DNA from: Candidatus Saccharimonadota bacterium
GTDB taxonomy: Bacteria > Patescibacteriota > Saccharimonadia > Saccharimonadales > Saccharimonadaceae
DNA: 64,000 nucleotides
Direction of reading: 5' to 3'
Assembly (NCBI GenBank): GCA_015999875.1
Contig: JAECRG010000002.1
Span: forward strand, 62,001 to 126,000
Below, piece after piece: positions 1 to 64,000 of the stretch. Numbering within the stretch: the first letter of the stretch is position 1; the number at the start of each line of letters is the position of its first letter. The notes below the pieces were generated by a model, which had not been told where the DNA came from, ran no database searches, and saw only the letters and a program-made list of their open reading frames with translations. A program made the translations under genes and the position numbers.

Positions 1-8424: not shown

Positions 8425-8973
8425 ATGAAACTGGCAGTTATTGTGGGAAGTCTAAGGAATGAATCATACAACCGTGCACTGGCGGGCGTACTAGTTAACC
8501 GTCTGCCAAGCGGTGTGACGGCGGAAATGCTTGAGCTGGCTGATATTCCGTTTATGAACGAAGATCTTGAATCGAATGTCCCGGCAAGTGTGCGTAGGGT
8601 GGCGAATCAGGTTGCGCAGGCCGATGGAGTGATGATTCTGTCTCCGGAGTATAACCGGGGCATACCGGCAGTGACAAAAAACATCGTCGATTGGCTGAGT
8701 CGTGGAAGTACGGGACATCCTCTCAAAGGTAAACCAGTGGCTATTGGGGGTATTTCGAGCGGACCAATTCGAACGATGGTGATGCAGTCGCAATTACGGC
8801 CAGTACTGGCTCACACTGAGGCAATTGTGATGACAAGTCCTGTGCTCGCATTGACAGAAGGTCAAGACAATATGTCTGCGAGTGGTGAGCTGAGCGATGC
8901 AACGGCCGAGCACATCAAAAGGTATTTGGCAGCAGTTGTGCAACACGTACAGCGATATGAGGTAGTGACATGA
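8425..8973 (+). CDS. NADPH-dependent FMN reductase family protein
   Basis: Flavodoxin-like oxidoreductase, 182 aa. The N-terminal VGSLRNESYNR loop binds FMN phosphate, and SPEYNRGIPAVTKNIVDW (about residues 72-89) is the family signature contacting the isoalloxazine ring. Relatives reduce quinones, chromate or azo compounds. It has its own extended -10 promoter and a strong Shine-Dalgarno, and overlaps the next gene by four bases. It may protect against oxidative stress; this is inferred from the family only. Confidence 0.85.
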   Translation: MKLAVIVGSLRNESYNRALAGVLVNRLPSGVTAEMLELADIPFMNEDLESNVPASVRRVANQVAQADGVMILSPEYNRGIPAVTKNIVDWLSRGSTGHPLKGKPVAIGGISSGPIRTMVMQSQLRPVLAHTEAIVMTSPVLALTEGQDNMSASGELSDATAEHIKRYLAAVVQHVQRYEVVT

Positions 8974-10733
8974 AGCTGAGCACATTTATCGGATTTATCG
9001 GTGTTACAGTGGTAGCTAGCACATTATTGTTTGCAAATAGCGCTCAAGCGGCGGTAAACGATTTTGAGATTACCAACTACGATATGACCCTGGAACTTGG
9101 TCGTGATAGCGAGCAGCGCTCGACGCTTACAACAACCGAAACTATTGCCGCAAACTTTCCTATGATCAATCAAAATCGCGGTATTGAACGTGCAATTCCT
9201 ACATCGTATGATGGACATTCTACAAGCCTGGAAATTGAATCTGTTACAGATGAGAGCGGAAATGCAATTAGCTACACTACTTACGATAATGGTGGCAACA
9301 CTATTGTACGCGTCGGTGATAAAGATGTGTATGTGCAGGGGCTAAAAACCTACGTCCTAAAATACACGCAGCGTGACGTGACGCGCTATTATGCGGATAC
9401 AGACAAAGATGAATTCTACTGGGATCTTAACGGTACGGCATGGCGCGTACCGATACGACAGTTTAGCGCGACAATCAAGCTATCTCCGACAATAGAGTCT
9501 GCATATACTCAGTCGAGCTGCTATACGGGGGTAGCAGGCTCAAATGACATATGCCAGCTTACGAAAGAAGGGGCGGTTTTTCGCGTCAGTGCTTTGGAGC
9601 TTGGTCCTGGAGAAAATGTGACAGTGGCGCTTGGCTTTTCACCAGAAACTTTTGCCCAGTATCAAAAAACATTCTGGGAGCGAATACTACCATTGTGGGT
9701 CGGGTTGATATTTGTGACGGGTATTGCTGGCATGGGTGTGCTGGTCTGGGCAATTGCTCGCTACTCGAAGCAATCGAATCGCACAAATGAGATGGGTACT
9801 ATTGTTCCAGAATACCTGCCACCGCGAGACCAAAGTGTTACCACTGCTGCTGAGGTGATAGATTCGCCGCGAGCAGTACTGGCGGCGCAGCTGATTGATT
9901 TTGCGGTGCGACATTATATTAAGATCTACGAGACAAAAGAAAAGACATTTTGGTCGAATGCCGACTACACCCTTGAGATTGTCAAAGACATTTCTACGCT
10001 CAAAGACGAAGAGAGGGAGCTGCTCTCGGATCTCTACGGTGGATCAACAGCGGTAGGCACTAAACTTGAGATGAAGAAGTTGCAAAATAATACCGCGCTC
10101 TACACTCGAATGCAGGACAACCCAGGCAAGCTCAAAAAGCTAGTTCGTGAAGATTACGAGCTTCGTGCAAAAGTTGCAAGCAAAACAGGCTGGTTTAATC
10201 GTGTAGCCTTGACATTATTGATGTTAGGCCTCGTAACCTTCTCGCCGTTTCTGTTGATCTACGCATTGATTATATGGATTATGGGTACAACATTGTGGCC
10301 ACTGACAGACAAAGGCCTAAGGTTGCGTCGATACTTGGAGGGGCTAAAGCTGTATATTGGAGTGGCCGAGGTTGAGCGACTTAGGATGTTACAGAGTCCA
10401 GACGGCGCAGAAAAAGTAGGTAAAGTTTCCGAGTCCGACGCCGGACAGCTGGTGAAACTTTACGAGAGGGTACTGCCGTATGCTATCTTATTCGGTCAAG
10501 AAAAGGAGTGGGGGCAGCGACTCGGCGATTACTATGAGTCGACAGGCGACAGTCCTTCTTGGTATGGAGGTACAAACGGGGCCGTCTTTAATGCAGCCGT
10601 GTTGACGTCGGCTATCGGCAATTTTAGTACGTCTGCAGCATATACATCTGCGAGTAGTTCATCGACTGGTGGGTCGGGCGGCGGCGGTTCTTCGGGTGGA
10701 GGTGGCGGTGGTGGCGGCGGCGGTGGCTGGTAA
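8970..10733 (+). CDS. DUF2207 predicted membrane protein with Gly-rich tail
   Basis: 587-aa envelope protein. An N-terminal signal sequence (residues 1-27, ending ANSAQA) is followed by an extracytoplasmic beta-rich domain to about residue 235, a membrane helix (LWVGLIFVTGIAGMGVLVWAI), a cytoplasmic region, a hydrophobic pair near residues 410-440, and a C terminus that ends in an almost pure Gly/Ser run with a terminal Trp. That architecture is typical of DUF2207 proteins. Function is unknown. ATG 8970 overlaps the previous stop. The Gly-rich coding end also contains the start of the next gene. Confidence 0.85.
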   Translation: MKLSTFIGFIGVTVVASTLLFANSAQAAVNDFEITNYDMTLELGRDSEQRSTLTTTETIAANFPMINQNRGIERAIPTSYDGHSTSLEIESVTDESGNAISYTTYDNGGNTIVRVGDKDVYVQGLKTYVLKYTQRDVTRYYADTDKDEFYWDLNGTAWRVPIRQFSATIKLSPTIESAYTQSSCYTGVAGSNDICQLTKEGAVFRVSALELGPGENVTVALGFSPETFAQYQKTFWERILPLWVGLIFVTGIAGMGVLVWAIARYSKQSNRTNEMGTIVPEYLPPRDQSVTTAAEVIDSPRAVLAAQLIDFAVRHYIKIYETKEKTFWSNADYTLEIVKDISTLKDEERELLSDLYGGSTAVGTKLEMKKLQNNTALYTRMQDNPGKLKKLVREDYELRAKVASKTGWFNRVALTLLMLGLVTFSPFLLIYALIIWIMGTTLWPLTDKGLRLRRYLEGLKLYIGVAEVERLRMLQSPDGAEKVGKVSESDAGQLVKLYERVLPYAILFGQEKEWGQRLGDYYESTGDSPSWYGGTNGAVFNAAVLTSAIGNFSTSAAYTSASSSSTGGSGGGGSSGGGGGGGGGGGW

Positions 10734-11091
10734 AGTCACCGTACGTCGAAATATACTTATCGTAGCGGGGGTACTTGCGGTGTTTGTATGTGGGTGCGTA
10801 ATGCTGCTTTTGAGCCAAGGCCAATCTAAAGACGAGGTGGCAAAAACCACTGAAGGAAAGGTCGTGTGCCTATCGAAAACTGGACCAGGTCCACACACGA
10901 TGGAATGCGCCATAGGACTGGAGACAGACGACGGCTCCTATATGCTCAAAGACATGAGTGAAAGTGAGATGGCAACTGCAAAGATGGATCAAGAAGTAGT
11001 GGTGAAGGGTGAGATGATTCCGAGAAGCGAGGCTGATGTACTCTATGCGATAACTGGTGCTATCCGGGTTGATGAGGTTAAGGAGAAGTAG
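10723..11091 (+). CDS. Small membrane-anchored hypothetical protein
   Basis: About 122 aa: a short basic N terminus, one membrane helix (NILIVAGVLAVFVCGCVMLLL) and an extracytoplasmic domain of about 85 residues. I do not recognise the domain; it has two Cys that could pair. The GTG at 10723 is the closest start before the membrane helix and overlaps the end of the DUF2207 gene by 11 nt. The longer frame from 10669 would read the Gly-repeat region out of frame, so I reject it. The start is uncertain because the Shine-Dalgarno is masked by G-rich repeats. Confidence 0.6.
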   Translation: MAGKVTVRRNILIVAGVLAVFVCGCVMLLLSQGQSKDEVAKTTEGKVVCLSKTGPGPHTMECAIGLETDDGSYMLKDMSESEMATAKMDQEVVVKGEMIPRSEADVLYAITGAIRVDEVKEK

Positions 11092-11108
11092 AGTTTATTT
11101 TTTACTAG

Positions 11109-11157
11109 TTGACTTTCTGTAGTACCTTGTATAACATAGAACTATGAAGCAGAAAGT
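11109..11157 (+). promoter_or_regulatory. PadR/PspC operon promoter with nested dyads
   Basis: TTGACT (11109-11114) lies upstream of TATAAC (11130-11135; spacer 15) or TAACAT (11132-11137; spacer 17). Two inverted repeats are nested here: ACTTTCTG (11112-11119) with CAGAAAGT (11150-11157), and CATAGAACTATG (11135-11146). PadR repressors commonly autoregulate through dyads at their own promoter, so these are operator candidates. Confidence 0.5.
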
Positions 11158-11171
11158 TTTAACGATGAAAG

Positions 11172-11510
11172 ATGCATATGGACGAGAGTGAACGATATGC
11201 CGAACAGCTCGCTACACAGCTACGCAAGGGTTTTCTTGCGTACTGCGTGCTTAAGGTTTGTTCGCATGAGCCAAAGTACACAAGTGATATCATCAAGCAA
11301 CTTAGTGAAGCCGAACTTGTTGTGGTAGAGGGTACGATTTATCCGCTCCTTAGTCGTTTGCAAAAAGATGGACTTTTGCTGCATGAATGGCAAGAGAGTG
11401 AACAAGGGCCACCGCGAAAATATTATAAGATTACGCAATTTGGACAAGAGGTTATGGATCAGGTTACTAAAAAAATTACAGCGTTAAATACAACGCTAAA
11501 GAAGTTATAG
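11172..11510 (+). CDS. PadR family transcriptional regulator
   Basis: 112-aa winged-helix repressor. The core YCVLKVCSHEPKYTSDIIKQL...TIYPLLSRLQKDGLL is the PadR DNA-binding domain, with a C-terminal helix for dimerisation. ATG 11172 was taken; an in-frame ATG at 11178 is equally possible and no clear Shine-Dalgarno decides. It lies 10 nt before the PspC-domain gene. The PadR plus PspC/DUF1700-like cassette is common in Gram-positive bacteria, where PadR represses its membrane partner until a cell-envelope cue relieves it. Operator candidates lie at 11109-11157. Confidence 0.88.
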   Translation: MHMDESERYAEQLATQLRKGFLAYCVLKVCSHEPKYTSDIIKQLSEAELVVVEGTIYPLLSRLQKDGLLLHEWQESEQGPPRKYYKITQFGQEVMDQVTKKITALNTTLKKL

Positions 11511-11520
11511 GAGAGGAGCT

Positions 11521-13107
11521 ATGAAAGAAATTACTCGAATTCATCTCGCAGCAACACCGTACAATATTGAGCTAGCTGCGAAGAAAGATCTTGAAAAGTA
11601 CATCACTAGTATCGAGAACGTCTTGGCTGCAGATGACGAGACTGTGCGAGAAATTGAAGCACGTATGATTGAGTTGCTCGCGGAACGCGGAGTAAAGGAC
11701 GAGCAAGTGATAACTGCCGCAGATGTGGCCGCACTCAAAGAACGCCTCGGGGCTCCAGGTGAATTTGTAGATGAACCCATAGAAGAAGCGACTCCGGATA
11801 AGAAGCGTTTGTTGCGCGACGAGCAAAAAGGCATGGTGGGTGGCGTACTAGCTGGTATTGCTGCGTATACTGGTGTCGATGTGACATGGTATCGTGTAGC
11901 TGCGATTATTCTCGCATTTATGTCGTTTGGCACGATGTTTATCGTGTATGCAGTCTTGTGGATCGCCATACCGCCAGCGCGAACAGCAGCAGAGCGGCTA
12001 CAGATGCGCGGAAAGCAGATGACACTCAAGAATATTCAGGATGAAAGTAGTGCTGAAGTACGTGATGTCTCTTCATATAAAAAACCTTTGGTAGTTATTC
12101 TGCGTATCATTGGTATTCTGTGTTTGCTCGGTATCGTGTTCGTAGCTATTGCTATTCTTGCAGCTGCACTTTTTGCAGGTGTACCAATGTTTAGCGTGGC
12201 AAGCTGGCTCACAAATGGCTGGCTGATTGCAGCGCTGTTGGTAGGCTCACTAAGCGGTATTCTCCTGGTAATACTAATGGGTATGGCAATATACATGCTT
12301 GCAGCGTGGCGTGCCCCTAAGACGCTTATTATACTTAGTGGTGTTGTGATTGTTGCGGGACTTGTTGCGTTTGGTACAAGCGCAGGCACAGCCATCTATG
12401 GTGCACAGCAGATGAAAGCGGCTATCGACGAGAATACCACGACTCGACGCGAAACATTACCGCAGCTTGGAGGAGCAACCGTGCTTCGTATCGAAAAGAC
12501 TTCTACGCCAGTGACCTACAAGACAGTTGTAGGCGAACCCTACGCAGAAGTCAGAACATTCCAGCGTGATAAGACAACTCGGCTACCTCTGAAGATGATA
12601 CGAGATGGAGAGACGGCAGTACTGCAAGTCGGCGAACTACCAAAGCAAGAGTGTGCTGAGTGGATTGACTATTGTATGTTAGAAAATGCTTCGGTTACGA
12701 TATACGGCCCATCACTTAGTATGCTTGATGTTGTCGGTGCTACTGTAGCATATGAAACAGATGCCACTCAGCAAATTTTAAAAACTACGATTCGTGATGA
12801 TGCAACACTACGCTTAGCGGGTCGTTTCGGTGCTATCGATATGGCTGGACGCAACGGTACGCTTCATGCGAGTGATGCGGCGATTGATGATGTGACACTG
12901 CGCCTAGAAGACAACTCAGATGTAGTCGTCGGGGTGGTGCGTACATTGTCGGTAGAGGCTCCCGCTAGCTGTGGGGTGGATAGTAAGAGTGGGGTGACGT
13001 ATGAGCGTGCGACGAATGTGCTTGTGAACGGTGCACAGTATAGTGGTGTATCTACCGCTTGTCTGACACTTGAAAGTACACAAGAGATTGGTACGCCAGA
13101 GGCATGA
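11521..13107 (+). CDS. PspC-domain membrane protein, envelope stress related
   Basis: 528 aa. Residues 1-95 are a helical cytoplasmic segment resembling DUF1700 regions. Residues about 105-155 are a PspC domain (MVGGVLAGIAAYTGVDVTWYRV followed by a helix). Three or four more membrane helices lie between about 185 and 305. The C-terminal 210 residues are a beta-rich extracytoplasmic domain, similar in style to DUF2807/DUF4097 adhesin-like domains. gaggagc precedes ATG 11521. It is encoded with PadR, which suggests a stress-sensing pair. Domain assignments beyond PspC are tentative. Confidence 0.8.
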   Translation: MKEITRIHLAATPYNIELAAKKDLEKYITSIENVLAADDETVREIEARMIELLAERGVKDEQVITAADVAALKERLGAPGEFVDEPIEEATPDKKRLLRDEQKGMVGGVLAGIAAYTGVDVTWYRVAAIILAFMSFGTMFIVYAVLWIAIPPARTAAERLQMRGKQMTLKNIQDESSAEVRDVSSYKKPLVVILRIIGILCLLGIVFVAIAILAAALFAGVPMFSVASWLTNGWLIAALLVGSLSGILLVILMGMAIYMLAAWRAPKTLIILSGVVIVAGLVAFGTSAGTAIYGAQQMKAAIDENTTTRRETLPQLGGATVLRIEKTSTPVTYKTVVGEPYAEVRTFQRDKTTRLPLKMIRDGETAVLQVGELPKQECAEWIDYCMLENASVTIYGPSLSMLDVVGATVAYETDATQQILKTTIRDDATLRLAGRFGAIDMAGRNGTLHASDAAIDDVTLRLEDNSDVVVGVVRTLSVEAPASCGVDSKSGVTYERATNVLVNGAQYSGVSTACLTLESTQEIGTPEA

Positions 13108-13113
13108 TATACT
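13105..13113 (+). promoter_or_regulatory. Extended -10 promoter of uppP
   Basis: The TGA stop codon of the PspC gene doubles as the TGn element in front of TATACT (13108-13113). Confidence 0.55.
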
Positions 13114-13149
13114 TGAATAAAGATTTTCTAAGAGAGGGGCGATAAGTAC

Positions 13150-13983
13150 GTGGAGTGGTGGCATGCGATTCTGTTCGGTGTAATTGAGGGTGTGACAGAG
13201 TTTTTGCCCGTATCAAGCACGGGCCATCTGACAATCGCTGAAAAATTACTAGGCTATCGTATCGACGACCCTGATATTACGGCTTTTACGGCGATCATAC
13301 AGGTAGGCGCGGTGCTGGCAACTGTACTATATCTACGTCGCGATATTTGGCGCGTAGGCGTAGCATGGTTTAGGGGATTGGCAGATGAAAAGCAACGCAA
13401 GCGAGATTACAAATTTGGCTGGGCGGTACTCATTGGTTCGATTCCTATCGGCATCATAGGTCTATTGTTTAAGGACGAGATCGAAGGTGTGCTGCGCAGT
13501 CTCTGGTTTGTAGCAGGCGCATTGATCCTCTGGAGTGTAGTGATGTGGTTTGCGGATCGTCATGCCAAGCAAGATCGTGGTGAAAGAGATACAACGTGGC
13601 ATGATACGTTGATAATAGGTATTACTCAGTGTTTGGCACTCATACCTGGTATCTCGCGTTCGGGCGCCACTATGTCGGCAGGATTACTGCGCGGATTTGA
13701 CCGCGTGACTGTCACGAGGCTGTCGTTTTTCTTGAGTATACCGGCGTTACTCGCAGCAGCTATTTTGCAGACAGCTACGGAGTTCGACCAGATTAACAAT
13801 GGGGTTGGCTGGGGTCCGACGCTACTTGCGACTACTGTATCGTTTGGAGTGGCATATGTAGCGGTGGCATGGCTCCTTAAGTTTATCGCACGACACGACT
13901 ACTCAATTTTCATATGGTACCGGGTAGCGATTGGTCTCGTGTTGATTGTGTTGCTTTCAACTAATATAATAGAACCAGTATAA
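13150..13983 (+). CDS. uppP: Undecaprenyl-diphosphatase UppP/BacA
   Basis: Integral membrane phosphatase that recycles undecaprenyl diphosphate to the monophosphate carrier; confers bacitracin resistance in other bacteria. 277 aa, the family length. Both signatures are present: EFLPVSSTGHL at residues 17-27 and PGISRSGATMSAGLLRGFDR near residue 165. GTG 13150 is the likely start, with agagaggggc upstream. It works with UppS at the left end of the window. The ABC transporter genes follow 11 nt later with their own strong Shine-Dalgarno. Confidence 0.95.
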   Translation: MEWWHAILFGVIEGVTEFLPVSSTGHLTIAEKLLGYRIDDPDITAFTAIIQVGAVLATVLYLRRDIWRVGVAWFRGLADEKQRKRDYKFGWAVLIGSIPIGIIGLLFKDEIEGVLRSLWFVAGALILWSVVMWFADRHAKQDRGERDTTWHDTLIIGITQCLALIPGISRSGATMSAGLLRGFDRVTVTRLSFFLSIPALLAAAILQTATEFDQINNGVGWGPTLLATTVSFGVAYVAVAWLLKFIARHDYSIFIWYRVAIGLVLIVLLSTNIIEPV

Positions 13984-13994
13984 AAGGAGGCGGG

Positions 13995-14714
13995 ATGATT
14001 GAAGTAAAAAACCTAACAAAGACATACGGTAAAAAGCAGAATGTTTTCATGGCGCTTGATGACGTGAGCTTCACGATTCCTGATGGGGCGAGCGTGGCGA
14101 TTCTGGGTAAATCCGGAAGTGGTAAATCTACACTGATGCATGCCATGAGCGGACTTGATAGACCGCAGCATGGTGAGATCGTGATTGATGGCGAGAATAT
14201 ACTGAAACTCAAGGCAAAGGCTGTCGATAAGTTTCGCGCGACCAAGATGAGTTTTATCTTCCAGTCGTTTTTCGTGCAGGCAAACGAGACATGTTTTGAC
14301 AATGTGAGCCTGCCACTTGAGATTGCGAATGTCTCTGGTGGTGAGCGACGTAAAAAGGTCATCGCTGCGCTTGAAGCCGTAGAGCTTGGTGACAAGATTA
14401 AGTCAAAAGCAAAAAATCTTTCTGGCGGCCAGAAGCAGCGACTAGCAGTGGCGCGAGCTATTGTGAATAGCCCAAAAGTGCTGTTTGCTGATGAGCCTAC
14501 GGGTAACCTAGATAGCACTACAGGTGAGGTTATCGAAGATTTGCTATTTGGCCATACTAAGACAAACGGGACAACACTTATTATCGTGACACATGATCCA
14601 GACCTAGCTGAGAAATGCGATATACAGATTCGCATAAAAGACGGCAAGATAGAGTCTATATCCGAGCCAAAGAAAGCAGAAATTAAGAAGCCAGTTACCA
14701 GGAGGATTCAATAA
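13995..14714 (+). CDS. ABC transporter ATP-binding protein, MacB/LolD type
   Basis: 239-aa ATPase. Walker A GKSGSGKST, Q-loop FQSFF, signature LSGGQKQR, Walker B VLFADEPTG and the H-loop THD are all present. The closest families are LolD/MacB/SalX exporters. aaaggaggc precedes the ATG, and the TAA overlaps the permease ATG in TAATG. With the permease it forms a type VII (mechanotransmission) ABC system that acts on envelope lipoproteins or peptides; the substrate is unknown. Confidence 0.92.
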   Translation: MIEVKNLTKTYGKKQNVFMALDDVSFTIPDGASVAILGKSGSGKSTLMHAMSGLDRPQHGEIVIDGENILKLKAKAVDKFRATKMSFIFQSFFVQANETCFDNVSLPLEIANVSGGERRKKVIAALEAVELGDKIKSKAKNLSGGQKQRLAVARAIVNSPKVLFADEPTGNLDSTTGEVIEDLLFGHTKTNGTTLIIVTHDPDLAEKCDIQIRIKDGKIESISEPKKAEIKKPVTRRIQ

Positions 14715-15991
14715 TGCGATTACGGGATATTACGCGCCGAGCAGGCCGAAGCCTAAAAAATGCTAAAGCACGTACTCTGCTGACAAGTCTCGCGATCGGT
14801 GTGGGCGCGTTTACGATTACGTTGAGCCTAGCAGCGGGTACTGGCGGTAAACAATACGCCGAAGATATAGTGAGTAGTAACACGAATGTTAAAGAACTCT
14901 ATGTGCAACCAAAGCAGGACGCACAAGGTGATTCATCACAGCCAAAAGAATATTCAGATACACCCGCACTTTCATACGGGGGTGGCTTTAGCCTCAAGCT
15001 ACTCGAGCAATCAGATATTGATAAGATTACCAAGATAGATGGTATCGAAACAGTGACGCCTATTTATAATGTTACGGCGAAGTATGTAACTCGAGAAGGT
15101 CAGAAAAAGTATCAGACGAGCGTAGAGGCGTTTCTCTCTACAATCACACAAGAGTACGCTGCTGGTAGCGGCGACTCAGTAACGGGTAATGAGGCAATTT
15201 TGCCAGATACCTTTAGTAAAGCGCTTGGTTTTGAGAATCCAGATGACGCAATTGGTCAGACGATAGATGTTGTTGTGTCCGGAACGATACCTGGATCTGG
15301 CGACAAAACATTCCCACTCACAATCGTGGGTGTTACGAAGAAATCCGAGCTCGCAGCAGTGAGCGGACAGAGCGGTATTCAGGCCTCAAGCGAAATCGTC
15401 AAAGAAATGTACCAGTTTAGTCAAAAAGGCACTCCAATTGAAAATGCATACATGGGTGCAACGGTACTCGCACAAAACGAAGGCGATGTAGAATCAATCA
15501 AAGAAAAAATCAATCAACAAGGCTACGATGCACAAACCGCTGAAGATTTGATGGGCTTCATCTTTCAGTTTATAAACGTTTTGCAGGGGATCTTGATTGG
15601 ATTTGGCGCGCTTGCAGTATTGACGTCTGTGTTTGGCATCATTAACACACAGTACATCAGTGTGTTAGAGCGCACGCAGCAGATTGGGCTTATGAAGGCA
15701 CTCGGTATGCGGCGTCGAGATGTGGGGCGATTGTTTAAACTCGAAGCTGCATGGATTGGGTTTTTGGGTGGTGCTATCGGTTCAGGACTAGCATTTGCCG
15801 CCGGTTCCGCAGCAAATCCGTGGATTCGCGAAACACTGACACTCGGTGAGAATACAAATCTACTCATTTTCCAGCCATGGGTGTTTGGTGTAGTGATTAT
15901 TGGCCTGATGCTGATATCCGTCGGGGCAGGTATCATGCCAGCGCGCAAGGCAGCTAAGCTTGATCCTATAGAAGCTCTACGCACAGAGTAA
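14714..15991 (+). CDS. ABC transporter permease, MacB/FtsX superfamily
   Basis: 425 aa. One N-terminal membrane helix (residues 20-40) is followed by a MacB-like extracytoplasmic domain to about residue 280, then three C-terminal helices (about 290-315, 345-370, 385-410) and a short PARKAAKLDPIEALR tail typical of the superfamily. Translation is coupled to the ATPase gene. No outer-membrane channel or adaptor is adjacent, in line with a monoderm envelope. Probable roles are peptide or lipoprotein handling. Confidence 0.9.
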   Translation: MRLRDITRRAGRSLKNAKARTLLTSLAIGVGAFTITLSLAAGTGGKQYAEDIVSSNTNVKELYVQPKQDAQGDSSQPKEYSDTPALSYGGGFSLKLLEQSDIDKITKIDGIETVTPIYNVTAKYVTREGQKKYQTSVEAFLSTITQEYAAGSGDSVTGNEAILPDTFSKALGFENPDDAIGQTIDVVVSGTIPGSGDKTFPLTIVGVTKKSELAAVSGQSGIQASSEIVKEMYQFSQKGTPIENAYMGATVLAQNEGDVESIKEKINQQGYDAQTAEDLMGFIFQFINVLQGILIGFGALAVLTSVFGIINTQYISVLERTQQIGLMKALGMRRRDVGRLFKLEAAWIGFLGGAIGSGLAFAAGSAANPWIRETLTLGENTNLLIFQPWVFGVVIIGLMLISVGAGIMPARKAAKLDPIEALRTE

Positions 15992-16024
15992 TCTCAAGAG
16001 GTTAAAAAATCTCGCTACTACTGA

Positions 16025-16030
16025 TATACT
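16025..16030 (+). promoter_or_regulatory. -10 box of serS (leaderless)
   Basis: TATACT ends 8 nt before ATG 16038. The aagggg in between lies too close to the ATG to act as a Shine-Dalgarno. Confidence 0.65.
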
Positions 16031-16037
16031 AAGGGGT

Positions 16038-17285
16038 ATGTTAGATATCCGCTTCATACGAGAAAATCCAGAAAAAGTCCAAGCCAACGCTGAACAAAAA
16101 GGTTACCGCAACCTATCGGTGTCGTCGCTATTGGTTCTCGATGAATCGCGTCGTAGTTTGCAGCAGCAGGTCGATGTACTGCGTGAAAAACGTAATGCCA
16201 ATGCCGCTAAAATGAAGGGTGGCAAGCCTGCTCAGGAACTTATCGACGAGGGCAAGCAGATTAAGATTGAGCTAGCTGAGCGCGAAGAGTATCTCAAAAA
16301 AGCCGACGAAGAATTTGCGACTCAACTAAACATGTTCCCGAACATGACCGATGCCGACGTGCCGCTTGGTGGCGAAGAAGACAGTGTTGAAATCAAGCAA
16401 TGGGGCGAGCAGTCGACTGGCGCACGAGATCATTTGGATTATGCGACCGAGCGTGACTGGGTTGATTTCGAGCGTGGCGCAAAGGTTGCGGGCGCAAAGT
16501 TTTACTATCTCAAGGGTGATTTGGCGTTGCTTGAACAGGCGATCACGCAGTACGCTCTGAACGTACTAGTGGGCAAGGGGTTCACCTTTATGGCTGTGCC
16601 ACATATGGTGAACGCTCGCACGATGACGGGGACGGGTTTTGCACCACGCAGTAGCGACCAGAGCGACGAGTATGCGATCGATGGTGAAGATCTGTCTCTT
16701 ATTGCTACAGCAGAGATTCCATTGACCGGCTACCATGCCGACGAAATTTTGGACGAAAGTGATCTGCCGCTGCTCTACGCTGGTCTCAGCCCATGCTATC
16801 GCAAAGAAGCTGGTACTTATGGCAAGCACACACGGGGACTATTCCGCGTACACCAGTTTAATAAACTTGAGATGTACGCATACGCATTGCCAGAGAAGTC
16901 GCACGCAGTCCACGAGCAGTTGCTTGCAATCGAAGAAGAGATTTGGCAGGCGATGAACGTGCCGTATCATGTGATAAATATTGCGAGCGGCGACTTGGGT
17001 GCTCCGGCGGCCAAGAAGTTTGATATCGAATATTGGTCTCCAGTGGACGGTACCTACCGGGAGCTTACGAGCTGTAGCAACTGTACTGATTTCCAGACGC
17101 GCAACCTCAATATCCGCGTGCGTCGTACTGACGGAACTGTGGAGATGGTACATTCGCTCAATGGTACGGCCGTGAGTTTGGCGCGTTCACTTGTGGCGGT
17201 GATTGAGCATAACCAGCGTGAAGATGGAAAGCTTAATGTGCCAGAGGTGTTACGGCCATATATGGGCGGCAGAGAAGTTGTTTAG
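16038..17285 (+). CDS. serS: Seryl-tRNA synthetase
   Basis: Class II synthetase, 415 aa. Residues 1-105 form the antiparallel coiled-coil arm that grips the long variable arm of tRNA-Ser. The catalytic core includes TAEIPLTGYHADEIL, motif 2 CYRKEAGTYGKHTRGLFRVHQFNKLEM and the late SCSNCTDFQTRNLNIR block, with motif 3 around LNGTAVSLARSLVAVIEHNQ. It is monocistronic and starts from a leaderless-type promoter. Confidence 0.96.
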   Translation: MLDIRFIRENPEKVQANAEQKGYRNLSVSSLLVLDESRRSLQQQVDVLREKRNANAAKMKGGKPAQELIDEGKQIKIELAEREEYLKKADEEFATQLNMFPNMTDADVPLGGEEDSVEIKQWGEQSTGARDHLDYATERDWVDFERGAKVAGAKFYYLKGDLALLEQAITQYALNVLVGKGFTFMAVPHMVNARTMTGTGFAPRSSDQSDEYAIDGEDLSLIATAEIPLTGYHADEILDESDLPLLYAGLSPCYRKEAGTYGKHTRGLFRVHQFNKLEMYAYALPEKSHAVHEQLLAIEEEIWQAMNVPYHVINIASGDLGAPAAKKFDIEYWSPVDGTYRELTSCSNCTDFQTRNLNIRVRRTDGTVEMVHSLNGTAVSLARSLVAVIEHNQREDGKLNVPEVLRPYMGGREVV

Positions 17286-17439
17286 ATTCGCTTTCGTCCT
17301 TTTGGACTCATCAGCGTAGATATGCATCTACGGAGCAAATATGACAAGCAGACAAGTACTGAGATCAAGAGTACGACTCTCTGAAATCGTATCTTTTCTG
17401 AGAATCATATTCGCCACTGGATGGAGACTCCTCAGGGTA
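17286..17439. other. Intergenic tail between serS and a convergent gene
   Basis: 154 nt without a gene. It holds several short hairpins: GTCC-TTTT-GGAC near 17296, CGTAGAT-ATGC-ATCTACG at about 17312-17329, and weaker repeats further on. These probably end the two convergent transcripts, although none has a strong T-run. Confidence 0.4.
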
Positions 17440-17875
17440 TTATCTACTGTTTAGGAGTTTTCGCAGCCAACCTTTCTTCGGTGCTAATGGCTTGATCAGG
17501 AATGTACTCACGAGACCCTGTGAATCGGGCCGACCGAATGACGCGTTATGCCACTTGCGCAGGTCTTCTCCGTGTCGCCATGTTTCAACGAGTTGCTGGA
17601 CAGCGCGACCGTACATTGCGCCGGAGAGATCGTGGGTGTCGGCAGTGTAGCTAGTTGAAACTGCCACCTCATCGATACTCCGTCCCTGGGCCATCTCATA
17701 TTGCATGAGCTTAGCCCAACGCTCCGCATACTCCACGGTCTCACGGCCATACTTACTAACTGAGTTGGCCTGTACGTACTCCTTCCAACGTGCAGAGTCC
17801 TTCAGGTCAATTTCTGGTAACTGCTCGAAATTTACCGCGTCGGTCATGATTACTCCTTGGCGTGTCTGCTTGTCA
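17342..17875. repeat. 13-bp inverted repeat flanking an orphan gene
   Basis: TGACAAGCAGACA at 17342-17354 is matched exactly in inverted orientation at 17863-17875. The pair brackets the minus-strand gene 17440-17847. One such coincidence in a window of this size would not be surprising, so mobility is not established. Confidence 0.35.
17440..17847 (-). CDS. Hypothetical protein, 135 aa
   Basis: Not recognised. It is a soluble helical protein with many charged and aromatic residues (KYGRETVEYAERWAKLMQYEM) and a basic C terminus, without signal or membrane segment. aaggagtaatc precedes the ATG. It stands alone on the minus strand, transcribed from a near-consensus extended promoter at 17922-17950 with a leader of about 60 nt, and is bracketed by a 13-bp inverted repeat. 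Strong promoter plus strong Shine-Dalgarno predicts high expression. Confidence 0.7.
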   Translation of the reverse strand: MTDAVNFEQLPEIDLKDSARWKEYVQANSVSKYGRETVEYAERWAKLMQYEMAQGRSIDEVAVSTSYTADTHDLSGAMYGRAVQQLVETWRHGEDLRKWHNASFGRPDSQGLVSTFLIKPLAPKKGWLRKLLNSR

Positions 17876-17921
17876 ACGGTCTCGTCAGTGGTGTTATATG
17901 AACCTCACGTCAGATAAGTAT

Positions 17922-17950
17922 ATTATAACATAATAGAGTACACATATCAA
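17922..17950 (-). promoter_or_regulatory. Strong minus-strand promoter of the 135-aa gene
   Basis: Minus strand: TTGATA (17950-17945), 17-bp spacer ending in TGT, then TATAAT (17927-17922). This is close to the full sigma-70 consensus, with an extended -10. Confidence 0.7.
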
Positions 17951-17979
17951 TATAACAGATGGCGCTAATAGCTGAAAAC

Positions 17980-17988
17980 TGCTATACT
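17980..17988 (+). promoter_or_regulatory. Extended -10 promoter of hpf
   Basis: TGC plus TATACT (17983-17988), sitting in the small dyad GCTAT-ACTA-ATAGC. A leader with aagaggaggg precedes ATG 18020. Confidence 0.6.
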
Positions 17989-18019
17989 AATAGCACAAGC
18001 ACCTAACAAGAGGAGGGAT

Positions 18020-18385
18020 ATGATCTCACCAATTGCAATAACCGGAATCAAATACGACGTGGACGAAAAGACCAAAAAGTATGTAGAACAGAAGGTAGGT
18101 AAACTCGAACGATTTCTTCCGAGACACGCCCGCAAAAGCGCCAGTGCTGAAGTGAAATTAACCCAGATTGATCAGAAAAATGGAAATAAGTACGAAGCAG
18201 AGATCTTGCTCTTCGTCCCAGATAAGGTTCTGGCTGCCAAGGACTCGACTGTAAATGTACTCGCGGCTGTTGACATCGTAGAAGCGAAGCTTCAGGCGCA
18301 GCTTGCTAAGTACAAAGAACAGCATAGTGAAGATCGTAGTGTGCTGAGCAAATTCAAACGTAGTTTTGCACGCGAATCGCAGTAA
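18020..18385 (+). CDS. hpf: Ribosome hibernation promoting factor, short form
   Basis: Stationary-phase factor that binds the 30S mRNA/tRNA channel and silences ribosomes. 121 aa with the HPF/RaiA fold: TGIKYDVDEKTKKYVEQKVGKLERF at the start and AKDSTVNVLAAVDIVEAKLQAQLAKYKEQH in the C-terminal helix. The extra dimerisation domain of long HPF is absent. agaggaggga lies just before the ATG. secA follows under its own promoter, the common hpf-secA order of Gram-positive bacteria. Confidence 0.93.
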   Translation: MISPIAITGIKYDVDEKTKKYVEQKVGKLERFLPRHARKSASAEVKLTQIDQKNGNKYEAEILLFVPDKVLAAKDSTVNVLAAVDIVEAKLQAQLAKYKEQHSEDRSVLSKFKRSFARESQ

Positions 18386-18414
18386 TTACTACGAAATACT
18401 CTTTAAATTTCAGC

Positions 18415-18442
18415 TAACTCCTCGTATAATGAGTAGGAGTTA
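18415..18442 (+). promoter_or_regulatory. Dyad-symmetric secA promoter
   Basis: TAACTCCT (18415-18422) and AGGAGTTA (18435-18442) form a perfect 8-bp inverted repeat whose 12-nt centre contains TATAAT (18425-18430). The arrangement suits an operator over the -10 box, or an RNA hairpin ending hpf transcripts. Confidence 0.5.
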
Positions 18443-18477
18443 ATGCTGGAATTTTCTGGAAGTGAGGGATTTCTTAT

Positions 18478-21108
18478 ATGGTAAATAGACAAAAAGTACT
18501 GACGAAAGTCTTTGGAGATCCGCAAAAGCGCCTAGTAAAGGTGCTTGAGAAGCGTGTCAAAGCAATCAATGATCTTGAAGATAAGTACAAAAAAATGAGT
18601 GACGCTGAGCTGGCAAAGCAGACAGAGGTGCTCAAGAAAAAATTACAAGCAAAGAAAAAGGCGTCGCTCGATGCAGTGCTACCTGATGCGTTTGCTATTG
18701 CGCGCGAAGCGAGCCAGCGTGTGCTCGGTATGCGTCACTTTGACGTGCAGCTTATCGGCGGTATTGTGCTCCATGATGGCGACGTGGCAGAGATGAAGAC
18801 TGGTGAAGGTAAAACTCTTGTCGCCACTGCGCCGGTATATCTGAATGCGCTCGAAGAAAAAGGTGTGCATGTCGTGACAGTAAACGACTATCTGGCTCAG
18901 CGTGACGCGAGCTGGATGGGCGAGCTGTATCATTTCCTCGGTCTGAGTACTGGTGTAATTATCAATGACGCGTCATTTATCTTTGACCCTGAGTATGATA
19001 ATGAAGCACACGAAGACGAAAAAATGCGCCGTCTGCGACCAGCAACTCGTAAAGAAGCCTATGCTGCGGATATTACGTACGGTACAAACAACGAGTTCGG
19101 TTTCGACTACTTGCGAGACAACATGGTTAACGACGAAGACTTGCTGCGTCAGCGCGAACTCAACTTTGCGATCGTGGACGAAGTTGACTCGATTTTGATC
19201 GATGAAGCGCGTACACCGCTCATTATCTCTGCACCTGCGGCAGAAAACCCAGAGCATTATCTGACGTTTTCTAAGATTGCCTCTAAGCTTCTGCCAGAAG
19301 ATTACATACTCGACGAAAAACGCAAAAGCGTTGCACTCAGTGATGAGGGCGTCGAGAAGGTGCAAAAGATGCTTGGCATCAAGAATCTATATCTGCCAGA
19401 AAATGTTCGCTCCGTATATCATATGGATCAAGCGCTTCGCGCACAGACGCTGTTTAAACGTGATAAAGATTACGTGGTGACACATGACGGCGAAGTAGTC
19501 ATTGTCGACGAACACACTGGTCGCCTGATGCAGGGTCGTCGTTATTCAGAGGGTCTTCACCAGGCTATCGAAGCCAAAGAGGCGGTGAGCGTGCAGACTG
19601 AAAGTATGACACTTGCGACTATTTCGTTCCAGAATTTCTTCCGTCTCTATAAGAAACTTGCTGGCATGACCGGTACGGCGTTTACTGAGCTCGAAGAATT
19701 CCATCAGATTTACAGTCTTGATGTAGTGCAAGTGCCATCCAACAGGCCGCTCGCACGTATCGACAAAGAAGATTTGATCTACAAGAGCGAAAAAGCCAAA
19801 CTTAAGGCTGTAGCCGATGCGATCAAAGAGTATCACAAGCAAGGTCGCCCTGTACTCGTGGGCTCTGGCTCTATCGTTAAAAACGAGATGATTGCAAAAT
19901 ATCTCGATAAAGAAGATATCAAGTACGAGCTGCTCAACGCAAAAAACAACGAGCGTGAGGCAGCTATCGTAGAGAAGGCTGGAGAGAAAGGTGCAATTAC
20001 ACTTGCGACCAATATCGCCGGACGCGGTACCGACATCAAGCTCGGTGAGGGCGTAATAGATCTTGGTGGACTTGTGGTGATTGGTAGCGAACGTCACGAA
20101 TCGCGTCGCATCGACAATCAGCTTCGTGGTCGTGGTGGTCGTCAGGGTGACCCTGGTGAGACACAATTCTACGTGTCGACTGAAGATGACCTGATGCGTA
20201 TTTTCCAAGGTGAGCGTATCGCAAGCCTGATGGATCGCCTCGGTGTCGATGATGATATGCCAATTCAGAACAAGACGGTTTCCAAGACACTTGAAGCGGC
20301 GCAGAAGCGTGTCGAAGGCTATAACTACGATACCCGTAAAAACGTCGTGCAATATGACAACGTTATCAATCGTCACCGCAAGGTGGTGTATAAGATTCGT
20401 CGTAAGATTCTCGAAGGCGACGACATCAAATATGAAATTGAGCGTCTGATCGGTGAAGCGGTACATCAGCTCACGATAGTACCTGCCAAAAATAACAAGC
20501 AATTTGTTGATGAATTTGAAGTAATCTTTCCAATTGGTGATGATAAAATCAAAGAAATTGGCGCTGAAAAGCGTGACAAAGTCCGTTTCACGATCGCAAA
20601 AGAACGTGTTGAGGAATTTTATGCCGAACGCGAAAAAGCTATTACACCTGAGCTTATGCGTAAGCTCGAGCGTCAGGTGTATATGGAGGTACTTGATCAG
20701 CTCTGGATGCAACATCTTGAGAACATGCAGCATTTGCGCGAAGGTATTCACTGGCGTGGCGTTGGCCAGCGCGATCCACTAGTGGAATACCGTGTAGAGT
20801 CGCAGAAACTGTTTGAAGGATTGCAGGCAACGCTACGTGAAGAAGTGCTCAAGATTCTGACCCATATTCGCCCAAGTGACGTGACGGTGCAGATTGAAGA
20901 AGACCATGAGACGGAGCTTACTAGGCTCGCTGAAGGCTCTGTAGAAAAGGGTGTCAACGAAGTCTCAAATGTCACACATCTCGGCGATGATGATTTCGAC
21001 GGAAGTGTACAAAAGGCTCAAACGGTTAGTGATGCAAATCGTGCTAAGAACGAAGCACGCAAAAAGAAAAAAGCTCAGCGCCAAAACCGTAAAAAGAATC
21101 GAAAATAG
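18478..21108 (+). CDS. secA: Preprotein translocase ATPase SecA
   Basis: Motor of the Sec pathway, 876 aa. NBD1 holds Walker A MKTGEGKTL (about residue 106) and the DEVDSILIDEARTPL DEAD-box region; the preprotein crosslinking domain follows; NBD2 contains ATNIAGRGTDIKL and GSERHESRRIDNQLRGRGGRQGDPG. The C terminus ends in a Lys/Arg-rich tail and lacks the Cys-rich zinc motif that binds SecB, consistent with absence of SecB. gtgagggat is the Shine-Dalgarno. A long antisense frame across this gene is a shadow. Confidence 0.97.
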   Translation: MVNRQKVLTKVFGDPQKRLVKVLEKRVKAINDLEDKYKKMSDAELAKQTEVLKKKLQAKKKASLDAVLPDAFAIAREASQRVLGMRHFDVQLIGGIVLHDGDVAEMKTGEGKTLVATAPVYLNALEEKGVHVVTVNDYLAQRDASWMGELYHFLGLSTGVIINDASFIFDPEYDNEAHEDEKMRRLRPATRKEAYAADITYGTNNEFGFDYLRDNMVNDEDLLRQRELNFAIVDEVDSILIDEARTPLIISAPAAENPEHYLTFSKIASKLLPEDYILDEKRKSVALSDEGVEKVQKMLGIKNLYLPENVRSVYHMDQALRAQTLFKRDKDYVVTHDGEVVIVDEHTGRLMQGRRYSEGLHQAIEAKEAVSVQTESMTLATISFQNFFRLYKKLAGMTGTAFTELEEFHQIYSLDVVQVPSNRPLARIDKEDLIYKSEKAKLKAVADAIKEYHKQGRPVLVGSGSIVKNEMIAKYLDKEDIKYELLNAKNNEREAAIVEKAGEKGAITLATNIAGRGTDIKLGEGVIDLGGLVVIGSERHESRRIDNQLRGRGGRQGDPGETQFYVSTEDDLMRIFQGERIASLMDRLGVDDDMPIQNKTVSKTLEAAQKRVEGYNYDTRKNVVQYDNVINRHRKVVYKIRRKILEGDDIKYEIERLIGEAVHQLTIVPAKNNKQFVDEFEVIFPIGDDKIKEIGAEKRDKVRFTIAKERVEEFYAEREKAITPELMRKLERQVYMEVLDQLWMQHLENMQHLREGIHWRGVGQRDPLVEYRVESQKLFEGLQATLREEVLKILTHIRPSDVTVQIEEDHETELTRLAEGSVEKGVNEVSNVTHLGDDDFDGSVQKAQTVSDANRAKNEARKKKKAQRQNRKKNRK

Positions 21109-21121
21109 TAGGTCAGGATAG

Positions 21122-22411
21122 ATGAAACATACAGTTGAAGAAGTCCGTCTCAAAAACGGGGCGCGAGGACTATTGATAGACGTGCCCGGTGCGACCGTAA
21201 TGAGCTTTGAATTTCAGTTTCGTGCGGGCAATCGCTATGTTAAACACAAAGACATTTACGAGACGGCGCACCTTATGGAGCACATGGCCTTTGGCGCAAA
21301 TTCTCAGTTCAAAACAGAGCATGAGTTTGAGGCAGAGTTCACTAAAAACGGAGCGTACCATAACGCATACACAAGCGATTTGTCGATGGTATATATGGCG
21401 GAATGTGCCGATTTCGAGTGGGAGCGAATCCTCAAGCTCCAGGAAGTTTCGATTTGTCAGCCGAAATTCAACGAAGAAGAGCTTGTAGCCGAAAAGGGTA
21501 ACGTACGCAGTGAGTTGACAGGCTATCTCAACAACCACATCCGTTTACTATGGCCGAAGGCACAGCAGCTATTGGGCGAGGATATCTTGACGTTTAACCA
21601 GCGTATCAAGACAATTCCGCATGTGACACTTCGTGATATCCGTGAACACCACAAACGCACCCACACAAGTGAGAATATGCGTTTTGTAATCGCAGGTCGT
21701 CTACAGGGTCGCAAGGCCGAGATTCGTAGGCAACTCGAAGATTGGCCACTTGCACAGGGCGAACATTTTGTTGTGCCACACGATGAGTTGCATTCGGCAA
21801 ATGCGAGTTTGATCCGTCGCAAAGAAGCGTCAAATATTACATTTGGCTGGTCAAACATTATTCCAAGGGTACTTGATGACACGGAGCTTGATGCTATGGC
21901 GTGCCTTAACCATCTACTTACAGGCACTATGCACTCGCGTATCTTTGGAACTGCCCGTAAAAAAGGTGTGTCATACAATATTTTTAGTGATGCGGCAGCT
22001 AGTTTTTATGAGAGTAGCTGGGATTTTGGTGGTCAGGTTAACCACGAGTCGGCGCAAGAGCTCTTTGTAATTATTCGTGACCAAATCAAGCAAGTGCTTG
22101 ACGGGGAAATCACTCAGGCAGAGATCGATGCAGCAAAGTCATATGCACTCGGGCGTCATCAGATGGGTGCGCAAACTGTTGCGCAGATTAGTAATTTTTA
22201 TACATCACGATATTTCGGAGACGGTGTTGTAAAAGATTATGAGAAAGTACCGGATTCGATCACAAACACATCACTTGAATGTATGATCGAAACTGCACGC
22301 GAATTTATCAATGCCGATACATGGGTGCTCGCAGCTGTTGGTAGTGGGGAAAAGGCCGAAATCAACGAGCTAAACAGCCTGCTAGAGGAACTTTATACGG
22401 TAAAGTCGTAG
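21122..22411 (+). CDS. M16 family zinc peptidase, first of a tandem pair
   Basis: 429 aa. The inverted zinc motif HxxEH is intact as His50, Glu53, His54, with acidic residues around 120-133 (EEELVAEKGNVRSEL) giving the third ligand. The two-lobed M16 fold is suggested by a C-terminal half resembling the inactive lobe. No signal peptide is evident, so it is probably cytoplasmic. It is followed 1 nt later by a paralogue, then murD. M16B enzymes often pair, one catalytic and one not, but both copies here retain HxxEH. Confidence 0.88.
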   Translation: MKHTVEEVRLKNGARGLLIDVPGATVMSFEFQFRAGNRYVKHKDIYETAHLMEHMAFGANSQFKTEHEFEAEFTKNGAYHNAYTSDLSMVYMAECADFEWERILKLQEVSICQPKFNEEELVAEKGNVRSELTGYLNNHIRLLWPKAQQLLGEDILTFNQRIKTIPHVTLRDIREHHKRTHTSENMRFVIAGRLQGRKAEIRRQLEDWPLAQGEHFVVPHDELHSANASLIRRKEASNITFGWSNIIPRVLDDTELDAMACLNHLLTGTMHSRIFGTARKKGVSYNIFSDAAASFYESSWDFGGQVNHESAQELFVIIRDQIKQVLDGEITQAEIDAAKSYALGRHQMGAQTVAQISNFYTSRYFGDGVVKDYEKVPDSITNTSLECMIETAREFINADTWVLAAVGSGEKAEINELNSLLEELYTVKS

Positions 22412-22412
22412 T

Positions 22413-23699
22413 ATGGCTCTTACGCATGCTGTCGAAGAAGTAACGCTACATAGTGGTGCTCGAGGTATTATTATCAAAATACCAGGTGTACATACTGTCT
22501 ATACTACTTACGCCTTTCGTGCAGGTGCACAGTATCTCTCAGACGAGCTATGCCAAGTGCCGCACATTATTGAACATATGGCGTTTACTAGCCCCGGCGC
22601 ATTTACGAGTCAAGAAGAGTTTAGCCGGGAGTTTACCAAGCACTCAGCTTCGGAGGATGCGATGACTGATGAGGCGCATGTCACATACGAGGCAACATGC
22701 TCGCTATCTGAATATGAACGCATTGTGGCGCTGATGGGAAAGGTGATAGCCGAGCCAACATTCACCCAAGAGCACTTCGATGTCGAGAAATCTACTGTGC
22801 TTGAAGAGCTGACGAGCAATTTAAATAATGACGGTAGAATATTTTGGCAAACAGCCAATAGGATGTCGGGCGGTGGTGGTCGCAAAGACCAGGAGAAAAT
22901 TGATTCGCTTGCTACGACAACTGTCGAAGATGTACGAAAATTTTATGCTGAATCACATGTGTCAGACAATCTTAGATTTGTAATTGCTGGCGACGTGCAA
23001 ACACAAGATGTGGTGCGACTGTTAGAAGCCTGGCCGCTCGAGAGGGGCGCGCGCCCGGGGCTTCGCCAAGACATGTTTGAGACCTTGAGAAAACCAGTAC
23101 TACTCGAACGTCCGCAATACGGCACTTTAGATTTTTCGCTGTCGTTGCTCACGCCTGGTTTGCTGAGCCACGAAGAAGATGTTGCATGGAATTTTGTAAA
23201 TCATTTGCTCTTTCGAACCTATCATTCACGGGTTTTTGGCCAGCTTCGGAGCAAGGGCGTCTGCTATGACATCGGCGCGTCATATGTGAACATGATGTAT
23301 AACTACCGAGAACTTGAAGTCTACGGCAGTGCTTCAAGCGAGCACATCGAAGAGACTATTGCCCATGTGGCAAAAGAGTTTACTTCACTTGCAAATGGTG
23401 GCCTTACAGAGGATGAGGTGGACGAAGTGCGCGCATATATCATGGGGTACCAGGAGCGACTCTTTGAAAGTCCGGGTGAAGTGGCTGGCTACTATGAAGG
23501 TCAGTATTTGCTCAACGAGACATATGTGCCAGATACAGTGATACTCGATATTATCAAAAAGATCACACGCGAAGCTATTGTTGAGTATGCTAATGAGTGG
23601 CTATACAAGAGTAAGTCTAGGTTTGGGCTCACGGGAAATGTTGACGCAGCACAAGCTGAACGCCTGCAGGATATAGTCAATAACATGATCGAAAGGTAA
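22413..23699 (+). CDS. M16 family zinc peptidase, second of a tandem pair
   Basis: 428 aa paralogue of the preceding gene, sharing the EEV.L..GARG start, the GxE/Q beta segment and HxxEH at His51, Glu54, His55. The third-ligand region FDVEKSTVLEEL is present. The stop lies 9 nt before murD, so the three genes form one unit downstream of secA. The pair probably forms a heterodimer that degrades peptides, possibly signal peptides; this is inference from family and context. Confidence 0.87.
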   Translation: MALTHAVEEVTLHSGARGIIIKIPGVHTVYTTYAFRAGAQYLSDELCQVPHIIEHMAFTSPGAFTSQEEFSREFTKHSASEDAMTDEAHVTYEATCSLSEYERIVALMGKVIAEPTFTQEHFDVEKSTVLEELTSNLNNDGRIFWQTANRMSGGGGRKDQEKIDSLATTTVEDVRKFYAESHVSDNLRFVIAGDVQTQDVVRLLEAWPLERGARPGLRQDMFETLRKPVLLERPQYGTLDFSLSLLTPGLLSHEEDVAWNFVNHLLFRTYHSRVFGQLRSKGVCYDIGASYVNMMYNYRELEVYGSASSEHIEETIAHVAKEFTSLANGGLTEDEVDEVRAYIMGYQERLFESPGEVAGYYEGQYLLNETYVPDTVILDIIKKITREAIVEYANEWLYKSKSRFGLTGNVDAAQAERLQDIVNNMIER

Positions 23700-23708
23700 A
23701 CTAGAGGC

Positions 23709-25022
23709 ATGAAGGTAGCAGTAGTTGGATATGGTATCGAGGGCGAACAAAACTATCGTTATTGGACTGCACGTGGTGACGAAGTAACTATCGTAGACGA
23801 GCGTGCAACACCAAGTAGGGAGCTACCTTTGGGCGCCACAACGATACTGGGGGACGGCGCGCTTGAGAAGCTTGGCGGATTCGACCTCGTGGTGCGTACA
23901 GCTGGGCTTGCACCAACCAAGCTCCACACTACAGCAAAGCTTTGGTCGGCAACTAATGAATTTTTTCGACAGTGTCCCGCGCCTATTATCGGGGTGACAG
24001 GAAGTAAGGGTAAAGGTACAACTTGCAGTCTCGTGACTAGTATCTTACGCGCGGCTGGGTATACGGTGCATTTGGTCGGTAACATCGGTATTCCTGCATT
24101 AGAGGTCTTGCCAGATATCGAAACTGATCACATTGTTGTCTACGAGCTCAGCAGTTTTCAGCTGTGGGATCTTGAGCGATCACCGCATCAGGCTGCAGTG
24201 CTCTATATCGAGCCAGATCATCTCGACGTGCATAAGGATTTTGCAGAATATATCGGCGCAAAATCAAACATCGTTAAATTTCAATCCCGCACCGATATCT
24301 GCGTGTACCATCCTTCGAATGAATGGAGTCTCGCAATTGCTCGCAATCAGCCAGATTTTACTACACATGCTGCAAAATATAATACTGAGCAAAATGGTAA
24401 CGACCGACTTGAAACCGTCTACGTGCATGACGGCATGTTTGTGACTACGCGTGGCCGAAAGATATGTCCAACAAACGTAGTGAAACTGCCCGGGATGTTT
24501 AATCTCGATAATGCCAGTGCGGCTATGAGTTTGTGTCTTTCCTACGAGGTGGACGACGGACAGTTTGCACAGGGTTTGGCGGATTTTACTGGCTTGCCAC
24601 ATAGGTTGAGATTTGTCGCTGTGAAGTCGGATGTGAAGTACTATGATGATAGTATCGCGACGACACCAGGTAGTGCAGTCGCGGCCGTTGGTGCTTTTGT
24701 TGAACCAAAGGTTTTGATTTTAGGCGGATCCTCAAAAGGCGCAGATTTTACCGGGCTGGCACACGCCTTGCAGGATGTGCACATGCGCAAAATATTGCTG
24801 ATTGGAAGTGAAGCTGGAGTGATTGCTGAGACTTTTGAACGTGAAGACGTAAAAGGATACGAAATTATTGATGGCACTATGCAGGATGTTGTAGCGCGCG
24901 CGCAGCAAGTTGCCGAGCCGGGTGATGTCGTGGTGCTGAGTCCTGCGTGCGCAAGCTTCGGCATGTTTCGAGATTATAAAGATCGCGGTGACCAGTTTAT
25001 TGATGCTGTCGCCGCGCTCTAA
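23709..25022 (+). CDS. murD: UDP-N-acetylmuramoylalanine--D-glutamate ligase
   Basis: Adds D-Glu to UDP-MurNAc-L-Ala. 437 aa with an N-terminal Rossmann-like UDP-binding domain (VVGYGIEGEQN), the ATP-binding loop GVTGSKGKGTT at residues 95-105, the central Mur-ligase domain and a C-terminal domain with LILGGSSKGADF and LSPACASFGMFRDYKDRG, which is MurD-like. It lies outside the dcw cluster at the right end of the window, so peptidoglycan genes are split between loci here. murE, murF, murC and mraY are not in this window. Confidence 0.93.
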   Translation: MKVAVVGYGIEGEQNYRYWTARGDEVTIVDERATPSRELPLGATTILGDGALEKLGGFDLVVRTAGLAPTKLHTTAKLWSATNEFFRQCPAPIIGVTGSKGKGTTCSLVTSILRAAGYTVHLVGNIGIPALEVLPDIETDHIVVYELSSFQLWDLERSPHQAAVLYIEPDHLDVHKDFAEYIGAKSNIVKFQSRTDICVYHPSNEWSLAIARNQPDFTTHAAKYNTEQNGNDRLETVYVHDGMFVTTRGRKICPTNVVKLPGMFNLDNASAAMSLCLSYEVDDGQFAQGLADFTGLPHRLRFVAVKSDVKYYDDSIATTPGSAVAAVGAFVEPKVLILGGSSKGADFTGLAHALQDVHMRKILLIGSEAGVIAETFEREDVKGYEIIDGTMQDVVARAQQVAEPGDVVVLSPACASFGMFRDYKDRGDQFIDAVAAL

Positions 25023-25023
25023 A

Positions 25024-25032
25024 TGTTATACT
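25024..25032 (+). promoter_or_regulatory. Extended -10 promoter of the M48 peptidase gene
   Basis: TGT plus TATACT (25027-25032); a leader with aaggaga precedes ATG 25058. Confidence 0.6.
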
Positions 25033-25057
25033 AACTATAGAAGAATAAGGAGATTAT

Positions 25058-26032
25058 ATGAACGAAGAAGTGACCCCCGCTGGCCCCGTGTCGCAGCCGC
25101 ATGTGCCACCTGAACACCCGGCGGTTTCACAAGCAAATCGTAGGAGCGACTACTGGGTACTTGCCGCGGGAGTGGTGACCTCTTTGCTGGCAACTGGCCT
25201 AGTTTTCTTTACGAGTATTGCATCGGTACTTAGCGGCTATGACGAGGACGTGTACTACGAAGATACGGCTGCTGATGCTGGATTTTTCGGTGATCTACTT
25301 AGTTTTGTGGTTATCGGGGGTATTGCACTCATCTTGATTCTGACGTTGGTTCGTATGATGCGTCAGCAAGTGCTAGGTAACGCTTTGCAGGTCGAATACA
25401 GTGACTATGCATGGCTGAGGGAGTGGAGTAATCAAGTCGCACAAGATCTTCATATGCCACGAGTTGAGATTATGGTCACGCAAGATCCTGTAATCAACGC
25501 ATATGCGTTTGGTTTTGCAACACCTTACACGATTGTACTCAATTCGGGATCAATCCGCTGGCTTACACAGGAACAGCTCAAAGCTGTAGTGGTGCATGAG
25601 ATGGCACATGTCAAATATCATCATACGCAAATCGGCACGTATCTGAATCTCTTGCGACTCATGCCGATCTTGGGTACGCTCAACGGATGGCTGCTAGATT
25701 TTTGGAGTCGTCGTGCCGAGCTTACCGCTGATCGATTGGCACTATGTTATTTGCGCGACAACGAACAAGTCAAAGAGTCGCTTATTGGTGTACATGTTGG
25801 GCCGGATGTCGCGAAATCATTTAACGATATTGCACGACAATGGCAGGTGTACATGACGAGCAGTTACTTCAATCGCTTCACACAGACATTTAGTAGCCAC
25901 CCTTTTCTAGTGCGTCGTCTGCAACATCTCGATGCCAAAACGGCAGAACTTTCCCCCATGTGGTCGCAGGCCGAGGTAGTCAAGAAGCCAGTTCGTACTC
26001 GCTCAACAACTAAGAAATCTTCAGACGAGTAG
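25058..26032 (+). CDS. M48 family metalloprotease, HtpX-like
   Basis: Membrane-bound zinc protease for quality control of membrane proteins, 324 aa. A polar N terminus is followed by two membrane helices (about residues 35-60 and 85-110) and the catalytic HEMAH motif at 180-184; the third ligand Glu lies in RAELTADRLAL near 222. Two hydrophobic segments typical of HtpX frame the active site. It heads an operon with prfB (1-nt gap) and a DUF3817 gene. The order M48-prfB is presumably fortuitous. Confidence 0.88.
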   Translation: MNEEVTPAGPVSQPHVPPEHPAVSQANRRSDYWVLAAGVVTSLLATGLVFFTSIASVLSGYDEDVYYEDTAADAGFFGDLLSFVVIGGIALILILTLVRMMRQQVLGNALQVEYSDYAWLREWSNQVAQDLHMPRVEIMVTQDPVINAYAFGFATPYTIVLNSGSIRWLTQEQLKAVVVHEMAHVKYHHTQIGTYLNLLRLMPILGTLNGWLLDFWSRRAELTADRLALCYLRDNEQVKESLIGVHVGPDVAKSFNDIARQWQVYMTSSYFNRFTQTFSSHPFLVRRLQHLDAKTAELSPMWSQAEVVKKPVRTRSTTKKSSDE

Positions 26033-26033
26033 T

Positions 26034-27128
26034 ATGCAGCCACTCAAAAAACGCCTCGCCGATCTCGAATCTCAGTTTAGTGATGCTTTTACGAAACTCG
26101 GTATTACTGAGAAGCAACGAGAGCGAGACGCGTTAGAGGTGGAGATGTCTCGGCCGGAGCTATGGAATAATCCCGCGCATGCTACAGAGGTAAATAAACG
26201 GTTTTCTGTGGTAGATGCTGCCGTGGAGCCGTGGCTGACTCTTCAGACGCAGCTGCGCGATATCGTCGAGCTTATGGAGCTAGGGGACGAAAGCATGCTA
26301 GGTGAGTTTGAAGGCCAGGTGACTGCCATGGAGGCGCAGCTCGATGAGCTGAAAAAGGCCCTTAGGTTCACGGGTAGGTTTGACAATCATAATGTAATTC
26401 TACGGCTCAGTGCAGGTGTGGGTGGCACGGACGCACAGGACTTCACAGAGATGTTGGAGCGTATGTATCTACGCTGGGCTGAACGGTCAAATCTCTCTGC
26501 TGCAATCGTAGAGCGCTCGGCGGGAGAAGAGGCGGGCGTAAAAACAAGCGTGTTACAGATAGAAGGTCCATATGCGTATGGTAAGTTGCAGGGAGAGCAC
26601 GGCGTCCATCGGCTCGTACGACTAAGCCCGTTTAATAGTGACAATCTCCGTCAGACGAGTTTTGCACTTGTGGAGGTGCTGCCGCAGATTGATGCTCCGG
26701 ATGAAATACAACTAGACGCCAAAGATCTCAAGATTGATGTATATCGCGCGGGCGGCCATGGTGGCCAAAGTGTCAATACGACCGACAGTGCAGTGCGAGT
26801 GACACATTTGCCTACGAATATCGTAGTTGCGATTCAAAATGAGCGTAGCCAGATTCAAAACAAAGAAACGGCCCTAAAAATTCTTCGTTCCAAGCTAGCG
26901 CAATTGCAGCTCGAGCAGCATACCTCGTCTATTACGGACCTCCAGGCTGGTGAGAGTGCTAACTGGGGATCTCAAATCCGTAATTATGTATTACATCCAT
27001 ACACACTTGTCAAAGATACGCGTACGAAGTACGAAGAAAAAGATCCGCAGGCTGTATTGGACGGAAAGATTGATGGCTTCATCGCGTCATATCTAGAATC
27101 GGAGATGGGGGATGCGGTACAAGATTAA
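26034..27128 (+). CDS. prfB: Peptide chain release factor 2
   Basis: Recognises UGA and UAA stops. The SPF tripeptide at residues 198-200 is the RF2 discriminator, and GGQ at 243-245 triggers peptidyl-tRNA hydrolysis. 364 aa, continuous in one frame: the programmed +1 frameshift at an early UGA, common in other bacteria, is absent, so autoregulation of that type is lacking. Together with TGA stops on many genes here this shows that UGA is not reassigned in this organism. Confidence 0.96.
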   Translation: MQPLKKRLADLESQFSDAFTKLGITEKQRERDALEVEMSRPELWNNPAHATEVNKRFSVVDAAVEPWLTLQTQLRDIVELMELGDESMLGEFEGQVTAMEAQLDELKKALRFTGRFDNHNVILRLSAGVGGTDAQDFTEMLERMYLRWAERSNLSAAIVERSAGEEAGVKTSVLQIEGPYAYGKLQGEHGVHRLVRLSPFNSDNLRQTSFALVEVLPQIDAPDEIQLDAKDLKIDVYRAGGHGGQSVNTTDSAVRVTHLPTNIVVAIQNERSQIQNKETALKILRSKLAQLQLEQHTSSITDLQAGESANWGSQIRNYVLHPYTLVKDTRTKYEEKDPQAVLDGKIDGFIASYLESEMGDAVQD

Positions 27129-27498
27129 ACAGCTGTATGACAAGACGCATTGGTTTTCAGATGCTGATGCGTGGATGTTATTTCGGCTGGCGGCTTTTGT
27201 CGAGGCGATAGGATGGACATTGCTAATTTCTGCTATTGCTTCGCGCAGATTGGGTATGCCTGGCGCGGATATCGCTGTAAGTATCGCAGGCACGGTACAC
27301 GGGGTATTTTTTCTCTGCTTTTTTATATTTTTGCTTGTGACCGCACGCAGCATGGCGTGGGGTCCATGGCGGATCGTGGGTGGCCTTGCAGCAGGGAATA
27401 TCCCGTATGCCTCTGTGGCTTTTGAAAGACTTATGGCGTGGCATAGACGCAAAAATCCAATTAAAGTCGCCGCTCCTGTCGGCTATGACAAAGACTAG
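27112..27498 (+). CDS. DUF3817 family membrane protein
   Basis: 128-aa integral membrane protein. Pattern: Phe-Arg-X-Ala-X-X-X-Glu-Ala-Ile-Gly (FRLAAFVEAIGW) in the first helix, then GTVHGVFFLCFFIFLLV and a third helix with NIPYASVAFERLM, matching DUF3817 (YdzA-like). The function is unknown. ATG 27112 overlaps the end of prfB by 17 nt with a G-rich Shine-Dalgarno (ggagatgggg). Confidence 0.8.
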   Translation: MRYKIKQLYDKTHWFSDADAWMLFRLAAFVEAIGWTLLISAIASRRLGMPGADIAVSIAGTVHGVFFLCFFIFLLVTARSMAWGPWRIVGGLAAGNIPYASVAFERLMAWHRRKNPIKVAAPVGYDKD

Positions 27499-27520
27499 TT
27501 TTGCATTAAGTATCACAAAG

Positions 27521-27529
27521 TGATATAAT
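27521..27529 (+). promoter_or_regulatory. Extended -10 promoter, leaderless, of an HExxH gene
   Basis: TGA plus TATAAT (27524-27529), ending 10 nt before ATG 27539. Confidence 0.65.
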
Positions 27530-27538
27530 ATGTTTTGA

Positions 27539-28432
27539 ATGAATAATAGAATTCCAGAGGTAATACCTACGATAGTAATGTCTAGAGACATTGGGTGTTT
27601 TTTCGAAGAGGCCTGTTTTGATGTTGATGCGCAAGGTATTGCGAGATACCTTTCTGATCGCGGTCTTACAGATGAAGAGATAGAGTGTTTAACGATAGAA
27701 TTTGCAACCGAAAAACAAGACTATATAGAAGGACTGACGTTTCGTGGTCAATATATGGCAAAAGATGACAAAGTCACGGTTTATATGAACCCAGTACTAG
27801 ATAAAGTCCACGATGTCATAATGGAAAACTTTGATGAAGATGACGAAGATAGTGTTCAAAGACGGGTTAAAAGAGAAGTCGATGATTTTGTAACTGAGCT
27901 AAATTTAGACGCTCGCTCTGAAGTCACAGATGCATTGGTAAATATTCGCGTGAGTCAAATTAAGTATGCACTTACCGAGCATATGTATGAGAGACCATTA
28001 AAGAATATGGACAGCACGATTGCTCATGAGCTCGAGCACCGGTTATTGCGAGACGACGAAATCCTGAAAGGGGCAAAAAGACAGCACGATAGAGAAGGCA
28101 TGAAAAAAATCTTGCCACGCTTGGTCTCGAGAGGTGCGCTTTTTGTGGCAAATTTCTCAGGTGCAACGTATGTAAGCTCACTTGATACCGTGCGCAATGT
28201 CGTCGAAAGTCCTGAGCTGCTTACAGTCACTCCCTCGCAGGCTATTGGAAGTTTAGCGGTTTTCGTAGCACTTAGTAAAATCACTCGTCCTATCAACAGA
28301 AAGATGGAGCTAGGCGCCGATTTTGAATATGCACATTATCTTTCCGACCCAGAAGAAAAGCTGGCACGTGCGGTAGGTCATAAAAATACACAGCAGTTCG
28401 TTTCGCTCGCACCAAAAGCTGTAGCAAAGTAG
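27539..28432 (+). CDS. Hypothetical protein with an HExxH motif
   Basis: 297 aa, not assignable to a named family. The sequence AHELEHRLL places His163, Glu164 and His167 in a zincin-type HExxH motif, and a later acidic stretch (KMELGADFEYAHYL) could supply a third ligand (ExxxD type). Hydrophobic residues around 195-225 and 235-250 suggest two membrane-associated helices after the motif. It has its own leaderless promoter and lies just ahead of ftsE. A membrane-linked metallopeptidase is plausible but unproven. Confidence 0.7.
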   Translation: MNNRIPEVIPTIVMSRDIGCFFEEACFDVDAQGIARYLSDRGLTDEEIECLTIEFATEKQDYIEGLTFRGQYMAKDDKVTVYMNPVLDKVHDVIMENFDEDDEDSVQRRVKREVDDFVTELNLDARSEVTDALVNIRVSQIKYALTEHMYERPLKNMDSTIAHELEHRLLRDDEILKGAKRQHDREGMKKILPRLVSRGALFVANFSGATYVSSLDTVRNVVESPELLTVTPSQAIGSLAVFVALSKITRPINRKMELGADFEYAHYLSDPEEKLARAVGHKNTQQFVSLAPKAVAK

Positions 28433-28436
28433 GGAG

Positions 28437-28465
28437 GCCCCCCAATTACGTCAGGGCTGGGGGCG
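28437..28465 (+). terminator. Terminator before ftsE
   Basis: A C-rich arm (GCCCCC) and a G-rich arm (GGGGGC) separated by about 16 nt, followed by gttta. Moderate quality. Confidence 0.45.
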
Positions 28466-28484
28466 TTTATCTCCGAAGAACTTA

Positions 28485-28493
28485 TGCTATACT
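28485..28493 (+). promoter_or_regulatory. Extended -10 promoter of ftsEX (leaderless)
   Basis: TGC plus TATACT (28488-28493), ending 11 nt before ATG 28504. Confidence 0.65.
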
Positions 28494-28503
28494 ATATGAA
28501 GTA

Positions 28504-29187
28504 ATGATTCTGTTAGATAGGGTAACTAAGACATATGGCAAAACTGCAAAACCGGCGATTAATCGTGTCAGTTTGCATATTGAACCAAAAGAATTTGTGA
28601 TTTTGGTAGGAACGAGTGGAGCAGGTAAGTCTACCTTGCTTAAGTTGCTTACTCGAGAAGAGAAGCCTTCTAGCGGTAAAATTGTTGTAGGTGGTATAGA
28701 CTACGACACACTCAAGGATAAGCACATTCCACTTCTTAGGCGTAAGATTGGTGTAGTGTTCCAGGATTTCAAGCTTTTACCGCAGCGCACCGTGTACGAA
28801 AATGTCGCCTTTGCACTTGAGATTGCTGGTATGACTGGTCGTGAGATCAAGGCGACTGTGCCGAAGGTGATCGAACTGGTAGGGCTCAAGGGTAAAGAAA
28901 AAAGCTTCCCTCGTCAACTATCTGGCGGCGAGCGTCAGCGTGTGGCTATTGCACGTGCAATTGTGCGTCAGCCAAAAATTCTAATCGCCGACGAGCCTAC
29001 GGGAAATCTCGACCCACGGCATAGTTGGGATATCGTGAAGCTTCTTGAGAAAATCAATCGCTATGGGACTACTGTACTCCTCACTACTCACAACGTTGAG
29101 ATAGTAAACAAACTCAAGCGTCGCGTGATTACACTTGAACATGGTAAAATCACGAGCGACCAGGTCTCGGGGAGTTATAAGCAATGA
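28504..29187 (+). CDS. ftsE: Cell division ATP-binding protein FtsE
   Basis: 227-aa ABC ATPase of the divisome. It contains Walker A GTSGAGKST, Q-loop FQDFKLLP, signature LSGGERQR and Walker B ILIADEPTGNLDP. FtsE energises FtsX to control septal peptidoglycan hydrolases. Four-base overlap with ftsX (ATGA). The secreted CHAP protein encoded next is the likely hydrolase target. Confidence 0.95.
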   Translation: MILLDRVTKTYGKTAKPAINRVSLHIEPKEFVILVGTSGAGKSTLLKLLTREEKPSSGKIVVGGIDYDTLKDKHIPLLRRKIGVVFQDFKLLPQRTVYENVAFALEIAGMTGREIKATVPKVIELVGLKGKEKSFPRQLSGGERQRVAIARAIVRQPKILIADEPTGNLDPRHSWDIVKLLEKINRYGTTVLLTTHNVEIVNKLKRRVITLEHGKITSDQVSGSYKQ

Positions 29188-30167
29188 GTCGTGGTAATAA
29201 ATCGGAAGCAAAAGTATTTGCACTCAAAAAACGCCGCAGGCGACAGTGGCTTACATTTGTACGAATGTGTCGCTACGGGGTCAATAACTTTAGTCGTAAT
29301 GCATGGCTAACTATCGCAGCGACTGCAATGATGACTCTTACGTTATTTGTGATACTTATGACACTTGTATCACGTAATATATTGCTTGATAGCGTATCGG
29401 AGATCAAAAACAAAGTTGATATGTCTGTATATGTAGAACACAATACAAAAGAAAGTGATTTGAAAAAGCTACAGACAGCGTTAGAGGACATAGATGACGT
29501 GACTCGTGTTACGTATGTCACTCCACAGCAGGCGCGAGCTAACTATGCACAGGCAAACCGCAATAATCCTCGTGCACTTGATGCATTGAACCTTGCTGAT
29601 GCGAAATTCCCGGGGACGTTCCGTATAAATGTTGAGGATATCAACGACACCTCGGGCCTCACTAAGTTTACAGAGACAAATGAGCTATATAAAAAGGTTC
29701 ATGATGCAGACAGGCCGGCTTCGTTTGCTGGAGATAAACGTGAAGCGATTGCCAATATAGGGCGATGGGTGAGTTTCGCTGAAAAGATGGGGCTTTTAAT
29801 CAGTATTATACTTGTAACTATATCGTCGCTGATCGTCTTCAACACTATACGTATGGCTATTTTCAATCGCAAAGAAGAAATTGAAATGATGAAGCTAATC
29901 GGCGCAGACAAGGCATTTATTCGCGGCCCATTTGTCGTCGAAGCAGTAGTATATGGCTTCATAGCTGCAATTGTTGCTACCGGATTAAGCTTGCTTGCGT
30001 TGTATGGTGCCCAACCTACCCTTGAGTCATATGGCATTATCGTGGGAACAACTCTTGAAAATCTCATAGTCTACATAGGTTTTGTACTGCCAGGAATGAT
30101 TGTGGTAGGTGGTGTAATTGGTGTGATTTCATCGCTACTTGCTACGCGTAAGTACCTCAAGATTTAA
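29184..30167 (+). CDS. ftsX: Cell division protein FtsX
   Basis: 327-aa permease-like partner of FtsE. Topology: cytoplasmic basic N terminus, helix 1 (about residues 45-70), an extracytoplasmic domain to about 200, helix 2 (about 205-230), helices 3 and 4 near 255-280 and 300-320. The extracytoplasmic loop binds hydrolase regulators in other bacteria. It lacks ATPase motifs, as expected. Transcription probably ends at the large dyad at 30186-30220. Confidence 0.93.
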   Translation: MSRGNKSEAKVFALKKRRRRQWLTFVRMCRYGVNNFSRNAWLTIAATAMMTLTLFVILMTLVSRNILLDSVSEIKNKVDMSVYVEHNTKESDLKKLQTALEDIDDVTRVTYVTPQQARANYAQANRNNPRALDALNLADAKFPGTFRINVEDINDTSGLTKFTETNELYKKVHDADRPASFAGDKREAIANIGRWVSFAEKMGLLISIILVTISSLIVFNTIRMAIFNRKEEIEMMKLIGADKAFIRGPFVVEAVVYGFIAAIVATGLSLLALYGAQPTLESYGIIVGTTLENLIVYIGFVLPGMIVVGGVIGVISSLLATRKYLKI

Positions 30168-30185
30168 TCTCGATAGGTGTCTGCT

Positions 30186-30226
30186 GCATAAGCATCTTGA
30201 CTCAAGCAAGATGCTTATGCTATATT
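30186..30226 (+). promoter_or_regulatory. 14-bp perfect dyad overlapping the CHAP gene promoter
   Basis: GCATAAGCATCTTG (30186-30199) and its exact reverse complement (30207-30220) are separated by 7 nt. TTGACT (30197-30202) lies at the loop and TATATT (30221-30226) directly after the right arm, with an 18-bp spacer, so the dyad covers the -35 and spacer. It may be an ftsX terminator, an operator or both. The -10 ends 9 nt before ATG 30235 (leaderless). Confidence 0.65.
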
Positions 30227-30234
30227 AGGTACTA

Positions 30235-31410
30235 ATGAAACAACGGTCCACCACACCAGTTTCCGATTACTCGTTTGCTGCAAAAGCAGCAATGGTCGCG
30301 TGTGCAATCTTGATGGCCATCGCTACGCCAGTTGCAATCGGAAAAACTGCATTTGCAAACTATGATGCTCAGATCAATGCTGCGCAGCAGGAAGCTAATC
30401 AGAACAGCGCTCAGGCGGCAGAAGTTGGACGCATGGCCGATACTTTGCAAGCCGAACTGAGCACTCTAGAGACTCAAAAAGCGGCCATACAGGCCCAAAT
30501 AAATGACAGCGAAGCACGTCGTGATAAATATGCCGGTGATATTAAAACGAGCGAAGCAAAGATAACTGAAAATAAATCTGCTCTTGGCGCTACAATCACC
30601 GATATGTACGTCGATTCGGACACTTCGGCCCTAGAAATGATCGCTAGCAGCAAGACAATAGGTGACTTCGTAGATAAGCAGGCGCAGCAGACATCTGTAC
30701 AGAACAAGCTCGATGATACGATCGACAAGATTGATGCACTTAAGAAAGAGCTTGTGAAACAAAAGCAGGGTGTAGAGCGAGAACTTCTGAATCAAGAAGC
30801 TCAGCGTAGACAGCTTGCCGAAAAAGAAGCTGAAAAAGCAAAGCTAGTAGCTGAAACTCGTGGACAAGAAGATGCATATCGGCAGAAGGCTAACGCTAAG
30901 AATGCGGAAGTTGAGAAGCTTCGTGCAACACAAGCAGAAGAAAACCGACGTGCAGCAGCAGCCGCAGCAGCAGCCGCAGCGCAAAGCGGCGGTGGCAATT
31001 GGAGTGGATCTATACCTGCTGGTACTGCTGGCGGAGGCGGATATCCTGGTGTATGGGCTAACGCACCGCTTGATGCATTCGTAGATCCATGGGGTCTCTA
31101 TACACGAGAATGCGTAAGCTATACTGCATGGAAGGTTGCGAGTACCGGTCGCTTTGTCCCGCATTTTGGCGGAGCAGGTAATGCAAAGCAGTGGCCGTCG
31201 ACTGTTGCTCGTTATGGCATTCAGAGCGGCTCAGCACCACGCGCAGGTTCAGTGGCTATGTGGCCAATCGGATACTACGGTCATGTAATGTACGTAGAAA
31301 GTGTCAATGCCGACGGCACTATCACGGTTAGCGATTATAACCTCGAATGGGATGGTCTGTATCGCATCTACACACGTTCTGCAGCAGGGCTTACTTACAT
31401 TTATTTCTAG
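30235..31410 (+). CDS. Secreted coiled-coil CHAP-domain peptidoglycan hydrolase, PcsB-like
   Basis: 391 aa. An N-terminal signal sequence (residues about 18-42) is followed by a long coiled coil rich in Ala, Gln and Glu (45-245), a Gly/Ser linker, and a C-terminal CHAP domain with Cys293 (RECVSYTAWK) and His350 (GHVMYV) as catalytic pair. This is the layout of PcsB/CwlO-type amidases or endopeptidases activated by FtsEX through the coiled coil. Position directly after ftsEX supports that role. Expected to be secreted by Sec. Confidence 0.92.
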   Translation: MKQRSTTPVSDYSFAAKAAMVACAILMAIATPVAIGKTAFANYDAQINAAQQEANQNSAQAAEVGRMADTLQAELSTLETQKAAIQAQINDSEARRDKYAGDIKTSEAKITENKSALGATITDMYVDSDTSALEMIASSKTIGDFVDKQAQQTSVQNKLDDTIDKIDALKKELVKQKQGVERELLNQEAQRRQLAEKEAEKAKLVAETRGQEDAYRQKANAKNAEVEKLRATQAEENRRAAAAAAAAAAQSGGGNWSGSIPAGTAGGGGYPGVWANAPLDAFVDPWGLYTRECVSYTAWKVASTGRFVPHFGGAGNAKQWPSTVARYGIQSGSAPRAGSVAMWPIGYYGHVMYVESVNADGTITVSDYNLEWDGLYRIYTRSAAGLTYIYF

Positions 31411-31440
31411 TAGAAGAATTCTATAAATACTTATGCTTTT

Positions 31441-31472
31441 TATACCGCACAGTAGCAATTGTGCGGTATACT
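31441..31472 (+). promoter_or_regulatory. Hairpin merged with the S41 gene promoter
   Basis: TATACCGCACA (31441-31451) pairs with TGTGCGGTATA (31460-31470) across 8 nt. The end of the right arm forms the -10 TATACT (31467-31472). The element probably both terminates the CHAP transcript and carries the next promoter. Confidence 0.6.
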
Positions 31473-31500
31473 AGTAGGTAGTAAAAAGACGGAGGAATAC

Positions 31501-32733
31501 GTGGCATCTACTGAGCCTACACATGGTTCGCATGCGCCAAGCGCCAAGCGAAAACAAAAAGCAAATTTTAGTGTATCGTTTGTGATAGCTGCGGTGATCG
31601 TTGCCTCTATCGTGAGTTTTATTGCGGGTACGCGTGGCACGGAACTGCTGGGGCTGGCGGGCTCTACTTTTGGCGTGGAGGTGCGTACTGGCGAGCTTGA
31701 CCTGAGCTCTCTACAGGAGACGTATCGCAAGCTAGACGCCAAATACGACGGTAAGCTCGACAAAGAGAAGCTGGTCGAGAGTGCAAACAAGGGTCTTGTC
31801 AGCGCTGCTGGCGATGAATATACACAGTTTTTCACTGCAGCTGAGGCACAGGCTCTACAAGATGACCTGTCTGGAAATATTGGCGGTGGCATAGGTGCTG
31901 AGCTTGGTAATCGCAACGACAAAGTAACCGTTATCCGCCCACTTGAAAATTCTCCTGCAGCAAAAGCTGGGCTGGCTGCTGGTGACGTGGTAGTAGCGGT
32001 TAACGGCGACGATACTCGTACAGCGACCGTAGACGATGTCGTGAAGAAGATCCGCGGAGAGATAGGCTCGACTGTGAAGATGATAGTGAATCGTGATGGT
32101 GAGCCAAAAGAATTTAGCGTAACGCGCGAAGAGATTGTAGCGCCTGATGTCGAATCGAAGGTAGTAGACGGAGTAGGCGTGCTCAAGGTGAGCCGTTTTG
32201 ATAAAGAAACAGGCACACATGTCCGTGCTGCTGCAGAAGACTTTAAGAAACAAGGTGTCAAAGGTGTCGTACTCGACCTGCGAGGCAACGGGGGTGGATA
32301 TCTAGAAGCGGGTATTGATGTTGCGAGCGTGTGGCTCGATAATCAAGTGGTTGTTTCGGAGCGTCGTGGTGAAAAGGTAATCGATGAGCGTAAGTCTGCG
32401 AAGAACCCAGTGCTCGGCGACGTCCCGACAGTTGTACTGATAAACGCCGGGTCAGCAAGCGCGAGTGAGATTGTGGCAGGTGCACTGCATGATCACGGGA
32501 AGGCAAAACTTGTGGGCGAGAAGTCGTTTGGCAAGGGAAGCGTACAGGAGCTTATCAATCTTTCAACTGGCGCACAGCTAAAAGTCACCGTGGCCAGGTG
32601 GTATACTCCAAATGGCAAAAATATCACCAAAGAGGGAATAGCGCCAGACACGAAAGTTGACCTGACAAAAGATGACATTAACGCAAATAGAGACCCTCAA
32701 CTTGATGCGGCACTTGGGCAGCTAGCAGGGTAG
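31501..32733 (+). CDS. S41 family C-terminal processing protease, CtpA-like
   Basis: Serine protease of the extracytoplasm, 410 aa. One N-terminal membrane anchor (about residues 20-42), a PDZ domain (around 125-200; NSPAAKAGLAAGDVVVAVNG) and the S41 core with DLRGNGGG, GSASASE (nucleophile region) and SFGKGSVQ (general-base Lys345). GTG 31501 is the start because acggaggaat sits just upstream; an earlier ATG at 31459 lies in the promoter hairpin. CtpA-type proteases control peptidoglycan hydrolases in several bacteria, which fits its place after the CHAP gene. Confidence 0.93.
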   Translation: MASTEPTHGSHAPSAKRKQKANFSVSFVIAAVIVASIVSFIAGTRGTELLGLAGSTFGVEVRTGELDLSSLQETYRKLDAKYDGKLDKEKLVESANKGLVSAAGDEYTQFFTAAEAQALQDDLSGNIGGGIGAELGNRNDKVTVIRPLENSPAAKAGLAAGDVVVAVNGDDTRTATVDDVVKKIRGEIGSTVKMIVNRDGEPKEFSVTREEIVAPDVESKVVDGVGVLKVSRFDKETGTHVRAAAEDFKKQGVKGVVLDLRGNGGGYLEAGIDVASVWLDNQVVVSERRGEKVIDERKSAKNPVLGDVPTVVLINAGSASASEIVAGALHDHGKAKLVGEKSFGKGSVQELINLSTGAQLKVTVARWYTPNGKNITKEGIAPDTKVDLTKDDINANRDPQLDAALGQLAG

Positions 32734-32738
32734 TAAGC

Positions 32739-32767
32739 TTGTGCTTTTCGGGGTAAGTGAGTACAAT
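32739..32767 (+). promoter_or_regulatory. Promoter of the response regulator gene (leaderless)
   Basis: TTGTGC (32739-32744), 17-bp spacer, TACAAT (32762-32767). The predicted start, 7 nt on, is exactly the A of ATG 32774. Confidence 0.7.
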
Positions 32768-32773
32768 AACAGC

Positions 32774-33166
32774 ATGGATAACAAAAAGAAAATTCTCCTC
32801 GTAGAAGACGACACAACACTTGCAGAGGTTTATCGATCTCGACTTGAACTCGAAGGCTTTGAGACAAAAACTGTATATAACGGAGAGGAAGCTCTTTCTG
32901 CTATACAGGAATTTAAGCCCGACCTAGTGCTACTAGATGCGATGATGCCGAAGATAAGCGGATTTGATGTACTTGATATCATCCGTAATACTCCAGCAAC
33001 AGCAAATACGCGCGTGATTATGCTTACGGCACTAAGTCAGCCAAAAGACAAAGAGCGAGCTGAAAATCTTGGTGTAGATGAGTATTTGGTGAAATCACAA
33101 GTAGTGATTGGCGACGTGATTGCTCGTGTGAAGCACCATCTTGGCTTATCTGTTGATGCAGCATAG
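32774..33166 (+). CDS. Single-domain response regulator
   Basis: 130-aa receiver domain without output domain. Acidic pocket VEDD, phosphoacceptor Asp in LVLLDAMMP, the Thr of MLTAL and the late Lys of YLVKS are all present. No kinase is adjacent; the soluble kinase at 39.7 kb has its own receiver gene. ATG 32774 coincides with the predicted transcription start; the longer frame from 32741 would begin inside the promoter. It could act through protein contacts, for example on pili, but nothing shows this. Confidence 0.88.
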   Translation: MDNKKKILLVEDDTTLAEVYRSRLELEGFETKTVYNGEEALSAIQEFKPDLVLLDAMMPKISGFDVLDIIRNTPATANTRVIMLTALSQPKDKERAENLGVDEYLVKSQVVIGDVIARVKHHLGLSVDAA

Positions 33167-33182
33167 GCATCGATAGCTCACA

Positions 33183-33218
33183 TACAATAACCGCCAGCAG
33201 CTGTTGGCGGTTATTGTA
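33183..33218 (+). terminator. Terminator of the response regulator gene
   Basis: 14-bp perfect stem, TACAATAACCGCCA with TGGCGGTTATTGTA, around an 8-nt loop. Confidence 0.75.
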
Positions 33219-33250
33219 TTTAGATAGGTCTCAAGATTTATGGGTCAAAT

Positions 33251-33276
33251 AAAAACACCTCGAGTAAGGTGTTTTT
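33251..33276. terminator. Terminator of rpmA
   Basis: AAAAACACCT and AGGTGTTTTT around cgagta: a 10-bp perfect stem with T-runs on both strands. It lies just beyond the 3' end of rpmA on the minus strand. Confidence 0.85.
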
Positions 33277-33292
33277 ATATAGCTAGTGATAA

Positions 33293-33565
33293 CTATTTAA
33301 CTAGTACTTGCGTACGAGGTGCAGTCTTGCCAGTGAAAAGTCCTTTTTTGACTTTTTTATACTCTACGACGCCATCTTTGCCAGCGTGAATCGTGAAGTT
33401 TTTGCTGATGTATGTACCATCGCCAGCAATTTTGTTTGCACCAGTCTGACGTACGATTACTTGGCCTTCTTTGACAGCTTGGCCACCAAAGAGCTTAACG
33501 CCGAGACGTTTGCCGGGACTTTTGCGGTTATTTTTACTAGAACCACCTGCCTTGACTTTTGACAT
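33293..33565 (-). CDS. rpmA: 50S ribosomal protein L27
   Basis: 90 aa. The KAGGSSKNNRKSPGKRLGVK start and GQVIVRQTG...GTYISKNFTIHAGKDGVVEY core are typical of bL27, whose N terminus reaches the peptidyl transferase centre. No cleavable N-terminal extension of the Firmicutes type is present. rplU (L21), its usual partner, is not adjacent. It has a consensus promoter (33604-33632) divergent from the next gene, and aaggag just before the ATG. Confidence 0.97.
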   Translation of the reverse strand: MSKVKAGGSSKNNRKSPGKRLGVKLFGGQAVKEGQVIVRQTGANKIAGDGTYISKNFTIHAGKDGVVEYKKVKKGLFTGKTAPRTQVLVK

Positions 33566-33603
33566 GGATTAACTCCTTAACGTTTCTATAATCAATCTAC
33601 ACC

Positions 33604-33632
33604 ATTGTAGCGAACTGACCCCTATATGTCAA
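33604..33632 (-). promoter_or_regulatory. Promoter of rpmA
   Basis: Minus strand: TTGACA (33632-33627), 17-bp spacer, TACAAT (33609-33604); near-perfect consensus, as expected of a ribosomal protein gene. Confidence 0.8.
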
Positions 33633-33637
33633 GCTTC

Positions 33638-33666
33638 TTGACCGTACTGGTGCGAGCGGGTACTAT
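33638..33666 (+). promoter_or_regulatory. Promoter of the acidic membrane protein gene
   Basis: TTGACC (33638-33643), 17-bp spacer, TACTAT (33661-33666). Its -35 lies only 5 bp from that of rpmA, so the divergent promoters probably compete or share control. Confidence 0.7.
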
Positions 33667-33694
33667 AGAGATAAGTAAAATAAGGGTGAGCGGT

Positions 33695-34903
33695 ATGAAT
33701 GATGATGACAAGAAACCTGTGAATCTAGACGATGACATGGGATCAAAAGATGAAAAGGGATTTGAAGAAGATACATCTGTGAAAGTAACCTTCGGAGGTG
33801 CCGATATAGATACTGATTCCAAATCTACAGACAAAGAGGTAGGGACAAAGAAAAAGGACGAGTCCGCAGATCTGCTGGTGCTTGATGACGAGCATGATAC
33901 CAAGGAAAGTGATTTCGACTCGCTCTTGGAAGTACCCGAGCCAGAGGAAGAAATTAGCGAAGTTGATCGTGAGCTTGGGCGTATTGAAGGTATTGAGAGT
34001 GTCGAGATAAGCAAGCCGGTAGTGGATGAGCTTATCCCAGATGGTGTAGGTGATAGTAAATTGGATTCAGATAAGGACTTGGTATCGGCACGCGACGAGG
34101 ACGGCGCGGCAGGCAGTATCACTGGGCCAGTTGACCTTGGATCTAAGGATTTAGGGGAGGCAAAGGAAAACCCTGTAGTGCTCGCTATGCGCAAGCAGGA
34201 GCAAGAAAAGAAACAAAAAGGCAGCAAGACAGGGCTCGTTGCGCTCGTCTTCTCGATTCTGTTAGTAGCAGCACTAGGTGTCGGTGCATATTTCTATATG
34301 CAATCTACTGATGCTTCGAACAAGATTACTGAGCTTGAGGCTAGCGCCGCAGCCGCAGAGACGACAAACGCTACGCTACGGGCGCAGATAAAAGCAGGCC
34401 AAGCAGAGCAGCAGCATGTAGCAGCTGCATCGAGTGAATACCGCACTATCGGCGAACTCGGCGTTCGATTTAAGGATACTGACGCCACTAAAGCTGCTAT
34501 TTTTGGATACACCGCAGTTCCTACTGATGGAGTGGCCGATGCTGTGGCTGTCTCGACAAAACCGCTCGCAAGATTGGCTGTCGGAGCAGGCGCTTCAGCG
34601 ACCTATCCATGTGCTTTTACTGGTAACGTACCGACGATTGCTCGCTACGAGACGGATGCAAAGATAGGTAATGGCAGTGCAAGTACACTGGGTAAAAAGA
34701 TCGGTGACATCTACTACGTATACACCGCACCAACAGGAAACTGTGCGCCGACCGAGGCTGCTGCACAGGCTGCTCGTAACGCAACTGCAAAAGCTATATA
34801 CGATAGTCTAGAGGCAATTCCGGCCGCTACTGTGACTCAACAGAATTCTACGTCGGCAGGGTCAAGCGCTGCGACAAGTAACTCGGCTAATCCTTCCAAC
34901 TAG
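33695..34903 (+). CDS. Acidic single-pass membrane protein of unknown function
   Basis: 402 aa. Residues 1-170 are strongly acidic and look disordered (many Asp, Glu, Ser, Lys). A basic patch (KQEQEKKQKGSKTG) precedes one membrane helix (about 185-207), then an Ala-rich coiled coil and an extracytoplasmic domain with two Cys, ending in a Ser/Ala/Asn-rich tail. ATG 33695 with aagggtgag upstream is preferred over 33626. The function is unknown; the layout resembles an envelope protein with a cytoplasmic acidic tether. Confidence 0.75.
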   Translation: MNDDDKKPVNLDDDMGSKDEKGFEEDTSVKVTFGGADIDTDSKSTDKEVGTKKKDESADLLVLDDEHDTKESDFDSLLEVPEPEEEISEVDRELGRIEGIESVEISKPVVDELIPDGVGDSKLDSDKDLVSARDEDGAAGSITGPVDLGSKDLGEAKENPVVLAMRKQEQEKKQKGSKTGLVALVFSILLVAALGVGAYFYMQSTDASNKITELEASAAAAETTNATLRAQIKAGQAEQQHVAAASSEYRTIGELGVRFKDTDATKAAIFGYTAVPTDGVADAVAVSTKPLARLAVGAGASATYPCAFTGNVPTIARYETDAKIGNGSASTLGKKIGDIYYVYTAPTGNCAPTEAAAQAARNATAKAIYDSLEAIPAATVTQQNSTSAGSSAATSNSANPSN

Positions 34904-34920
34904 TTACGGTAAATAGTTAC

Positions 34921-34958
34921 AATCTAGCCGCTCGGTACTTTGAGCGGCTAGATTTTTT
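34921..34958. terminator. Bidirectional terminator
   Basis: AATCTAGCCGCTC and GAGCGGCTAGATT form a 13-bp perfect stem with an 8-nt loop and a T-run. It overlaps the last codons of the convergent methylase gene. Confidence 0.85.
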
Positions 34959-36114
34959 CTATAACGAGAAGTTCGCGTGCGACGACTTGATCTTCGCGGT
35001 AATAGAGTAGCTCTCTGGAGCTGACTCCCTGAATCTTGATACGTCGATATCCGTAGGAATCTAGTTCGTTTGTGAGAGGTAAGTGTGTGAATGTACTATC
35101 GACGGCGCGCCAAGCAGGCACTGCAACACAGAGTGGCGTGCCTGCGGGAAGCTGTGCGCCGATATTGCGAAGAAATAGTCCGATGATATGGTCACAATTG
35201 CCTCGAACCTCACGAAGCTTACTCGGCGATGGAGGAGCGGAAAATGGTTGTCCGAGATATGACTCACAGGCTACGGCATCTACGGGAGGCTGCCATGTAG
35301 TGGTCATCGCATCTCCCTGGGTGACGCGAAATGACTTTTGCGTATGGAGGGTTTGCTGTGCCCATTCTAGGTTGACCTGCGAAAAATCGATCATCTTGTC
35401 TGCAAGGTCGGTGCCATATGCATCATAGTCAAGTAGCATTGCCTCTTGTAGGATGACACCCGTGCCACAGAAAGGGTCGAGGATCGTCAGATTGCTACCG
35501 CTATGACGGGGGCCGACTGCTAGATTTGTAATAATCTGTGCGAGTTTTGGAGGCAGCATGCCAACAAACGCGTCACGTTTAGGGCGGCCTTGATCTCGCC
35601 TAGCTAGCGCTGTGATGTTTTGAGAACCGGTGCTCTCGGCAACTACGATAGCGCCATCCGCTCCTTGAACAACTAGCAGTTCAACTTTGTTGGGGGATAG
35701 TCCGAGCTTGTTGTGGTGTGCGGTGGCTGTGTTGAGTGCGGGCTCTGCGTTGGGGATGAGGCGCAAACTTGTGCCGTGTTTTTTGAGTTGTTGCTTGAGG
35801 GTAATACCTGTTCGCTGAATGTCACGGCCACTAGTGCGTAGGCCGTAGGTACTGATGCCGAGTGTGATTTTGTGATCGACAGACTGCCAGTTTTTTTCAT
35901 AGTGTTGCAAGATTTTTGTGTGCACTGCTCGCCAGTCACCACGAGGTAGTTCGAGTACGATCTTACCAGCTTTGAGCGAACCGCCGAGTCGTTGAATATC
36001 TGGCGCATACTCAAGCCGAGCACTTTCATGAGAAAAACGAGAGACACCGCCATAGACACGCTCAAGTTCAGCAAGTCCAAGTGCGCTTTGTCGGCCAAGA
36101 ATAGCAATATACAT
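34948..36114 (-). CDS. Trm11/TrmG10-like RNA methylase
   Basis: 388 aa. The C-terminal half is a Rossmann methyltransferase with SAM-binding LDPFCGTGVILQEAMLL and a YGTDLADKMIDFS acidic motif, as in Trm11-type tRNA guanosine-N2 methylases. The N-terminal half may be a THUMP-like RNA-binding region. Where the catalytic DPPY/NPPY should stand, the sequence reads CESYLGQPFSAPP, which is unusual. Start ATG 36114 is set by TATACT (36126-36121) ending 7 nt upstream, so the mRNA is probably leaderless. Target and activity are uncertain. Confidence 0.75.
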   Translation of the reverse strand: MYIAILGRQSALGLAELERVYGGVSRFSHESARLEYAPDIQRLGGSLKAGKIVLELPRGDWRAVHTKILQHYEKNWQSVDHKITLGISTYGLRTSGRDIQRTGITLKQQLKKHGTSLRLIPNAEPALNTATAHHNKLGLSPNKVELLVVQGADGAIVVAESTGSQNITALARRDQGRPKRDAFVGMLPPKLAQIITNLAVGPRHSGSNLTILDPFCGTGVILQEAMLLDYDAYGTDLADKMIDFSQVNLEWAQQTLHTQKSFRVTQGDAMTTTWQPPVDAVACESYLGQPFSAPPSPSKLREVRGNCDHIIGLFLRNIGAQLPAGTPLCVAVPAWRAVDSTFTHLPLTNELDSYGYRRIKIQGVSSRELLYYREDQVVARELLVIEKI

Positions 36115-36120
36115 ATCACT

Positions 36121-36126
36121 AGTATA
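36121..36126 (-). promoter_or_regulatory. -10 box of the Trm11-like gene (leaderless)
   Basis: Minus-strand TATACT, with the predicted start exactly at ATG 36114. Divergent to the next promoter, about 20 bp away. Confidence 0.6.
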
Positions 36127-36146
36127 CATGGGTGACGTGCATATCG

Positions 36147-36152
36147 TATAAT
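36147..36152 (+). promoter_or_regulatory. -10 box of the UPF0104 gene (near-leaderless)
   Basis: TATAAT ending 11 nt before ATG 36163; agaggg lies between. Confidence 0.6.
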
Positions 36153-36162
36153 AGAGGGCAGC

Positions 36163-37215
36163 ATGCAGCGACAAATTTCTGGACGCACTTGGGTAAGCAT
36201 CATCACTATCGCATTTCTTGCGCTAGTGCTTTTTCTGGCGCGGCATGAAATAGAGAGAGCATATGACTTGCTCGATCAGGTAAATTTATGGATATTGTTG
36301 CTACTCGTCCCACTGCAGTTTGTGTCGTATTATGCGGCAGGCGAAATGATTTTTTCTTTCTTGCGTAAGCAGGGTCACATCAAAAACGTCTCAACGCTCA
36401 CGTTACCGCGTTTGGCGCTCGAGATGAATTTTGTAAATCACGTGCTGCCAAGTGGTGGGGTGAGCGGTATTTCGTACATGGGGTGGCGGCTGAAGCACTT
36501 CGGCGTGTCAGCTAGCCGCTCTACCGCAGCACAGCTTGTTCGTATGGTGGCGGCGTTTTTGTCGTTTAGCGTACTGCTCTTGTTGGCAATTATCTTTATG
36601 ATTATTGATGGTAACATCAACCGATGGGTAGTTGCCTCGTCTGTGGGCTTAGTGGTGGTGATGGGTGGCGCATTGGCGCTTGTCATGTATCTTCTTGCGC
36701 ACAAAGAGCGTATTGGCGGCTTTTCTCGACGATTTACGCGCACAGTTAATAGAGTGGTGAAGTGGGTAACCTTTGGTCGCAAGGAAGCGGTGTTGCATGA
36801 AGTGACTATTCAGAAGTTCTTCGAAGAATTACAAGATGATTATAAGTTTATTCGGCGCAATATGAGAGTACTTGTGGTACCTTTTTTATGGGGTTTACTC
36901 TTTAATATTGTTGAAGTCGGTTTGTTTTATGTGGCATTCCTTGCACTTGGTCATCCTGTAAATCCTGCGCCGTTGGTGATCGCGTATGGCTTGGCTGGTG
37001 TGGCAGGCTTTTTCATGGTTACTCCGGGTGGCGCTGGTGCATACGAAGCGATCATGGTGGCATTTTTGACAGTAGCTGGTATCAATCCTGGCGTTGCGCT
37101 CCTTGCAATTTTATTGACACGGGTGCTGCTCATGCTAGGTACGATTGTGGCTGGCTACGCTTTTTATCAACAGGCGATTTTGACTCATGGAAAACGACCT
37201 CCTACCGAAGTTTAG
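36163..37215 (+). CDS. UPF0104 / lysylphosphatidylglycerol synthase TM-region family protein
   Basis: 350-aa protein with about eight membrane helices. The NHVLPSGGVSGISYMGWRLK segment near residue 92 and TPGGAGAYEA near residue 287 are family hallmarks (YbhN/AglD/MprF flippase-like region). The catalytic domain of MprF is absent, so lipid translocation or glycolipid work is more likely than aminoacylation. xseA begins inside its last 30 nt. Confidence 0.85.
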   Translation: MQRQISGRTWVSIITIAFLALVLFLARHEIERAYDLLDQVNLWILLLLVPLQFVSYYAAGEMIFSFLRKQGHIKNVSTLTLPRLALEMNFVNHVLPSGGVSGISYMGWRLKHFGVSASRSTAAQLVRMVAAFLSFSVLLLLAIIFMIIDGNINRWVVASSVGLVVVMGGALALVMYLLAHKERIGGFSRRFTRTVNRVVKWVTFGRKEAVLHEVTIQKFFEELQDDYKFIRRNMRVLVVPFLWGLLFNIVEVGLFYVAFLALGHPVNPAPLVIAYGLAGVAGFFMVTPGGAGAYEAIMVAFLTVAGINPGVALLAILLTRVLLMLGTIVAGYAFYQQAILTHGKRPPTEV

Positions 37216-38287
37216 TGTCTCAGATTTCGTGGCAAGCACGAATCAAACACTCGAATATGCGTATCCGAGTGTCGTTATTGAAGGTGAAGTAGAATCGTTT
37301 AAGGTTAATCAAGGCAAGTTTGTATTCTTTAACCTTAAGGACGCGGGAGCAAGTGTGGGATGTTTCATGATGGTTTTTAATCTCCGGGTTCCCCTAGAGG
37401 ATGGAATGACAGTGACCGTACGTGCAAAGCCAAAGCTGACGAACTTCGGTAAATTTAGTCTGACGATCGATAGTATTAAGCCAGTGGGCGAGGGAAGTAT
37501 CAAAAAAGGATTTGAACTACTCAAGGCGAAGCTTGATAAAGAGGGGCTATTTGCGCTGGATCGTAAGCGATCACTACCAGAGTTACCAAAAACTGTAGGT
37601 GTGATAGCAAGTATGCAGTCCGCAGGCTACGGCGATTTCATGAAGATAGCCGATCAACGCTGGGGTGGTGTGACATTTCGGGTATATCATACGCTTGTCC
37701 AGGGGCTAGACGCACCTGACGCACTCATCAAAGCAATTCGCTACTTTAACCAACTCGAAGTGCCACTTGATGCACTGGTGATTATAAGAGGTGGCGGTAG
37801 TGCTGATGACCTCAGCGCGTTCAACGATGAGCTGCTTGTGCGTGAAATTGCTGCTAGTCGTACACCGACGCTTGTGGGCGTAGGACATGAGGTGGATGTG
37901 ACACTGAGTGATCTTGCTGCAGATGTACGAGCAGCGACGCCAAGTAATGCTGCGCAGCTGCTACTGCCGGACAAGCAGGAGATTTTGAGTCGCATACGAT
38001 ACATGAGTGCGCGTCTATCTCCACGTATGTTGAGGCTTGTTGCTCAACGTGCCGAATACACTACTACTTTACTGCGCGGTGCTCAGGACATGATTACTGT
38101 ACAGTTCGAGCGTACTGCTAGGCGATTTGAGTATGCCCGACAGCTTGTCGAGTCGTATAATCCAGATCATATACTGCGGCGAGGCTATGCACTTGTAAGA
38201 GGCGAGAAAGTACCCGGTAGTATTATTGAAGTAGAAGCTCATAACTATAAATTAACAGCAGAGGTACGTACTTATGAACAAAAGTAA
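37187..38287 (+). CDS. xseA: Exodeoxyribonuclease VII large subunit
   Basis: Catalytic subunit of ExoVII, degrading single-stranded DNA. 366 aa, shorter than the usual 400-450. The N-terminal OB-fold (VIEGEVESFKVNQGKFVFFNLKD) binds DNA; the catalytic region has GVIASMQSAGYGDF, VIIRGGGSADDLSAFNDE and VGHEVDVTLSDLAADVRAATPSNAA. The shortening lies in the C-terminal coiled coil that binds XseB. It overlaps both neighbours. Confidence 0.94.
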   Translation: MENDLLPKFSVSDFVASTNQTLEYAYPSVVIEGEVESFKVNQGKFVFFNLKDAGASVGCFMMVFNLRVPLEDGMTVTVRAKPKLTNFGKFSLTIDSIKPVGEGSIKKGFELLKAKLDKEGLFALDRKRSLPELPKTVGVIASMQSAGYGDFMKIADQRWGGVTFRVYHTLVQGLDAPDALIKAIRYFNQLEVPLDALVIIRGGGSADDLSAFNDELLVREIAASRTPTLVGVGHEVDVTLSDLAADVRAATPSNAAQLLLPDKQEILSRIRYMSARLSPRMLRLVAQRAEYTTTLLRGAQDMITVQFERTARRFEYARQLVESYNPDHILRRGYALVRGEKVPGSIIEVEAHNYKLTAEVRTYEQK

Positions 38288-38474
38288 AACACTTACAGTC
38301 GAAGAAAAAATTACTGAACTCGAAAAACTCGTTGCGTGGTTTGATAGTGAAGAGTTTGTGTTGGAGCAAGCGGTCGCAAAGTATGAATCAGCGCAGAAAC
38401 TAGCCGATGAGATTCAGCGTGATATCGGCACATTGAAAAACACTATTGAGCAAGTGGGTGGTGCGGCTGAATAG
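38274..38474 (+). CDS. xseB: Exodeoxyribonuclease VII small subunit
   Basis: 66-aa helical hairpin that coats the XseA coiled coil. The pattern SFEEALxxLExIVxxLE is recognisable as KITELEKLVAWFDSEEFVLEQAVAKYE. Its start overlaps the xseA end by 14 nt, so stoichiometric synthesis is likely. Confidence 0.9.
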   Translation: MNKSKTLTVEEKITELEKLVAWFDSEEFVLEQAVAKYESAQKLADEIQRDIGTLKNTIEQVGGAAE

Positions 38475-38476
38475 CT

Positions 38477-39004
38477 ATGATGATCTTTTTGACAGCGCTA
38501 GTTGTTTTTACGCTAGTTGTTTTTTTACTGACGGCACTGACGGGGGCGCCATATGTACCTACGCAGCGAAAAGAAATCCAGCAAGCGTTTGATGAACTCC
38601 GCCCTATAGGCATGCATGACACTGTGCTTGATATAGGAAGCGGTGACGGTGTGATACTGAGTGAAGTGGCAGATAGGGGTGCACAGGCGGTAGGGTATGA
38701 ACTGAATTTTTATCTGGTATGGATTTCTCGTTGGCGACTGCGTAAATATGGGGATAGAGTCCGGGTATCGCTGAAGAATTTATGGTCCTCGCCATTTCCA
38801 GATGATGTGACGCTTGTATACACGTTTGGTGAATCACGCGACATTGCCAAGATGTATCGTAAGGTTGAGCAAGAGGCAACCCGACTTGGTCGACCGCTTG
38901 AATTGCTGAGTTATGGCTTCGCAGTGCCGGGTATTGAGTGCGTTCGCCAGCATAGGGCGCATTTCTTGTATCAAGTTACACCTTTACACCTCAAGGAACC
39001 ATAA
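38477..39004 (+). CDS. Membrane-anchored class I SAM-dependent methyltransferase-like protein
   Basis: 175 aa. One N-terminal membrane helix (residues 1-24) and a Rossmann core with motif I VLDIGSGDGVILSEVADRG, then an acidic motif in GYELNFYLVW. The length is just enough for the minimal fold. It starts 2 nt after xseB in the same operon. The substrate is unknown; membrane anchoring suggests a lipid or membrane protein target. Confidence 0.75.
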   Translation: MMIFLTALVVFTLVVFLLTALTGAPYVPTQRKEIQQAFDELRPIGMHDTVLDIGSGDGVILSEVADRGAQAVGYELNFYLVWISRWRLRKYGDRVRVSLKNLWSSPFPDDVTLVYTFGESRDIAKMYRKVEQEATRLGRPLELLSYGFAVPGIECVRQHRAHFLYQVTPLHLKEP

Positions 39005-39005
39005 G

Positions 39006-39011
39006 TATAAT
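39006..39011 (+). promoter_or_regulatory. -10 box fixing the start of the next gene
   Basis: TATAAT ending 8 nt before ATG 39019. The earlier ATG at 39010 overlaps this box. Confidence 0.6.
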
Positions 39012-39018
39012 GAGCCGT

Positions 39019-39672
39019 ATGAGTACACTACACAAACAAGAAGAAGGCGTCTCGCTGCTACTTGTCATGACAATTATCTTGTCGGTGACGACGGTGATTT
39101 TTGGCGGTCTGTCTATCTGGGCGTATACCCAGTACCAGGCAAAGAATGCTGATGTAAATGGTCAGATCAAAGTTGCGGTAGTTGAGGCTGAAAAAGTCCA
39201 ACAAGAAGTCGATGAGAAGAAGTTCGCTGAACGTGAGAAAGAGCCAAACCTACAGTTTGTTGGTCCGGACGACTACGGTCGCGTGACGTTTAACTATCCA
39301 AAAACATGGAGCGTCTATGAGGCGTCAGACCCTACGAGAGGCGGTAAATATGAGGCGTATCTGCACCCAAAGACTGTGCCACTTGTAAGCGCGTCAACAC
39401 AGTACGCACTCCGTGTAACTGTGGAGGAGCGCGATTACGATCAAGTGCTTGAGAGTTATAAGTCTAAAGTAAATAGCGGTGATCTCGCATCATCATCTAC
39501 AACATCTCAGGGTGAAGTGGGTACACGTTTCGATGGCAATTTCAGTCAGAACATTCGCGGCTCGGCTGTTGTATTCAAAATTCGCGACAAAACGCTTACA
39601 CTACGTAGTGACGCAAATACATTTAAGCCCGATTTTGAAAACATTATCAAGTCAGTATCGTTCAACCAGTAG
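39019..39672 (+). CDS. Secreted or membrane-anchored hypothetical protein
   Basis: 217 aa. A short hydrophilic start with Glu-Glu-Gly-Val-Ser, a membrane helix (LLLVMTIILSVTTVIFGGLSIWAY), a charged coiled coil and an extracytoplasmic domain of about 150 residues (FNYPKTWSVYEA, as in PsbP-like or lipoprotein stress domains). The EEGVSLLLVMTII start resembles a pilin-like N terminus (Gly then hydrophobic) but lacks Glu at +5, so I do not call it a pilin. Confidence 0.7.
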   Translation: MSTLHKQEEGVSLLLVMTIILSVTTVIFGGLSIWAYTQYQAKNADVNGQIKVAVVEAEKVQQEVDEKKFAEREKEPNLQFVGPDDYGRVTFNYPKTWSVYEASDPTRGGKYEAYLHPKTVPLVSASTQYALRVTVEERDYDQVLESYKSKVNSGDLASSSTTSQGEVGTRFDGNFSQNIRGSAVVFKIRDKTLTLRSDANTFKPDFENIIKSVSFNQ

Positions 39673-39695
39673 CAATATTACCGAGAGCCCAAGCG

Positions 39696-39704
39696 TGCTA
39701 CCAT
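39696..39704 (+). promoter_or_regulatory. Extended -10 promoter of the kinase-receiver-recO operon
   Basis: TGC plus TACCAT (39699-39704); predicted start is exactly ATG 39711. Confidence 0.55.
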
Positions 39705-39710
39705 AGGAGT

Positions 39711-40409
39711 ATGACACGGAGGGAAACATCGCGTACGTATGACCCATCGTTGGATGGGTCATTTGGTTTGTTGAGTGCGGCACATGAGCTCAAGGCGCCA
39801 ACGGCGCTATTGCGCCAGCTTGCGCTAGAGCTTAGAGGGATAGCCGAGGGTGACACTGAACGCCGATTAATTGACCAGATGATTCTCACAAGTGAACGCT
39901 CTCTCAGGCTTACAAGTGATCTGACGAAAACTGCACGCCTGCAAGATGGGTTGTTTGAGATGGAGCCTGTCAATGCCCAGCAACTATGCGAAGAGGTGGC
40001 CCATGAGCTCACACCGCTCTACAGAGCACATGGTCGCACTATTAATGTGCGACCTCGCCGTCAGGCACCTCTTGTAGTTGCGAATCGAGATCTTCTACGT
40101 CGCGTATTGCTTGGGTTTGGTGATAATGCATTGCACTATAGTCACGAAGATACGTCAGTAGTACTGGGCGTAGAGCAGCGCGATAGATTTGTACAGCTTG
40201 GAGTTCGAGACCAGGGTCCGATACTCCCGTACAGAGGAGTAGACGCTCGACCTGCGGTGACGGGTAGGCCGCAGTCTAGTGGGCTTGGACTCATGATCGC
40301 GCAACAATTTGCCGATGTGATGAATGGCACTGTTGGTACCCGGCGTCACAAAGACGGTATGACGTTTTATATTAACATGGCAATGTCTGAGCAGCTTTCG
40401 CTACTATGA
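39711..40409 (+). CDS. Soluble sensor histidine kinase
   Basis: 232 aa, no membrane helix and no sensor domain. The H-box AAHELKAP near residue 25 carries the phospho-His; the N-box GDNALHYS, G1 RDQGP and G2 GLGLMIAQQ form the ATPase domain. The kinase is nearly minimal, so its signal must come from a partner or the cytoplasm. It overlaps the receiver gene by four bases. Confidence 0.88.
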   Translation: MTRRETSRTYDPSLDGSFGLLSAAHELKAPTALLRQLALELRGIAEGDTERRLIDQMILTSERSLRLTSDLTKTARLQDGLFEMEPVNAQQLCEEVAHELTPLYRAHGRTINVRPRRQAPLVVANRDLLRRVLLGFGDNALHYSHEDTSVVLGVEQRDRFVQLGVRDQGPILPYRGVDARPAVTGRPQSSGLGLMIAQQFADVMNGTVGTRRHKDGMTFYINMAMSEQLSLL

Positions 40410-40771
40410 CGATGGTGCTACTAGTGGAAGACGACGCGTGGTATGCTGAGCAGCAACAGCGTCTATTGAAGGCCTCAGGCTACGAGGTGCAGCACGCATC
40501 CGACGCGCAGCGGGCGATTGATCTTACGAGCACGCAACTGCCAGCGGCCATAGTGCTCGATATACTTCTCACATACAATACAGCGTTTGCATTGCTGCAC
40601 GAACTGCAGTCATACGCAGAGACAAGTGAGTTGCCCGTGATACTATATAGCACGCAAACCGAGCTTATGAATCGCGACGCGCTGGCCGCCTATGGTGTAG
40701 TGGCAGTGCTCGATAAGACAAATATGCATCCACTCGACGTAGTGCGTGCACTTAAAAAAGTTGGCATATGA
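40406..40771 (+). CDS. Receiver-domain protein, partner of the soluble kinase
   Basis: 121 aa. The acidic pair in LVEDDAW, Asp of IVLDILLTY, Ser/Thr of LYSTQ and Lys of VLDKTN fit a receiver fold, though LDILLTY replaces the usual LDxxMP. No output domain. Translation is coupled on both sides, to the kinase and to recO. How the signal leaves the pair is unknown. Confidence 0.85.
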   Translation: MTMVLLVEDDAWYAEQQQRLLKASGYEVQHASDAQRAIDLTSTQLPAAIVLDILLTYNTAFALLHELQSYAETSELPVILYSTQTELMNRDALAAYGVVAVLDKTNMHPLDVVRALKKVGI

Positions 40772-41445
40772 AAGCAGAGCGTACACGGGCGATAGTACTG
40801 CGCAGGACGAATTACGGAGAGAGTGACCGTATATTGCAGCTCATTACTCCACTTGGCAAACGTAGTGCGATGGCTCGCGGCGTGCGTAAACCGCGTTCTA
40901 AGCTTGCTGGTGGTGTTGAGCTCCTTGCGGAGTCAGAGCTACTTCTGAGACCTGGAAAAGGTGATCTGATGATATTAAGCTCGGCGCGTATGACAGCGTT
41001 CTATCGAGAAATAATGAGTGATTATGACAGACTTACGTTTGCCTATGAGGTACTTAAGCTGATTTCGCGTGGCAGCGAGAACATCGATAGTCCAGATTGG
41101 TTCAATGTTACGAGTGAAGTCTTGCAAGCGCTCGACGACAAAAAAACCAGCCTAGCGCTTACGAAAGCATGGTTTTATGTGCAATATAGCGCACTCATGG
41201 GTGACGAGCTCAATGTAGAGCGTGATATACACGGCGCACCACTGCAGGCAGATCAAAGGTATCGCTACGCAGTGGGTGACAAAGTGCTGGTGCAGCACAT
41301 GGCTGGTGAGATTACCGCAAGTCATATCAAATTATTGCGTCTACTTAGGGAGCGCCCTCTTCACGTTGCGCGACATGTAAGCGGCATCGAAGAGTATCTG
41401 GTGGTTGTGGCCGCTACTGCTCACCAACACGCTTCGACAGACTAG
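40768..41445 (+). CDS. recO: DNA repair protein RecO
   Basis: 225-aa recombination mediator that loads RecA with RecR. The N-terminal OB-fold (AIVLRRTNYGESDRILQLITPLGKRSAMARGVRKPRSK) is clear, followed by a helical domain. The protein has no Cys, so the C-terminal zinc finger of many RecO proteins is absent. It overlaps the receiver gene by four bases, an odd operon partner. Confidence 0.88.
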   Translation: MKAERTRAIVLRRTNYGESDRILQLITPLGKRSAMARGVRKPRSKLAGGVELLAESELLLRPGKGDLMILSSARMTAFYREIMSDYDRLTFAYEVLKLISRGSENIDSPDWFNVTSEVLQALDDKKTSLALTKAWFYVQYSALMGDELNVERDIHGAPLQADQRYRYAVGDKVLVQHMAGEITASHIKLLRLLRERPLHVARHVSGIEEYLVVVAATAHQHASTD

Positions 41446-41474
41446 TCGGGCGTATGGCGCGGAGCTGCTATATC

Positions 41475-41483
41475 TGTTATAAT
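41475..41483 (+). promoter_or_regulatory. Extended -10 promoter of glyS (leaderless)
   Basis: TGT plus TATAAT (41478-41483), ending 11 nt before ATG 41494. The in-frame ATG at 41482 overlaps the box and cannot be the start. Confidence 0.65.
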
Positions 41484-41493
41484 GTTGTTAATT

Positions 41494-42984
41494 ATGACAA
41501 AAGCACACGAACGCAACACAGAGATGGAAAACCTAATCAGCCTGGCGAAACGTCGCGGCTTTATCTATCCAGGTAGCGATGTGTACGGTGGCCTCAGTGG
41601 CACTTGGGATTACGGTCCACTTGGTGTAGCGCTCAAGCGCAACATTATGCAACTATGGTGGAAGATGTTTGTCGATGACCGCGAAGATATGTACGGTGTC
41701 GACGCAGCTATATTGATGAACCAAAAGGTTTGGCAGGCGAGCGGTCATGTCGACACGTTCGTGGATCCACTGTGTGAAGATACGGTAAATCATCGCCGTT
41801 ATCGTACTGATCACATACTCAAAGATGCAGGTGTGGATGTCGAAGGCTTCACGATGCAGCAGATGGACGAGGCAATTAAGGAGAAGGGTATCAAAAGCCC
41901 AGACGGCAATCAACTCAGTAAGTCTCGTACATTCAATATGATGTTCGAGACGACAATTGGACCGATTTCGAGTGATGTCGATGCAATGGATATTACTGCT
42001 CTTCGTCGAGCCGTCGATCGTTCAAAGAATGGTTCTGCTGTTGAGATTGAGGCTTGGACAGAGATTGCAGAGAAGCGAATCAACCAAGGTCTCCAAGAGC
42101 GTCAAACTGCAAAGGTGTATCTTCGCCCAGAGACAGCCCAGGGTATCTTCACGAACTACAAAAACGTAGTAGATAGCTTCTATCCCGATCTTCCATTTGG
42201 TCTCGCGCAACAGGGTAAGGCGTTTCGGAATGAAATCGCACCTCGTGATTTCATCTTCCGCAGTCGCGAGTTCGAGCAGATGGAGATTGAATATTTCGTC
42301 AATCCTGAAAACTGGGAAGAATCGTTTGCTGCACTTCTCAAAGATATTCACGCATATCTCGAGGCGCTCGGCTTGCCGGCAGATAAGATCCACGAGCTCG
42401 AAGTAGCCTCAGAAGATCGTGCGCACTATAGTAAACGCACTATTGATATCGAATACGATTTCCCGATAGGGAAAGAAGAGCTACTCGGTCTGGCGTATCG
42501 CACAGATTTCGATCTAAAGAACATCCATGACAATTCTGGCAAAAGCATGGAATACACGATTAAAGGCACGAATACCAAGTTTATTCCGCACGTGATCGAA
42601 CCCAGCTTCGGCGTAGAGCGAGCGATTATGGCAGTGCTATCTGCTGCCTATACCGAAGACGAAGTAAACGGCGAGAAGCGCGTTGTGATGAAGTTCCCAG
42701 AACACCTTGCACCAATCAAATATGCCGTGAGTCCACTTCTCAAAAACAAGCCAGAGCTTGTAGAAAAAGCTCGTGACGTTTACCAGATTCTCAAAAAGAA
42801 GCATGGAGCTGTGATGTGGGACGATAATGGCAATATCGGTAAACGCTATCGCCGCCAAGATGAAATCGGCACACCGTACTGCGTAGTGATTGATTTTGAA
42901 ACGATTGAGGGGGATGGCACTGTGACTATCCGTGATCGTGATACGACAGAACAGAAGCGTATCAGTATCAGTGATCTTTCGTAA
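41494..42984 (+). CDS. glyS: Glycyl-tRNA synthetase, dimeric (class IIa) type
   Basis: 496 aa, single-chain type found in archaea, eukaryotes and part of the bacteria, in contrast to the alpha2beta2 GlyQ/GlyS enzyme. Motifs: RRGFIYPGSDVYGGLSGTWDYGPLG near the start, motif 2 FRNEIAPRDFIFRSREFEQMEIEYF, motif 3 in PSFGVERAIMAVL, then the anticodon-binding domain with DEIGTPYCVVIDFET and TVTIRDRDT. Monocistronic, leaderless promoter, strong terminator. Confidence 0.96.
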   Translation: MTKAHERNTEMENLISLAKRRGFIYPGSDVYGGLSGTWDYGPLGVALKRNIMQLWWKMFVDDREDMYGVDAAILMNQKVWQASGHVDTFVDPLCEDTVNHRRYRTDHILKDAGVDVEGFTMQQMDEAIKEKGIKSPDGNQLSKSRTFNMMFETTIGPISSDVDAMDITALRRAVDRSKNGSAVEIEAWTEIAEKRINQGLQERQTAKVYLRPETAQGIFTNYKNVVDSFYPDLPFGLAQQGKAFRNEIAPRDFIFRSREFEQMEIEYFVNPENWEESFAALLKDIHAYLEALGLPADKIHELEVASEDRAHYSKRTIDIEYDFPIGKEELLGLAYRTDFDLKNIHDNSGKSMEYTIKGTNTKFIPHVIEPSFGVERAIMAVLSAAYTEDEVNGEKRVVMKFPEHLAPIKYAVSPLLKNKPELVEKARDVYQILKKKHGAVMWDDNGNIGKRYRRQDEIGTPYCVVIDFETIEGDGTVTIRDRDTTEQKRISISDLS

Positions 42985-43005
42985 ATAAAAGGCCGAAAAT
43001 GGAAG

Positions 43006-43045
43006 AAGGGGTAGTGAGGCGCCGAAGCGCAACACTACCCCTTTT
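43006..43045. terminator. Bidirectional terminator after glyS
   Basis: AAGGGGTAGTG and CACTACCCCTT form an 11-bp stem enclosing a second GCGC-GCGC helix, followed by a T-run. It also ends the convergent gene 43057-43653. Confidence 0.85.
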
Positions 43046-43056
43046 ATGTGAAGCTG

Positions 43057-43653
43057 TTACTGCTTCACGGGTTCTGCGGAGGCGACCACCTCCTCCAGCT
43101 CCGCGTTGACCGCGGTGAGACTCTCGCGTAACGCTTCCATGGCATCCAGGAGTTGCTCCAGATCTGTCACGGGAGTGTAGGAGTAGTCATCGTCTTCGTA
43201 CTTCACGAAATGAAGACTGCCATCGGTCTCGGTAGAGATGCGCCTTCCTCCGAGGAACACGATGCCTAGCTTGTCGTCGCGGCCGAATGTCATCTCTGTC
43301 CCGTCGTACGAGATAGAGCTCGATCCATCCCAGCGGACACGGAGGGAGTGTGCGAACTTGCCCTGCGCTTGGCCGAAACCGTGCAGGTAGTACAGCGACC
43401 CCTCCATGTTTCCGATAGGGTACCAGTCCCCGTAAACGAGGCAGGTGCCCTTGTTGGGGTTGTGATATCCAACCTCGCCGTTGAGCAGCATCTCGCTGTT
43501 GAAGCGACGCATGCCGGCGATCACCTGCAAGACGGGGTCGCCTGCAGGTAGTATCTTGGTGTTCCAGGTCTCAAGGACCTGGGCGTAAGCCTGGCGGATG
43601 GACTCGAGCGCATCGATGTATTCCTCGTTGGAGGTGGTGATTGTGGTGGTCAT
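43057..43653 (-). CDS. G+C-rich orphan hypothetical protein, 198 aa
   Basis: Not recognised. An acidic N-terminal helix is followed by a compact beta-rich middle (GYHNPNKGTCLVYGDWYPIGNMEGSLYY) and an acidic C-terminal helix; no signal or membrane segment. The DNA is visibly richer in G and C, especially at third codon positions, than flanking genes. gaggaagg lies before the ATG and a perfect consensus promoter (43713-43741) drives it. Lone minus-strand position, odd composition and strong expression signals suggest recent acquisition; this is inference. Confidence 0.7.
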   Translation of the reverse strand: MTTTITTSNEEYIDALESIRQAYAQVLETWNTKILPAGDPVLQVIAGMRRFNSEMLLNGEVGYHNPNKGTCLVYGDWYPIGNMEGSLYYLHGFGQAQGKFAHSLRVRWDGSSSISYDGTEMTFGRDDKLGIVFLGGRRISTETDGSLHFVKYEDDDYSYTPVTDLEQLLDAMEALRESLTAVNAELEEVVASAEPVKQ

Positions 43654-43712
43654 GTAAAGGCCTTCCTCTAGGAATGGTAGTCGAACTACGAACTCACTAA
43701 CAGAACCGTAAT

Positions 43713-43741
43713 ATTATATCAAATAATATCTATATTGTCAA
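43713..43741 (-). promoter_or_regulatory. Perfect consensus promoter of the orphan gene
   Basis: Minus strand: TTGACA (43741-43736), 17-bp spacer ending in TGA, TATAAT (43718-43713). Both hexamers and the extended -10 match consensus exactly. Predicted leader is about 50 nt. Confidence 0.85.
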
Positions 43742-43773
43742 TAGTAAGTGCAAGAACATCGACCAATAAGCCG

Positions 43774-43782
43774 TGCTACACT
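43774..43782 (+). promoter_or_regulatory. Extended -10 promoter of an HExxH gene (leaderless)
   Basis: TGC plus TACACT (43777-43782); the predicted start is exactly ATG 43789. Confidence 0.6.
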
Positions 43783-43788
43783 ATGGAT

Positions 43789-44403
43789 ATGAAAACACAG
43801 AGTCTCCCTGAGATCCGCATCAAATATGCATGGCTACTGGCAGAAAACACTTCTACTGCTTTGATGGACTACTACGACAAGGGTGGAAAGCTGCGTGGCT
43901 TCGAAGAATACGAGGCTATTGCTGCGCAGTATGCAGAGTGGTGGTTACCATACGAAAAGAACATTTTAACCGCTATGCAAGAGGCAACTGGCCTAACCTT
44001 CAAGCAGAACGTCATAAATGTGTATGTGGCGCCATTTTTCTATGCGTTTAGTGAGCCACTTGTGCTGGGTGTGCAGTTTGATTCTCGAGAAAAACTTGTG
44101 TGTAATCTTACTCATGAGCTAATTCATAGGCTGCTGATGGATAATACTACTCATGATGATTCGCGGACCTATGATGAGTGGACGAGCCTTTTTGGAGAGC
44201 GTAGCCCCACAGAACTGGTTCATATCCCTGTACACGCTATCATGCACGAGATATTTATTGATAAGATTGGTGAGCCGGAGTTTTTGACGCAGGAGGTGCT
44301 CGACGAAGGGGATTACCGGGCATCATGGCAGTATGTGCAGCAACATACCTACATGAAGATCACCAAAGATCTCAGGAATTTATATGCAGGGGGTGCAATA
44401 TAG
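43789..44403 (+). CDS. HExxH-containing hypothetical protein
   Basis: 204 aa. THELIHRLL provides a zincin-type HExxH motif in the middle, and the later HAIMHEIFIDK could give further ligands. No signal peptide or membrane segment. It is unlike the HExxH protein at 27.5 kb outside the motif. ATG 43789 was chosen because it coincides with the predicted transcription start; ATG 43783 begins one base after the -10 box, and the frame from 43735 starts upstream of the box. A small membrane protein gene follows after 1 nt. Confidence 0.7.
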   Translation: MKTQSLPEIRIKYAWLLAENTSTALMDYYDKGGKLRGFEEYEAIAAQYAEWWLPYEKNILTAMQEATGLTFKQNVINVYVAPFFYAFSEPLVLGVQFDSREKLVCNLTHELIHRLLMDNTTHDDSRTYDEWTSLFGERSPTELVHIPVHAIMHEIFIDKIGEPEFLTQEVLDEGDYRASWQYVQQHTYMKITKDLRNLYAGGAI

Positions 44404-44404
44404 C

Positions 44405-44650
44405 ATGAAGTGGCCATCTCGTACGTCAGAACCACTTGTCTCACCAGCACTTGTGCGTGTCGTTGCGTCAGTATTGCTCGTCATCGGAATTTTTCTCATA
44501 TATATTGCCGCGACGAATTATGAGATGCTAGGTATCTGGCCTGCAATTCTTATTGGATTTGGTGGGGTTACGACATCTGGGCTCGCCATTGTGTCGATTA
44601 TTACGGCCGACCCGACGTGGATTATGCTTGATTTGATTTTGCCAGGTTAA
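44405..44650 (+). CDS. Small two-helix membrane protein
   Basis: 81 aa with two membrane helices (about residues 17-38 and 45-68) and short polar ends. Not recognised. aggggg lies upstream of ATG 44405, which follows the preceding stop by 1 nt, so it is translated with the HExxH gene. Confidence 0.65.
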   Translation: MKWPSRTSEPLVSPALVRVVASVLLVIGIFLIYIAATNYEMLGIWPAILIGFGGVTTSGLAIVSIITADPTWIMLDLILPG

Positions 44651-44691
44651 AATGACGCTTGATCCTGATCTGGTTACTACTTGGTTCCGTA

Positions 44692-44700
44692 TGATATAAT
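44692..44700 (+). promoter_or_regulatory. Extended -10 promoter
   Basis: TGA plus TATAAT (44695-44700). A leader with aggaaggag follows, before ATG 44729. Confidence 0.6.
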
Positions 44701-44728
44701 GAGGATAATCAGATAGGAAGGAGATACG

Positions 44729-45373
44729 ATGCCTAGTCAGCGGCAAGATGCTAAAGACAATCAATCACCACCGTCTTCAACTTTGTCCATGAGCCCAGCC
44801 TCGTGGATGCGCAGGAGCAAGAAACTCGGAAACGTCGCAATGCATGGAATCTATGCAACGCGGCGTTTTCTTGATTCTGAGATAGCCGCACCTGCACCGG
44901 GTACTATCGTGCCTACGCTTGTGGCGCCGGAGGATGCACATACCAGCAATTTGCGTAAAATTGACAAGTTGCGCAACATAGCAAAACGCTCACATGAAGT
45001 GCTGGCCAGTGTTAATACTGTGTTTCCGATGACATTTTTTGTTGACACAGTAATCGTAGATCGCACCAAAGTTACTATCATCAACCGCACCTTCTTCTTT
45101 ACTGCTAAAACAATTTCTGTTCGCATAGAAGACATCCTCAACGTAACGTGTAGTGTTGGACCATTTTTTGGCTCGGTTATGATTTCGAGCCGTGTCATGA
45201 ACTCTACAGACCATTTCGAAATAGAGCGGTTTTGGCGTCATGACGCGATTATGCTCAAACACATCATCCAAGGCTATATGATTGCTCTGCATAATGATGT
45301 CGACACAACACAACTCAATCGCGAAGAGTTGATAGAGCATCTCATCGAACTTGGGCATGAGAGTGGCGGCTAG
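44729..45373 (+). CDS. Hypothetical protein with a possible bacterial PH-like domain
   Basis: 214 aa. A polar, Pro/Ser-rich N terminus, then an alternating hydrophobic region (FFVDTVIVDRTKVTIINRTFFFTAKTISVRIEDILNV) suggestive of a PH-like beta-barrel, and an acidic C-terminal helix. No membrane helix. The domain call is a guess from pattern only. Strong Shine-Dalgarno and own promoter. Confidence 0.6.
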   Translation: MPSQRQDAKDNQSPPSSTLSMSPASWMRRSKKLGNVAMHGIYATRRFLDSEIAAPAPGTIVPTLVAPEDAHTSNLRKIDKLRNIAKRSHEVLASVNTVFPMTFFVDTVIVDRTKVTIINRTFFFTAKTISVRIEDILNVTCSVGPFFGSVMISSRVMNSTDHFEIERFWRHDAIMLKHIIQGYMIALHNDVDTTQLNREELIEHLIELGHESGG

Positions 45374-45397
45374 TTGCTTAGTGGGGCTATAGTCCCG

Positions 45398-45403
45398 TAC
45401 AAT
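45398..45403 (+). promoter_or_regulatory. -10 box of rnhA (leaderless)
   Basis: TACAAT ending 8 nt before ATG 45411. Confidence 0.6.
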
Positions 45404-45410
45404 AGTCCAT

Positions 45411-45830
45411 ATGATTATGTACTATACAGATGGCAGCGCGAGTCCAAATCCAGGACCTGGAGGATTTGCGGTGATACGCGACGGAAAACCGCATGTTCTT
45501 GGCAGCGAAGAAGGTGATACAACAAATATCCGTATGGAAGGTATGGCTATCGTGGCGGCGCTTAAAGATGCAGCTGGCTCGCCGTGTAGTATCCATACAG
45601 ACAGCGAGTTTTGGATCAACGTGATCACCAAATGGGCGCCAAACTGGGCCGCAAAAGGTTGGCAGAAAAAAGGTGGAGAAATTAAAAATCTCGATATTGT
45701 CAAAGAGGCATACACGCTCTACGGTGAATCTCAGGCGACTCTTGTATGGGTTCGAGCCCATGTGGGCACCGAGCTCAACGAGATGGCTGACGAATGGGCT
45801 AACAAAGCGCGCGAAGGACAGCGTCTCTAA
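45411..45830 (+). CDS. rnhA: Ribonuclease HI
   Basis: 139 aa. Degrades RNA in RNA-DNA hybrids. Acidic active-site residues sit in YYTDGSASPNPGPGG (Asp6 of the family DGS motif), RMEGMAIVAAL (Glu), HTDSEF (Asp) and the late EMADEWAN (Asp). Compact family length. A second unknown gene follows 5 nt later. Confidence 0.93.
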   Translation: MIMYYTDGSASPNPGPGGFAVIRDGKPHVLGSEEGDTTNIRMEGMAIVAALKDAAGSPCSIHTDSEFWINVITKWAPNWAAKGWQKKGGEIKNLDIVKEAYTLYGESQATLVWVRAHVGTELNEMADEWANKAREGQRL

Positions 45831-45835
45831 GCGTT

Positions 45836-46411
45836 ATGCCTAGTCGATCTCTTGGGGAGGGATCGCGAATTACGAGTGAGTATGCAAATAGTTTGATTCT
45901 AGGACAATTTAGTGAGCTTGAACAGGAGGCTTCAGTCGTTGCGGACATAGCCTATGTTGAAAAAAAAGAGTGGCATGGAGAAAACGAAGAACATATATAT
46001 TCGGCTAGTTATGTACCACCGGCAGGCAATAGGTCACCGGAAAGTCTGTCCATACGACACTCGAGCAAAATGTATCTTAATTGTATCAGCCCAGGCCTAG
46101 CGCCCTATGAGCTGTATGATAGGGTTTTTGACTATGGTTACAAATTAACTGATGAGGTGCAAGTGGTATGTTCAGGTCTTCACCAATACTTTAAAAAAGG
46201 TGCAGCTATCCGGAGATATTACGAAGTCTCGGCTCATCTAACCATGGAGGATGTGAGTGAAGAGATAGGCATAGTCGCTGTCAATGGAACCGTCGTGCCA
46301 GGCTTGCCTCGCAAAGGAGATTTTTTGTCTCTTGCGGACTCAATGAATACGCTGGACAGAAATGATGTGAAACGCGTGAAGCAGGCTGTTGCCTGGCTAC
46401 TTGCAACATGA
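45836..46411 (+). CDS. Hypothetical protein, 191 aa
   Basis: Not recognised. No signal or membrane segment; acidic N-terminal half, then a mixed region with YELYDRVFDYGYKLTDEVQ. It starts 5 nt after rnhA, so probably shares its transcript; no clear Shine-Dalgarno is seen, and the start is uncertain. Its 3' end contains the -35 of the metK riboswitch promoter. Confidence 0.55.
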   Translation: MPSRSLGEGSRITSEYANSLILGQFSELEQEASVVADIAYVEKKEWHGENEEHIYSASYVPPAGNRSPESLSIRHSSKMYLNCISPGLAPYELYDRVFDYGYKLTDEVQVVCSGLHQYFKKGAAIRRYYEVSAHLTMEDVSEEIGIVAVNGTVVPGLPRKGDFLSLADSMNTLDRNDVKRVKQAVAWLLAT

Positions 46412-46429
46412 TACGATAAAAACTATTAA
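46401..46429 (+). promoter_or_regulatory. Promoter of the metK riboswitch transcript
   Basis: TTGCAA (46401-46406), 17-bp spacer, TATTAA (46424-46429). Predicted start near 46436, just before the first riboswitch helix. Confidence 0.6.
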
Positions 46430-46433
46430 CATC

Positions 46434-46545
46434 TAAGTATCAAGAGCGTGGCGAGGGACTGGCCCTATGACCCACCGGCAAACGGGTGTATTTCCATTAC
46501 ATCACGGTGCCAACTCCAGCCTGAACAATTTCAGGATAGATATGA
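46434..46545 (+). ncRNA. SAM-I (S-box) riboswitch aptamer
   Basis: The core GAGGGACTGGCCCTATGACCC...CCGGCAA followed by GGTGCCAACTCCAGCC matches the SAM-I consensus that builds the SAM pocket. P1 is closed by TATC/GATA near 46438 and 46535; P3 pairs CACCG with CGGTG; P4 is CCTGAA-CAAT-TTCAGG. It precedes metK, whose product SAM is the ligand, so feedback repression is expected. Confidence 0.93.
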
Positions 46546-46560
46546 GCAATCTTTTTGTAC

Positions 46561-46605
46561 ATCTCTTTTCTGATCTGTTTGGGGCAGATAGAAAGGGGAT
46601 TTTTT
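46561..46605 (+). promoter_or_regulatory. Riboswitch expression platform: terminator overlapping the metK RBS
   Basis: ATCTCTTTTCTGATCTG pairs with CAGATAGAAAGGGGAT (G-U pairs and one bulge) across a tttgggg loop, and a T-run ends just before ATG 46606. The 3' arm contains the Shine-Dalgarno aaagggg, so the same hairpin could both terminate transcription and hide the ribosome site when SAM is bound. Confidence 0.75.
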
Positions 46606-47580
46606 ATGTCTGTACAAACCAATTACCGAACCGCTGAGAGCGTCAGCCCAAAACATCCGGATAAACTATGTGATCAGATATCTGACGCAATATTGGACGC
46701 ACATCTAGCTACGGATCCAAATGCACGCGTAGCTGTGGATGTGGCCGGCGGGCATGGTACGGTATTTGTAACAGGAGAAATCACATCAGTTGCACAGGTG
46801 GATGTTGAGTCAATCATACAGCGGATCGCTGGAGATGTAGAAGTTATCAATACGCTTGCGCCACAGAGTACGGAGATTGCTCAGGGTGTGGACGATGGTG
46901 GGGCGGGTGACCAGGGGATTATGATTGGCTACGCTACAAGCGAAACTCCTGAATTATTACCACTCGAAGTAGTGCTATCTCGCACGCTTAATCAAAAACT
47001 GTATGAACATTGGCCATATGACGGCAAGACTCAGGTGACGCTCGATGGTGCTGAAATCGTGAGTGTAGTGGCCAGCTTTCAAAATGCGACACACGATGAA
47101 CTGCAGAATGTGGTGGAAGTGTGGCTGGATGAGCAGACGATCGCATCTGTGCGTGATGAGGTACAGCTATTTATCAATCCTGCAGGAGATTGGCAGGTTG
47201 GCGGTTTCGATGCGGATGCAGGTTTGACGGGTCGTAAGCTTACAGTCGACAACTATGGACCGCGCATCCCAATTGGCGGCGGCGCATTTAGTGGTAAAGA
47301 TCCAAGCAAGGTAGATCGAAGTGCTGCCTATATTGCTCGCAAAATCGCAGTAGAGTATCTCAAGAGTCGAAATGCAAGCGAAGTGTTTGTGCGACTTGCA
47401 TATGCGATAGGTTACGACCAGCCGCTTGAGGCGACGGTGATTGTCGATGGTCAACAGGAGAGAGTGAGTGGCTACGATCTATCTCCTAACGGTATTATTA
47501 AGACACTTAGGTTAAAACGGCCAATTTATGAACAGACCGCTCGCTATGGACATTTTGGTCATGAGTTTGACTGGGATTGA
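46606..47580 (+). CDS. metK: S-adenosylmethionine synthetase, shortened
   Basis: Makes SAM from Met and ATP. 324 aa against the usual 380-400. Key segments remain: HPDKLCDQISDAILDA, the GAGDQGIMIGYA ATP loop, GGGAFSGKDPSKVDRSAAYIAR, and the C-terminal PIYEQTARYGHFG. The missing residues fall in connecting loops between motifs, so activity is probably kept. ATG 46606 has aaagggg 7 nt upstream; an ATG at 46555 lies inside the riboswitch platform. Likely feedback-regulated by the upstream SAM-I element. Confidence 0.95.
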   Translation: MSVQTNYRTAESVSPKHPDKLCDQISDAILDAHLATDPNARVAVDVAGGHGTVFVTGEITSVAQVDVESIIQRIAGDVEVINTLAPQSTEIAQGVDDGGAGDQGIMIGYATSETPELLPLEVVLSRTLNQKLYEHWPYDGKTQVTLDGAEIVSVVASFQNATHDELQNVVEVWLDEQTIASVRDEVQLFINPAGDWQVGGFDADAGLTGRKLTVDNYGPRIPIGGGAFSGKDPSKVDRSAAYIARKIAVEYLKSRNASEVFVRLAYAIGYDQPLEATVIVDGQQERVSGYDLSPNGIIKTLRLKRPIYEQTARYGHFGHEFDWD

Positions 47581-47604
47581 TGTTGTCTCCAAAATATGCG
47601 ATAT

Positions 47605-47613
47605 TGATACAAA
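47605..47613 (+). promoter_or_regulatory. Extended -10 promoter
   Basis: TGA plus TACAAA (47608-47613); agggaga precedes GTG 47630. Confidence 0.45.
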
Positions 47614-47629
47614 CTACAGGGAGACATAA

Positions 47630-48265
47630 GTGGCTGAATTATTACGAGGCGAGCAGTTAAATGGGGACGCAGCGGAACGTATTGAGGGAGAGGGCATATA
47701 TTCGCCTGATTATGATATTGCGTTGTCTCACCAGGATGCAGACCGCGACCCCGCACAACTAGACGCGGTACTTGGGTTGCAGGCATTCGTGATGAGTAGG
47801 GTTTATCCTCAGGCGACGCGAACCCGGGCCAGTCCATTAAAAACACCGCGTAGGCATGGATTCGCAATCGTGCGAGAAAGCATCCATAGCCATGAGTCGG
47901 CATATGACGGTACGAAAGAGCAGTACATGGCGTATCTAGTGAGTAAATATAACAGCTCTATATGGAGTATGCGTGTGCGCTTCAGGAGTAACACACTGAG
48001 TCGTGAGGAAAAGGCCAAGACAATGCTTGAGGACTATAGTTTTATGTGGACACGAGACCGGGTGCTTACTGCAGCAGCGTTCGATGGTCATCTTGTAGTA
48101 AATGATTCTACGACGAATGCTACAAATGATATCCACCATAGTGTCCGTCCTGTTGCAAACGGTGAGATCTTAGAATTGCCGGAGAGGATACTTGATCATG
48201 CGACATTGTCAGGGGCGATGAATCCAAGAAGTTGGTACCATACGAGACTAGATAAAGCTGGTTAA
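47630..48265 (+). CDS. Hypothetical protein, 211 aa
   Basis: Not recognised. Soluble, charged, with a helical region around residues 40-60 and 95-150 (KEQYMAYLVSKYNSSIWSMRVRF) and a polar C terminus with HHSVRP. GTG 47630 is chosen for agggaga 6 nt upstream. It lies between metK and a DUF4868 gene, each with its own promoter. Confidence 0.6.
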   Translation: MAELLRGEQLNGDAAERIEGEGIYSPDYDIALSHQDADRDPAQLDAVLGLQAFVMSRVYPQATRTRASPLKTPRRHGFAIVRESIHSHESAYDGTKEQYMAYLVSKYNSSIWSMRVRFRSNTLSREEKAKTMLEDYSFMWTRDRVLTAAAFDGHLVVNDSTTNATNDIHHSVRPVANGEILELPERILDHATLSGAMNPRSWYHTRLDKAG

Positions 48266-48279
48266 GTGAGTGAGTTCTT

Positions 48280-48288
48280 TGATACAAT
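48280..48288 (+). promoter_or_regulatory. Extended -10 promoter of the DUF4868 gene
   Basis: TGA plus TACAAT (48283-48288). The transcript would have a leader of about 28 nt. Confidence 0.55.
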
Positions 48289-48322
48289 ACTAGGTAGTTG
48301 TAAACAAAACGAAAGTTAGAAT

Positions 48323-49306
48323 ATGGAAGAATCAAAAGAACGCGAAGCGACCGATATTTTTTTATGGGCAAATAACATTGATGGAGTAAAAAACGAGCTG
48401 GACGTTGAGTTGTTTCTTTTTAACAAAAACTACACACCGTACAGTACGAATTTTGCGAGTGAACTGAATGCGCAAATAAAACCGCTATTTCTCTATGATG
48501 TACTCGGTTTTGTCACTATGGGTGCGGGCACAGGCCTCAGTGTGCGTGATTTTGAGCTTAGTGACGGGGAGGAGAATACTCTTCTACGGACAGATCTTGA
48601 AAAAGTTGGACGTGCCGAGACGCTACTGCATCTCATCGAGCACGAGCGCCACGACATTGTGGAGTTTAGCGAAGAAGAGCATGAATTCAAGCGTATCAAG
48701 GGTATTGCTGCGAAGTTTACGCACAAAGACGATCCTACTAAGAAATTCTATGTGATCAAGATGATCCAGCAGAGCAATGTCCTTAAGGGTGCAACATCGT
48801 GGGAATTCCGCGAAGGCAAATTTGGTGCTTTTGCCGCTGAAGTTGGGTTTAAGCTCCCGACAGATAATCAGGTTGTTGTGATCGACAAAGATATCTTTGT
48901 GTTTAATCAAGGCAAATTTGAACGCTTGTTTAATTACGATTACAAGAAACAGGCTATAGCCGATGCGCGCGTGGCAGAGATCGAGAGTCAATATAAACTC
49001 AGTTTCCCAGAAGGCGTCTCGCTGCAGGATATGGTGCGTGAGCGCAAGAAGATCGTGACTAAGCTACAGAAACTTGAAGTCGGTGGCGTGACACAGGAGC
49101 AGGCCGTAGAGTATGCAGACGAGATGCAACTCGACATCATGACGGATGACTCGGGCGCTATCATTATCATGGACGGCCACGATCTAGATACATTTGTCTC
49201 ACTGATCAACGAAGACTATATGACGAGCCAGATTACTGGCAAGCGTTATGAAATTAAGAGCAAGAAGCTGCTCGACGAGCCTGACGGTGAGCCGCCACGA
49301 GGCTAA
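48323..49306 (+). CDS. DUF4868 (KwaB-like) protein
   Basis: 327 aa. The middle region VVVIDKDIFVFNQGKFERLFNYD followed by a helical segment and the late TGKRYEIKSKKLL matches my memory of DUF4868 proteins, the family of KwaB in the Kiwa anti-phage system. The family assignment is by pattern recognition, not a search. KwaA, the membrane partner, is not adjacent: the upstream gene has no membrane helices and the downstream genes are pilins. It could be a solitary defence protein or have another role. Confidence 0.6.
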   Translation: MEESKEREATDIFLWANNIDGVKNELDVELFLFNKNYTPYSTNFASELNAQIKPLFLYDVLGFVTMGAGTGLSVRDFELSDGEENTLLRTDLEKVGRAETLLHLIEHERHDIVEFSEEEHEFKRIKGIAAKFTHKDDPTKKFYVIKMIQQSNVLKGATSWEFREGKFGAFAAEVGFKLPTDNQVVVIDKDIFVFNQGKFERLFNYDYKKQAIADARVAEIESQYKLSFPEGVSLQDMVRERKKIVTKLQKLEVGGVTQEQAVEYADEMQLDIMTDDSGAIIIMDGHDLDTFVSLINEDYMTSQITGKRYEIKSKKLLDEPDGEPPRG

Positions 49307-49312
49307 GCCCTT

Positions 49313-49966
49313 CTAGGGTGTTATATCAAACGAGTAACGTGGTGAGAGGGTGATTTGGCAGAGCATTAGGTTTGTTCCGGCAGGGCCGACTGGCGTAGTT
49401 GTTTTGGGGCAAGTAGTGCCTATAAAGGCCTGACTTATAATGACGCTGTTTGTGCCTTGATACGTAACATACGGAGTAACCATCCAGTCGTAATCTCCGC
49501 CAAACTGCTGGTTTGATGGAAGCTTGCCAACTGATGATAGTTGGGTATTGAGGCTTGTGTTGACGGCGTGACGTGCTTGCCAATTGCCCGAGCCGTACGA
49601 CATGATATTGCGACAATAGCCTTCCGCAGGGTTAGCTGTTTCCGCAGGAGACCATCGTGCAGACGCAGCAGGAGGAGAACCCCATGAGCTGAACTCATCA
49701 TCTATCTGGGTCTTTGTGGGAAACCCGGAACCAAGGCAGTAACCACCGAGAGCGGGTACGCTAGGATATTTCTTTTCCTGGGCGGCATAGATTGTGAAAA
49801 TATTTTCCCAGCCTTTCATCTCATTGAGACGCTCTAAATTATATGCGCGGTCTTGTACGCCGTTAAACATTACTATGCCGATTGCTGCTAGTATGCCAAT
49901 CATAGCTATAACTACGATCAGCTCAACGATAGTGAAGCCTAGTTTTTTGTGAACTCGATATAGCAT
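49313..49966 (-). CDS. Type IV pilin-like protein, second gene of pair
   Basis: 217 aa. Prepilin leader MLYRVHKKLG then FTIVELIVVIAMIGILAAIGIVMFNG: cleavage after Gly10, Phe+1 and Glu+5 are canonical for class III signal peptides. A C-terminal globular domain with paired Cys follows, sharing CLGSGFP with its neighbour. ATG 49966 with ggagc upstream is the start; the frame extending to 50200 runs into the previous gene and is rejected. Pili mediate attachment and twitching; in epibionts they are used to reach hosts. Confidence 0.88.
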   Translation of the reverse strand: MLYRVHKKLGFTIVELIVVIAMIGILAAIGIVMFNGVQDRAYNLERLNEMKGWENIFTIYAAQEKKYPSVPALGGYCLGSGFPTKTQIDDEFSSWGSPPAASARWSPAETANPAEGYCRNIMSYGSGNWQARHAVNTSLNTQLSSVGKLPSNQQFGGDYDWMVTPYVTYQGTNSVIISQAFIGTTCPKTTTPVGPAGTNLMLCQITLSPRYSFDITP

Positions 49967-50460
49967 ATTGTAGCTCCTGCGTAAGATGTGTCTTTTGTGA
50001 TGCCAGTAGGGCAGTCGGTGTTTTCGTATGAATGATACACCCGAATCGCTCCTGGTGTGCCTGTTATGAATTGTACCCATGGTCCTACGTAGCCACGAGC
50101 GGCCGTGTGCTTGTAAATCGGAAGTGTACCTACTTTTGCAAGCTGCTGCATGATTGTACTGGTTGCGTTTTCGGTGATAGGGCTGCCGCCGCCCTTGCAT
50201 CTTCCACTTGGGAAACCGGTGCCCAGGCAGTGTTCACCAGTAATGGCTACACCTGAATCATTCGCGTTCGGATAGACCGTGTTTTTGCTGCGGAATGTCT
50301 CAAAACGCTTTGCCCAGTCTTTGTGCTCGCTTGCTCGCACGTCGTCGCGGCTATTTCTTAGTGTGGCTGACCAACTGACTATTCCTATGCTTGCAAGTAT
50401 AGCGACAACAACGCAGACGATGATAATTTCTACGATGGTAAATCCTGGAGATTTTTGCAT
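49939..50460 (-). CDS. Type IV pilin-like protein, first gene of pair
   Basis: 173 aa. Short prepilin leader MQKSPG, then FTIVEIIIVCVVVAILASIGIVSW with Phe+1 and Glu+5. The globular domain has CLGTGFP and further Cys, and ends IEFTKN. It overlaps the second pilin gene by 28 nt. Its promoter gives a leaderless transcript starting at ATG 50460. No pilus assembly genes (pilB, pilC, pilD) are nearby, so these are probably minor or accessory pilins. Confidence 0.9.
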   Translation of the reverse strand: MQKSPGFTIVEIIIVCVVVAILASIGIVSWSATLRNSRDDVRASEHKDWAKRFETFRSKNTVYPNANDSGVAITGEHCLGTGFPSGRCKGGGSPITENATSTIMQQLAKVGTLPIYKHTAARGYVGPWVQFITGTPGAIRVYHSYENTDCPTGITKDTSYAGATICYIEFTKN

Positions 50461-50466
50461 AATCTA

Positions 50467-50495
50467 ATCATAAGCGATTTATAGAGATGATACAA
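50467..50495 (-). promoter_or_regulatory. Promoter of the pilin pair (leaderless)
   Basis: Minus strand: TTGTAT (50495-50490), 17-bp spacer, TATGAT (50472-50467); predicted start is ATG 50460. The -35 overlaps the divergent helicase -10. Confidence 0.65.
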
Positions 50496-50496
50496 T
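50488..50496 (+). promoter_or_regulatory. Extended -10 promoter of the helicase gene (leaderless)
   Basis: TGA plus TACAAT (50491-50496), ending 8 nt before ATG 50504. Confidence 0.6.
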
Positions 50497-50503
50497 AGTA
50501 GTA

Positions 50504-52054
50504 ATGAGACAAGATATTGCATTGGAGGTGCTACTTGACGGGCATAGCGCACTGCTGACAGGCCCGGCTGGTACTGGTAAAACATACCTGCTGAATCAGT
50601 TTATAAGTACCGCAAAGGCTGAGGGTAAGCATGTGTCAGTTACTGCTACGACAGGACTTGCGGCAACACATCTTGGCGGTAATACGATTCATGCGTGGAG
50701 CGGGATGGGTATTGCTGATGCTGTGAATCCAGGCTTTGCGGATCATATAAGTAAGACAAGACGCGAGACGATCGAGAAAACAGACGTGCTGATTATCGAT
50801 GAGATCAGTATGCTGCACGATTTTCGTCTCGATATGGTAGATGAGATTTGCCGATTGGTTCGTCGCAAAGACGAGCCGTTCGGTGGTATACAGATTGTCA
50901 TGAGTGGTGATTTCTTTCAGTTGCCACCAGTAAATCGACAAGATTCACGAGCTGGAGGTTTCGTGGTGAGTAGTCAAGTGTGGCAAGAGCTTGACCCGGT
51001 CGTGCTTTATCTTGACGAGCAACACCGGCAAGATGATGAAGAGCTTCTAGAGATTCTCACGGCTCTTAGGGCGGGCGATATACGTCGGCATCACGCAGAA
51101 AAACTGCTCGCACGTGCCGAAGTAGAGCCGGACAATCCGGATACCATCACGGAGCTGCATACGGTCAATATAGATGTAGATACTATTAATCACGCCAAGC
51201 TCGCAGCACTTGATACAGAAGAACGAGAGTTTCAACAGTTTACTACTGGCTCTGCTAATTACGTCGAGACGCTGCAACGCTCAGTGCTTGCGCCATCTCA
51301 ACTAGTGCTACGAAAAGGCGCACTGGTGATGGCTGTCAAGAACTCACCTCAGCGCACCTATGCAAACGGCAGTATTGGTACGGTAGTGGATTTCGAGCCG
51401 GGCACAGACTACCCAGTAGTGGAGTTTCGAAATGGCCGCACTGTCACGATGGTGCCGGATAGCTGGGAATTGCGCGATGGTGACAAGAAGCGCGCCAGCA
51501 TCAGTCAGGTGCCTCTGCGACTGGCGTGGGCAATTACTGTACACAAGAGTCAAGGTATGACTCTCGACGCAGCGCGTATTGATTTACGCAAGGCATTTGT
51601 GCCGGGCATGGGATATGTCGCGCTCTCTCGTGTTAAAAATATTGAAAGCCTGTATCTCTATGGCATCAATCGTACTGCACTGTCTATCAGCGAAGACGCA
51701 CTGGCTATCGACGACGTGCTTCGTGTCAAGACGAAAAACGATTCGACGCGATTTGCATATTTGGCCGAGCGAGCCGCCAAGCGCGCAGAAGAGGCGAAGA
51801 ACCCTGCTAAGATTAAGAAAAAGGCGGGTGCCTCGGGCTGGTCGGAAAAAATTGCAAAAATGCGCGAGACATATCCAAACGCATACAAACCCTGGACTAA
51901 TCAAGATGATGCGATGCTGAAGCAAGAATTCCAAAACGGTCGTAACGCAAAAGCGTTATCTGAGTTACTTGGTCGGCACGAAGGGAGCATCACTATGCGC
52001 CTACAAAAGCACTTCGGCGACGACATAATATCAGAAAGTGACCTGGCTATTTGA
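50504..52054 (+). CDS. PIF1-like helicase with C-terminal SANT/HTH-like domain
   Basis: 516-aa SF1B DNA helicase. Walker A GPAGTGKTYLL (residues 19-29), TATTGLAA and TIHAWSG (PIF1 motif), DEISML (motif II), GDFFQLPPV (motif III), and the late motifs VHKSQGMTLDAARIDL and YVALSRV. A Lys/Ala-rich linker leads to a C-terminal domain (W-x-DD-x-ML...GR..KALSELLGRHEGSITMRL) that looks like a SANT/HTH DNA-binding module. Such proteins resolve G-quadruplexes or assist replication. Its end overlaps the convergent gene by 8 nt. Confidence 0.9.
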   Translation: MRQDIALEVLLDGHSALLTGPAGTGKTYLLNQFISTAKAEGKHVSVTATTGLAATHLGGNTIHAWSGMGIADAVNPGFADHISKTRRETIEKTDVLIIDEISMLHDFRLDMVDEICRLVRRKDEPFGGIQIVMSGDFFQLPPVNRQDSRAGGFVVSSQVWQELDPVVLYLDEQHRQDDEELLEILTALRAGDIRRHHAEKLLARAEVEPDNPDTITELHTVNIDVDTINHAKLAALDTEEREFQQFTTGSANYVETLQRSVLAPSQLVLRKGALVMAVKNSPQRTYANGSIGTVVDFEPGTDYPVVEFRNGRTVTMVPDSWELRDGDKKRASISQVPLRLAWAITVHKSQGMTLDAARIDLRKAFVPGMGYVALSRVKNIESLYLYGINRTALSISEDALAIDDVLRVKTKNDSTRFAYLAERAAKRAEEAKNPAKIKKKAGASGWSEKIAKMRETYPNAYKPWTNQDDAMLKQEFQNGRNAKALSELLGRHEGSITMRLQKHFGDDIISESDLAI

Positions 52055-52892
52055 TGTCGATGACTTTGATTGTGCCATCGGTGATAAAAGTACCAAATTG
52101 TTGACCGCGAAAGCGGTAGGGCTCGCCAGGTTCACTTGCATCGGTTGACTTGATTAGCCCAGCATCTCGTAGTGTGCCAATAGTATAATCACGCTCCACG
52201 TCGGCATTGTGGTCAATGGCGTGTGTGATTGTGCCAGTGCGAAATCGTACGCCGATAGGGTGTACATCTTCGGTGCAGGCTGCCACCCATACTTCTTTTT
52301 CACCAGATATCCATTTGAAAAGCTTCTTGCTCCAGAAGTCAAAATGATTATGATCAGGTTTCTCTGCAAGTGGTGCTTCCAGACGCCATAGCCGCAGATG
52401 ATGACGAGAACGAGCACTCATGCGGCCGTTTGTCGGTATTTGAAATGCCACATCGTGTTTGCGATTAAAAAGATACAAACTACTAACTGGTGCAGTGGGG
52501 TACGCCATATTGAGTACAATTGATGCACCTTCACGAAGCATATTCATAAGCGTCGGAGGGTCTGCTTTGTACCAGCCAGCTTGCGCAAATGCTTTTTCGA
52601 GCTGTTTTTGGTCTTTGACGATGATAGCAAGATTGACTGGATCCGAAGCCCAGCCATCACCAGTAGTTACATACAGGGGAATATGATCATGCTTCACGAT
52701 GACATGATACAGGCGAAACAACGCTGGTATAACGAGATAGGCGAGTAGGCAATACGCTATCAAGATAGCAAAAAAGGTCGGAAGGCGCTTGTCAGCATAG
52801 GGGACTATTTCAAACACAATAAACCAGATAGCTACACCACCAATTGAAAAAACCAGAATACGCCAAAGCGTGTGGAGCAGAAGAGTAACCAT
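52047..52892 (-). CDS. LssY_C-domain membrane protein
   Basis: 281 aa. Two N-terminal membrane helices (about 8-30 and 35-60) are followed by a domain resembling LssY C-terminal: GDGWASDPVNLAIIVKDQKQLEKAFAQAGWYKADPPTL. Such domains occur in membrane phospholipid phosphatase contexts; no catalytic motif is known to me. The start ATG 52892 is set by TATGAT (52904-52899) ending 7 nt upstream; a longer frame from 52949 is less likely. Confidence 0.72.
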   Translation of the reverse strand: MVTLLLHTLWRILVFSIGGVAIWFIVFEIVPYADKRLPTFFAILIAYCLLAYLVIPALFRLYHVIVKHDHIPLYVTTGDGWASDPVNLAIIVKDQKQLEKAFAQAGWYKADPPTLMNMLREGASIVLNMAYPTAPVSSLYLFNRKHDVAFQIPTNGRMSARSRHHLRLWRLEAPLAEKPDHNHFDFWSKKLFKWISGEKEVWVAACTEDVHPIGVRFRTGTITHAIDHNADVERDYTIGTLRDAGLIKSTDASEPGEPYRFRGQQFGTFITDGTIKVIDIK

Positions 52893-52898
52893 ATAGAT

Positions 52899-52904
52899 AT
52901 CATA
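52899..52904 (-). promoter_or_regulatory. -10 box of the LssY_C gene (leaderless)
   Basis: Minus-strand TATGAT; predicted start exactly at ATG 52892. No clear -35. Confidence 0.45.
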
Positions 52905-52971
52905 CACCATAAGAGGCACGGTATTTGATAGCAAATATAGGTAAGCCAACTATCTTCGCATCTCCTAGTGT

Positions 52972-52977
52972 TATAAT
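52972..52977 (+). promoter_or_regulatory. -10 box fixing the start of the GH1 gene
   Basis: TATAAT ending 8 nt before ATG 52985; the ATG at 52979 is too close to the box. Confidence 0.65.
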
Positions 52978-52984
52978 AATGAGT

Positions 52985-54256
52985 ATGCCAAAAACGCCTC
53001 AAACGTTTTCAAAACACTTTCTCTGGGGTGCAGCCACCTCGGCTCATCAGGTAGAGGGGGGCAATCACAACACATGGAGCGTGTGGGAGCTTGAAAATGC
53101 TCGCGCACTTGCCGCTCGCGCCTTGTATCAATATGGTGATCTATCTTCATGGGGTTATACATCTAAGCTAGCGACAAATCCGGCAAACTATGTTTCTGGA
53201 CGAGCGGTCGATCACTATAAGCGCTACGAGCAGGATTTTGATTTGCTCGGCGACCTCAACATGAATGCGTTTCGCTTTAGTATTGAGTGGTCACGTATCG
53301 AGCCACAAGAGGGTGCATGGAATGTCGAGGCTATCGCGCACTACAAGACATACATAGACACGCTTCATAAGCGTGGTATTGAGCCGGTCATGACTCTTTT
53401 TCACTTTACGTTGCCAGTCTGGTTCGCCGAGAAGGGCGGATTTGAAAAGCGCGCTAACATCAAGTATTTCCTGCGATATGTTGAAAAAGTGATGGAAGAG
53501 CTCAGTACGAATGTTCGCTACGCAATTACTATCAACGAGCCAAACATTTATTCTGAGCGTAGTTATCATGAAGGCGCATGGCCACCAAATACTCAGAGCA
53601 ATTGGAAGACTTTGGCGGTGATGAACAATCTTATTCGCGCACACAATCAGGCGGCAGTGTTGATCTATAAGCTTAAACCTCGCATGAAGGTTTCAATCGC
53701 CTACCATACTGCATATATCTATGCGGGCGATGATGCATGGCTTAGCCAGCTGAGTGCATCTTTTATGCAATACGTGCACGACGATTATTACCTGAAGCGT
53801 GTATATAAAAACTGTGATTTCTTGGGTATAAATTACTACCGTAGCTACCGTGTATACGGTTATCGCATTCACAACCCAGAGCAGCACCACAGTGATTTGG
53901 GTTGGGAAATTAGCCCGGACAATATTGAGCACGCACTCGTGCGACTTCACGACAAATACAAACTACCGATTTTGATTACAGAAAACGGTATTGCCGATGC
54001 CCGCGATGAAAAGCGCCAAGCATGGATCGAAGCGACGATTCGTGCAATGCTTGCCGCGCAGAGCGAAGGCGTGAATCTGATTGGCTATTTACACTGGAGC
54101 CTGCTCGATAATATCGAACTCGACAGTGGCCGCTGGCCTCGATTTGGTTTAGCGCAGGTAAATTACCTCACGATGGAGCGTAAACTTCGTCCTAGCGCAG
54201 TCTGGTTTGGAAAAGTCATCAAGCGCCTGCGGAAGGCAGAAAAGGAAGAATCATGA
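52985..54256 (+). CDS. Glycoside hydrolase family 1 (beta-glucosidase-like)
   Basis: 423 aa TIM-barrel enzyme. FLWGAATSAHQVEG opens the barrel; acid/base Glu185 lies in TINEPN and nucleophile Glu333 in ITENG; LHWSLLDNIE is the conserved aglycone-site segment. It is cytoplasmic, so it probably cleaves imported disaccharides or phospho-sugars; the subtype cannot be told. In a fermenting epibiont this would feed glycolysis. Ends overlapping yvcK by four bases. Confidence 0.92.
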   Translation: MPKTPQTFSKHFLWGAATSAHQVEGGNHNTWSVWELENARALAARALYQYGDLSSWGYTSKLATNPANYVSGRAVDHYKRYEQDFDLLGDLNMNAFRFSIEWSRIEPQEGAWNVEAIAHYKTYIDTLHKRGIEPVMTLFHFTLPVWFAEKGGFEKRANIKYFLRYVEKVMEELSTNVRYAITINEPNIYSERSYHEGAWPPNTQSNWKTLAVMNNLIRAHNQAAVLIYKLKPRMKVSIAYHTAYIYAGDDAWLSQLSASFMQYVHDDYYLKRVYKNCDFLGINYYRSYRVYGYRIHNPEQHHSDLGWEISPDNIEHALVRLHDKYKLPILITENGIADARDEKRQAWIEATIRAMLAAQSEGVNLIGYLHWSLLDNIELDSGRWPRFGLAQVNYLTMERKLRPSAVWFGKVIKRLRKAEKEES

Positions 54257-55287
54257 ATGATCCGTTTGCTCGTACTGAGATTAAAATCGCTGTTATCGGC
54301 GGTGGTACTGGTAGCTTTACGCTACTGTCGGCACTCAAAAACCACACTTCGCAGCTTGCTGCGATAGTGAGTATGGCTGACGACGGCGGAAGCACCGGTG
54401 TGCTTCGGGATGAGCTTGGCGTATTGCCGCCAGGAGATGTGCGTCAATGCCTCGTGGCGCTCAGTGATTCACCAAAAATTCGCGATCTATTTAATTATCG
54501 TTTTGAAGAGGGTACTTTTGGCGGACACTCATTTGGTAATATCTTACTTACGGCACTCGAGAAAGCCACAGGGAATTTCAGTGAGGCCGTAGAAACCGCC
54601 TCCGAGATACTTCGCGTCAACGGCACGGTTATCCCGGCAACGCTTGATAACGTACGTCTCAAGATGGAATGGCCAGATGCGAGTTTGACATTGCATGGGG
54701 AGAGGGTGATAGACGCAGACTACTTCAAAAACGATCCACGTCTTGCACAGCTTTCGCTTGAGCCGAGTGCTTCAGCTAATCCACTTGCCCTCAAAGCAAT
54801 CGAGCAAGCGGATTTGGTCGTACTCGCACCAGGCGACCTGTATACCTCGCTCGGTGCACTGCTTGCGATTGGTGGTATTGCGGATGCGCTTGAGCAAACC
54901 ACTGCGCCTATTGTCTATGTATCAAATCTCGTAACCAAACGTGGGCAGACAGAAGGTTTTAGCGTGAGTGATCATGCTGCCGAGATCGAGCGACTCATCG
55001 GGTCCCCAGTGCTGGACTACGTGTTATACAATCAGCAGATGCCAACCGAGGAGCTTGCAAGACGCTACGAAGAGTTCGAAGGATCGTATGCAGTAGAGGT
55101 AGATACGGCAGCTCTCGAAGACGCGCATTACCAGGCATATGCGGGTGAGTTTTTGAGTAGTGATCTGCAGCCAGTACACGAAGCCGACAAACTGCCTGTT
55201 ACACGCTCGTTCATTCGCCATGACGCAGATGCGGTGGCAAATGCTATAATCAAGCTATATGAATACTCTCGTGCAGCCAACAAGTAG
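54253..55287 (+). CDS. YvcK/CofD-like gluconeogenesis factor
   Basis: 344 aa. IAVIGGGTGSFTLLSALK, MADDGGSTGVLRDELGVLPPGDVRQCL and GHSFGNILL are the nucleotide-sugar-binding signatures of YvcK. Homologues bind UDP-sugars and regulate the flow of carbon into cell wall precursors. Translation is coupled to the GH1 gene, consistent with a carbon/cell-wall link. rapZ and whiA, its usual partners, are not next to it. Confidence 0.9.
   Translation: MNDPFARTEIKIAVIGGGTGSFTLLSALKNHTSQLAAIVSMADDGGSTGVLRDELGVLPPGDVRQCLVALSDSPKIRDLFNYRFEEGTFGGHSFGNILLTALEKATGNFSEAVETASEILRVNGTVIPATLDNVRLKMEWPDASLTLHGERVIDADYFKNDPRLAQLSLEPSASANPLALKAIEQADLVVLAPGDLYTSLGALLAIGGIADALEQTTAPIVYVSNLVTKRGQTEGFSVSDHAAEIERLIGSPVLDYVLYNQQMPTEELARRYEEFEGSYAVEVDTAALEDAHYQAYAGEFLSSDLQPVHEADKLPVTRSFIRHDADAVANAIIKLYEYSRAANK
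55242..55250 (+). promoter_or_regulatory. Internal extended -10 promoter for the HAD gene
   Basis: TGC plus TATAAT (55245-55250), inside the 3' end of yvcK and 9 nt before ATG 55259. Confidence 0.6.
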
Positions 55288-55954
55288 TACCGATACATTC
55301 TATATCGTTGATTTCGATCGAACGCTGGCTGACAGTGATAAGTTGCTGCAGGTGTTTATCGAAATTACAAATCAGTATATCGTATTACCACTTTCGCAGG
55401 TGGAGAAGATCGACACTGATGTAAAGGCAAAAGGTGATTCATTTGATACGGCGAGTTACGTACGCAATCATTTGGCTGACCAAGATCAGCTAGATATATG
55501 GGATCGTTTACAGAAGCAGTTTATTCATGAATCGCGAGCACTCAATATGCTGCTCCCGGGGGCAAGCGAGCTACTACATGTACTGAATCAGAATCAACTG
55601 TCCCACGGTATTCTGACGTACGGTAATCCTATGTGGCAGCACCTTAAACTAGCTGCGGCAGGCTTCAATCATGTACATCGTATCGTCACAACAAATAAGC
55701 ACAAAGGATTGCTGATTTCCAGCTGGCTCAAAGAAGACGGGTTATTTCATTTGCCACAGGAGTTTGGCGGGGGTACTGCTCATAAGATTGTACTGATCGA
55801 CGACAAGGCTGCAAGTTTTGAGGGCTTTCCGAGTAAGCCCTCGATGGGATATCAAGTGTTGGATCTTGCGACAGCGTTGCCAGCCCAGCTTGGTGATGTG
55901 CCTAGTAATGTGATGCATGTCACGACACTACGTGAAGTTATAGATAGCCTTTAA
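55259..55954 (+). CDS. HAD superfamily hydrolase
   Basis: 231 aa. Motif I VDFDRTLADSD near residue 19 gives the nucleophile Asp pair; GILTYGN is motif II and IDDK motif IV. A helical cap of about 70 residues lies between. Substrate unknown. It overlaps the yvcK end by 29 nt and has an internal promoter, so it can be made independently. The 153 nt after it hold a small dyad (TGCGT-GATT-ACGCA) and the next promoter. Confidence 0.85.
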   Translation: MNTLVQPTSSTDTFYIVDFDRTLADSDKLLQVFIEITNQYIVLPLSQVEKIDTDVKAKGDSFDTASYVRNHLADQDQLDIWDRLQKQFIHESRALNMLLPGASELLHVLNQNQLSHGILTYGNPMWQHLKLAAAGFNHVHRIVTTNKHKGLLISSWLKEDGLFHLPQEFGGGTAHKIVLIDDKAASFEGFPSKPSMGYQVLDLATALPAQLGDVPSNVMHVTTLREVIDSL

Positions 55955-56068
55955 AGTCTGCTCTTTCTGGGTATATAGACTCGAGAAGTAACAGCGATAG
56001 TTGGGTGCGTGATTACGCAATGATATTACTAATTGTTGTAAGGTATGTTTTATAGACAGGGTAGGGGA

Positions 56069-56097
56069 TTGACAAAGCATAACTACTATGCTAATAT
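56069..56097 (+). promoter_or_regulatory. Strong promoter of the small membrane protein gene
   Basis: TTGACA (56069-56074), 17-bp spacer ending in TGC, TAATAT (56092-56097), 11 nt before ATG 56108. Confidence 0.75.
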
Positions 56098-56107
56098 TGC
56101 TAGTACG

Positions 56108-56398
56108 ATGACACAGAAAACAAAAACCACAACCAAAAAAACAACTACAAAAACAGCACCTAAAAAACAATCATTGGCAGTTCGTCTTGCAAAAGATGAG
56201 AAGCAGCTAGCAAAAGACAAAGTATTGCTCGCTGAGGCCGAAGAGCGTATCGTCGAGATGACTATTGGTGAAGATGTGCGCAATGCAGTCTTGATCGTAT
56301 CGCTACTTATAAACATGTTTATATTGATCACATGGATTCTACTACAAGTGACTACGCAGTATGATTATGCGATTTCAGCCCTCGTTTTTGGTCGGTAG
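56108..56398 (+). CDS. Small Lys/Thr-rich membrane protein
   Basis: 96 aa. A basic Lys/Thr-rich tail (residues 2-25), an amphipathic charged helix (28-55) and one membrane helix near the C terminus (VLIVSLLINMFILITWILLQV). Not recognised. It might tether DNA, RNA or the divisome to the membrane, but this is a guess. It ends with its own terminator ahead of the dcw promoter. Confidence 0.65.
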   Translation: MTQKTKTTTKKTTTKTAPKKQSLAVRLAKDEKQLAKDKVLLAEAEERIVEMTIGEDVRNAVLIVSLLINMFILITWILLQVTTQYDYAISALVFGR

Positions 56399-56432
56399 TC
56401 GATAGTACAACGTGGTATTTTTGTGAAAAGTT

Positions 56433-56451
56433 CCCCCGCCTTTGGCGGGGG
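56433..56451 (+). terminator. Terminator before the dcw cluster
   Basis: CCCCCGCC-TTT-GGCGGGGG, then atttactctgttg. Confidence 0.75.
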
Positions 56452-56474
56452 ATTTACTCTGTTGTAGCGTAAAC

Positions 56475-56496
56475 TTATCCACAGAAGTGTGGATAA
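56475..56496. promoter_or_regulatory. Two perfect DnaA boxes, inverted
   Basis: TTATCCACA at 56475-56483 and its exact reverse complement TGTGGATAA at 56488-56496, 4 nt apart. The sequence is the high-affinity DnaA box of bacteria. The pair lies about 40 bp upstream of the mraZ -35, so DnaA may control the dcw cluster; an origin is less likely because no AT-rich unwinding region or further boxes are seen. Confidence 0.75.
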
Positions 56497-56529
56497 CGAG
56501 ACGTGGAACTGACAAAAAAGTCAAAAATG

Positions 56530-56562
56530 GGGGTTGCGGTGGGTAAAAGTGGGTAGTATGAT
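56530..56562 (+). promoter_or_regulatory. mraZ promoter with MraZ-type 10-bp repeats
   Basis: TTGCGG (56534-56539), 17-bp spacer, TATGAT (56557-56562). GGGGT, TGGGT and TGGGT start at 56530, 56540 and 56550, the 10-bp spaced repeats that MraZ binds in its own promoter in other bacteria. Confidence 0.75.
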
Positions 56563-56654
56563 GAGTCCAGTGGCAAACGTAAAGCATACGAACAAAAACA
56601 AACAAGTCCACTAAAACCACAACAATCAACACTTAAGCCCGAAAAGGAATCAGA

Positions 56655-57017
56655 GTGGCAACGGTAGATTACTTCGAGCGAAAGCTGGACGACAAGCACC
56701 GACTTACCATCCCAGCCGAGCTGCGACAAGAATTTGCCAGCGGAGTTGTCATCACTAGAGGGTTTAAGAATTATCTACATCTGTATCCACAAGACGTGTG
56801 GGACAGGGAAGTAGAGTACGCACTCAAAGGTAGTGTCCTCGATGAACAGATCGCTGATCTGAACGTCAAATTCCGAAGAGGCAAAACTATCGATGAGCTC
56901 GACCAAAAGCAAGGCCGAGTCAAACTAGAGCAACATTTGCTCGACTACGCAAGCATCAGCCGAGATATCGTGGCAACACGAGCAGGGTTGTACTGGCGTA
57001 TCGAAGCAGCTGACTAG
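56655..57017 (+). CDS. mraZ: Transcriptional regulator MraZ
   Basis: 120-aa AbrB-like DNA-binding protein, shorter than the usual 140-150. The first repeat has DDKHRLTIPAELR and GVVITRG; the second is degenerate, with DYASISRDIVATRAG near the C terminus. GTG start with aaaaggaa upstream. It heads the dcw cluster and probably represses it through the repeats at 56530-56554. A leader of about 85 nt separates promoter and gene. Confidence 0.92.
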   Translation: MATVDYFERKLDDKHRLTIPAELRQEFASGVVITRGFKNYLHLYPQDVWDREVEYALKGSVLDEQIADLNVKFRRGKTIDELDQKQGRVKLEQHLLDYASISRDIVATRAGLYWRIEAAD

Positions 57018-57326
57018 TAGACGCTATATCGCTCGCACTTTAACAAATAGAAATTATCAGAAGAAACTCTCGAGATCTGCCAATCTGGCAGCGTGGTGTG
57101 ACCCTTCCGAAGTCACGTAAAATCAATTCGGCGTACCTTTCTCAAAAAACACACCTCCCAAAAAAACTCCACCTCACACATAAGTCTCTCACTTGTGACA
57201 CCTCATAACGGTTGCACGTCAACTTTATACATATAGGTGTCACCGACTAATGAAAAAAACAAACACACCACAAAAACAAACAACACAGCCACGTTGTCAG
57301 TTTGGTGATCTCGAGTCCTTATCAGG
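57018..57326 (+). other. 309-nt structured gap between mraZ and rsmH
   Basis: No gene seen. It contains hairpins CTGCCA/TGGCAG (57077-57091) and GTGAC/GTCAC (57098-57116), a C-rich stretch with two CCTCC-like blocks (about 57150-57175), and a 9-bp inverted repeat GTGACACCT (57195-57203) with AGGTGTCAC (57235-57243). It may be a structured mraZ 3' region or small RNA. It does not match RNase P, tmRNA or SRP RNA as far as I can tell. Confidence 0.4.
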
Positions 57327-57332
57327 TATACT
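57327..57332 (+). promoter_or_regulatory. -10 box of rsmH (leaderless)
   Basis: TATACT ending 10 nt before ATG 57342; TTGGTG 19 bp upstream is a weak -35. Confidence 0.6.
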
Positions 57333-57341
57333 GGTAGGGAT

Positions 57342-58262
57342 ATGAGTATAAAAGAACACGTTCCACCACAGTCTCGTAACTCGAAAGAGTACGAGCTACA
57401 TGTTCCTGTACTTCTTGAAGCGACGCTTGATTTGCTCAAACCTCAAAAAGGGGAGAGCTATCTCGATTTGACTGCCGGTTACGGTGGTCATGCCGAGGCG
57501 TTTCTAGAGAAGACAGAAAACTACACTGATTCTGCATTAGTTGATCGCGACGAGTACGCCATAGGCCATCTCCAACGATTTTCCGAACAAGGCGTACGGT
57601 TGTTACAGACCGATTTCGTGAGCGCTGCTCACGAGTTACTCGCCGAGCAGAAACGGTTTGACATCGTAGTTGTGGATTTGGGAGTGTCGTCACCACAACT
57701 CGATCAAGGCGAGCGAGGGTTTTCTTTTGCTAAATCGGGTCCGCTCGACATGAGGATGGATCGTAGTCAAACTACGAGTGCAGAGACGATTGTGAATACT
57801 TATTCACAGGATGCTTTGTTCAATATCATCATGCGATACGGAGAAGAAAAGCGAGGCTTCGCAAGAAGAATCGCTGCCGAAATAGTAAACGGAAGACCAT
57901 TCTCATCCACCAAGGAACTTGCTGATATGATCGCGCACCTTCATCGTGGCAAATGGCAACGCGTCCATCCTGCTACACGCACCTTTCAAGCACTGCGAAT
58001 CGAGGTTAATCAAGAACTCGCGCAAGTGGAAGCGGTTTTACCACTCCTACCACGCCTTTTACACCAGAACGGTAGAGTAGGGGTGATAAGCTTCCATAGT
58101 CTCGAGGACAGATTGGTTAAGCAATTTTTTAAAGAACAGGCTGAGGCTGGCTTTGAAGCCGAGCTGCACTTGCTAAACAAAAAACCACTCGACGGTGCCA
58201 CCTATGATGTTCACAATCCGCGATCGCGTAGTGCAAAGCTACGTGGAGCAGTGAAAAAATAA
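57342..58262 (+). CDS. rsmH: 16S rRNA (cytosine1402-N4)-methyltransferase RsmH
   Basis: 306 aa, formerly MraW. LHVPVLLEATLDLL start, SAM-binding DLTAGYGGHAEAFL, DLGVSSPQLDQGERGFSF, GPLDMRMD and late RTFQALRIEVNQEL, FHSLEDRLVKQFF. It modifies the ribosomal P site and is a standard dcw member. It is expressed from its own leaderless promoter as well as perhaps from mraZ. Confidence 0.96.
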   Translation: MSIKEHVPPQSRNSKEYELHVPVLLEATLDLLKPQKGESYLDLTAGYGGHAEAFLEKTENYTDSALVDRDEYAIGHLQRFSEQGVRLLQTDFVSAAHELLAEQKRFDIVVVDLGVSSPQLDQGERGFSFAKSGPLDMRMDRSQTTSAETIVNTYSQDALFNIIMRYGEEKRGFARRIAAEIVNGRPFSSTKELADMIAHLHRGKWQRVHPATRTFQALRIEVNQELAQVEAVLPLLPRLLHQNGRVGVISFHSLEDRLVKQFFKEQAEAGFEAELHLLNKKPLDGATYDVHNPRSRSAKLRGAVKK

Positions 58263-58287
58263 ACACAAAAGAAAGGGAGAAGCTATT

Positions 58288-58356
58288 ATGCCAATCCACA
58301 TCAAAGTACAAAAAGCCAACACAGCTGTTCAATCAGTAGCTGTAAAGGTTAAATAA
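58288..58356 (+). CDS. 22-codon small ORF between rsmH and ftsL
   Basis: MPIHIKVQKANTAVQSVAVKVK, with an excellent Shine-Dalgarno (aaagggaga, 7 nt upstream). It is basic and has alternating hydrophobic residues. It is followed directly by an 11-bp hairpin with a UACG tetraloop. No family known to me. It could be a real microprotein or a leader peptide that controls ftsL. Confidence 0.5.
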   Translation: MPIHIKVQKANTAVQSVAVKVK

Positions 58357-58364
58357 CTCAACAC

Positions 58365-58390
58365 GACCACCTACCTACGGGTAGGTGGTC
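58365..58390 (+). promoter_or_regulatory. Hairpin with UACG tetraloop before ftsL
   Basis: GACCACCTACC and GGTAGGTGGTC, 11 perfect bp, loop TACG closed by C-G: a UNCG-type very stable hairpin. No T-run follows, so it may block or stabilise rather than terminate. Confidence 0.6.
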
Positions 58391-58435
58391 ACCACAATAC
58401 GACACAAAAATATAAAACAGAAAGATACCACCACA

Positions 58436-58780
58436 ATGTCTTACACTCGTACCGCCACGTACGCAGCTCGGCGTCAGCAAAGCTGGGGGCGCAATCAGAA
58501 CACCGCTCGGTTTGTTTCTCCAGTCAAATTGGGGCCTGTCATGCACACGATTCTCGTCGCATTGATGATCCTTGTACTAGGACTCATTTATCTCACGCAA
58601 GCCTCGGGCTCAGCGTCTTACGATTACCAAGCGAGCGACCTTGATCGCAAGATCAACGAACTTGCTACTAAAAAAGCTGACTTAGAAGTCGAAAATGCTC
58701 GCCTCAGTTCACTTGAATCTGTCAAGAATAGCGATGTTGCTAAGGCAATGACGCAGCCAAGTACTGAATACGTTCGATAA
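58436..58780 (+). CDS. FtsL/DivIC-like septum protein
   Basis: 114 aa. Basic cytoplasmic tail (1-38), one membrane helix (VMHTILVALMILVLGLIYLT) and an extracytoplasmic leucine-zipper coiled coil (LDRKINELATKKADLEVENARLSSLESV). Sequence identity in this family is always low; topology plus position between rsmH and ftsI make FtsL the best call. ATG 58436 preferred; the frame from 58385 starts in the hairpin. Confidence 0.8.
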   Translation: MSYTRTATYAARRQQSWGRNQNTARFVSPVKLGPVMHTILVALMILVLGLIYLTQASGSASYDYQASDLDRKINELATKKADLEVENARLSSLESVKNSDVAKAMTQPSTEYVR

Positions 58781-58786
58781 CTACGC

Positions 58787-58792
58787 TACAAT
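58787..58792 (+). promoter_or_regulatory. Candidate -10 box of ftsI
   Basis: TACAAT ending 12 nt before ATG 58804, with agaaagag between. Confidence 0.4.
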
Positions 58793-58803
58793 AGAAAGAG
58801 TTT

Positions 58804-60552
58804 ATGCCGCACGCACTACGCCACATAACCAGATCGGGTTTTTTGGCCATGCTTCTTACGGGAGCGATGGTAGTGATTGTATTGCGGCTTTTTTTCTTGC
58901 AAGTTATCCAGCATGATCACTATGTAGCACTTGCCACAGAAGAGCAGGTAAAGAAACTTGTTATTCCGGCGAGTCGCGGGACAGTGTATGCGCTTGATGG
59001 GGACACTCCAGTGCCTCTTGTCATGAATCAGCAGGTATATACATTATTTGCAGATCCGATGGTTGTTGATGAGCCGACACAAGTTGCGCAGGTGGTGCGT
59101 GATATTGCTGGCGGCAATCTAGTTGTTGACAACATTGAGCAAAATCTCACAGATGGCAAGAAGCAAAAATCCATGTACCGTGTGCTTGCGAAAAATGTAA
59201 CGCTTCGACAAGCAGAACTTATCAAGGATAAAGACCTCAAGGGTATTGGTTTTCAGCGTGTGTCTAAGCGAGTGTATCCAGAGGGTGCGATGGCAGCCCA
59301 GACACTTGGTTTTGTGAACAACGAGGGTAAAGGTCAGTACGGCATCGAGCAGCAGCTCAATGATCGCTTAACGGGCACAGATGGCATTTTGAAGTCTGTG
59401 ACAGACGTGGCAAACGTACCACTCTCTATCGGCAAAGACAATATTCGTCAAGAGCCGGTCAATGGCGATAATCTCGTGTTGACGATTGATCGAAATATTC
59501 AGGCAAAGGCGCAGGAAGCGTTACTTGCTGGTTTGCAGCGTTCTGGCGCTACTCACGGAAGCGTGCTTGTCATGGACCCGGCGACCGGGAAGGTGTTGGC
59601 TTTGGCTGATTTTCCTACGTATAGCCCAGCTGATTTCACAAATGTACAAGACGAACAGGTGTTTCGCAATATTGCGACAACTGAGCCGTATGAGCCAGGT
59701 TCGGTACTTAAGACATTTACGATCGCTACAGGTATCGACAAAGGTGTGATAGACGCAAATTCTACTTTTTATAACACTGACAAGATTAAGGTAGAAGACC
59801 GTACTATCACTAATGCACTCAAAGGTGTTACGGGTACAATTACTATGCAATCTGCGCTCAACAACTCACTCAACACGGGTATGGTCACAATTGCGCAGCG
59901 ACTTGGTGACGGCGAACGTATTAACAAGACATCGCGTGATACAATTTATGAATATTTTCACAACAGGCTAGGTCTAGGTGAGCGTACGGGCGTCGAAATC
60001 GCCAACGAGCAAAAAGGTATCTTAATATCACCAGAAGAAGAACAGGGTAACGCCGTGCGCTACTCGAACATGGCGTTTGGCCAAGGGCTCAATGTCACAA
60101 TGATGCAAGTGGCATCTGGGTTTTCTGCGATAATCAACGGAGGCACATATCACTCACCAACGGTACTCGCTGGCACGTACGATGGCGGTAAGTTGAAGCC
60201 AGAAAACAACTCCACTGCACGACCAAATGTAATTAGCCCAGGTGCATCTGCGAAGGCAAAAGAGATGATTCACCAGGCTCGCGTTGGATATACAAATACT
60301 GATACACCTGGCTACTACATAGGTGGTAAAACGGGTACGTCACAGACACTTGAAAACGGAGAATACATCAACAGTCAGACGGTCGGTACATATCTTGGCT
60401 TCGGCGGGACTGATGCAGAGGCTAAGTACGTTATAATGGTGCAAGTATCAGGCAAAAACATGAACCTTGAAGGTAACAAGCATGCGATGCCGATTTTTAC
60501 AGATTTATCAAACTGGATGCTCGGCTATTACCAGCTGCAGCCAAGGGCATAG
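58804..60552 (+). CDS. ftsI: Septal peptidoglycan transpeptidase FtsI (class B PBP)
   Basis: 582 aa. One N-terminal membrane anchor (about 12-35), a pedestal domain with SRGTVYA, and a transpeptidase domain with SxxK (Ser300-Lys303 in GSVLK), SxN (Ser355-Asn357) and KTGT (from Lys509). No C-terminal PASTA domains. It cross-links septal peptidoglycan together with FtsW, encoded next. Confidence 0.95.
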   Translation: MPHALRHITRSGFLAMLLTGAMVVIVLRLFFLQVIQHDHYVALATEEQVKKLVIPASRGTVYALDGDTPVPLVMNQQVYTLFADPMVVDEPTQVAQVVRDIAGGNLVVDNIEQNLTDGKKQKSMYRVLAKNVTLRQAELIKDKDLKGIGFQRVSKRVYPEGAMAAQTLGFVNNEGKGQYGIEQQLNDRLTGTDGILKSVTDVANVPLSIGKDNIRQEPVNGDNLVLTIDRNIQAKAQEALLAGLQRSGATHGSVLVMDPATGKVLALADFPTYSPADFTNVQDEQVFRNIATTEPYEPGSVLKTFTIATGIDKGVIDANSTFYNTDKIKVEDRTITNALKGVTGTITMQSALNNSLNTGMVTIAQRLGDGERINKTSRDTIYEYFHNRLGLGERTGVEIANEQKGILISPEEEQGNAVRYSNMAFGQGLNVTMMQVASGFSAIINGGTYHSPTVLAGTYDGGKLKPENNSTARPNVISPGASAKAKEMIHQARVGYTNTDTPGYYIGGKTGTSQTLENGEYINSQTVGTYLGFGGTDAEAKYVIMVQVSGKNMNLEGNKHAMPIFTDLSNWMLGYYQLQPRA

Positions 60553-60599
60553 CAACATGACACAACATATAAAAAACAATAACAAAAAGAGACTAACCT

Positions 60600-61883
60600 A
60601 TGCGTGATTCACTGCGCCAAGTACGCACGAGTGCTCAGGGTCTGGTGCGACGTCACAATCCAGATCATCGCATCATGATGTACACGTTGATACTTGTGAT
60701 TGTAGGCCTTATTATTATCTTTGCGATTGGCCCGCAGCGTGCAAATGTACTCAATGAATCGTTCGGCAGTAATCTATCTGGTATGTATTTTGTAATCAAA
60801 CAGGGGACAAGTGTCATGATCGCCGTGGTGTCGTTCTTCGTGTTTGCATATCTTTTAAAGGTTGATGTGTTACTTCGGCACAAGGCGATAATTCTTAGTA
60901 TTGGCATAGCAGCGTGCGCACTCCTCGCATTGCTCGGTAATCTCGTGCATGTAGAGGCTATTACGCAGTGTGCACTTGGTGCATGTCGTTGGTTTGTACT
61001 TCCAGGGATAGGCACCTTTCAGCCAGCTGAGTTTTTGAAGTTCGGCATACTAATCTTTCTTGGTGGATTCCTTGCATCTCGTATGCGCGCAGGATTGATT
61101 AACGATACCGAAAAAACAATTATTCCTGCAGCAGTCTTGATGGGTGTGGCAGCGCTATTCGTAATAGTGCTGCAGAAAGATCTGGGTACTGGTATCGCGA
61201 TGTTTGCTATCGTGATTTCTATGTTTGTGGTATCAGGTGTGAAGAAGCAGCTCGGTGTGATACTACTGGCCGTACTGTTGGCGGCGGGGCTTTTGATGAT
61301 TATCACCGCACCGCACCGTATAGATCGTGTTACGACGTTTTTAAAGGGGGACGAGGCATCGATCGATGATCCATCTGGATATCATATTGCACACGCCAAG
61401 ATTGCTATTGGGAGCGGAGGTATCGATGGTGTTGGTATCGGTAATAGCGTACAGGCAGCAGGTTATTTACCAGAGGCTATCAACGACTCGGTATTTGCCA
61501 TACTCGGCGAAACATTTGGTTTTATCGGACTTGTGTTTATCTTGGCTATGTTCTATTTATTGCTATTACGAATCTTGCGACTTGTCGATAGGCTCGAGAA
61601 GCCCGAATACCGACTCATAGTTGCGGGAGTGTTCGGTTGGATCGCTTCGCATGTCGTGATCAATGTCGCAGCAATGACGGGATTGATGCCCCTGACAGGT
61701 ATTACGCTACCGTTTTTGAGCTTTGGTGGTACGAGTATGCTGTTTATTGCCGCCGCCTTAGGTGTAGTTTTTCAGATTTCACGCTATACTGTACATACAC
61801 AAATAAAGGAGGATGCAGATGAAGGTACTCGCAGTAGGCGGGGGGTCGGGCGGCCACGTTACGCCAGTCGCCGCAGTCGTTGA
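60600..61883 (+). CDS. ftsW: Septal peptidoglycan polymerase FtsW (SEDS)
   Basis: 427 aa with about ten membrane helices. SEDS signatures: QPAEFLKFGILIFLGGF, the QKDLGTG loop with catalytic Asp region, GSGGIDGVGIGNSVQAAGYLPEAINDSVFAILGE and PLTGITLPFLSFGGTSM. The C terminus is a basic tail (RSRRGVGRPRYASRRSR) whose coding sequence overlaps murG by 65 nt. RodA is the alternative, but the dcw context supports FtsW. Confidence 0.94.
   Translation: MRDSLRQVRTSAQGLVRRHNPDHRIMMYTLILVIVGLIIIFAIGPQRANVLNESFGSNLSGMYFVIKQGTSVMIAVVSFFVFAYLLKVDVLLRHKAIILSIGIAACALLALLGNLVHVEAITQCALGACRWFVLPGIGTFQPAEFLKFGILIFLGGFLASRMRAGLINDTEKTIIPAAVLMGVAALFVIVLQKDLGTGIAMFAIVISMFVVSGVKKQLGVILLAVLLAAGLLMIITAPHRIDRVTTFLKGDEASIDDPSGYHIAHAKIAIGSGGIDGVGIGNSVQAAGYLPEAINDSVFAILGETFGFIGLVFILAMFYLLLLRILRLVDRLEKPEYRLIVAGVFGWIASHVVINVAAMTGLMPLTGITLPFLSFGGTSMLFIAAALGVVFQISRYTVHTQIKEDADEGTRSRRGVGRPRYASRRSR
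61785..61790 (+). promoter_or_regulatory. Candidate internal -10 for murG
   Basis: TATACT inside the ftsW 3' end, 28 nt before the murG start; the Shine-Dalgarno aaaggagg follows at 61805-61812. Confidence 0.4.
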
Positions 61884-62964
61884 GCAGCTAGCTATTCAGT
61901 TACCTGCCGATTCACTTACAGTACTATTCGTCTGCGACAAGGCATTTGAATCTCAATCTAGGGGTATCATGGCTACGGTCTCTGTACCGATCGAAGTAAA
62001 AACGATTACCTCGGGCAAGCTTAGAAGATATGCACATCTGTCTCTTTGGCAACATTTTGCGCATATTAGCATAGTTGGCAGAAACATTATAGATATATTC
62101 AAGGTTGTTGTCGGATTTGTGCAGAGCCTTGTGCTGATAGCAAAATTCCAACCCGATGTTGTGTTTGCGAAAGGCGGCTTCGTATGCCTACCTGTGGGGT
62201 TTGCCGCATGGTGCTTACGCAGGCCACTTGTTATTCATGACTCTGATGTGCGCCCTGGACTTACGAACAGGCTCCTTGCTCGATTTGCAAATGTAATCGC
62301 TACTGGTTTTCCACTTGAGAATTATTCGTATCCGCCTGTAAAAAGCCACTATACTGGTGTGCCAATCGACCAAAAATACTCTCCAGTTTCTACTCAAAAA
62401 CAATTGGAGTTCAAGAATGCGCTGGGTATTGATTCTTCTAAGCAGCTGATACTTGCATTTGGTGGGGGGTTGGGCTCTACTGTCATCAATGATGCAATGG
62501 CGAGTCTTGCACCTACGCTTGGTGAGTCTATCGTTATATATAACATTACGGGCAAGGGTAATATTGAACGAGCGAAAGAAAAAGGTGTAGGAATTGCGAA
62601 TTATCGTGCCGAGGAGTTTGTATACGGCTTACACGATGCGATGGCGGCAGCTGACTTAGTTATCACTCGAGCAAGCGCAACTGCGCTGCAGGAGCTCGCT
62701 GGACTCAAGCGGGCTACAATTGCAGTCCCAGCAAGTCAGCTCGGGGATCAACAGCTTAATGCGAAGTTGTTTCAGGAGGCAAATGCAGTGATAGTTGTGC
62801 GTGATGAAGAGCTCGCAGACACTAGTTCGCTTACAAAGACAGTCCAAGAGATACTGCACTCTCCAACACATCGCGAACAGCTTGCAGAAGCACTGCATGT
62901 ATTTGCTAGGCCAAAGGCGGCGAGCGATCTTGCTACGCTCATTATCGCTGCAAATAATGGATAG
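61819..62964 (+). CDS. murG: MurG N-acetylglucosaminyltransferase
   Basis: Transfers GlcNAc to lipid I to give lipid II. 381 aa, GT-B fold. Loops VGGGSGGHVTPV near the N terminus and FGGGLGSTVINDAM in the C-terminal half bind substrate and donor; TRASATALQEL and the late GDQQLNAKLF are family motifs (usually H-Q-x-x-N). ATG 61819 is preferred to 61813 because aaaggagg needs the 6-nt spacing. The N-terminal 65 nt overlap ftsW. Confidence 0.93.
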   Translation: MKVLAVGGGSGGHVTPVAAVVEQLAIQLPADSLTVLFVCDKAFESQSRGIMATVSVPIEVKTITSGKLRRYAHLSLWQHFAHISIVGRNIIDIFKVVVGFVQSLVLIAKFQPDVVFAKGGFVCLPVGFAAWCLRRPLVIHDSDVRPGLTNRLLARFANVIATGFPLENYSYPPVKSHYTGVPIDQKYSPVSTQKQLEFKNALGIDSSKQLILAFGGGLGSTVINDAMASLAPTLGESIVIYNITGKGNIERAKEKGVGIANYRAEEFVYGLHDAMAAADLVITRASATALQELAGLKRATIAVPASQLGDQQLNAKLFQEANAVIVVRDEELADTSSLTKTVQEILHSPTHREQLAEALHVFARPKAASDLATLIIAANNG

Positions 62965-62984
62965 CGAGCTAATCAATAAACTGC

Positions 62985-62990
62985 TACAAT
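62985..62990 (+). promoter_or_regulatory. Candidate -10 box of ftsQ
   Basis: TGC plus TACAAT, ending 14 nt before ATG 63004; slightly longer spacing than the leaderless set. Confidence 0.45.
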
Positions 62991-63003
62991 ATGCATAAGT
63001 ATT

Positions 63004-63957
63004 ATGTCGGTTTTTTCACGCAAGTCTTCTCAAGATGCCGCGCCACCTCGTCGTCGGCGCTCGTTTGAAGATGGGGGTGAGCAACGTCAAGAAGAGCGCA
63101 AGCGTCAATCTGTCCAGTACAAACGTGGTCGGACACTAGCTGGTAGCACGAGCCACACTCTACGTGCCGCAGATACGCGCGCCCTCAACAACGCCACTCC
63201 TCGCGAAAAAGTGCATCATCTGACGAATTTACGACGTAAGCTCTCGTTGATTTTGAGTATCTCGCTCATTGCAGTTGTCGCGCTACTCATATTTCTGCAG
63301 CAGTTCACGGCAAGTACGCATGTTGAGTTTAGTGGAGATGCACGAGCTCAATCTACGAAAGCGTATGAGCAGGCGATTCAAGATTACCTGACGCAGAATC
63401 CACTGGAGCGCGTCCGTTTTAATCTTGATTCAGACAAGCTTAACGCATTTGTGATCGCTAAATTGCCAGAAGTTGAAAATATTGTTCCTGGTGGATATGT
63501 TGAGCCTGTGACCTCTAGTTTTGCTATTACGCTGCGTAAACCAGTTGTTAGCTGGCAGGTAGATGATAAATTATATTTTGTTGACTCACACGGTGTTTCG
63601 TTTACAAAAAATACTCATGACAATCCAGAGGTCAAGATTGTCGACAACAGTGGTGTGGAGCATACTTCTGGCACTGCTATTGCGAGCGCGCGCTTCTTGA
63701 CCTTTGTAGGTAAGGCTGTTGCACTTGCCGAGAAAAGCGGCCTAAATGTTACGCAAGCGGCTATTCCAGCCGGTACATCTCGCCAGGTGCAGCTCACTGT
63801 CGATGGCCATGAGTATCCAATTATTATGTCGATAGATCGTGCGGTAGGTGAGCAAGTTGAAGATATGGGCAGGGCAATCGCATTCTTTGATAAGCAAGGG
63901 CGAAAGCCACAGTACATCGACCTACGTGTTAAAGGCAAAGTATTCTTTAGGGAGTAG
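63004..63957 (+). CDS. FtsQ/DivIB-like division protein
   Basis: 317 aa. A long basic cytoplasmic region (1-78; many Arg), one membrane helix (LSLILSISLIAVVALLIFL), a POTRA-like domain (VEFSGDARAQSTKAYEQAI onward) and a beta domain with the FtsQ-typical PVVSWQVDDKLYFVDSHGVSF. Position after murG is standard for ftsQ. It links FtsL and FtsI in the divisome. Confidence 0.88.
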   Translation: MSVFSRKSSQDAAPPRRRRSFEDGGEQRQEERKRQSVQYKRGRTLAGSTSHTLRAADTRALNNATPREKVHHLTNLRRKLSLILSISLIAVVALLIFLQQFTASTHVEFSGDARAQSTKAYEQAIQDYLTQNPLERVRFNLDSDKLNAFVIAKLPEVENIVPGGYVEPVTSSFAITLRKPVVSWQVDDKLYFVDSHGVSFTKNTHDNPEVKIVDNSGVEHTSGTAIASARFLTFVGKAVALAEKSGLNVTQAAIPAGTSRQVQLTVDGHEYPIIMSIDRAVGEQVEDMGRAIAFFDKQGRKPQYIDLRVKGKVFFRE

Positions 63958-64000
63958 GGCAGAGGGCGCAAAGAGGTGAGGAGTACAGGGTTACCTGCCC
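63958..64000. other. Right edge of the window
   Basis: 43 nt without a feature I can name. GGGCAG (63957-63962) and CTGCCC (63995-64000) are inverted repeats at its ends and could form a terminator stem, but the sequence is cut. Confidence 0.3.

Follow-up and report, generated by a model that had tools for sequence, protein, structure and literature searches.

The dcw promoter region and its inverted pair of DnaA boxes

Saccharibacteria are tiny bacteria, which mostly live on other bacteria. The stretch of DNA analysed here (the window, 64 kb in length) contains the start of the dcw (division and cell wall) operon of a member of this group. The operon begins with mraZ, whose product matches PF02381 with 49.6 bits at a cut-off of 23, and continues with rsmH and the division PBP (PF00905/PF03717). 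Two DnaA-type boxes are found upstream of the mraZ promoter, and the region is organized as follows:

56432..56452, + strand: terminator-like stem-loop of the upstream gene, which separates this gene from the dcw promoter
56475..56483, + strand: distal DnaA box TTATCCACA, exact 9-mer match
56484..56487, no strand: 4-bp spacer GAAG between the two boxes
56488..56496, - strand: proximal DnaA box TTATCCACA (TGTGGATAA on the + strand), the half retained by the outer families
56529..56554, + strand: MraZ-type direct repeats GGGGGT-TGCG-GTGGGT-AAAA-GTGGGT with a 10-bp period, overlapping the core promoter
56534..56539, + strand: TTGCGG, inferred -35 hexamer for mraZ and the dcw operon, read from sequence and comparison
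56557..56562, + strand: inferred -10 hexamer TATGAT at 17-bp spacing, read from sequence and comparison
56569..56612, + strand: conserved 5' leader with the arms AGTGG (56569-56573) and CCACT (56608-56612) and an A/C-rich loop
56655..57017, + strand: mraZ, GTG start, first dcw gene (PF02381, E 3.8e-13)
57342..58262, + strand: rsmH (mraW), second dcw gene (PF01795, E 1.3e-87)

The mraZ promoter was inferred from conservation, and a strict consensus scan made no call there. Among the aligned promoters, TTG occupies the -35 place in 67 out of 68 cases, a count to which the anchoring score contributes, as it favours TTG itself.

Together with the spacer, the two boxes form the 22-bp inverted pair TTATCCACA-GAAG-TGTGGATAA (56475-56496), and the window contains no further exact TTATCCACA. 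The first-pass annotation had described two exact boxes, which face each other 4 nt apart and precede the promoter by about 40 bp. Both statements are borne out by the coordinates of the boxes, 56475-56483 (+) and 56488-56496 (-), and by the 37 bp that separate the proximal box from the inferred -35 hexamer. It had further been claimed that the probability of a chance occurrence is negligible. At least two exact matches anywhere in the window were obtained in 10 of 100 dinucleotide shuffles; two adjacent matches are a different case, and the pattern TTATCCACA-N(0-12)-TGTGGATAA occurs only once in the whole 1,039,764-bp (1.04-Mb) assembly. Clusters of TTWTCCACA sites are restricted to the pair upstream of mraZ and an array at dnaA. 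The term "minimal cell", which was used for this organism, is loose wording for a genome of around 1.04 Mb of the Saccharibacteria type. Genome-wide, 19 TTWTCCACA sites are present compared to 34 matches of the reversed control pattern, which suggests that the motif is avoided outside of functional places.

Box identity and location of the replication origin

The gene for the host DnaA protein (PF08299, E 6.5e-24) is located on a different contig of the same assembly (G000:C3, position 654276). Domain IV of this protein is standard and carries the GRKDHTTA signature, which is likewise the case for almost all relatives. Just upstream of dnaA lies an oriC-type array with TTATCCACA at positions 653011 (+) and 653043 (-) and TTTTCCACA at position 653094 (-) of contig G000:C3, and a similar array is found near dnaA in nearly all relatives examined. 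In these organisms, the oriC regions contain the words TTTTCCACA (53 occurrences), TTATCCACA (26) and TTATACACA (9), and the dcw boxes use the same 9-mer words as the oriC of their own genome. Both 9-mers of the window match TTWTNCACA, and the variants found in relatives mostly stay within this motif.

GC skew had been proposed in the first-pass annotation as a check to exclude an origin at this site, and it was computed for around 304 kb of the genome itself and 400 kb of the complete genome of a congener (G001). In the congener, dnaA is located at around 1 kb, and the skew switches there and near 0.55 Mb. The mraZ pair is found at 333 kb in the middle of a chromosome arm with positive skew, whose sign does not change at mraZ. 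On the contig that contains the window (G000:C1), the skew is positive throughout. At the pair, none of the oriC features looked for was found: there is no skew switch and no dnaA/dnaN neighbourhood, and two boxes are present rather than an array. An origin at this position was rejected, since dnaA and its box cluster lie on another contig and since, in the congener, the sign of the skew changes at dnaA and not at mraZ, the two being 333 kb apart.

Conservation of the boxes at the dcw promoter

Conservation in related genomes had also been suggested as a check, and almost all mraZ promoters examined from the order are preceded by boxes, which keep a constant place with respect to the promoter. 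A search of 101 genomes gave the exact pair in 19 of them, in one copy each, always upstream of mraZ and always with a 4-bp spacer, even though 0 to 12 bp were permitted. When two mismatches were allowed, the pair was detected in 93 out of 393 genomes from the order, nearly always as a single copy, and matches to the reversed control were rare. In a scan of 84,980 species genomes, three of the 80 exact-pair loci listed adjoin mraZ (L201, L206 and L219), all of which belong to Saccharibacteria or Saccharimonadia; among the matches listed, the pairs found elsewhere are mostly chance occurrences or other DnaA sites.

The regions upstream of mraZ were compared in 68 genomes, which were anchored on the core formed by the -35 hexamer and the MraZ boxes. 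A TTWTNCACA box is located between -70 and -34 relative to the -35 hexamer in 67 of these 68 promoters, the exception being G054; as the genomes are related, such promoter counts are not independent events. The 20 bp between -60 and -41 contain 97 boxes, compared to 18 over all remaining scanned positions, and the boxes cluster in two narrow places, near -59 on the + strand and near -45 on the - strand. In 52 of 58 promoters, the start of the proximal box lies 43-47 bp ahead of the -35 hexamer, and its distance varies far less with respect to the -35 hexamer (sd 4.4) than to the start codon (sd 14.6). Where a box has moved, its shift tends to be a whole number of helical turns, about one turn being favoured (p ~0.002 in a cosine test, for 15 sites that are not phylogenetically independent).

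Both boxes are intact in 35 relatives, and 33 of them have a 4-bp spacer. It is the length of the spacer that is conserved and not its sequence, as 27 different spacers occur among the 35 intact pairs. The 40 distal boxes comprise 25 copies of TTATCCACA, 12 of TTTTCCACA and three other TTWTNCACA words. Within the boxes, variation is confined to positions at which DnaA tolerates it: position 3 is A or T and position 5 is mostly C and rarely T, A or G, while flanks and spacer are near background; since the boxes were picked by a regular expression, the invariance of the fixed positions is partly due to construction, whereas position 5 was free. In outer families, for instance in G061, G066, G075, G083, G090 and G093, the proximal box is found alone. 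In total, 19 promoters were classed as having a single proximal box, two of which do possess a second box at a spacing of 5-6 bp. A group within the home family (G009, G023, G024, G031, G037 and G058) has the distal box alone. In other orders of the class, one box is found near the MraZ repeats at some mraZ loci (families f41, f42 and f47), and no box was found near mraZ in the sampled families f38, f39 and f43-f45. It may be that a single site came first and that the inverted pair is characteristic of the home order. Taken together, the order-wide comparison strongly supports the assignment of the pair as putative DnaA sites.

Retention of the boxes in genomes without mraZ

No mraZ could be detected in several genera, including g2 and g11, in which rsmH is the first dcw gene. 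In these genomes, the GTGGGT repeats are gone from the region upstream of rsmH, yet the boxes remain in several of them. Relative to the -35 hexamer, they are located at -59/-46 in G334, -58/-45 in G269, -60/-47 in G265 and G371, and -43 (- strand) in G012; counting by hand gave -59/-46 for G033, a + strand box at -59 for G015 and a + strand box at -50 for G004 and G132. Shifted boxes are found in G013 (-70/-56, around one helical turn) and G203 (-90/-77, around three turns). Since the boxes stay upstream of rsmH after the loss of mraZ, it is the dcw promoter, and not mraZ, to which the DnaA-type site is tied. The site is not indispensable, as boxes are missing in G054, which has mraZ, and no boxes were found near rsmH in the mraZ-less genomes G014, G257 and G341. 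A separate observation concerns DnaA itself, whose domain IV is clearly diverged outside the DHTT core in the mraZ-less genera g2 and g12 (L047 of G004 and L048 of G014); G014 has also lost its dcw boxes.

Alternative explanations for the box pair

The promoter is shared with MraZ boxes, and the proximal half of the pair has the orientation of these boxes and differs by one base in the comparison of GTGGATAA with the MraZ box GTGGGTAA. The pair could thus be part of an MraZ operator and serve MraZ autoregulation without any involvement of DnaA. However, the boxes stay in place in genomes without detectable mraZ, in which the GTGGGT repeats of the core are lost, and the two sets of words are separate: 126 of 135 MraZ boxes, that is, of the GTGG-cored words found in core promoters, are GTGGGT with any preceding base, whereas the boxes upstream of the promoter read TGTGGA(T/A)AA. 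In the group that possesses the distal box alone, its orientation is opposite to that of the MraZ boxes. An MraZ operator was largely rejected, as the pair is inverted, consists of other words and persists without mraZ, while the true MraZ-type repeats are located at 56529-56554; this explanation is very improbable. The operator of another dimeric transcription factor recognizing TTWTCCACA-N4-TGTGGAWAA is likewise improbable; inverted symmetry and a constant 4-bp spacer would fit a dimeric repressor or activator. For an obligate dimer, however, it would be unusual that one half occurs alone in the outer families and the other half alone elsewhere, and the sequence is exactly that of the DnaA box at the oriC of the same genomes.

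The same occurrence of single halves bears on the possibility that the pair is no protein-binding site at all, but an RNA or DNA hairpin acting as terminator, attenuator or 5' leader element. The strand can indeed fold into a 9-bp hairpin, and the region has a z-score of -4.65. However, the hairpin would lie upstream of the inferred promoter and thereby outside of the dcw transcript, it lacks a T tract, and a separate terminator-like stem is present at 56432-56452. Furthermore, many relatives retain one half alone, six of the 35 intact pairs are mismatched between the arms at position 3, and the stem sequence remains a DnaA box instead of covarying freely. That each half is lost alone in some relatives fits sites for monomers and not a hairpin. 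An RNA hairpin was rejected for most relatives based on the retained single halves and the missing T tract, and the chance that a hairpin accounts for the pair is close to nil. DnaA sites that are not part of promoters are also known, such as datA and DARS, and a pair of high-quality boxes in inverted geometry outside of oriC could have a function in replication, as a secondary origin, a datA-like titration site or a DARS-like site for the reactivation of DnaA, and be located in front of mraZ by chance. This is likewise highly unlikely: neither a skew switch nor dnaA is found at the pair, and a titration or reactivation site would have no reason to keep its distance to the -35 hexamer constant within a few bp when that to the gene varies, or to stay with the dcw promoter after mraZ has been lost.

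Proposed function of the box pair

The pair is best explained as a DnaA-binding regulatory site of the dcw promoter, to which we assign a probability of roughly 0.83 based on comparative evidence. Two DnaA molecules would bind to the two boxes in inverted orientation, with the centre of the site around 80-90 bp upstream of the transcription start, and would influence RNA polymerase from a fixed helical face. Should DnaA regulate the promoter, activation is the likelier outcome, a guess at the sign that is based on position, and repression would be rather unlikely. The position of the centre around 80-90 bp upstream, the fixed helical face and the A-rich DNA in between argue for an upstream activator site rather than a site for a steric repressor. 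MraZ would occupy a repressor-type place at the core of the same promoter, which is covered by MraZ boxes, and DnaA would act alongside it. As a consequence, mraZ-rsmH-ftsL-pbp-ftsW and the following genes would track the level or nucleotide state of DnaA as well as MraZ. DnaA occupancy, contact with RNA polymerase, the sign of regulation and any effect on division timing are predicted.

The sites probably link replication to division in Saccharibacteria, since they survive where the remaining control region has changed. That DnaA controls the dcw cluster had already been proposed in the first-pass annotation; the promoter-fixed boxes and their retention after mraZ loss in several genomes speak for this proposal, whereas the coupling to transcription and division remains a prediction. 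It is tempting to speculate that a single promoter drives the whole dcw operon throughout the Saccharibacteria and is read by DnaA from an upstream site on a fixed face and by MraZ at the core, with the DnaA input outlasting MraZ. The odds of such a two-input switch are about even; if it exists, the initiation of replication in these epibionts would directly signal division at the level of transcription.

Comparison with known systems

The site bears on the coordination of replication initiation with cytokinesis, and it is already known that DnaA regulates division genes. The closest precedent is ftsL of B. subtilis, to whose promoter region DnaA binds in vivo according to the account of Goranov et al. 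(2005) given in a review (PMC8203912); in this organism, ftsL and rsmH are part of one operon (PMC11019786). Both cases have in common that DnaA sites are located at the promoter of a division gene; however, DnaA binding was shown by ChIP in B. subtilis, whereas the putative site of Saccharibacteria was recognized by comparison. The latter further differs in that it is an inverted pair with a 4-bp spacer at a fixed distance, belongs to the promoter that heads the complete dcw operon and is found order-wide. Protein levels of the B. subtilis ftsL operon were unchanged when DnaA binding to two origin boxes was blocked (PMC11019786), so that binding of DnaA to a promoter of this kind may be of little consequence. 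In Caulobacter crescentus, DnaA controls ftsZ, mipZ and gcrA and binds the ftsZ promoter in vitro (PMC8203912). DnaA acts there as a transcription factor tying replication to division genes, as is proposed here, but on other genes in other bacteria, and the described target is not the leader promoter of the dcw operon.

In E. coli, DnaA activates or represses nrdAB and can activate by stabilizing the RNA polymerase complex (PMC8203912). The presence of DnaA boxes in the promoter region is shared with Saccharibacteria; however, the target is different, and regulation has been shown experimentally and involves an ATP-DnaA-specific box. Three boxes were also found upstream of E. coli ftsZ, which do not act on ftsZ transcription (PMC8203912), demonstrating that boxes alone prove nothing. 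The case made here stands above that of E. coli ftsZ because of the phasing with the promoter and the retention after mraZ loss. MraZ itself binds the operator motif (AAAGTGKN3)3 at dcw promoters of Mollicutes (PMC5282649), and the expression of the dcw genes of M. genitalium rises in its absence (PMC8475190). The MraZ-type direct repeats with a 10-bp period in the dcw core promoter of Saccharibacteria resemble these operators, whereas the DnaA-type pair lies further upstream as an element of its own, which persists without mraZ.

No report of a promoter-phased, order-wide DnaA element heading the dcw operon of Saccharibacteria was found in the open-access literature searched. In much of an order of genome-reduced bacteria, the promoter that leads the division operon carries a DnaA-type site at a retained distance, and in several lineages this site has outlived the loss of the operon's own regulator. 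The proposed link between replication and division can thereby be addressed by a 22-bp mutation.

Further conserved features of the dcw locus

Several additional features were observed around the pair. In many relatives, for instance in G085, G029 and G090, extra copies of the MraZ-type GTGGGT repeats are found downstream of the -10 hexamer, around three helical turns off. The 5' leader of the dcw mRNA forms a short stem with an A/C-rich loop in most relatives, which starts at about the inferred TSS. Its arms co-vary, as seen for GTAGAT/ATCTAC (G334 and G265), TAGCG/CGCTA (G004), TAGAC/GTCTA (G012) and TAGTC/GACTA (G006), and stems of 5 bp or more are present in 79% of the 75 leaders compared to 33% of shuffles. 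A search of Rfam gave no meaningful match for the pair region including the 5' leader. The stem is a neighbouring conserved feature and not part of the DnaA site. In many members of the family, the distal box is preceded at around 10-20 bp by a weakly conserved CTCTGTTA-like stretch (in the window TACTCTGTT, at around 56456-56464), which may be bound by another protein or may be the end of the upstream terminator.

Another box, TTTTCCACA, is located behind the operon, at position 126201 of contig G000:C1, past the end of the window and after the open reading frame at 63004-63957, and at position 341820 of contig C1 of the congener G001. It is found around 245 bp after the last dcw open reading frame in a 61-bp noncoding block, which is 88% identical and has neither a tRNA nor an Rfam match. 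In both genomes, this box is surrounded by AAAGTCAAATA-like motifs.
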